Of a stretch of DNA of 24,736 nt, positions 1 to 24,736 are shown piece after piece. Position 1 is the first letter of the stretch, and each line of letters begins with the position of its first letter. A model generated the notes under the pieces. It was not told the origin of the DNA. It was given only the letters and a program-made list of their open reading frames with translations, and made no database searches. Source of the stretch: a virus; IMG/VR virus record IMGVR_UViG_3300013233_000055, positions 1 to 24,736 of that record. One strand, 5' to 3'. Both the position numbers and the translations under genes were made by a program.

Positions 1-2
1 CC

Positions 3-602
3 TTGGGAGTCAACCAGTCTACAGCTATTACCTGTGTGAAACCCAGCGGCACTGTGAGCCAACTCACTGACACAGCAAGTGGTATTCATCCCCGGCATTC
101 TCAATGGTACATTCGTACAGTGAGGTCTGACAACAAAGACCCACTGACGGAGTTCTTGAAAGACCAAGGGATTCCAAATGAGCCATGTGTAATGAAACCT
201 GACTCTACAACAATCTTCTCTTTCCCTCAGAAATCCCCCCAAGGGTCTGTGATGAGAGACGACAGGACGGCCTTACAGCAGCTTGAAGTGTGGTCCACAT
301 ACCAGAAGCACTGGTGTGAACACAAGCCTTCTATCACAGTGTACGTTAAAGAACACGAGTGGATGACAGTGGGTGCATGGGTGTATGAACACTTTGACGA
401 CGTGAGTGGCATTAGCTTCTTACCCTTCTCAGAGCATACGTACCAACAGGCTCCCTATCAAGATTGCACAGAGGAGCAGTTCCTTGAGATGCAGACAAGG
501 ATGCCTGTGCTAGATTGGGATGCATTGTCTAATTATGAAACAGAGGATTTAACAGAAGGCACACAAACCCTAGCTTGCACAGGAGGATCTTGTGAAATAT
601 GA
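3..602 (+). CDS. nrdJ: Class II (adenosylcobalamin-dependent) ribonucleotide reductase, C-terminal part
   Basis: The reading frame is open to the left edge, so this is the last ~199 residues of a longer protein. It begins with a leucine codon inside a conserved stretch (ITCVKPSGTVS) typical of the barrel of B12-dependent reductases. The chain ends in C192-TGGS-C197-EI. This five-residue cysteine spacing matches the C-terminal pair that re-reduces the active site in monomeric ribonucleoside-triphosphate reductases of the Lactobacillus leichmannii type. The enzyme makes deoxyribonucleotides for phage DNA replication and works with or without oxygen because its radical comes from cobalamin. The active-site cysteines and cobalamin-binding parts lie outside the window. 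The gene ends 21 bases before the next small gene, so it probably leads the + strand cluster. The family call is confident; the monomeric NrdJ subtype is inferred from the tail. Confidence 0.88.
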   Translation: MGVNQSTAITCVKPSGTVSQLTDTASGIHPRHSQWYIRTVRSDNKDPLTEFLKDQGIPNEPCVMKPDSTTIFSFPQKSPQGSVMRDDRTALQQLEVWSTYQKHWCEHKPSITVYVKEHEWMTVGAWVYEHFDDVSGISFLPFSEHTYQQAPYQDCTEEQFLEMQTRMPVLDWDALSNYETEDLTEGTQTLACTGGSCEI

Positions 603-623
603 ACAAAACAGGAGTACACAACC

Positions 624-734
624 ATGAAACAACCAATAGACAAGACAGAAGCGCTGCTAGGTTTTATTGGGTTTTGTTTTGGAATCTCCCTACTCTGTAT
701 AGGGGCGTCGATTCTGATTGAAGCACTGAAATAA
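624..734 (+). CDS. Small single-pass membrane protein, 36 aa
   Basis: A 36-residue frame starts at an ATG nine bases after a GGAG ribosome binding site (611-614). A short charged N-terminus (MKQPIDKTE) precedes one hydrophobic helix of about 22 residues (LLGFIGFCFG through GASILI) and a short tail. It fills the gap between the reductase and the next gene in the same orientation. Function is not recognisable. The good ribosome binding site and the clear transmembrane segment argue that it is translated, but frames this short can occur by chance. Confidence 0.5.
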   Translation: MKQPIDKTEALLGFIGFCFGISLLCIGASILIEALK

Positions 735-790
735 CACCAGTGTGGCCTGCCCCGTTAGGCAGCCAGCCGTAAGTATAAAGGAGGAACGAG

Positions 791-1255
791 ATGACTAAGA
801 TAACAATCACATCAAAGATAGAAGCAGAAGAGCTACGCAAGGCATTGGCTGAGTATGATTCTAAGCCTGTGCGGTGGAGGCCGATGAAGAGAAGTACGTA
901 CTTCTTTCAGGACGAGTGTGGCATCATCCTTAGAGCAGAATGGTGTGATTCCAAGGTAGACCACCTCAAGTGGAACTCCTTTAACTGCTTTCCCACCAGA
1001 GAAATGGCCGAGTCTTGCTTGCCTGATCTGCTAAGAGCAAAGGCATACATCATGGCAGCGCGTACTGTTGACCCTGATTTTGTACCTGATTGGGACGATG
1101 CCAAACAAGAGAAGTGGGCATGTTACTATAACTGCGCTAATAACGAACATTCCACTTACAGTACGCGCCACTGCGACGATACTATTACTTACGTATCAAC
1201 AGAAAAGAAAGCATTAGAAATGATAGAGCTACTGAAATCGTGGGGTGTGAAATGA
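791..1255 (+). CDS. Hypothetical phage protein, 154 aa
   Basis: The frame starts at ATG with a near-perfect AAGGAGG site at 778-784. The protein is soluble, rich in Cys and Trp, and has no transmembrane segment. An N-terminal half (about residues 1-60) is followed by a charged region containing VDPDFVPDW (about 92-100), a pattern I associate with uncharacterised phage proteins. The C-terminal part (YVSTEKKALEMIELLKSWG) looks like a small alpha/beta unit. It overlaps the next gene by 4 bases (ATGA), so the two are probably translationally coupled. The 56-base leader contains a weak 5-bp CTGCC/GGCAG hairpin without a U tract. No function can be assigned. Confidence 0.75.
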   Translation: MTKITITSKIEAEELRKALAEYDSKPVRWRPMKRSTYFFQDECGIILRAEWCDSKVDHLKWNSFNCFPTREMAESCLPDLLRAKAYIMAARTVDPDFVPDWDDAKQEKWACYYNCANNEHSTYSTRHCDDTITYVSTEKKALEMIELLKSWGVK

Positions 1256-1389
1256 GTGACGTACTCAGAGAGGAACCGGCAACCCTTAATGAATGCAAGT
1301 CGTGTGGAGTAAGCTTCAACACAATGCCTGATGAGAAGCAGGATGAATGCTCTAGCTGTATGAATATCCAAGACGACACGGGAGTATAG
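1252..1389 (+). CDS. Small zinc-ribbon-like protein, 45 aa
   Basis: The start codon overlaps the stop of the preceding gene (ATGA). The 45-residue product has two CxxC knuckles, C15-KS-C18 and C33-SS-C36, about 15 residues apart, which is the geometry of a minimal zinc ribbon. It is acidic and has no membrane segment. Tiny zinc-ribbon proteins are common in phage early regions and often bind nucleic acid or proteins, but nothing here shows the target. Identification rests on the paired cysteines and the translational coupling. Confidence 0.6.
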   Translation: MSDVLREEPATLNECKSCGVSFNTMPDEKQDECSSCMNIQDDTGV

Positions 1390-1391
1390 GA

Positions 1392-1505
1392 ATGAGATAT
1401 TATAATAGAGGATACGAAGACGGTATCAGAGGATTCGATGCAAGCCCTTATGGCGATTATGATGAGTATATGAGAGGATATTACGATGGAGAGTCAGATC
1501 GGTGA
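1392..1505 (+). CDS. Tyr/Gly/Asp-rich small protein, 37 aa
   Basis: The frame begins two bases after the previous stop; GGGAG and AGGA elements lie just upstream of the ATG. The 37-residue product has an internal near-repeat: RGYEDGIRGFDASPYG is echoed by RGYYDGESDR. Tyr, Gly and Asp dominate. The (Y/R)GY(x)DG motif is seen in small hypothetical phage proteins, but I know no function for it. It overlaps the following GTG start by four bases. Confidence 0.5.
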   Translation: MRYYNRGYEDGIRGFDASPYGDYDEYMRGYYDGESDR

Positions 1506-1663
1506 ATAACAACGAGACTAGAGAGCTTAAAGCCAAGCACTTCCGGGAGGCTGCTGAGATGTGTGTGGACTACTACGATGTAAGTTATAACAACGACGGA
1601 TGGGGAGCTGTGAGCGCCCTTAAAGAACTTCTGGAAGATAAAGCCAAGGAGTTAGAGCAATGA
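1502..1663 (+). CDS. Hypothetical protein, 53 aa (GTG start)
   Basis: A GTG start overlaps the previous stop, with GGAGAG at 1490-1495 as ribosome binding site. The product is charged and mostly helical by composition (ELKAKHFREAAEM near the start, SALKELLEDKAKELEQ at the end), with a short turn containing NNDGWG. It could be a small helical hairpin. No motif links it to a known function. The alternative ATG at codon 20 would leave only 34 residues. Confidence 0.5.
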   Translation: MNNNETRELKAKHFREAAEMCVDYYDVSYNNDGWGAVSALKELLEDKAKELEQ

Positions 1664-1719
1664 ATGCCCAAGAGAACCTACTAGATGAAATACTACGGAT
1701 GAAAGGAGTGAAGATATGA
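1660..1719 (+). CDS. Possible 19-aa peptide
   Basis: An ATG overlaps the preceding stop (ATGA) and has a good AAGGAG site at 1646-1651. It opens a 19-codon frame (MNAQENLLDEILRMKGVKI) ending in a TGA that overlaps the next ATG. It may be a real micro-protein or simply a translated spacer that keeps ribosomes coupled between neighbours. Its end contains the AAAGGAG used by the next gene. Confidence is low because of the length. Confidence 0.3.
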   Translation: MNAQENLLDEILRMKGVKI

Positions 1720-1856
1720 ACGATTTAACAGAACAGGAAAGAAACGTATTAAAGGATTTCATAGGAGAGAATTGGAATCTGTTTAAGAAAACCCTGAGAC
1801 AGCAAGGACTGGATGAGTCTGACGGAGATTTAATCTGCGAGAAGCTTGAACAATGA
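1716..1856 (+). CDS. Hypothetical acidic protein, 46 aa
   Basis: The frame starts at ATG with AAAGGAG at 1701-1707 and overlaps the following gene by ATGA. The 46-residue product is highly charged and helical by composition (TEQERNVLKDFIGENW, then EKLEQ at the end). It has no membrane segment and no recognisable motif. Its regular place in the overlapping chain and its ribosome binding site are the main support. Confidence 0.5.
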   Translation: MNDLTEQERNVLKDFIGENWNLFKKTLRQQGLDESDGDLICEKLEQ

Positions 1857-2035
1857 CTAAGCCAGAGCTAACCATCCACTGCAAAGACTGCGATGAGCAG
1901 GTAGGAACTTACACAGATGGCAAGAGTGATTGCAGCAGATACTGCTATCAGTGTGAGGCTCCCGTCAGTCCATTCACGGTGACACTTAAAGACGCGGAGA
2001 CAGGGAGGATAGTAGATGAATTGCACACTAACTAA
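1853..2035 (+). CDS. Small zinc-ribbon-like protein, 60 aa
   Basis: The start overlaps the previous stop (ATGA). The 60-residue protein carries C10-KD-C13 and C31-YQ-C34, with an extra C27 and H9 nearby, which looks like a zinc ribbon. The C-terminal third (FTVTLKDAETGRIVDELHTN) is beta-like. Its 3' end overlaps the next gene by 20 bases and supplies that gene's GGGAGG ribosome binding site. It is the second putative zinc ribbon in this cluster. Binding partner unknown. Confidence 0.6.
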   Translation: MTKPELTIHCKDCDEQVGTYTDGKSDCSRYCYQCEAPVSPFTVTLKDAETGRIVDELHTN

Positions 2036-2282
2036 ATTCAGAACAGGGCTGCCACTGTGGTGGGATCGGCAAGTGGCTATTAGAACTGCCGTTATAAAGA
2101 ACTGCCAAGCCATGATGTTCATCGTAATTGGGGTAATCATCTTGGGTCTAGCTTACCTGTATGTAGCCGCACTGCTTAATCTAAACTTATACGCATGGTG
2201 GAGTTTAACCATAGTGACAGGTGCCGTAATATGCTACGGCATACACAGGTTCTTTAAGAACGTGTGTGAGCTAGCAGAATAG
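2016..2282 (+). CDS. Membrane protein with two transmembrane segments, 88 aa
   Basis: The ATG lies seven bases after a strong GGGAGG site (2003-2008) inside the end of the previous gene. A basic N-terminal segment with WWDRQ precedes two hydrophobic helices, about residues 33-54 (AMMFIVIGVIILGLAYLYVA) and 60-78 (AWWSLTIVTGAVICYGI). A short basic segment (HRFFKN) follows. The topology suits an inner-membrane protein with both ends in the cytoplasm. Phage early membrane proteins of this kind can act in superinfection exclusion or host takeover, but nothing in the sequence decides this. Confidence 0.6.
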   Translation: MNCTLTKFRTGLPLWWDRQVAIRTAVIKNCQAMMFIVIGVIILGLAYLYVAALLNLNLYAWWSLTIVTGAVICYGIHRFFKNVCELAE

Positions 2283-2284
2283 GG

Positions 2285-2440
2285 ATGGGTTCTTATGGAC
2301 GATCAAACGGATTATGGCGAGCAGCCCGTAAGGCTGAGGTGCGGAAAGTAATTATGGAGAAGTGGCGAGGTAAGGGTGTTACGTGTCCTCGCACATTAAA
2401 AAGAATTGCGGACAAAGTAATGAAGAATAGAGGAGTGTAG
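2285..2440 (+). CDS. Small basic protein, 51 aa
   Basis: The frame opens two bases after the previous stop with only a weak upstream site (TAGGG). The 51-residue product is strongly basic (RAARKAEVRKVIMEKWRGKG, then KRIADKVMKNRGV) and may bind nucleic acid. No known domain is recognisable. Support comes from its fit between two same-strand genes and from the ribosome binding site of the next gene lying in its last codons. Confidence 0.45.
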   Translation: MGSYGRSNGLWRAARKAEVRKVIMEKWRGKGVTCPRTLKRIADKVMKNRGV

Positions 2441-2442
2441 TT

Positions 2443-2607
2443 ATGAGTAGCATTAGTGATTATGTAGAACGTAACCGATTGAAGACCGAGATTGAGCGTG
2501 TGGGTGTTAGGGAGGCTGTGAAGGGAATGAAGAATGCCTCCGATAAAGAATGCGTGGAGTATAGGAAGCGACAAGGTTGGTACGGAGGCACAACAGGACA
2601 TGAGTGA
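2443..2607 (+). CDS. Hypothetical protein, 54 aa
   Basis: The ATG follows AGGAG (2431-2435) by seven bases. The product is polar and charged: SDYVERNRLKTEIERVGVRE, a mixed middle, then EYRKRQGWYGG. The central part resembles small helical regulators found next to phage metabolism genes, but this is only a compositional impression. The stop overlaps the start of the next gene within an 8-base shared segment. Confidence 0.45.
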   Translation: MSSISDYVERNRLKTEIERVGVREAVKGMKNASDKECVEYRKRQGWYGGTTGHE

Positions 2608-2875
2608 AGAGCAGAAACCAGTAGCTTGGTTATGGAAATTCAAAGATGATGGCGAAGAAGGCTTGGCACCCTTCATGTTTGAGCCTGAGTGTAGTGAAAG
2701 GTTCGATGTGACTCCCCTCTACACCCACCCGCAGAAGGAACTTACCGATGATGAGATATTCAAAGTAGCCAATGATTACGCCAATGCTGCCATGTCCGTT
2801 GGCGGAGGCATGAAGACCTGCGTCCCTCTGGAGATAGGATTCGCCAGAGCAATACTGAAAGCAGCGAGTGGTTAA
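2600..2875 (+). CDS. Conserved phage protein with PLYTHP motif, 91 aa
   Basis: I place the start at the ATG at 2600, which gives MSEEQKPVAWLWKF. The frame is open upstream to 2534, but that stretch belongs to the preceding gene. The opening KPVAWLW and the later TPLYTHPQ are hallmarks of a very common family of small phage proteins of unknown function, in which a variable middle separates PVAW from PLYTHP. A helical tail with a Gly-rich turn follows. It is the last + strand gene, and its TAA overlaps the stop codon of the first gene on the other strand. Confidence 0.7.
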   Translation: MSEEQKPVAWLWKFKDDGEEGLAPFMFEPECSERFDVTPLYTHPQKELTDDEIFKVANDYANAAMSVGGGMKTCVPLEIGFARAILKAASG

Positions 2876-3048
2876 TCACAATCCTTACTTAACAGTCTCT
2901 CAATAATAATAGACTGATACTGCTCCGTGGCTCTAAGCTCACCAAGCTCCAGTAACAAATCTGTATAGCCAGCTACGCCCATTGTTATGATGATTAGGTA
3001 GGCGGCTGTATGGCTCTTGTTCGCCGAGAGCAGGGCTAGGAGGTTCAT
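2872..3048 (-). CDS. Small single-pass membrane protein in lysis region, 58 aa
   Basis: This 58-residue frame starts at an ATG overlapping the holin stop (ATGA). One hydrophobic segment (about residues 14-30, HTAAYLIIITMGVAGYT) is followed by a charged helical tail (LLLELGELRATEQYQSIIIE). The arrangement (single helix near the N-terminus, long charged cytoplasmic or periplasmic helix) resembles the overall shape of inner-membrane spanins and some antiholins. No diagnostic motif is present, so its role in lysis is inferred only from its position as the last gene after the holin. Confidence 0.5.
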   Translation of the reverse strand: MNLLALLSANKSHTAAYLIIITMGVAGYTDLLLELGELRATEQYQSIIIERLLSKDCD

Positions 3049-3620
3049 TTCTTGCCACCAAACATACCTGCAAGCATCCCTGCAATACCCTGTGGATTAG
3101 CCACACCGTTTGCAGCATCAAGCTTCTGCTTGTGTTCGTGCTTTAGAACACCGAAGTAGGCGTGCAACAATGTCACCAGCGGCGCAAGCACGGCAACAAT
3201 GAACGGCCATCCATCCATGACAGCTTTAACTGTTGCGTTGGCCTCTGTGTACACGCTCACGATCCACACAGATACGATAGCAATGATTGTGAATGCTATG
3301 ACATGGAAAGACCCCTTAGCGATGTAGGGGCGCGTTGTGTGTGGTATCTTGGCATCTGCCTCCAGCATGGCGCGAACGGTAGAGTGCGACTCTTTGATTT
3401 CAGTGATCGTTACATCAAACTCTTTTGCCATGATTGCCGCTCGATCTGATGCAGGAAGCGATTGGATAGCTTCAGCAGCTTGCTTGCCCGTAGCGTCTTG
3501 TGGCAGCTTGGATGAATCAGGCAAGAACGCATTGATTGCGCCAACAATAGCGCCACCGCCCGGAACTAAAGCACTGATCGCACCAGCACCCACTGTCTTA
3601 ACAATATCCCATACGTTCAT
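3045..3620 (-). CDS. Putative holin (three-TM GTA holin type)
   Basis: This 191-residue protein has two clear membrane helices, about residues 103-124 (HVIAFTIIAIVSVWIVSVY) and 138-158 (WPFIVAVLAPLVTLLHAYFGV). A glycine- and alanine-rich N-terminal segment (about 9-33) could be an amphipathic or third helix. A long soluble helical region lies between (about 45-95), and a Gly-rich tail ends GMFGGKK. This architecture resembles the '3TM holin' family first named from gene transfer agents. Holins form membrane lesions that release or activate the endolysin. The M15 endolysin gene lies upstream in the same transcript, which supports the call. A 17-bp palindrome lies 18-34 bases before the start. 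Confidence 0.65.
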   Translation of the reverse strand: MNVWDIVKTVGAGAISALVPGGGAIVGAINAFLPDSSKLPQDATGKQAAEAIQSLPASDRAAIMAKEFDVTITEIKESHSTVRAMLEADAKIPHTTRPYIAKGSFHVIAFTIIAIVSVWIVSVYTEANATVKAVMDGWPFIVAVLAPLVTLLHAYFGVLKHEHKQKLDAANGVANPQGIAGMLAGMFGGKK

Positions 3621-3637
3621 ATCATCGCTTCCCTTTG

Positions 3638-3654
3638 GATTGGTAATACCAATC
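3638..3654. repeat. 17-bp perfect palindrome upstream of the holin
   Basis: GATTGGTA-A-TACCAATC: two 8-base arms around one central base. It sits in the 60-base gap between the 91-aa gene and the holin, 18 bases before the holin ATG. As DNA it has the form of a dimeric repressor operator. As RNA it would form a 7-bp stem with a 3-base loop directly 5' of the weak holin ribosome binding site. No U tract follows, so it is not a standard terminator. Confidence 0.55.
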
Positions 3655-3680
3655 GAGTAGTATCTTCTTTATTGCTTCGC

Positions 3681-3956
3681 TCACTTTCTATTGGGCTGAA
3701 CACCTATGCGGTATTGCCCCAGCGGACCTTCATTCTTGCCCATCGAATCTAGTGTGTCGTAGCTGTGCCGCTGTAACGCCTCCGCCTGAGCTAGAAGTCC
3801 AACAATCTGCTGATTGTTTCTCAGCACAGTCTTAGCCTCTATGCGTGGGTCGTCTTCAATGAATCTACATTTCTCTGAAACTTCATCTTGCAAGAGATGC
3901 AAAAGCTCCTCTAATTTATGTCCATCGTGGTTATCTCTACCCATTAGTATCTTCAT
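3681..3956 (-). CDS. Hypothetical soluble protein, 91 aa
   Basis: I choose the ATG at 3956 (MKILMGRDNHDG) because AAGGAG lies eight bases upstream; the open frame extends nine codons further but without a ribosome binding site. The product is hydrophilic and mainly helical (HKLEELLHLLQDEVSEKC, later NNQQIVGLLAQAEALQRHS), with no membrane segment or signal peptide. It lies between the endolysin and the holin. Its helices could form a coiled coil. No family recognised. Confidence 0.55.
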   Translation of the reverse strand: MKILMGRDNHDGHKLEELLHLLQDEVSEKCRFIEDDPRIEAKTVLRNNQQIVGLLAQAEALQRHSYDTLDSMGKNEGPLGQYRIGVQPNRK

Positions 3957-3957
3957 A

Positions 3958-4011
3958 TCAATTCTCCTTGCGTCTCCATACATTGTACAAGTTAATTGGT
4001 GGCAGCTTCAT
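3958..4011 (-). CDS. Possible 17-aa basic peptide
   Basis: A short frame (MKLPPINLYNVWRRKEN) fills the gap between the 26-aa membrane peptide and the 91-aa gene. No ribosome binding site precedes the ATG; the upstream sequence is pyrimidine-rich. The stop lies just before the next ATG, and the AAGGAG used by that gene is inside this frame. It may be a chance frame. It is listed because the gap is otherwise empty. Confidence 0.2.
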   Translation of the reverse strand: MKLPPINLYNVWRRKEN

Positions 4012-4022
4012 AGGAGGCCAGT

Positions 4023-4103
4023 TCATTTATCTTTCGGCAAGAGGGCTTCAAGGGCGATGAACAGGACAATCAATGCTCCAGCTAAGCCGATCACTTCAAA
4101 CAT
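4023..4103 (-). CDS. 26-aa single-helix membrane peptide
   Basis: The ATG overlaps the endolysin stop (TGATG). The product MFEVIGLAGALIVLFIALEA plus LLPKDK is almost entirely one hydrophobic helix of about 20 residues with a charged C-terminus. Such mini membrane peptides occur in phage lysis cassettes. The translational coupling to the endolysin and the clean helix argue for expression, but the length makes this uncertain and the function is unknown. Confidence 0.4.
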   Translation of the reverse strand: MFEVIGLAGALIVLFIALEALLPKDK

Positions 4104-4483
4104 CAATAGCTCCAAACCCAAGGCCGTGTGCCTTCTGTTAAATCATCAAGATGGAGGTAGCGATACTTATGCCCACCCTTCTGTGCAACACCTATGCCTT
4201 GCATGCCCTCGGCCAAGGCTGCTGTAAGGATCGCATGGGTATTATTACCACTGCATCTAATATCAACTGCACGACCTGTTGTGTGCGCTCCTGTGCGCCC
4301 TGAGTGGCTTACAGCATTGTTATGCGCTGGACACCTGTAGCCGCTGCTGATTGTCATGGGTACACCGACACGCTCACGGACGGCAACAAGCTTCGCCATG
4401 AACTCGTCATCCATCTCACCACCTTCGCAGCTCTCACATTTACACTTCAATTCTGATGATGAAAAGTATTCATAGTCTTTCAT
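4103..4483 (-). CDS. Endolysin, M15-family zinc peptidase
   Basis: This 126-residue protein belongs to the peptidase M15 family (D-Ala-D-Ala carboxypeptidase or L-Ala-D-Glu endopeptidase type), which cuts peptidoglycan stem peptides. The signature SSGYRCPAHN is at about residues 46-55. The zinc ligands are H67 and D74 in GAHTTGRAVDI and H111 in YLHLDD. An N-terminal Cys cluster (C14, C16, C19) is unusual but is seen in the single-domain M15 group. There is no signal peptide or anchor, so export should depend on a holin, consistent with the holin gene downstream. It overlaps the preceding gene by ATGA and the following 26-aa peptide by one base. Cleavage specificity cannot be read from the sequence. 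Confidence 0.88.
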   Translation of the reverse strand: MKDYEYFSSSELKCKCESCEGGEMDDEFMAKLVAVRERVGVPMTISSGYRCPAHNNAVSHSGRTGAHTTGRAVDIRCSGNNTHAILTAALAEGMQGIGVAQKGGHKYRYLHLDDLTEGTRPWVWSY

Positions 4484-4656
4484 GCTTCCGTCTCCAATCG
4501 TGATTCTAGTTCTTTGATGCGCTGGTCAATATTCTTCTGCTGCATGTGGATGAATAGTAGCTCTGTCTCTAGGAGGGCTTTGCGTCTGCTAGAGGGCTTA
4601 CGGTTGCTCATGTCAATCAAGCGGCTCACAAGGCCGTCATTGGCCTCTAATGCCAT
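4480..4656 (-). CDS. Hypothetical coiled-coil protein, 58 aa
   Basis: I choose the ATG at 4656 (MALEANDGLVSRLIDMS), which follows GGAGCAGGAGC, over the longer frame from 4719 that overlaps its neighbour by 83 bases. The product has a basic middle (NRKPSSRRK) and a C-terminal heptad-like helix (ELLFIHMQQKNIDQRIKELE). It has no membrane segment. The stop overlaps the endolysin start. Its place directly before the endolysin suggests an accessory role in lysis, but that is inference from context alone. Confidence 0.5.
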   Translation of the reverse strand: MALEANDGLVSRLIDMSNRKPSSRRKALLETELLFIHMQQKNIDQRIKELESRLETEA

Positions 4657-4897
4657 GCTTGCTCCTGCTCCATAGCCAACATAGACCGATGATGTCCACT
4701 GCCGCCATTGAGGGGTCAAGGTGCTGCTCCCCTGTTAACATGAAGATCACAAGGAAGAAGACAAAGCTCATGAGGTAATACTTGAACACTGTCTCAATCC
4801 AGAAGCCGTGAATGCGCTTGTTCAGAAGCAGATGCAAGGCCATACCTGCGCCTAATACCTTCACTGTAAGAATATAAACAACCACTATATCAATCAT
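4637..4897 (-). CDS. Membrane protein with two helices, 86 aa
   Basis: The start overlaps the previous stop (ATGA). There are hydrophobic segments at about residues 3-24 (DIVVVYILTVKVLGAGMALHL) and 38-55 (FKYYLMSFVFFLVIFMLT), and a weaker one near 66-76. A basic loop (NKRIHG) lies between them and a basic tail (SRSKHGIRG) at the end. The layout could fit a class II-like holin or antiholin, but no family motif is evident. It is one of several small membrane proteins clustered around the endolysin. Confidence 0.6.
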   Translation of the reverse strand: MIDIVVVYILTVKVLGAGMALHLLLNKRIHGFWIETVFKYYLMSFVFFLVIFMLTGEQHLDPSMAAVDIIGLCWLWSRSKHGIRGQ

Positions 4898-5178
4898 AAG
4901 AACTTCACCCCTAACAAGACCACCCCACCAAGCACGATAGCTTGAATAGCCGTTGTAACTACTAAGTTAGTCACTGTTTTATTTGCTGAATCCTTTGTCA
5001 CTAACTTGCTGCGCTTATCTTCCCCGAAGGTAATGTGATGCTCATGGTGAATAGCCTGAGCCACCCCCAGTATCTCAGGTGCCATGTCGCGCATCTCTTG
5101 CTTACGACTATCGGCTTTCTCTGCGTAGTATTCCTTACACACGTTATGCGCGATAATCTTGATCTTATCGTCGTCCAT
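4894..5178 (-). CDS. Tail-anchored membrane protein, 94 aa
   Basis: I choose the ATG at 5178 (MDDDKIKIIAHN), preceded by GGGGAG, rather than the longer open frame to 5256 that overlaps the previous gene by 56 bases. Residues 1-68 are charged and helical (CKEYYAEKADSRKQEMRD; a His-rich AIHHEHH at about 42-48). Residues 71-92 form one hydrophobic helix (NLVVTTAIQAIVLGGVVLLG), ending VKFL. The topology, a soluble helical head with a C-terminal anchor, resembles XhlA-type holin-associated proteins, but I see no sequence proof. It overlaps the next membrane protein by ATGA. Confidence 0.58.
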   Translation of the reverse strand: MDDDKIKIIAHNVCKEYYAEKADSRKQEMRDMAPEILGVAQAIHHEHHITFGEDKRSKLVTKDSANKTVTNLVVTTAIQAIVLGGVVLLGVKFL

Positions 5179-5200
5179 GCTGCTCCCCTGTTCCATCAGG

Positions 5201-5461
5201 TTATTTATTGTACATCTGTTTAAAGTAGAACCATGTGAATAGCGTAGTGCCAGCAATATCCAGCATGGCCTCCTTCAATGTGTTCTGCTCTGAACCAGTC
5301 ACCAGTCGCGTAACAAACTGCACAAGCTCAATGGCAACACCCACGCACAATGCTATGGCTGTCATAGGGATGCCCAGTACAATCATGTTAGCGAGTAGAG
5401 CTAAGCGGCAATGCTTCACTGTGTTGATGTCTGTCTTCATGTGGCTGATAATGATATTCAT
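5201..5461 (-). CDS. Small membrane protein, weakly VanZ-like, 86 aa
   Basis: The start overlaps the previous stop (ATGA). Hydrophobic helices lie at about residues 19-42 (RLALLANMIVLGIPMTAIAL) and 66-80 (MLDIAGTTLFTWFYF). The order E45..Q48 (GVAIELVQF) followed by D68 (LDIAGTT) recalls the E..Q...D pattern of VanZ-like membrane proteins, but the protein is short and the match is only a visual impression. It sits between the tail fibre partner and the lysis genes, so a role in lysis or membrane modification is possible. Confidence 0.55.
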   Translation of the reverse strand: MNIIISHMKTDINTVKHCRLALLANMIVLGIPMTAIALCVGVAIELVQFVTRLVTGSEQNTLKEAMLDIAGTTLFTWFYFKQMYNK

Positions 5462-5883
5462 TCTGACACCTCAACTGGCAATCTCTTCTCAACTAAAGCC
5501 AATACCTCTGGCGTAGCTACGTCCACGGTGGCCTGTGCGTCAGCACGATCAACATCATCAGTAACTAAATCAGGGTGGCGTGCGAACTTACCATCCTCAT
5601 CCTTATAATCAGGATAGTCAGCGTTATCCAAGGCATCCAATGCCAGCCTACGTTGTGCAGCTTCATAGCTTAGTGTTGCAATTAACAGGGCGTTATCAGA
5701 CTCAATGCGTGCCTTCTCTGCACTCATCTCTTTGTAGAAGTCCGACAACTCTTTCTGCTGTGCTGCATTGCCCCGTGTAAGTTGCTCCCGTTGTGCTGGT
5801 CGATACTTACCATTGATAAGGGCTTGCATGTGTACAGCGATGGTTTGAGCGTCAAAGGTTCTGCTACCCATTAGGTCAATCAT
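5458..5883 (-). CDS. Hypothetical protein downstream of the tail fibre, 141 aa
   Basis: The ATG overlaps the tail fibre stop (ATGA), so translation is probably coupled. The product is soluble and helical: KYRPAQREQLTRGNAAQQKE and FYKEMSAEKARIESDNA, followed by LSYEAAQRRLALDALDN, suggest a coiled coil over about residues 25-90. An acidic segment (YPDYKDEDGKF) and a Val/Glu-rich tail follow. Genes in this position often encode tail fibre assembly chaperones or fibre-associated subunits. No Tfa or other family motif is visible, so that role is inference. Confidence 0.6.
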   Translation of the reverse strand: MIDLMGSRTFDAQTIAVHMQALINGKYRPAQREQLTRGNAAQQKELSDFYKEMSAEKARIESDNALLIATLSYEAAQRRLALDALDNADYPDYKDEDGKFARHPDLVTDDVDRADAQATVDVATPEVLALVEKRLPVEVSE

Positions 5884-8525
5884 TGTACGGCCTCCAGTGT
5901 AATCATGTGTTTGTTAGCTGTTGCCAGCGTCACCGAATATATGAAGCCATCGAATAAGACAGGGGTAAGGTCAAAGTCAAACGGTAGCCCTGTAATCATA
6001 TCAATAGCTGCCACAATCGTACTGCCCTGTGGTGCGGAATAAGCTGTACCGTTCGCATATACAACCTTAGGCGGCGTGGAACCATTAGCACTGTTTAGCA
6101 CTAGCTGCTCCCGTAAGGGCACGGCCTTCATTGATACCCGAACATCGGTAGTTCCATTCACCTGCACGCGATCAAAGCCAAGATCTGTTGTGTCATCTTT
6201 AGCGATACCGCGATGTAATACTTCCAAGCCTTTCAGATAATCATAAGCACCTGCTGTCTCTACTGCGCATATACCAGATGACTTGAGGTATTCAGAGTCT
6301 GTCACTGCACTGGCTGTTAATAGTGCCTTAGAATCTGTACCAAATAGCTGCTTCTCTTGGTCGTACATGAACTTAACCTGCTCTGCCGATGGCGCGGTTA
6401 ATCCCACTTTAAACAGCGCCATATTGTTGTAGCCCGTAGACCACGCTGATGTCGCATTTCCAATCCTTAGCGTAGCTGTTGGGATTGATATATCGGTTGC
6501 CACCGCAAAGCTCTTGACCATGCTCCCGTTGATATAGATATATAGAACCCCAGCGTCCCTGATGAATGATAGCTTTTGCCAAGCGGTGTCACTTGAGCTG
6601 AAACCTGACAGCGAATCATAATTGGCGGCTGCACCCTTCTTAACCCTGAATGTTACGGCAGAAGACCCAGAAGAAATATAAGCGGTAACATGATCTCCGC
6701 CGATGTTCCCTAATTCAAACAAGCTATTGAACTGTAAATTTCCGGTAGCCCACATATCAAACCAGAAATCACCCGTGCCGATGTTGTTCCAATCAGCGCT
6801 CGTAGGTTCCTCGAAATAGTCTACGGCAGACGTAGCGCCATACGTATTAACCCCACCAGCATTCACTGTCTCTGTAACTGTGCCATTCTCTACCAGTGTG
6901 GCTGCCTTGACGCTCCGATCTGCCGACTTGGAGTTGGCCAGAAAGCATCTCACTGTGTTGCCGTGCATCCAGCCTGTGTTGTATAAGCTTGTTATGTAGG
7001 CAACCATGCCACTTGAAGGGTTAGAGGGTTTTCTGTGGAGCAGAGTTACTCCAGATGAACCTCCCAGCATGTTACCTGACATGTGTGACACGCTTCCAAG
7101 GATAGGTAAGTTAGCAATGCTGGCGAAAGTCTGTGAGTAAACCTCTGCAACGCCTGCGCTTTGCCAGAATTGGAACACGTCAGCGGTTAGCGTCTTGTGT
7201 ACCTGCACCGTGCGTCGGAATAGCGACCCCGGTGAGTTGTCTACGCCAAAGGCAAAGCCATCATCGAACGTCACAACCTCACCGTACCCAGCGCCACTGG
7301 CTGTAGCGTCCCAAACATTGTCAGAGCCAACACCGTCCCATCCGATCTGTGAAACACCGCCGTTTGTGGCTGCATAAATCGTAGACACTGGCACACCATT
7401 AACCAACGGAGCGTTCTTTAGCGTTGTGATTGCTACGGAGTTGACTGCGTTGCTTGCGATGCCATCGGTCACTCTACTGCTATGTGATAGATTCGCATTC
7501 CTTTCTGATATATCCCCTTTATATCTCCATGTTGCACCTACCCTCCACAAGTCTCGTAGATCACCAAGGAAATCAATTACATTTGCCCCTCCTCCTGCCC
7601 CTGAGTCGGCGGCCACTAACTTCCCGTTATGGAACGCTATGGAGGCTATAGAGTTGTTATAAAGCATCTGCCCTATCCCTGCATTAAACACCATCCACAT
7701 CGGAACACCCGGATCAGTCAAGTCATAAATAGTAACCTTAGCCGCTTCTGCAACTATCAAGCCCTTAGCAATACCACCTAGCTTAGCGCCGCGTGTGGCT
7801 GTGTTCAGAGCCTCTGTGTTCCAAGAGCGATGCACGTCATTCATCCACTGTCTACGTGCTTCTGGATGCCAGTCAGCTACGTCAAACTGAACTACGGCTA
7901 CTGCGTTGGCTGTGATGGTGGCTGTGATAGCAGCGAGGCCACCAAGGTTAGTGCGCTCGGATGCTGTCAGTATCTTAGCATCTGCGCCCTCAACCATGCT
8001 ATCCATAGAGAAGACATCAGCTTGAATTACATTTGGATCGTAATCGGAGACCAGCATATCGCCTGTACCTGAGCCCGCCACACCCGGATCGCCTTTAGCT
8101 CCAGTGGCACCATTCAGTACGGTGAATGTACCGATGGTTATTGTCTCCCCCGAATCACCCCAAGCGGTATAGGTATCGACCGTGCCTTCCGCCCCTGTCC
8201 CAGAGGTTAAGGATGTGTGGTCAATATCCTGCCCTGTTGCACCTGTATTACCTGTAGATCCAGTAGCGCCATTCAGCACGGTAAATGTGCCTTTAACCAC
8301 GGTCTCACCCACATCACCCCATGCGGTGTAGGTGTCAACTGTTCCGGCTACTCCTGTGCCAGCCGTTTTGCTAGTGTGGTCAATAGTTACAGACACAACT
8401 GTTCCATCGCCTAAAACCATCTGGCTATTGGCAGGGTCATGCTGCACTAAAAGCTGGTCTAAATCAGCACCCTGCAAGGTGCCTCCGGCCTGTTGTATCG
8501 CGTCAAAACTTACTGGTACTGCCAT
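5880..8525 (-). CDS. Tail fibre protein with collagen-like segments and LamG-type domain
   Basis: This is an 881-residue adhesin of the tail tip. Residues 49-142 hold two copies of a ~41-residue beta-rich unit (DHTS..., ending GTFTVLNGATG), each followed by a short collagen-like Gly-X-Y run (GATGSTGNTGATG at 86-98; GATGAKGDPG at 139-148), which would trimerise. Residues ~255-545 contain recurring units such as SIASIAFHNGKLVAA and NVIDFLGDL that look like a propeller-type repeat region. Residues ~583-730 form a laminin-G/concanavalin-like domain (WQKLSFIRDAG, YIYINGSMVKSF, ending SAEQVKFMYDQEKQLFG). The remaining ~150 residues are beta-rich and contain no recognised domain. It should bind the host surface. 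The ATG is six bases after GGAGG located in the last codons of the hub gene. Confidence 0.82.
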   Translation of the reverse strand: MAVPVSFDAIQQAGGTLQGADLDQLLVQHDPANSQMVLGDGTVVSVTIDHTSKTAGTGVAGTVDTYTAWGDVGETVVKGTFTVLNGATGSTGNTGATGQDIDHTSLTSGTGAEGTVDTYTAWGDSGETITIGTFTVLNGATGAKGDPGVAGSGTGDMLVSDYDPNVIQADVFSMDSMVEGADAKILTASERTNLGGLAAITATITANAVAVVQFDVADWHPEARRQWMNDVHRSWNTEALNTATRGAKLGGIAKGLIVAEAAKVTIYDLTDPGVPMWMVFNAGIGQMLYNNSIASIAFHNGKLVAADSGAGGGANVIDFLGDLRDLWRVGATWRYKGDISERNANLSHSSRVTDGIASNAVNSVAITTLKNAPLVNGVPVSTIYAATNGGVSQIGWDGVGSDNVWDATASGAGYGEVVTFDDGFAFGVDNSPGSLFRRTVQVHKTLTADVFQFWQSAGVAEVYSQTFASIANLPILGSVSHMSGNMLGGSSGVTLLHRKPSNPSSGMVAYITSLYNTGWMHGNTVRCFLANSKSADRSVKAATLVENGTVTETVNAGGVNTYGATSAVDYFEEPTSADWNNIGTGDFWFDMWATGNLQFNSLFELGNIGGDHVTAYISSGSSAVTFRVKKGAAANYDSLSGFSSSDTAWQKLSFIRDAGVLYIYINGSMVKSFAVATDISIPTATLRIGNATSAWSTGYNNMALFKVGLTAPSAEQVKFMYDQEKQLFGTDSKALLTASAVTDSEYLKSSGICAVETAGAYDYLKGLEVLHRGIAKDDTTDLGFDRVQVNGTTDVRVSMKAVPLREQLVLNSANGSTPPKVVYANGTAYSAPQGSTIVAAIDMITGLPFDFDLTPVLFDGFIYSVTLATANKHMITLEAVQ
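8100..8222 (-). repeat. Tail fibre repeat unit, copy 2
   Basis: This encodes residues 102-142 of the tail fibre, the second ~41-residue unit. It shares DHTS, GTVDTYTAWGD, GET and GTFTVLNGATG with copy 1. The copies differ at scattered codons, so the duplication is not recent. Confidence 0.7.
8259..8381 (-). repeat. Tail fibre repeat unit, copy 1
   Basis: This encodes residues 49-89 of the tail fibre and is separated from copy 2 by 36 bases encoding collagen-like Gly-X-Y triplets. The arrangement is a beta-rich unit, a collagen-like linker, another beta-rich unit and another linker at the N-terminal, tail-proximal end of the fibre. Confidence 0.7.
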
Positions 8526-8526
8526 G

Positions 8527-10917
8527 TTAAACCTCCAAGAAAGACATTTTCAGCGATTGGCCTTTCCAATCAATGTCTTTTCTTATGATAATATAATCGC
8601 CTTGGCCTTGATCGAACGGCGGCAAGCCTTTACTGATGAATGAAGACACATCTCCAGCCTCCATGCCGAGCAATCGCATTGAAACTGACACGTTTGTTAA
8701 CACTCTACGCCCGTCTTTCCATCTGCCAACATACAATGCGGCGCGTGTCTGTAGCTCCACGTCTGGAACGCTCCATTTGTCCTTAAACACCTCTAATCCA
8801 ACCATCTCATACGCAGTTATGGAGTCGGCATCAGCAAATGCAAAAGAGTTTAGAAACTGCTCATCACCCTCGCCATCGCCTGTGTAACCGGACATAATCA
8901 GGCATTCGTTCTTTAAGTCTTTCCAGCCGCGCCGATATGAAAAACCTGCTTTTACATCAGCGTTTGTGATCGCTTCAATCGGTTGCGTTACAGGCTCCTC
9001 AACCAAGGCCATTTTACCTTGCCGCATCACCCATTGCGCGTTTAGCAGCCACGCTAGCTCTGCCAATAGCGTTAACGCTCCCACGGGTTTAGTGATGATT
9101 CTTGTGCCGCGCATATTCGGATATGTAAGCTTGAGCGCCGCCAATGAATCCAAGTCAATGCGCTGCGTTGGGAGATTCACATGGTTGACTAGAATATCCT
9201 TACAAACATCGGCCAAGTGCCATTCTTGCCCTCCGTCTGGCGATGTTAGATTGGTATAAACAATGTCTTGCCAAACCGTGCCATTGTCCTGCCACGTTGC
9301 GCCAGAAACAGGTGTGACTGCGCCGCCGTTCGATACACCTGATGCAACAAGAGCCTTCCAAGAGTTGGTGCCAAACACAACCACATCACCAATAGCGTAA
9401 TCGACTGTGGCATCCCACACTGCGCCAGCTTTAATGCGAGGGAGCTTCACATCGACAATATCCATGTCGTCCTGAATTGTCAGCGTGTACTGCTTTCCAT
9501 TCCATGCTGCGTCCGCCACGATGCCGCGATATATCTCACTTGATACCGCAGAACCATCAATCATATAGCCTACGCGAACCGCCACTTGCTTTCCGCGCAA
9601 TGGCTTAGCCATCACATCATTGATGGCGGGTTCAGGCGCTAGGGTAGCCGTCATGCGTCCAATCATAGATTGCGACACTTTCGGCGACATTTGAGCCGAT
9701 ACGGTTGAGATATGACTCAATCCACGAATACCATCTTGTCTTTTTTCTGTCGTAAATATCGCCCCAAGCGGAAACGACCATGAGGGAGATATACCCGGAG
9801 ATAGAGGGTCAACCGTTGTAATCATGGAAGCATGCGTGCCAATCTTTAATGGCGCGTCCTGATACGTTATTTCTATCTTACCCATCACTGGCGCTTCATC
9901 GTTTGCAGAATTGGCAGCTTGAGCAATGTGCGCGCGCCAAAACTGATGCGCTGGTATCTCACTGCCTGACTCGACCACCCCAACCAGCGTCCAGTTATTA
10001 TTGGTCGCTTCAAGCGCGATCACAGAACTATCAGTATGGTACAGCGTCACAATTTGCGAAGCCGTTGCAGGCACAGTATCGACAAAAGAAATCGTACCCG
10101 TGTTCAGTGGGATGACACCCATATCCATTTGGCGAGTCAATGAACCGATCGACTGGTATCCCTCTTGTCCACCAATCGACATTGCACCATTAAGCGAGTC
10201 AATACGCCAAACAGCATCAGCAACCGTGTATACAAAGACACTCAATGAGAATGTATAATTGGTTGAAGGGACAAAGCCCGGATTGGGCAGGTCGGCCTCT
10301 GCAAATGTCAGATACCCAACGAGCAATGTGTAGTCGCGGCCTTTGGATATAGAGGCATCAAAGCCTGTCAGTGTGATTGTAGACACTGCCAGAGATGGCG
10401 TAAATGTAACTCGCCGACCCACTTGATTACCATTGCCATCAACGAGGCGTGCATAACATGTTCGTGCTGTGAATCCTGCATATTGGGTGCGTACAATGAG
10501 TTCATCGACGATACTTGTCGCTTGCGCGGCAAAAGGTATCCCATGTTCTGAAACTTGGCTGCTGATTGTCTTGTCATACGAGTCTAGCACCAATCGCGTG
10601 CCAGTGAAGAAGTTACCTTCGGTGTGCCAATGCGCGATGACGTTGCCGCTCATGCTGATTGTCGCATCTAAAACATCAGTGCCTCCGTATGCCGCCGCGA
10701 CCGCTGCACCTGCTGCAAGGGTCACACCGCCTAGAACACGGTCAAACGATACGCTTACATCAGAACCCACCATCGGGTCATCAACGCCTGTCCATTGCGT
10801 GCGTGAATCAATCGCCACACGCGCTGCAACGTCTGCGTAAATATCCACAAACACAACAGGCTCTTGCCGCTGACGATCAACTGCCGCGTCAATGATGCGA
10901 GGGTCAATAGCTAGCAC
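8527..10917 (-). CDS. Tail tip hub protein (gpJ/baseplate-hub functional analogue)
   Basis: This 796-residue protein starts with GTG; its first base overlaps the TAG of the upstream gene. Position between the distal tail protein and the fibre, and the size, fit the central tail hub that closes the tube and carries the fibre. Residues ~340-500 (GKIEITYQDAPLKIG, later YTLTIQDDMDIVDVKLP) and ~560-796 (ILVNHVNLPTQRI, LLAELAWLLNAQWVMRQGKM, and a C-terminal DYIIIRKDIDWKGQSLKMSF) look like hub beta-barrel domains. Between them, residues ~500-552 contain WDATVDYAIGDVVVFGTNSW and ATWQDNG, resembling a CBM5/12-type carbohydrate-binding module inserted in a loop. The N-terminal ~250 residues contain beta-sandwich-like sequence. 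The assignment rests on context more than on a strict motif. Confidence 0.7.
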   Translation of the reverse strand: MLAIDPRIIDAAVDRQRQEPVVFVDIYADVAARVAIDSRTQWTGVDDPMVGSDVSVSFDRVLGGVTLAAGAAVAAAYGGTDVLDATISMSGNVIAHWHTEGNFFTGTRLVLDSYDKTISSQVSEHGIPFAAQATSIVDELIVRTQYAGFTARTCYARLVDGNGNQVGRRVTFTPSLAVSTITLTGFDASISKGRDYTLLVGYLTFAEADLPNPGFVPSTNYTFSLSVFVYTVADAVWRIDSLNGAMSIGGQEGYQSIGSLTRQMDMGVIPLNTGTISFVDTVPATASQIVTLYHTDSSVIALEATNNNWTLVGVVESGSEIPAHQFWRAHIAQAANSANDEAPVMGKIEITYQDAPLKIGTHASMITTVDPLSPGISPSWSFPLGAIFTTEKRQDGIRGLSHISTVSAQMSPKVSQSMIGRMTATLAPEPAINDVMAKPLRGKQVAVRVGYMIDGSAVSSEIYRGIVADAAWNGKQYTLTIQDDMDIVDVKLPRIKAGAVWDATVDYAIGDVVVFGTNSWKALVASGVSNGGAVTPVSGATWQDNGTVWQDIVYTNLTSPDGGQEWHLADVCKDILVNHVNLPTQRIDLDSLAALKLTYPNMRGTRIITKPVGALTLLAELAWLLNAQWVMRQGKMALVEEPVTQPIEAITNADVKAGFSYRRGWKDLKNECLIMSGYTGDGEGDEQFLNSFAFADADSITAYEMVGLEVFKDKWSVPDVELQTRAALYVGRWKDGRRVLTNVSVSMRLLGMEAGDVSSFISKGLPPFDQGQGDYIIIRKDIDWKGQSLKMSFLEV

Positions 10918-11735
10918 TATACGTCCTCAACCAGTTTTAATGCCATAGACCGATGCACAGCCGATTTAATGGGGAATGCTGTCGTGTCGGCATCCTGCAT
11001 CATGAAATAGCACTCGTTCGGAGCGGTGTCCGGCATCCATGCCCACCAGAAGCTTTCCATCGTCTCCAGAACGTCCTCGCGGAAATTGTCGATCGCAGTG
11101 TCATAAGCACTGCGTTCAAGCACTGACCAACGCGGATTTAACTCCAAGCGACGATAGTGCAATGTCTTATAAAGACGGCCAGACATAGCTGTAAACTTGG
11201 CACCTCGATAGACCTCATTGTATGGGTCATATCCATAATCAACATTGGGCATCTCAAGCATCGCTCCGAGAAACAATTCGGGGATAACCATGTCGGTCAA
11301 GGCAGGCTGGCCTGTGTAGGTCATCTCATAGTTTCGGATATTGGACGCGCCAACAGGAACCACTGTATGCGCCGGAAGCTTATATACTGTGGACGTGTTC
11401 TCTGCCGTCATTGCGCCAGATGCGATAGTGGTAAAAGCCACTCCGTCGAAAAAGCCTAACGTGAAGCTGCCAGCATCGGACTTGAAGCCCACGGCATCAT
11501 TTCTATGTGCGCCCAGAACCAGCGCCTGAGCCTCAGTGGTGACTGAAATCAAGAACGTAACAACGCCAGACGCATCTGAACGTGCAATGCTTGGACTCAG
11601 CAAATCCTGATTGAACATGCGCGTTGCCAATGAGCCGCCGCCGGATGTGCCAACATTAAACTGGATGGTGGAAACGCCATCGAGGGCGTTCAGGTCAACA
11701 ACGCTTGAGTGTACGATAATCGGTTGATCTGCCAT
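10917..11735 (-). CDS. Putative distal tail / minor tail protein
   Basis: This 272-residue protein starts at an ATG overlapping the tape measure stop by one base (TAATG). It lies directly after the tape measure, the usual place of the distal tail protein or gpM/gpL-type minor tail proteins. It is beta-rich in the N-terminal two thirds (VTFLISVTTEAQALVLGA, FTLGFFDGVAFTTIASG). The conserved-looking C-terminal third holds YRRLELNPRWSVLERSAYD and ETMESFWWAWMPDTAPNECY, ending in HRSMALKLVEDV. No catalytic motif is seen. It should join the end of the tail tube to the hub. The specific family is not identified. Confidence 0.62.
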   Translation of the reverse strand: MADQPIIVHSSVVDLNALDGVSTIQFNVGTSGGGSLATRMFNQDLLSPSIARSDASGVVTFLISVTTEAQALVLGAHRNDAVGFKSDAGSFTLGFFDGVAFTTIASGAMTAENTSTVYKLPAHTVVPVGASNIRNYEMTYTGQPALTDMVIPELFLGAMLEMPNVDYGYDPYNEVYRGAKFTAMSGRLYKTLHYRRLELNPRWSVLERSAYDTAIDNFREDVLETMESFWWAWMPDTAPNECYFMMQDADTTAFPIKSAVHRSMALKLVEDV

Positions 11736-14104
11736 TACACCACCACCACGCCCATACCACGGTCAAAAGAATCTTGGATATGAGGCGCTAAAGAATCAGC
11801 TAATTGCTGTGCAGCGATTGGGTCAACCAATCCTGCGGTAGTTTCTACCACGATTGTTAGCTGAGGGGAAGGTTGAACCTGCTCAGGCGGGATGGACGTG
11901 TTATTCACTGGTGCAAGCGATCCACCACTGGATATTGAAGTTCCTAATCCCCCCGCTGCGCCTCCGCCCATCTTTGTCGAAGCAATCTTGGCAACATTTG
12001 CTGCGCCAGCCGCCGCTATAAGCCCAGAAACAACAACAGCAACAGGAAACGGCAACTCCGCAAACACCTTATTGGCTGCCGTTATTGTGCTTATAATGGT
12101 GTTAGCAATGGCGGCTGCTTTTCCAATCTCAAACATCTTACGGTTTTCTGAGTCCATCATCCCGGACAGCATCTTCAAGCCCTTTTGCGTCATGTCAATC
12201 TTGTCGTCCAATGTCATTTCATCAAACTTCTTCATGCTGTTAGCCACGACTATAGCATCTTTGGACATGGCCTCTAAATTAACAAGCTTATTGCTACGGA
12301 AAATGTTGCCAAACTCCTCCGCAAGACCAGCCTCGGCTTCACCCATGAGTTTAAGGCGCTCCATCTTGCGCTCGTCTGCTGCAATATCAATCTCATCAAT
12401 CTTGTCTGCTGTTTCCTGAGCCGCGACCAGCTTTGCCTCATCGAATGAAAGCTGTAGGTCTGCCGTAAGCAAGTTGGCATCACGAAGCTTTTCCATGCGT
12501 TCGTCTATTCGCGCAAACTCACGCTCAAGCTTTAAAAGCTCAGCCGCTTCTTCGCTCTCTGTGAGTGCAATGAAGGTCAAATGCTTATCGCTAAGCATCT
12601 TGGTTTCGCGCTTGAGTATGGCCTCTTTTATGCTGACTACTTTACGGTCATGAGCCTCTACCAGTGAGTCAAGAGCCTTGTCGTATCCCGATATTGCAGC
12701 GCTTCTCTTTTCCGCGCTAACCTTTTCACTAAACGTGACGAGGTCAAGGTGTTCAGTCAGCTTCGCCAACTTCTGTTCATAAAGAGTGTCTTCCCTGTCT
12801 AGTCCCGATTTGCCGAACGATGAGGCTATCTCCGCCTGTCGCGTAAAAAACTCTATCTGCTTGCTGGCTAACTTGTCTGCGGCAATCTGAGCTTTTGATA
12901 GCTCGTCGCCACCGCCTCCGGTCGGCTTATTCTCTTTGTCGTCCCCCTCCATCAAAATGGAGCGTGCATCAACGTATGCGGAAAGCATGTCCTTGGCTTC
13001 TTCTAGCTGTATCTTTAGCTGCTTAACATGGCCGCCCGCTAATGGCACGCCTGAAAAGAAGTCTATTCGCCCCTTTAGCCTGTCAACCTCTGAACCCCAT
13101 GTGTTCACACCATCCGTGGCCTCTTTCATGAGCGGAACGGTGTCATTAAGCCACTGGTAATACTCAGTAAACATGTTCATAGTGTCTTGCAAGACTCTTG
13201 ATGTAGCGGCTAAGAGGTCAATGGTTCCGCTCTCTGCCAATGCCACGCCTAGTTTAAACCAAGCCGTACTCAAGCGATTAAGTTCTTGCTGGAGGTTATG
13301 GGCAGCGCGTTCGGCGGCTGTACCAAACTCAGTGTTCATGATTTTAGCCATTGCTGGCAGGAGGTCTTTAGCAAGCACCTCTCCATTCTCAAGCATCTTG
13401 TTCAGTTCTTTGGTGGTTCTACCCATTGCCTTGGCGGCCATACCAAATGCGCCAACCAGACGGTCGCCAAGCTGACCCCTCAATTCTTCGGCCTGAACAT
13501 TTCCTTTGCTTAGCATTTGTTCAAATGCCTTCATTGATCCGGCAGCTTGGTCAACTGTCATGCCAAGGGCTGATGCGGCTGTCATTGTTGCAGAGAAAAG
13601 CTCTTTTACGCCTTCACCTTCAAGACTGGTTCCTTTGGCGGCGGCTGCAAGCTTCGCATACGCATCTGCTGACTCTTGAAGGCTAAACCCTAATCGGTCT
13701 GATTCGGCAGAAAGGAACTCGAACGCCTTGGCTGAGTCGCCTGTGGCTAACTCTAAGGTGTTCATCATGCGCTGATAAGCCATTCCATCGGAAGCAGACT
13801 TAACAAGAATGCCTGTGATAGAGCCTATTGCAGCTCCAAAGAGAAGACCTTTACCACTAACGGTATCAAACGCAGAAGCGAGTGCAGATAGACGACCAGC
13901 ATGCTTACCGAGTGCGCCCTCTGCGACTGCCGCTGTGCGCGACATATTACGCAATGCACCAGTGAATTTACTGGAAGACTTACTCGCTCTGCCAGTCTTT
14001 TTACCTACGTCACCAAGCTTGTTTTCGATCTTGCCCAACGCAGAAGTGGCTTTGCCCGCGCCATCAACGCTGAAGGTTATGGATACATTTTTACCTAGCG
14101 CCAT
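11735..14104 (-). CDS. Tail tape measure protein
   Basis: This 789-residue protein sets tail length and is ejected with the DNA. Residues ~80-270 match the tape-measure N-terminal domain (FGAAIGSITGILVKSASDG, MNTLELATGDSAKAFEFL, AGSMKAFEQMLSKGNVQAEE, LRGQLGDRLVGAFGMAAKAM). Residues ~400-640 are long charged helices (KQIEFFTRQAEIASSFG, ELLKLEREFARIDERMEKL). Residues ~663-708 are strongly hydrophobic (NTIISTITAANKVFAEL, VAVVVSGLIAAAGAANVAKI) and could enter the host membrane. A Gly/Ser-rich linker and a short beta-containing tail close it. With about 0.15 nm per residue, an empirical rule for siphophages, a tail near 120 nm is expected. The ATG overlaps the end of the gpT frame by 14 bases. Confidence 0.92.
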   Translation of the reverse strand: MALGKNVSITFSVDGAGKATSALGKIENKLGDVGKKTGRASKSSSKFTGALRNMSRTAAVAEGALGKHAGRLSALASAFDTVSGKGLLFGAAIGSITGILVKSASDGMAYQRMMNTLELATGDSAKAFEFLSAESDRLGFSLQESADAYAKLAAAAKGTSLEGEGVKELFSATMTAASALGMTVDQAAGSMKAFEQMLSKGNVQAEELRGQLGDRLVGAFGMAAKAMGRTTKELNKMLENGEVLAKDLLPAMAKIMNTEFGTAAERAAHNLQQELNRLSTAWFKLGVALAESGTIDLLAATSRVLQDTMNMFTEYYQWLNDTVPLMKEATDGVNTWGSEVDRLKGRIDFFSGVPLAGGHVKQLKIQLEEAKDMLSAYVDARSILMEGDDKENKPTGGGGDELSKAQIAADKLASKQIEFFTRQAEIASSFGKSGLDREDTLYEQKLAKLTEHLDLVTFSEKVSAEKRSAAISGYDKALDSLVEAHDRKVVSIKEAILKRETKMLSDKHLTFIALTESEEAAELLKLEREFARIDERMEKLRDANLLTADLQLSFDEAKLVAAQETADKIDEIDIAADERKMERLKLMGEAEAGLAEEFGNIFRSNKLVNLEAMSKDAIVVANSMKKFDEMTLDDKIDMTQKGLKMLSGMMDSENRKMFEIGKAAAIANTIISTITAANKVFAELPFPVAVVVSGLIAAAGAANVAKIASTKMGGGAAGGLGTSISSGGSLAPVNNTSIPPEQVQPSPQLTIVVETTAGLVDPIAAQQLADSLAPHIQDSFDRGMGVVVV

Positions 14105-14728
14105 TGTGCTTGCTCCTCCGTTTAATGTTTTCAGCGTTTACACCCTGCACTATGCTGACAAAACCCATCAGTTTTGCAGGCTGGTCAAACAATCCACCCG
14201 ACTCAGGATAGCAGCCGTTATCAATTCCAAGGTACGCCTCAAAAACCAAGCTGTAGTCATTAACATACATGACAGGGCATCTATCGCTGGCCTCGCCGTC
14301 AACCCATTCCTTTAACCCGTGGCAGCCACCGCCAGGCATAGTTCCGCCATCTGACAAAGGGCATTTTGAACACCCTTTGCCATCAAGCCATGCTATGGCG
14401 GCAAGCTTTACTTTTTTTCGTCACCCTCAGTCGGGAACAAGACACCCATCACCATTGCTGCGATGTTATACAACTGCTCAACGGTGTCGGTGTCAGACAT
14501 GTCTGCCATATCCGCAACTTCTGTAGGGTTAAACGATTCTCCATTTACTTCAAGGGTATCAATGCAATTTTTAAGGATATAGCTCAAAAACTCATCTTTA
14601 CCCTGCGCTGTGGAGAAAGAGGTGTGCAGGTCGATTACTCGAACCTGCATGCTCTTGGTGATTGTCTTTACGCCGATTGTAACGCCATCTTCCGATACTG
14701 TTTCGGTATGTCCTTTAAGAAGCTTCAT
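14091..14728 (-). CDS. Tail assembly chaperone gpGT, -1 frameshift product
   Basis: Translation starts at 14728 as gpG and shifts -1 at the A-AAA-AAG heptamer (14411-14417), then continues without a stop to 14091. The product is about 212 residues: 106 from gpG, then VKLAAIAWLDGKGCSKCP and 88 more. The T part is cysteine-rich (CSKC, GGGCHG, DRCP, NGCYPE) and could bind zinc. In lambda, gpG coats the tape measure while the T domain of gpGT recruits tail tube subunits. Here the same gene order (tube, G/GT, tape measure), the slip site two codons before the gpG stop and an open -1 frame all agree. The frame ends 14 bases inside the tape measure gene. Confidence 0.85.
14408..14728 (-). CDS. Tail assembly chaperone gpG-like, unshifted product
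   Basis: This 106-residue protein starts at an ATG overlapping the tail tube stop (ATGA). It has a beta-containing N-terminal half (VTIGVKTITKSMQVRVIDL) and a helical, acidic C-terminal half (VADMADMSDTDTVEQLYNI, then VMGVLFPTEGDEKK). It ends at TAA just after the slip site. The position between tube and tape measure, the size and the frameshift into the overlapping T frame identify it as the G-type chaperone that keeps the tape measure soluble during tail assembly. It is expected to be made in large excess over gpGT. Confidence 0.85.
   Translation of the reverse strand: MKLLKGHTETVSEDGVTIGVKTITKSMQVRVIDLHTSFSTAQGKDEFLSYILKNCIDTLEVNGESFNPTEVADMADMSDTDTVEQLYNIAAMVMGVLFPTEGDEKK
14411..14417 (-). 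promoter_or_regulatory. Programmed -1 ribosomal frameshift slippery heptamer A-AAA-AAG
   Basis: In the gpG frame the - strand reads GAC GAA AAA AAG TAA. The heptamer A AAA AAG is the same motif used in E. coli dnaX. After the slip the next codon is GTA and the -1 frame stays open to 14091. No Shine-Dalgarno stimulator or strong stem-loop was evident by eye, though CCGCC/GGCGG segments downstream could pair. Confidence 0.85.
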
Positions 14729-15636
14729 GTAAAGGAAACCGAAAGCTGGTCGTCAGAGGTGGACTCAAAAAGTGAGTATGTCACATCAAGAGTATCACGC
14801 TCTGCGCGTTCGCTATAAGCCACCGACTGTCTGCGTCCCGAAGGTGCAGTGATCGTGGTGATATTTCCTGCTACTGCACCAAATGTTGCAGACAAGCTTG
14901 CATCAGTTCCATTGGCTAACGCTGCCCATTCTGCGGCTGTGGCAATCGAGTCCTTAGTAAATGTCATTGTAGGAGCGCGATTGGTAACAACAAACGAATG
15001 CTCGCCTGTGGTCTTATGCTCCTGCACGTCATTGCCAATGTCTGCGCTAAACGCTCCAGCCTTGATTGACAGCCCGTCAGTAATCACATCGCTAGTGGAC
15101 GCAACTACAGGATCAGTAGGCTCAAACGATGCGCCGACTGGGACAGCGGCAACCACTGGCGTAATGTATCCGCCTTGGAAGCTGAACGTAGCTGTTGGAA
15201 CAGACCCAATATCAGAACTTACTGAATAAGTACCGACTGCGCCTGTGATTTTCCATAGCATGCCATCTTTATACACATACAGAGTGATAGTCTTTTCCAC
15301 TGCCGTGCTTGGATTGTAACTTACCGATGTTCCGGCTGCGATAGTCTCAAGCATTCTGCAAGCTTGCATCAACGGAGCAATATCTGGTGCCGTGCCTGCC
15401 GTGCCTGAGCCTTTCAATTCGACAACGACTTCCACTGTCACTGAGGCATCAGGGTCAACCAAATGAGCCAAGTTGCCCATAGTTTGCTTAACAACCGAAC
15501 GCTCAATATTGTTTTGGGTAACGGAAGTCGCAAATGAAACGCATCGGATTGCGTTCAGCGCCGCAGTTGGAACCGCATCAGTTCCTTTTGTAGTTTCGAC
15601 CTTGGCAAGCAAGAGCCGATCATAAATAGTAGCCAT
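14725..15636 (-). CDS. Major tail tube protein
   Basis: The ATG at 15636 follows AAGGAG located in the end of the preceding 23-aa frame. The 303-residue protein is rich in Thr, Ala, Val and beta structure, with little charge. It opens MATIYDRLLLAKVETTKGTD and continues with VEVVVELKGSGTAGTAPDIA and LYVYKDGMLWKITGAVGTYS. This is the usual pattern of siphophage tail tube subunits, which stack in hexameric rings to make the tail. A central segment (FEPTDPVVASTSDVITDG, ADIGNDVQEHKTTGEHSF) belongs to the same fold. Position immediately before gpG/gpGT supports the role of lambda gpV. It overlaps gpG by ATGA. Confidence 0.85.
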   Translation of the reverse strand: MATIYDRLLLAKVETTKGTDAVPTAALNAIRCVSFATSVTQNNIERSVVKQTMGNLAHLVDPDASVTVEVVVELKGSGTAGTAPDIAPLMQACRMLETIAAGTSVSYNPSTAVEKTITLYVYKDGMLWKITGAVGTYSVSSDIGSVPTATFSFQGGYITPVVAAVPVGASFEPTDPVVASTSDVITDGLSIKAGAFSADIGNDVQEHKTTGEHSFVVTNRAPTMTFTKDSIATAAEWAALANGTDASLSATFGAVAGNITTITAPSGRRQSVAYSERAERDTLDVTYSLFESTSDDQLSVSFT

Positions 15637-15638
15637 TT

Positions 15639-15710
15639 TTATTTCTCCTTAGTTTCTTTTCTAGGCTCAGTGCCTTTAGTGTCTCTTACTGGTTTCTTCT
15701 TCGCCATCAT
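15639..15710 (-). CDS. Lys-rich 23-aa peptide before the tail tube gene
   Basis: An ATG overlapping the upstream stop (ATGA) opens a 23-codon frame MMAKKKPVRDTKGTEPRKET plus KEK. Ten residues are Lys or Arg. Short basic frames in this position recur in related phages as far as I recall, but I know no function. Its last codons contain the AAGGAG that serves the tail tube gene, so a role as a coupling spacer is also possible. Confidence 0.42.
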   Translation of the reverse strand: MMAKKKPVRDTKGTEPRKETKEK

Positions 15711-16150
15711 GGTACCGCCTGTGGGTTATTTTCAGAGTACCTATAAGATACGCTGTACTGCAACACTAAGGCGGCAACAGGTTTCTCGCCTTGCCCGTCA
15801 GTGATTCTTTCACGACCATCGTACACCGTGTTGGTCGCAATATTGGTGAGCGTTGGGTCGGCTGCCATAGCTGCCTGCACTTCCGCTTGAATCTGGTTCA
15901 GCGCGGCATCAAAATCACCTGCCAATGAAACTATGGCGGTAACTTCAATCGCCAGCGTTGCCGATATGCTCCGGGGGTAGCCCTGCGTAACATATTCGGC
16001 TGACTCAGCCCCAACGTCCACTGCCACGCAGGGGAGGTCGGAACGCTCAAGTGCATGCACGCGCCCAGCGAACACACTGGCACCAGTAGAAGGTAGCCCG
16101 GTCACAAGCGCCACTACATTGTCGCGTATCACGGTTGCGATATGAGGCAT
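15707..16150 (-). CDS. Tail terminator protein (gpU-like)
   Basis: This 147-residue protein is of mixed alpha/beta type. It starts with a helix (MPHIATVIRDNVVALVTGLP), followed by a beta-rich core (DLPCVAVDVGAES, RSISATLAIEVTAIVSLAGD), a helix (FDAALNQIQAEVQAAMAAD) and a final strand (VAALVLQYSVSYRY). This order matches the lambda gpU tail terminator family, whose hexamer caps the finished tail and docks to the head. It sits between the head-tail attachment protein and the tail tube, as expected. Its start touches the stop of the upstream gene at base 16150, so termination and reinitiation are likely coupled. Confidence 0.75.
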   Translation of the reverse strand: MPHIATVIRDNVVALVTGLPSTGASVFAGRVHALERSDLPCVAVDVGAESAEYVTQGYPRSISATLAIEVTAIVSLAGDFDAALNQIQAEVQAAMAADPTLTNIATNTVYDGRERITDGQGEKPVAALVLQYSVSYRYSENNPQAVP

Positions 16151-16434
16151 TACACAAGCTCCAGAGCGATCTCTGTCATGCCTGTGCCATCTGGCTTAAC
16201 GCCTACTGCAATATAGTTGACCGATCCCACAATCACTGCGTCCCCATGCTTTGCCGCCGGAATATCTATTGTCCTGCACACAACCGCTGGCTGCGACCCT
16301 TCCGACTCAAACTCGCCCATATTAACCGCGTAGAACTCCGCATCAAATATAGCATGAACAGACACTCCAGCATAAGAGATCGGATCTCCCAATTCGCGCA
16401 GCATTGTCAGTCGGTCTAGGTCAGACTCAATCAT
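16150..16434 (-). CDS. Head-tail attachment protein (gpFII-like)
   Basis: This 94-residue protein has the pattern of the phage head-tail attachment family: SYAGVSVHAIFDAEFYAVNM, then a central DIPAAKHGDAVIVG and a C-terminal VKPDGTGMTEIALELV. In lambda, gpFII binds the connector and receives the finished tail. The D-G-T-G-M near the end and the 'GxxVxxIFD' start are the features I relied on. Its ATG overlaps the preceding small gene (ATGA), and its stop is coupled to the tail terminator. Confidence 0.75.
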   Translation of the reverse strand: MIESDLDRLTMLRELGDPISYAGVSVHAIFDAEFYAVNMGEFESEGSQPAVVCRTIDIPAAKHGDAVIVGSVNYIAVGVKPDGTGMTEIALELV

Positions 16435-16577
16435 TTTTTAGCTTTTTTCTCCACTGAAACTTCGGCTTTTCCTGTTAAACAAAGATAGCGACCGTCTTCA
16501 TCCGACACGGTGTATGACTTGCCTTCCGTAAGGTTCTTTCCTGACGCGCCACATGATCGTAAACATTTAATCTTCAT
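16431..16577 (-). CDS. Small connector-region protein, 48 aa
   Basis: The ATG follows AAAAAGGAG by eight bases. The 48-residue product (MKIKCLRSCGASGKNLTEGK, then SYTVSDEDGRYLCLTGKAEV, ending in a Lys-rich tail) resembles a widespread type of small phage protein found between capsid and head-tail joining genes. These read as a short SH3-like strand series ending in '...GKAE' plus a charged tail. Function is not established. It is the first gene after the intrinsic terminator and overlaps the attachment protein gene by ATGA. Confidence 0.62.
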   Translation of the reverse strand: MKIKCLRSCGASGKNLTEGKSYTVSDEDGRYLCLTGKAEVSVEKKAKK

Positions 16578-16643
16578 AATGATACTCCTTTTTGTTGCCA
16601 GCTTCCCTTCTTGTTTAACTTACAGTAAAGGTAGCTTTTTAGT

Positions 16644-16670
16644 AATTTCTTAAATCAAGAGTAAGAAACT
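16644..16670 (-). other. Second hairpin in the capsid/connector gap
   Basis: On the - strand AGTTTCTTA and TAAGAAATT pair over nine positions (one G-U) around a 9-base loop, just downstream of the terminator. No U tract follows, so it is not itself a terminator. It may protect the new 5' or 3' ends of transcripts or belong to a control site. The remaining ~65 bases to the next start hold no promoter I could recognise. Confidence 0.35.
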
Positions 16671-16675
16671 GGCAG

Positions 16676-16704
16676 TAAAAAGAAGGGTGAGCCGAAGCCC
16701 ACCC
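16676..16704 (-). terminator. Intrinsic terminator after the major capsid gene
   Basis: On the - strand GGGTGGGC-TTCG-GCTCACCC forms an 8-bp stem (one G-U pair) closed by a stable UUCG loop, directly followed by TTCTTTTT. It begins nine bases after the capsid stop codon. On the + strand the stem has an A-C mismatch, so it is built for the late transcript. Partial termination here would give more capsid than connector or tail message, while read-through feeds the tail genes. Confidence 0.85.
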
Positions 16705-16712
16705 AACCAATA

Positions 16713-17957
16713 TTATACGCCTTTACAGAAAGACTCTGCATGACGAACTGCTACATCAACGTCTTGGAAGGCACGCAATACGATACCACCAGAAGCCGCT
16801 TTAGTTGCAATATCAACAGACAGGTCGAGAACGCCCCACATGCCGATGATTACGTCATTGAAGTTACCAAACAGAATGCTATCAAGAGCCATCTGGTTAG
16901 AAATATCCATGTTGTAACCATTCACTTGGCCGCCTTCCATCAGGAAACGACCAGAGCCAGAATCAAGCAATGAAGTTTTCAAGTAACCCTGCATTGCAGG
17001 AGTTGAAACATACTGCAACGCACCCATCAGCGCATTGTCAGTCAACACGGCAGTTTCAAAAGCAACCAACTCAGCGAACGTAGGTGCGTTGTTCACAAGG
17101 ATGGTTGAAGTATTGATGCCAGTTGCATTCAAGATACCAGTAGGCTGGCCAGCAGCGCCGGAACCAGAGATTGCGCCCAAGTCGATAGCCAATGCTGCGC
17201 CAGCGATCAAGTCAGAGCGAACCAGAGCTTCTGCATCAGGTGTACCCTGCTTCAACAGACGGCGAGTGATTGGAACTGCGCCACCGATTGTGCGAGGAGT
17301 CATTGTTACCTGTCCGATGGTCACATCAGAATCAACAGCATCAGCATCTTCGGCTAACCATGTGAAGGTCGAACCAGCAGTTTGCTTAGGAATATCAACA
17401 TTACCAACCAAGCCTGCCATTACACGACCGCCTGCACGCAAAACAACAGAGTTGTTACGCAACTGGTCGATGAATGAGCCAGCCATGTGTTCAGTGGCTA
17501 CCAAGTTACTGGTATCGGTGGTATTCATAGGCGGAGTTACGCGAGTGAAGTCAGTGCTGCGCTGAACATCGAAAGGGACAAAAAAGCCCTTAGCTTCACG
17601 GTCAAGCTTTTCAGCAATGTCCAATGAGCATTCACGTTCAAACTCAGCTTTAGACCAATCGCCAGAGGCAGCAGCGCGGATGGCATTCATAATAGAATAA
17701 CCACGAACTTCTTTTTCTGTCAGGCCAATTTCAGTTGCAGGTTTAGAAACGATTACTTGATCGCTCTGCTTGTCCAGTAATGCAACGCGGAATGAATCAA
17801 CAGACTTACCGCTATTGATGAAGTCGCGTGCCAAGCCTGCAGCTTCAAACTTTTCGCCTAACTCTGCAATCTGTGAGCCGCGAGTACGCTCATCTTTTTG
17901 TGCCGTGGCACGTTCAGCAGCGAGATCAATCGCTGGTACTTTATTTTCTTCGGACAT
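16713..17957 (-). CDS. Major capsid protein from internal start (alternative product)
   Basis: The codon for M177 of the fusion is an ATG preceded by TTAAGGAGACTATT, a strong ribosome binding site in the middle of the frame. Starting here gives a 414-residue protein (MSEENKVPAIDLAAERATAQ onward), the right size for an HK97-type capsid protein with its delta domain. Independent initiation would solve the stoichiometry problem of a 1:1 protease fusion. The site is seen; the product is inferred. Confidence 0.6.
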   Translation of the reverse strand: MSEENKVPAIDLAAERATAQKDERTRGSQIAELGEKFEAAGLARDFINSGKSVDSFRVALLDKQSDQVIVSKPATEIGLTEKEVRGYSIMNAIRAAASGDWSKAEFERECSLDIAEKLDREAKGFFVPFDVQRSTDFTRVTPPMNTTDTSNLVATEHMAGSFIDQLRNNSVVLRAGGRVMAGLVGNVDIPKQTAGSTFTWLAEDADAVDSDVTIGQVTMTPRTIGGAVPITRRLLKQGTPDAEALVRSDLIAGAALAIDLGAISGSGAAGQPTGILNATGINTSTILVNNAPTFAELVAFETAVLTDNALMGALQYVSTPAMQGYLKTSLLDSGSGRFLMEGGQVNGYNMDISNQMALDSILFGNFNDVIIGMWGVLDLSVDIATKAASGGIVLRAFQDVDVAVRHAESFCKGV

Positions 17958-18485
17958 AATAGTCTCCTTAATGTTTGTTATAATAATATCATTTTCATCG
18001 GTGTAGCTTCTGCCAACCTGACAATTCGGGTCGGCAGGTATCGAAACGAAACTAAGCTCCAAAGGTTGCCACTTTGTCGCTCTGTACTGGTCAAGTCCTT
18101 CTTTTCCAGCCTTTTCCTTTCGCATTTCATGGATTCGGTAGCCCACGCTAACCGCGCCTCTAATTCCGTCAACAATATCGTTAAATACTTCCTTAGCGCG
18201 TTTGCTCCGGCCAAAACGCACCGTTGCACGGCCAATCTTATCAGGGTCAATCGACACCTTATCAACCACACCAACATGATCGTCTGGATTGTGTCCAACA
18301 AGGACAGCGCCACGCTGCTCCAATCGTCCCAAATCTACCGATGACGGCGAGTGGTCTAGGATTTCCATTCCGAAGTGACGCTCAACAGCCATCTCAGTGG
18401 AAAATACAATATCCACCGTCCTTTTTTCTTCGTTGATCGTGCTTTCATCAACAACAGACTCTCTATATAGAGTGCTAATCTTCAT
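16713..18485 (-). CDS. Prohead protease-major capsid protein fusion (HK97 type)
   Basis: One 590-residue frame joins two functions. Residues 1-170 are an HK97-type prohead protease: RTVDIVFSTE, catalytic His in VLVGHN (H65), catalytic Ser in AVSVGYR (S113), and PLELSFVSIPADPNCQVG near 141-158. Residues ~177-590 are the major capsid protein: a helical delta (scaffold) segment, then HK97-fold blocks such as FIDQLRNNSVVLRAGG, GGAVPITRRLLKQGTPDAE, LDLGAISGSG-like and PTGILNATG. The protein should assemble, cleave itself and mature into the shell. An in-frame ATG at 17957 with AAGGAG seven bases upstream probably also yields free capsid protein. It overlaps the portal gene by 11 bases. Confidence 0.87.
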   Translation of the reverse strand: MKISTLYRESVVDESTINEEKRTVDIVFSTEMAVERHFGMEILDHSPSSVDLGRLEQRGAVLVGHNPDDHVGVVDKVSIDPDKIGRATVRFGRSKRAKEVFNDIVDGIRGAVSVGYRIHEMRKEKAGKEGLDQYRATKWQPLELSFVSIPADPNCQVGRSYTDENDIIITNIKETIMSEENKVPAIDLAAERATAQKDERTRGSQIAELGEKFEAAGLARDFINSGKSVDSFRVALLDKQSDQVIVSKPATEIGLTEKEVRGYSIMNAIRAAASGDWSKAEFERECSLDIAEKLDREAKGFFVPFDVQRSTDFTRVTPPMNTTDTSNLVATEHMAGSFIDQLRNNSVVLRAGGRVMAGLVGNVDIPKQTAGSTFTWLAEDADAVDSDVTIGQVTMTPRTIGGAVPITRRLLKQGTPDAEALVRSDLIAGAALAIDLGAISGSGAAGQPTGILNATGINTSTILVNNAPTFAELVAFETAVLTDNALMGALQYVSTPAMQGYLKTSLLDSGSGRFLMEGGQVNGYNMDISNQMALDSILFGNFNDVIIGMWGVLDLSVDIATKAASGGIVLRAFQDVDVAVRHAESFCKGV

Positions 18486-19962
18486 CTTTATTGTCCTCCT
18501 CTTTTACCTCAAGACTTTCGCCAATACTCACTCCGATGCTTTCCATCAGCTCATGCTCAGAGGCCATCTCTGCCCAAACTTCTTCGGGGTCGCGCCCTTG
18601 CTCACGGATAATGTCAGACCTTGATCTGAGGCCGCTTTCAACAGCCAGCACGTTCGCTTGAATGTCTTTCAATGGGTCAACCCACGCCCATCTGCGCCCT
18701 TGCCATACAACGTCCTGATACTTTTCTTCCCTCATAGGGTCGAGTGAGGACTTTCCGATTTTGATGTTGCTGTTAAGCAAGGCTTGACGCAGCCATGACT
18801 CATAAATAGGGCGGCAGAACTTATTAATCATCCACTCTTGCAGTGACTTCCATACTTCCCTTTCTTCCAGAAGGCCGGAACGCATGGATGAAAAGCTCAC
18901 GCTCTCCAAGTCGTTTGCAAGCGCATTGTATGAAACGCCAAGACCTGACGCGATACCGCGCAACTGAGCCTTGACGAATTCGGGAAACTGCTGATGAGGA
19001 TACGTTGGGTCAAACGCTTCAAACCTTACATTGGCCGGAAGCTCAGTCATTGAGCCTGCTTCCACTTCGTCAATGATCTCACCGTTTTCACCAGCTGCAT
19101 CGCCTGTAAATTCTTCGCCAGACTCAGAGTAATAAAACCCCATCTTGGACGCGCCCAACTTTGAGGCAACCAGCGCGGCTTCTTCGTAGCCATCAAGCAC
19201 CTTCATTCTAGCCAGTGTCGAGGCCATCCACGGAACGCCACGGCTTTGGTTGATGAACTCATGCAGGAAAGCATGGATAATCTTGTTCGCTGGTATTCTA
19301 GTGCGGCCTACGCCTTGATATGAATACCAGTCTTTTGACTTGTTATCATTGGTGACGTGATACGCAACAGGCTTTCCAACCCGGTTAAACTCAATACCCA
19401 TTTTGATATAATTGCCATTAGGCATGTCAGACCTTGCGTATTCAATGTCCAGCAACTCAGGGTCAATGAAATCAATCTGGAATGCGTACTTGCCCATATT
19501 AACTTTATGGACAATAACCTCGCCATCTATTGATGCGTTTGAGATAAAAAGATTCTGCATGTCGAGCCAAGAGCGCATGCCTGTAACATCACAATTCTCA
19601 GAGCGACCCCAAACCTTAAAGTGCTTCTCTAAGACGGCGTTGGCAATAGTATCCGACTCTCCGGTTTCGATAAACTTGGTTCGGGCTTGCATGGTAATGC
19701 CCTTGTTTCCCACGATGTTTGTTTTACACATGCCGATAAACTTATGGGCATGGTCATTGTTCTGGTATTGATCGCGAGAACGCGCCCTTAACGCACGCTG
19801 CCCCATCCTAATGTCCAAATCGGACTTAGCTGGCTGCGTAGCCCATCCGAAAGCTGCATTGTTTGACTTGGCTGACGCATAGCCCCGCTTTAGCCGATGG
19901 CGGTCGACCACGCGAGGGGCAACCATCTTCTGTTCAATTTCCTTCTTGTTGAAAGGCCACAT
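18475..19962 (-). CDS. Portal protein (lambda gpB family)
   Basis: This 495-residue protein belongs to the lambda-type portal family, the dodecameric ring through which DNA enters and leaves the head. Family features include RARSRDQYQNNDHAHKFIGM with NIVGNKGITMQ near residues 58-92. Also present are WLDMQNLFISNASIDGEVIV, the IDFIDPELLDIEY block at ~162-174, IIHAFLHEFINQSRGVPW, and the C-terminal core YNALANDLESVSFSSMRSGL with EEREVWKSLQEWMINKFCRP. The acidic tail (KEEDNKDED) is typical. Its ATG shares one base with the previous stop (TAATG). It precedes the protease-capsid fusion, the standard order. Confidence 0.93.
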   Translation of the reverse strand: MWPFNKKEIEQKMVAPRVVDRHRLKRGYASAKSNNAAFGWATQPAKSDLDIRMGQRALRARSRDQYQNNDHAHKFIGMCKTNIVGNKGITMQARTKFIETGESDTIANAVLEKHFKVWGRSENCDVTGMRSWLDMQNLFISNASIDGEVIVHKVNMGKYAFQIDFIDPELLDIEYARSDMPNGNYIKMGIEFNRVGKPVAYHVTNDNKSKDWYSYQGVGRTRIPANKIIHAFLHEFINQSRGVPWMASTLARMKVLDGYEEAALVASKLGASKMGFYYSESGEEFTGDAAGENGEIIDEVEAGSMTELPANVRFEAFDPTYPHQQFPEFVKAQLRGIASGLGVSYNALANDLESVSFSSMRSGLLEEREVWKSLQEWMINKFCRPIYESWLRQALLNSNIKIGKSSLDPMREEKYQDVVWQGRRWAWVDPLKDIQANVLAVESGLRSRSDIIREQGRDPEEVWAEMASEHELMESIGVSIGESLEVKEEDNKDED

Positions 19963-20519
19963 TATGATCTCATCCTCGTCATGATCTTGGTTCGAGATGG
20001 AAGTCCATTAGCCATGCGCTCCAAGCGCCTTTCACGCGCATACTCTGCCTTATAGACAGCCCTTAACTTCAATAGCTCGTCAATGTGCATGCGCTCAATC
20101 AAACGCCCTGCAACCTGCATTCGCCGCTGGTCTTGGGTAGCCCTGTTTTCCAGAGTCGCTTCAATAGCATCAAGGGTTATCTTCGCATGGCTACGCACAT
20201 CAGCAGCGCCAGATGACAGGTCTTGTTGCACCACAACGGTGCCGACGAAAACAGTAAACCGCTCAGTTCCTTTGGTCACGAATCCCTTCATGTGATATGA
20301 GCCAGCCGAGAAGGTGTTCAGCGCCGCAGTCAAGACCGCCGCATGCGTGCCATCACCATTGTCTGTCGCCACCACGGACTTACTGGTAGCGGCATCAATA
20401 ATATGATAAGTAAGTACCCAGCCATCGGCAGGTAAAAAACTAGGTAGCGATTTTGTCCATTTTACCGTATCGCCAGACGTGAAAGAGTCCGGCTCTATCG
20501 TCGGTATGGTTAATGCCAT
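19962..20519 (-). CDS. Head-tail joining protein with gpW-like C-terminal part
   Basis: This 185-residue protein lies between the large terminase and the portal, where lambda carries the 68-residue gpW. The N-terminal ~105 residues are beta-rich (FTSGDTVKWTKSLPSFLPAD, then GWVLTYHIIDAATSKSVV) and look like a small sandwich domain. The C-terminal ~70 residues form two helices (AKITLDAIEATLENRATQDQ, AGRLIERMHIDELLKLRAVY) followed by a basic tail. That C-terminal pattern, with 'LLKLR..Y..E..RE', is common to gpW-like connector proteins. I infer a composite joining or adaptor protein; the role of the extra domain is unknown. It starts immediately after the terminase stop. Confidence 0.6.
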   Translation of the reverse strand: MALTIPTIEPDSFTSGDTVKWTKSLPSFLPADGWVLTYHIIDAATSKSVVATDNGDGTHAAVLTAALNTFSAGSYHMKGFVTKGTERFTVFVGTVVVQQDLSSGAADVRSHAKITLDAIEATLENRATQDQRRMQVAGRLIERMHIDELLKLRAVYKAEYARERRLERMANGLPSRTKIMTRMRS

Positions 20520-23500
20520 TTATCCCCATCCCCCTGCTTTAAATCCCATCGAAGACTTGTTTTTCCGCCTTCTTCTACTTCTGGGTTTTGCCATTTCTTT
20601 AACAATATCTACAACTTCCACTTTATCAACAGGCTTTTCATCGCCGCCCTGTTGACTATCAACAACCTTTAGCCTAGATTCCAGCACCTTCATGTTTGCA
20701 TTGAGCAACTCGAAGGCAGCTAAGGCATAAACCCTGCAATCAAGCGCCTCATTGCGCCTGCCGCCTGACTTTTTAACCCACGATCTCACGCCGCGCCCTT
20801 TAACATACTTGGTGATCGCCTTCTCAGCGGTAAGCTGTTTAAAGTAATCTTCCGAATAATCCGCAGGAAAGTGGCAGAAACCAGCGCCCACGTCAAGCAC
20901 TTTAAGTCTTGAGTACACCATATCCTTTGCCGTATCCACCCCGACAGAGAATAACCTTACTTTTTGTGAGTTACCTCTTGTCGGTCTTGACACCAACGGC
21001 TTGCCCATTCCCCCCACGCCTTTGATGGCAAACACGCGCCTTGCAAAGCGCGTCTTGCAGAACTTATAAACGTCCTGCGTATGATGCCCACCTGTATCAA
21101 TGCACACTGCGGACACGGGCATCATGCGGCCTAATTCATGCTCAAACTTTCGCATAAGAAGGTCATCGAATTGCTGCCATATCTCCACCCCTGACGGGTC
21201 GCCATATATAACCTCATATCCAAGCGACCAAGTTTCGCTATCCGCGCCAACACCAAGATACTCAATCTCAAGCCTGTCATCCTGCACGTCTGCCCCCGCC
21301 ACTATAACCAAGACACCTTCTGGTGCCTCCGCCGGATACACCTCACATCGTTCGCTCAAGTCCCCTTCGTCAATGGACTCACCTGATTCTTCCCACGTTT
21401 CTCCAAGGGCTGTGTTGATCCACGTCTTCAATGTTTCCGGCAGCTTCTTGGCCTCTACAAAGTTAACTGCCATTTCGCCAAACGTCACCCAAGGGGAATA
21501 CAGCTCATTAATATGGAACCCTGCAATATGACTCTCTGATGTAGGACTCCACTCGCCAGCCTTTACCATTGCTGTCTTTTCTCTGTCATTGATCTCACCG
21601 CCGCACTCTTGACACCAATACGCTGCTTTATGCGGCTCTTTGTCCGGCCAGTGGACGTGCTTCCATTCAAACTTGATTGACTCGTCGCAATGAACGCATG
21701 GCATGAAGTAGTATCGCTGATCTGATGACATAAAAGCGGCCTCTATTCGCGACTCCCCTTTAATAGTAGGGGTGGAGCAAATGAATAATTTTCTATTGTG
21801 GTATGTTGTTGACCTTTTTTTAGCCAAGGCTATGGGGTCACCTTCCGACCCTGCCGACACCGGGAACCTGTCCACCTCGTCACAAAGCACGATCCTGATT
21901 GGCCTAGAGGCCAATGATGCAGGGCTGTTTGCCCCTGCCATAGTGATGTGGCCGCCTGCAAAAGAATTATGAGTGGGGACTAGCTGGTCTCCTGCTAGAA
22001 AAAGGTGGCTATCATTGTCTACCGTTATGCACTTGACCGCGACCGAGTCCACTCGCTCTATTCGGTCGATATGCCTCAGCAAAGCCCCTGTCCCTTTAGG
22101 GGTTCTGTTCATCTGCCTATTGAGCTTCCTAGAAAGCTTAAAAACAGGAATATCTCTAGAGTTCACTGTAAACTCGACACGCCAAGAACTGGTGGTCTCA
22201 ACCCTTTTCTTTCTAGGGGACATTCCAAGCGACCTAGCTATAAACATGGCAGAGTCTATTAACTGCTCATTGGTATTTGAAAACACACACAGGCCATCTA
22301 TTCTGATCGAGCCATCAGTGTCCATCAATCCCCTTAGCAACTCAGCCCTTTGATGAGAGCTTCCCATAAGATACTCATCTGGAACGTGCTTATTATTTAT
22401 CAAGTCGGCTGTCCTCATTCTTTTAAGGAGGGAGTTGCCAACCTTACTATCAATAATGCCAGCGCCCCTTGCTGCCCTTGCCATTTGCCTACGACACTCG
22501 CTGCACTTGCGGTCTTTATTTCTTCCAACCTCCCTTCTGTCATGCCCTCTTGGACAAATGGGGTTGTCGGCCATTGTAAAATCCATACTCACCTTGAGAA
22601 GACCTCTACTGCTGATGTGAGTAACCTCTGCCTTGTCAACCACTGCGCCAACGTGACTTATGATCTCTCTGTCAGACTCGTCACACACAAAGAAAGACTG
22701 GTGTGACATGCCATCTCCTAGCCATACCCCCAGCGCATACGGATGCAGCACCAGCCCTCTTGACTCAGGCATGTCTACGGGAAGGGTGTTTTCTATATAG
22801 AATTTTCTCCTGCGGCCATTGTCATACCTAAGACCTGACTCCATAATCGTCTGCGTCGTCATGGACTGTGGCGCAGACACACCAGAAAACCCTTTTTCCC
22901 TAACAACCCATAAATGCTCTGCATCGCAGACGATGTCAGTGCCGTCCGAAAAGACAACTTTATAACATGGACGATTATGATATGTACCAGTAACGCCTAT
23001 AATATTGCAAGGTTTTCCGTCAGCCCCATACACTACGTCAGACACGCCAAGAGCTTCCACCGTCTTCATCCCTTCACTCGTCAAGACAGGCGTGTTAATA
23101 CACAATGCTTTATGCAATATTGTACTTCCAGAGTCTCTTGACCGCGCATCTTTCACGCAATCCTTGATGGCTGGAGTGTCTCGCAACATGGGTGAAAGCC
23201 TGTCTTTAGACCACGTCTGAGCCATCTCAAGAGTAGGTTGAAGCAACAGCATTGTGCTTGGGTCTTGGTGCATATAATAACCCACTGTATTGTTTAACAG
23301 CTCAGTGAGTCCCACCTGTGCGGATTTAATAACCACAACCTCTTGTAGGGTCGGGTCGGAAATCGCATCCATAATTCCACGCTGATACTCAGCCCTTGAG
23401 GTTCGCCACGTTCCTGCCTCAGCAGATGATTCGGGCGACAGCTTGCGGTAGAGGTCAGCCCATTCAGATACAGTTAGTTTAGGTGGGGATTTCCATAGTG

Positions 23501-23537
23501 CCATCTTCTCCGTGAGCAAGCTCATCCAGTGCTTCAA
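20520..23537 (-). CDS. Terminase large subunit (GpA family) interrupted by an intein
   Basis: The 1005-residue precursor should splice to a 624-residue DNA-packaging ATPase and nuclease. The N-extein (1-143) contains LTVSEWADLYRKLSPESSAE and the GpA-type Walker A variant VVIKSAQVGLTE (K71), where the first lysine replaces the usual one. The C-extein starts SFAGGHITMAGANSPASLAS, then Walker B with catalytic Glu in VLCDEVDRF (553-557), and STPT at 588-591. A C4 zinc site (C614, C617, C642, C645) and nuclease acidic residues in AGADVQDDRLEIE (D750) and VCIDTGGH (D814) follow. The intein is residues 144-524. The longest frame starts with TTG after GGAGAGG; ATGs at 23525 and 23504 (GGAG nearby) are alternatives. 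It overlaps the small terminase gene. Confidence 0.93.
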   Translation of the reverse strand: MKHWMSLLTEKMALWKSPPKLTVSEWADLYRKLSPESSAEAGTWRTSRAEYQRGIMDAISDPTLQEVVVIKSAQVGLTELLNNTVGYYMHQDPSTMLLLQPTLEMAQTWSKDRLSPMLRDTPAIKDCVKDARSRDSGSTILHKALCINTPVLTSEGMKTVEALGVSDVVYGADGKPCNIIGVTGTYHNRPCYKVVFSDGTDIVCDAEHLWVVREKGFSGVSAPQSMTTQTIMESGLRYDNGRRRKFYIENTLPVDMPESRGLVLHPYALGVWLGDGMSHQSFFVCDESDREIISHVGAVVDKAEVTHISSRGLLKVSMDFTMADNPICPRGHDRREVGRNKDRKCSECRRQMARAARGAGIIDSKVGNSLLKRMRTADLINNKHVPDEYLMGSSHQRAELLRGLMDTDGSIRIDGLCVFSNTNEQLIDSAMFIARSLGMSPRKKRVETTSSWRVEFTVNSRDIPVFKLSRKLNRQMNRTPKGTGALLRHIDRIERVDSVAVKCITVDNDSHLFLAGDQLVPTHNSFAGGHITMAGANSPASLASRPIRIVLCDEVDRFPVSAGSEGDPIALAKKRSTTYHNRKLFICSTPTIKGESRIEAAFMSSDQRYYFMPCVHCDESIKFEWKHVHWPDKEPHKAAYWCQECGGEINDREKTAMVKAGEWSPTSESHIAGFHINELYSPWVTFGEMAVNFVEAKKLPETLKTWINTALGETWEESGESIDEGDLSERCEVYPAEAPEGVLVIVAGADVQDDRLEIEYLGVGADSETWSLGYEVIYGDPSGVEIWQQFDDLLMRKFEHELGRMMPVSAVCIDTGGHHTQDVYKFCKTRFARRVFAIKGVGGMGKPLVSRPTRGNSQKVRLFSVGVDTAKDMVYSRLKVLDVGAGFCHFPADYSEDYFKQLTAEKAITKYVKGRGVRSWVKKSGGRRNEALDCRVYALAAFELLNANMKVLESRLKVVDSQQGGDEKPVDKVEVVDIVKEMAKPRSRRRRKNKSSMGFKAGGWG
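21966..23108 (-). mobile_element. Class 3-type intein with LAGLIDADG homing endonuclease in the terminase
   Basis: The 381-residue insert begins ALCINTPVLTSEG and ends LVPTHN before Ser525. It has no Cys, Ser or Thr at position 1. It has the Trp-Cys-Thr triad of class 3 inteins: W210 in DAEHLW (block B), C503 in VKCITVD (block F) and T522 in PTHN (block G). Class 3 inteins use the block F Cys as first nucleophile. The endonuclease has two LAGLIDADG motifs, LGVWLGDG (269-276) and LRGLMDTDG (401-409), with D275 and D408 as likely metal ligands, so homing may still work. Between them lies a zinc-ribbon-like insert (326-349). The boundaries restore STILHK-SFAGGH, a continuous GpA sequence. Confidence 0.92.
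22491..22562 (-). other. Zinc-ribbon-like insert in the intein endonuclease
   Basis: Residues 326-349 read PICPRGHDRREVGRN then KDRKCSECRR: C328, H332, C345 and C348. The C-x3-H ... C-x2-C layout with an intervening turn is familiar from short DNA-binding zinc modules attached to phage HNH endonucleases. Its place between two LAGLIDADG motifs is unusual. Confidence 0.55.
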
Positions 23538-23940
23538 ATATCAACCTCTCCGCCTCATTCTCTGCCGCCTTAACATCATCAGGGCATACAGCTAAAGCTA
23601 GTTTTTTTGGCAAAGTAAGAAGCTTTGCACGACACTCCATAATCATCTTGCCCATTGCCTCGGACACTTCTTCCGCATTAACCAGAACGCCCTCTTTCTC
23701 AGCCACTTCCATTTCCGTCTTATTGGCCTGTGCTGCCTTGAGCCTTGCAGACTCAGTTTGCAGGTCTAATACTTTTGACCCACCACCCTCGACAGACTCC
23801 ATAATCTTTAGCCTGAGAATGCTCCTTGACTCAAACTTCCCGTCATCGAAAGCGACTAGCCCAGATGACTTTATCCACTTCGATACAGTTCGGTCACAAG
23901 CGCCTATCAGGTCTGCCACATGTGCGATGGATACCCTCAT
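23479..23940 (-). CDS. Terminase small subunit (Nu1-like)
   Basis: This 153-residue protein recognises phage DNA for packaging. Residues 1-50 form a winged-helix/MerR-like DNA-binding head (SIAHVADLIGACDRTVSKWI, then the wing FDDGKFESRSIL). Residues ~63-100 are a charged helix typical of this family (ESARLKAAQANKTEMEVAEK, then GVLVNAEEVSEAMG), followed by a dimer or hetero-oligomer segment (MIMECRAKLLTLPKKLALAV) and an acidic C-terminus that would contact the large subunit. Position immediately before the large terminase confirms the role. Its start overlaps the upstream stop (ATGA), and its 3' end overlaps the terminase frame by up to 59 bases. Confidence 0.88.
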   Translation of the reverse strand: MRVSIAHVADLIGACDRTVSKWIKSSGLVAFDDGKFESRSILRLKIMESVEGGGSKVLDLQTESARLKAAQANKTEMEVAEKEGVLVNAEEVSEAMGKMIMECRAKLLTLPKKLALAVCPDDVKAAENEAERLIFEALDELAHGEDGTMEIPT

Positions 23941-24656
23941 GTGGTCATGAACTTCATCAATGCCCGGTCAAAATCGCGATGATAGTTTTTGAATATAGCT
24001 GACACCGTAATGCGCTCAAACTGATACTTGCGCTTATACCTAGCTCTGGACTTAATCAGCAGCAGAAGCCTTGTTTTCTTAGCCCCCCTGCCATGCCTCT
24101 CCCACACGCCAGCAGGCCGATTGCCGACTTTCTTCTTGGTGATATAAAACTTGTTCTTTGCGCCGGAGCCTCTTTTGCTTCTGGTGCCGCCTGCATTTCT
24201 TAGTGCTGGCAAAATCTTGTTCTCAAACTTCTTGCCACTAATCTGCCCATAGGCACCTTTCCCACGCACTTCTTTTGAAAGGATACCCACCACGCTTTTT
24301 CCGATTATATTACTAATCGCAATATCTGACTTCTTGCGCCGCCTGATCCCTCCGAAGACATTCGCCCTTAACCACTTGTTTGCCTTCACCCCGTTTGGCG
24401 TGTCGTCGCCGTCCGCACCTTTGGCAAACACCCTTGCCGTGGGCTTGCCCATAGTCGCCTTGCTAAACACAATAGCATTCTTGGTTACGCCCTTTGGCTT
24501 TTTAAAGAACTCCGACAGCTTCTTCGTGTTCGCTACCTTTGCCTGCCATAAGCCACTATTTAAAGCACCTACCGATGCGAACAACATGCCTTTTGTTCGG
24601 ACTCGCTTGACCCAAGCCCTCGCCTCGTCTGCGGTTGTATTTATCTGGATTCCCAT
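23937..24656 (-). CDS. Basic protein, possibly minor tail protein Z-like / tail completion
   Basis: This 239-residue protein is very basic (many Lys/Arg clusters such as GGIRRRKKSD and KTRLLLLIKSRARYKRKYQF). The C-terminal pattern is a Gly/Trp segment (RPAGVWERHGRGAKKTR), then a hydrophobic strand, RxRYKRKYQFERI, and a final helix with FDRALMKFM. It resembles the end of phage minor tail or neck proteins, lambda gpZ among them. If so, its place upstream of the small terminase rather than among the connector genes is unusual. No strong ribosome binding site precedes the ATG. The assignment is by pattern memory only; a nucleic-acid-binding role for so basic a protein is an alternative. Confidence 0.5.
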   Translation of the reverse strand: MGIQINTTADEARAWVKRVRTKGMLFASVGALNSGLWQAKVANTKKLSEFFKKPKGVTKNAIVFSKATMGKPTARVFAKGADGDDTPNGVKANKWLRANVFGGIRRRKKSDIAISNIIGKSVVGILSKEVRGKGAYGQISGKKFENKILPALRNAGGTRSKRGSGAKNKFYITKKKVGNRPAGVWERHGRGAKKTRLLLLIKSRARYKRKYQFERITVSAIFKNYHRDFDRALMKFMTT

Positions 24657-24665
24657 AGCGAAACA

Positions 24666-24734
24666 TTAATAGGGACGTTGCCCCACGTCAATCGAAAACA
24701 ACAACCCCCACTCAGCAACATTAATCACCTTACT
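24666..24734 (-). CDS. Possible C-terminal end of an upstream gene
   Basis: One - strand frame is open from the right window edge to a TAA at 24666-24668, giving the tail SKVINVAEWGLLFSIDVGQR plus PY. It ends ten bases before the next start, a spacing consistent with a preceding gene in the same transcript. At 22 codons it could be chance, and the rest lies outside the window. Confidence 0.25.
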   Translation of the reverse strand, partial: SKVINVAEWGLLFSIDVGQRPY

Positions 24735-24736
24735 TC

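Follow-up and report, generated by a model that had tools for sequence, protein, structure and literature searches.

Sequence and predicted structure point to a full-length class 3 intein within the ATPase domain of a gpA-type phage large terminase

Introduction

The large terminase gene of the virus described here, of the lambda gpA type, almost certainly carries a full-length class 3 intein inside its ATPase domain. The DNA analysed (the window) is 24,736 nucleotides long and covers positions 1 to 24,736 of IMG/VR virus record IMGVR_UViG_3300013233_000055. Judged from conserved residues and a predicted fold, the intein is probably competent for both splicing and homing. It is ordinary in kind, and hundreds of phage records hold relatives. 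Its interest lies in its position: no published record was found of an intein at this site, and with other GpA inteins it provides two nearby sites in one gene for the study of intein site change. To those who use inteins it offers a further class 3 sequence; its bearing on phage biology is that of a routine post-translational step in packaging. A preliminary description of the same DNA had proposed a class 3 intein in a GpA-type terminase, and sequence, predicted structure, conserved residues and comparison with empty sites all agree with that assignment.

The host terminase and its gene

The terminase flanks of the insert match the Pfam families GpA_ATPase (PF05876, E=1.2e-83) and GpA_nuclease (PF20454, E=2.6e-96). 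The intein splits the protein between Walker A and Walker B at the junction ...GSTILHK|SFAGG.... The gene and its neighbor comprise the following features:

20520..23504, minus strand: intein-containing large terminase gene, gpA type (Pfam; start from comparison with relative L222)
23109..23504, minus strand: N-extein, with the Walker A region (KSAQVGLT), up to ...STILHK (junction translation, alignment)
20520..21965, minus strand: C-extein, with the +1 Ser, FAGG...GANSP, the Walker B region (IVLCDEVDRF), the nuclease domain and the stop (Pfam, alignment)
23479..23940, minus strand: probable small terminase subunit, overlapping the large subunit (position, as in phage CRP-811)

The open reading frame (20520-23537, minus strand) opens at TTG 23537, a doubtful start. 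The nearest relative, L222, starts MSLWRPPPDLALSDWAD, which fits the MALWKSPPKLTVSEWAD read in the window from ATG 23504; this comparison makes ATG 23504 the likely start and the catalytic Cys residue 492 rather than 503. Uninterrupted terminase relatives reach 66% identity. Among annotated phages, Roseobacter phages CRP-811 and CRP-823 come closest: their terminases are about 55-58% identical to that of the window, and their head and tail genes follow a similar order. The probable small subunit has no Pfam match. Walker A in the window has Leu where many relatives show the lysine of GK[S/T]; the Walker A of lambda gpA has a similarly deviant form.

Elsewhere in the window, a prohead protease (PF04586, weak match) and an HK97-type capsid protein (PF05065) are fused in one 590-residue open reading frame (16713-18485, minus strand). 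The 881-residue protein in the tail-fibre position (5880-8525, minus strand) has collagen-like GATGSTGNTGATG repeats near its N-terminus and no PHROG match. The C-terminal part of a ribonucleotide reductase (3-602, plus strand), truncated at the left contig end, lies on the strand opposite to the structural genes.

Identity of the insert and its class 3 signature

When 21966-23108 is translated on the minus strand, the product is a segment of exactly 381 residues (ALCINTPVLT...LVPTHN) that shares the frame of the terminase and has no stops or frameshifts. This agrees exactly with the 381-residue in-frame insert first reported between Walker A and Walker B. The parts of the intein concerned with splicing are:

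21966..23108, minus strand: class 3 intein, 381 amino acids, Ala1 to Asn381 (translation, PDB matches, conserved residues, AlphaFold, Foldseek)
22788..23108, minus strand, inner border approximate: N-terminal splicing (HINT) part, blocks A and B (phmmer alignment to 6rix residues 1-69)
22908-22916, minus strand: codons of His65 to Trp67
21966..22079, minus strand: C-terminal splicing part, blocks F and G (phmmer alignment to 6rix 108-145)
22029-22031, minus strand: codon of Cys360
21972-21974, minus strand: codon of Thr379
21966-21971, minus strand: codons of His380-Asn381

Class 3 inteins are marked by Trp at B:12, Cys at F:4, Thr at G:5, a position 1 without a nucleophile, and Ser or Thr at +1 (PMC5050341, PMC5222942). 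The insert has all of these markers. Position 1 is Ala, which pairs with Ala1 of 6rix and leaves no Cys, Ser or Thr nucleophile there; block B holds His65 (B:10) and Trp67 (B:12); block F holds Cys360 (F:4), 21 residues before the last; and block G holds Thr379 (G:5), followed by His380-Asn381 and by Ser at +1 of the C-extein. The preliminary reading of an Ala start, the Trp, Cys and Thr of blocks B, F and G, and an HN|S end is thus borne out residue by residue. An alignment of 57 relatives shows no variation at H65, W67, C360, T379, H380 or N381. Counted from TTG 23537, Trp67, Cys360 and Thr379 are Trp210, Cys503 and Thr522 of the reading frame. The earlier proposal that splicing starts at Cys503 appears sound as to the residue, which by homology would be intein Cys360, but not as to its number, given the doubtful TTG (Cys492 from ATG 23504).

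Structural matches point the same way. The top phmmer matches in the PDB are the class 3 Mycobacterium DnaB inteins 6rix, 6riy and 6bs8 (E 1e-22 to 6e-21), with one aligned segment that begins at residue 1 and a second that covers residues 344-381; a match at E=1e-22 excludes chance. The family profile matches the class 3 DnaB inteins in the same way at E=4e-44. A scan for the C-junction pattern Asn-[S/T/C]-F-[A/P]-G-G-x5-GAN gave a single hit in the window and none in 100 shuffles. An AlphaFold model of the insert, with an alignment of relatives as input, has a pLDDT of 93.4 and a pTM of 0.90. In a Foldseek search the top match of the model is PI-SceI (E=2.4e-19); archaeal VMA inteins follow, as do several chains of class 3 DnaB inteins at a TM-score of about 0.8 by target length. 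The predicted fold is that of an intein splicing domain joined to a PI-SceI-like LAGLIDADG homing endonuclease.

Because Ala at position 1 is also found in class 2 inteins, a class 2-like route can be considered, in which the +1 residue attacks directly. Such a route is highly improbable here: the complete Trp-Cys-Thr triplet and the +1 Ser are the features that set class 3 apart, and loss of Cys F:4 fully blocks splicing in the three tested inteins with this signature (PMC5222942).

The endonuclease domain and a zinc-type motif

The preliminary description overlooked both a LAGLIDADG endonuclease and a Cys/His zinc-type motif within the insert:

22104..22754, minus strand, borders approximate: LAGLIDADG homing endonuclease domain (PF14528; PI-SceI profile match, E=7e-20; Foldseek to PI-SceI)
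22713-22715, minus strand: codon of Asp132, an endonuclease motif Asp
22314-22316, minus strand: codon of Asp265, an endonuclease motif Asp
22494..22556, minus strand: CPRGH...CSEC zinc-type motif, within the endonuclease domain (translation; similar motif in 18 of 72 related inteins)

Two LAGLIDADG motifs are present, LGVWLGDG (Asp132) and LLRGLMDTDG (Asp265), and both catalytic Asp residues are kept. The Cys/His motif spans intein residues 185-205 (CPRGHDRREVGRNKDRKCSEC). Counterparts occur in 18 of 72 curated class 3 inteins at various sites, and most class 3 inteins lack it. Carriers of a CxxGH...CxxC motif are L019, L021, L022-L029, L031-L034, L036, L038, L039, L049, L070 and the window. 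Two readings of the motif were set aside. It does not mark the HK|S site, since inteins at various other sites carry it and L282, at the same site, is without it; nor could it be placed in a known family, with nothing convincing in Pfam and a weak match to an HNH endonuclease in PHROGs (E=0.013). As a guess, it might help in DNA recognition.

A further reading is that of a degenerate intein that has kept its signature and lost efficient splicing, on a contig from a defective phage or prophage remnant. The window intein forms a long branch in intein trees, from which some loss of activity is possible, and the contig is linear, lacks end repeats and may be a fragment. However, the insert has no stop or frameshift and keeps all catalytic splicing residues together with both endonuclease Asp residues, the extein is open and conserved, and the fold is predicted with confidence. 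Degeneration is very improbable, and an intein that is probably able to splice and to home remains the preferred reading.

Intein-free alleles and the +1 residue

The STILHK/SFAGG junction was compared with uninterrupted GpA terminases, as had been suggested at the outset. An alignment with six such proteins from annotated phages is gap-free across the junction, and all 58 of the nearest IMG/VR terminase relatives are contiguous there and lack the intein. Their +1 residues are Thr (19), Gln (13), Asn (8), Lys (6), Ser (5), Val (4), Arg (2) and Ile (1). A separate pattern scan, which selected for Ser/Thr/Cys-type codons at +1, returned 120 GpA terminases (Ser 72, Thr 45, Arg 3); the site is spanned by 118 of these 120 alignments, and the segment is absent from the proteins so aligned.

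These comparisons also bear on the idea, raised earlier as a possible refutation, that the segment is a normal domain of homologous terminases, inserted in one subfamily and never excised. Its being in frame would suit a domain of this kind, and nothing else speaks for it. The segment is missing from both sets of terminases, it has a HINT fold with intact splice junctions, and elements of this kind are found both in unrelated terminases and at other positions. An ordinary domain is the least probable of the alternatives, and the segment is better regarded as an intein.

Judged from these alleles, splice-compatible intein-free sites are common. Since intein-free alleles include Ser and Thr at +1, insertion could have occurred without a prior rescue mutation, and there is no need to regard the +1 residue as an adaptation for the intein. 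The very nearest intein-free relatives (L222-L224, 64-66% identity) have Gln at +1, from which the Ser of the window either predates the intein or arrived with it. An AlphaFold model of L222, an empty-site relative, is of low confidence around the site (pLDDT about 50-58).

Abundance, insertion sites and relationships

Relatives of the insert are numerous. GenBank holds 730 matching phage records, all below 60% identity; in 685 the match extends over at least 80% of the insert. In IMG/VR, an alignment-based scan found at least 577 stretches encoding relatives among the 600 candidates listed; 80 were taken, and 72 curated examples were tallied. A single scan for prophage copies in bacterial genomes returned one match, weak and partial.

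Position 1 is Ala in 59 of the 72 curated inteins; Ala1, singled out in the preliminary description, is thus the usual state. Position -1 is Lys in 59 of the 72 (L022-L101), also outside P-loops, as if the lineage preferred K|S/T junctions, and the +1 residue is Thr in 46, Ser in 25 and Cys in one. The inteins of L087 and L090 have an apparent Cys at position 1.

The insertion point had also been called typical. Almost all mapped inteins with GpA hosts lie instead in the P-loop at GK|T/S (extein residue 78 in 16, residue 80 in one), whereas the window intein lies at extein residue 144. GpA inteins as such are not new, and HK|S is a minority site. Junction-pattern scans found this same site occupied in three other IMG/VR contigs (L019, L021 and L282), all with class 3 inteins in GpA terminases. 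No description of the HK|S-FAGG insertion site was found in the searchable literature, and the literature search found no paper on an intein in a GpA terminase. In GenBank, Acidovorax phage ACF1 has a P-loop intein in its GpA terminase (L280; MZ547449.1, 208-3432), with an apparent Cys1 as well as the class 3 Trp and Cys of blocks B and F and a terminal THN. L281 (89-133, minus strand) has an intein-like end of another sort, NAFIASGILTHN|C, which is class 1-like and precedes GIGG...RGAN...VVIDDP, perhaps in another terminase type.

In intein trees, sequences group according to the terminase type of their host (0 of 200 in a shuffle control). The window intein falls within the GpA group (93/87) on its long branch. 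L019 and L021 pair firmly (100/99) and are joined by L282 (93/94), and the window intein has no clear affinity to these three. Constraining same-site inteins to group together is not rejected (p-AU 0.155 for three, 0.384 for four), so that these sequences would allow a single origin. Each of the two sites, the P-loop GK|T/S and HK|S/T, has Lys at -1 and Ser or Thr at +1. It is conceivable, though rather doubtful, that one class 3 lineage moved between the two sites in GpA, perhaps aided by a zinc-binding module grafted onto its LAGLIDADG endonuclease. If so, the window would document ectopic homing of class 3 inteins inside one gene.

Proposed splicing and homing mechanism

By analogy with characterised class 3 inteins (PMC5222942, PMC7664689), splicing would begin after translation with an attack by Cys360, together with His65 and Thr379, on the Lys(-1)-Ala1 bond, forming a first branched thioester. 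The acyl group would then be transferred to the +1 Ser. Cyclisation of Asn381 would follow, and the exteins would be joined as ...STILHK-SFAGG... to give a working terminase. Terminase alleles that lack the intein would be cut by the endonuclease close to the HK|S codons and would then acquire the element through recombination; homing of this kind may be how the intein persists.

With its ATPase domain interrupted by the insert, the unspliced protein is probably inactive, and packaging likely waits for splicing. The earlier suggestion of a control point for late function holds to this extent, that packaging would need splicing if the ATPase were blocked, but no sign of regulation was seen. The nearest known conditional splicing is that of mycobacterial DnaB inteins, whose host protein is not a terminase.

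Comparison with known systems

The class 3 mycobacterial DnaB inteins (M. chimaera, M. smegmatis; 6rix, 6riy, 6bs8) share with the window intein Ala1, His65, Trp67, the HN end and the predicted splicing fold. His65 and Trp67 are numbered alike in the Msm, Mle and Bvi inteins, and the Cys and Thr lie at equal distances from the C-terminus (Cys124 of 145 in MchDnaB1). In contrast to the 381-residue window intein with its endonuclease and terminase host, they are mini-inteins of 139-145 residues that lack an endonuclease and reside in a replicative helicase.

The closest solved whole-chain fold is PI-SceI, the endonuclease of the yeast VMA intein (E=2.4e-19). PI-SceI has a eukaryotic V-ATPase host and is only about 16% identical to the window intein, and its splicing is class 1.

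The mycobacteriophage TerL1 and TerL6 inteins (PMC5050341) and terminase class 3 inteins such as those of Gaia and Nebkiss are likewise LAGLIDADG-bearing inteins of terminase ATPase domains, and the Nebkiss intein is 34-35% identical to that of the window. However, their hosts are not of GpA type and their sites differ. In the main mycobacteriophage survey, the only terminases with inteins were Terminase_1, Terminase_6 and a terminase-like protein (PMC5050341); GpA is not among its intein hosts.

The P-loop class 3 GpA inteins (IMG/VR L024, L025, L026, L075 and others) share the host family and intein tree group of the window, have Lys at -1 in most cases and Ser or Thr at +1, and often carry the zinc motif. 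Their insertion point is the GK|T/S of the Walker A loop, at extein residue 78, as against 144 in the window. L019, L021 and L282 have class, GpA host and site (K|T/S F/Y-[AP]-GG) in common with the window, yet their inteins are only 33-38% identical to it; L019 and L021 have Thr at +1, and L282 lacks the zinc motif.
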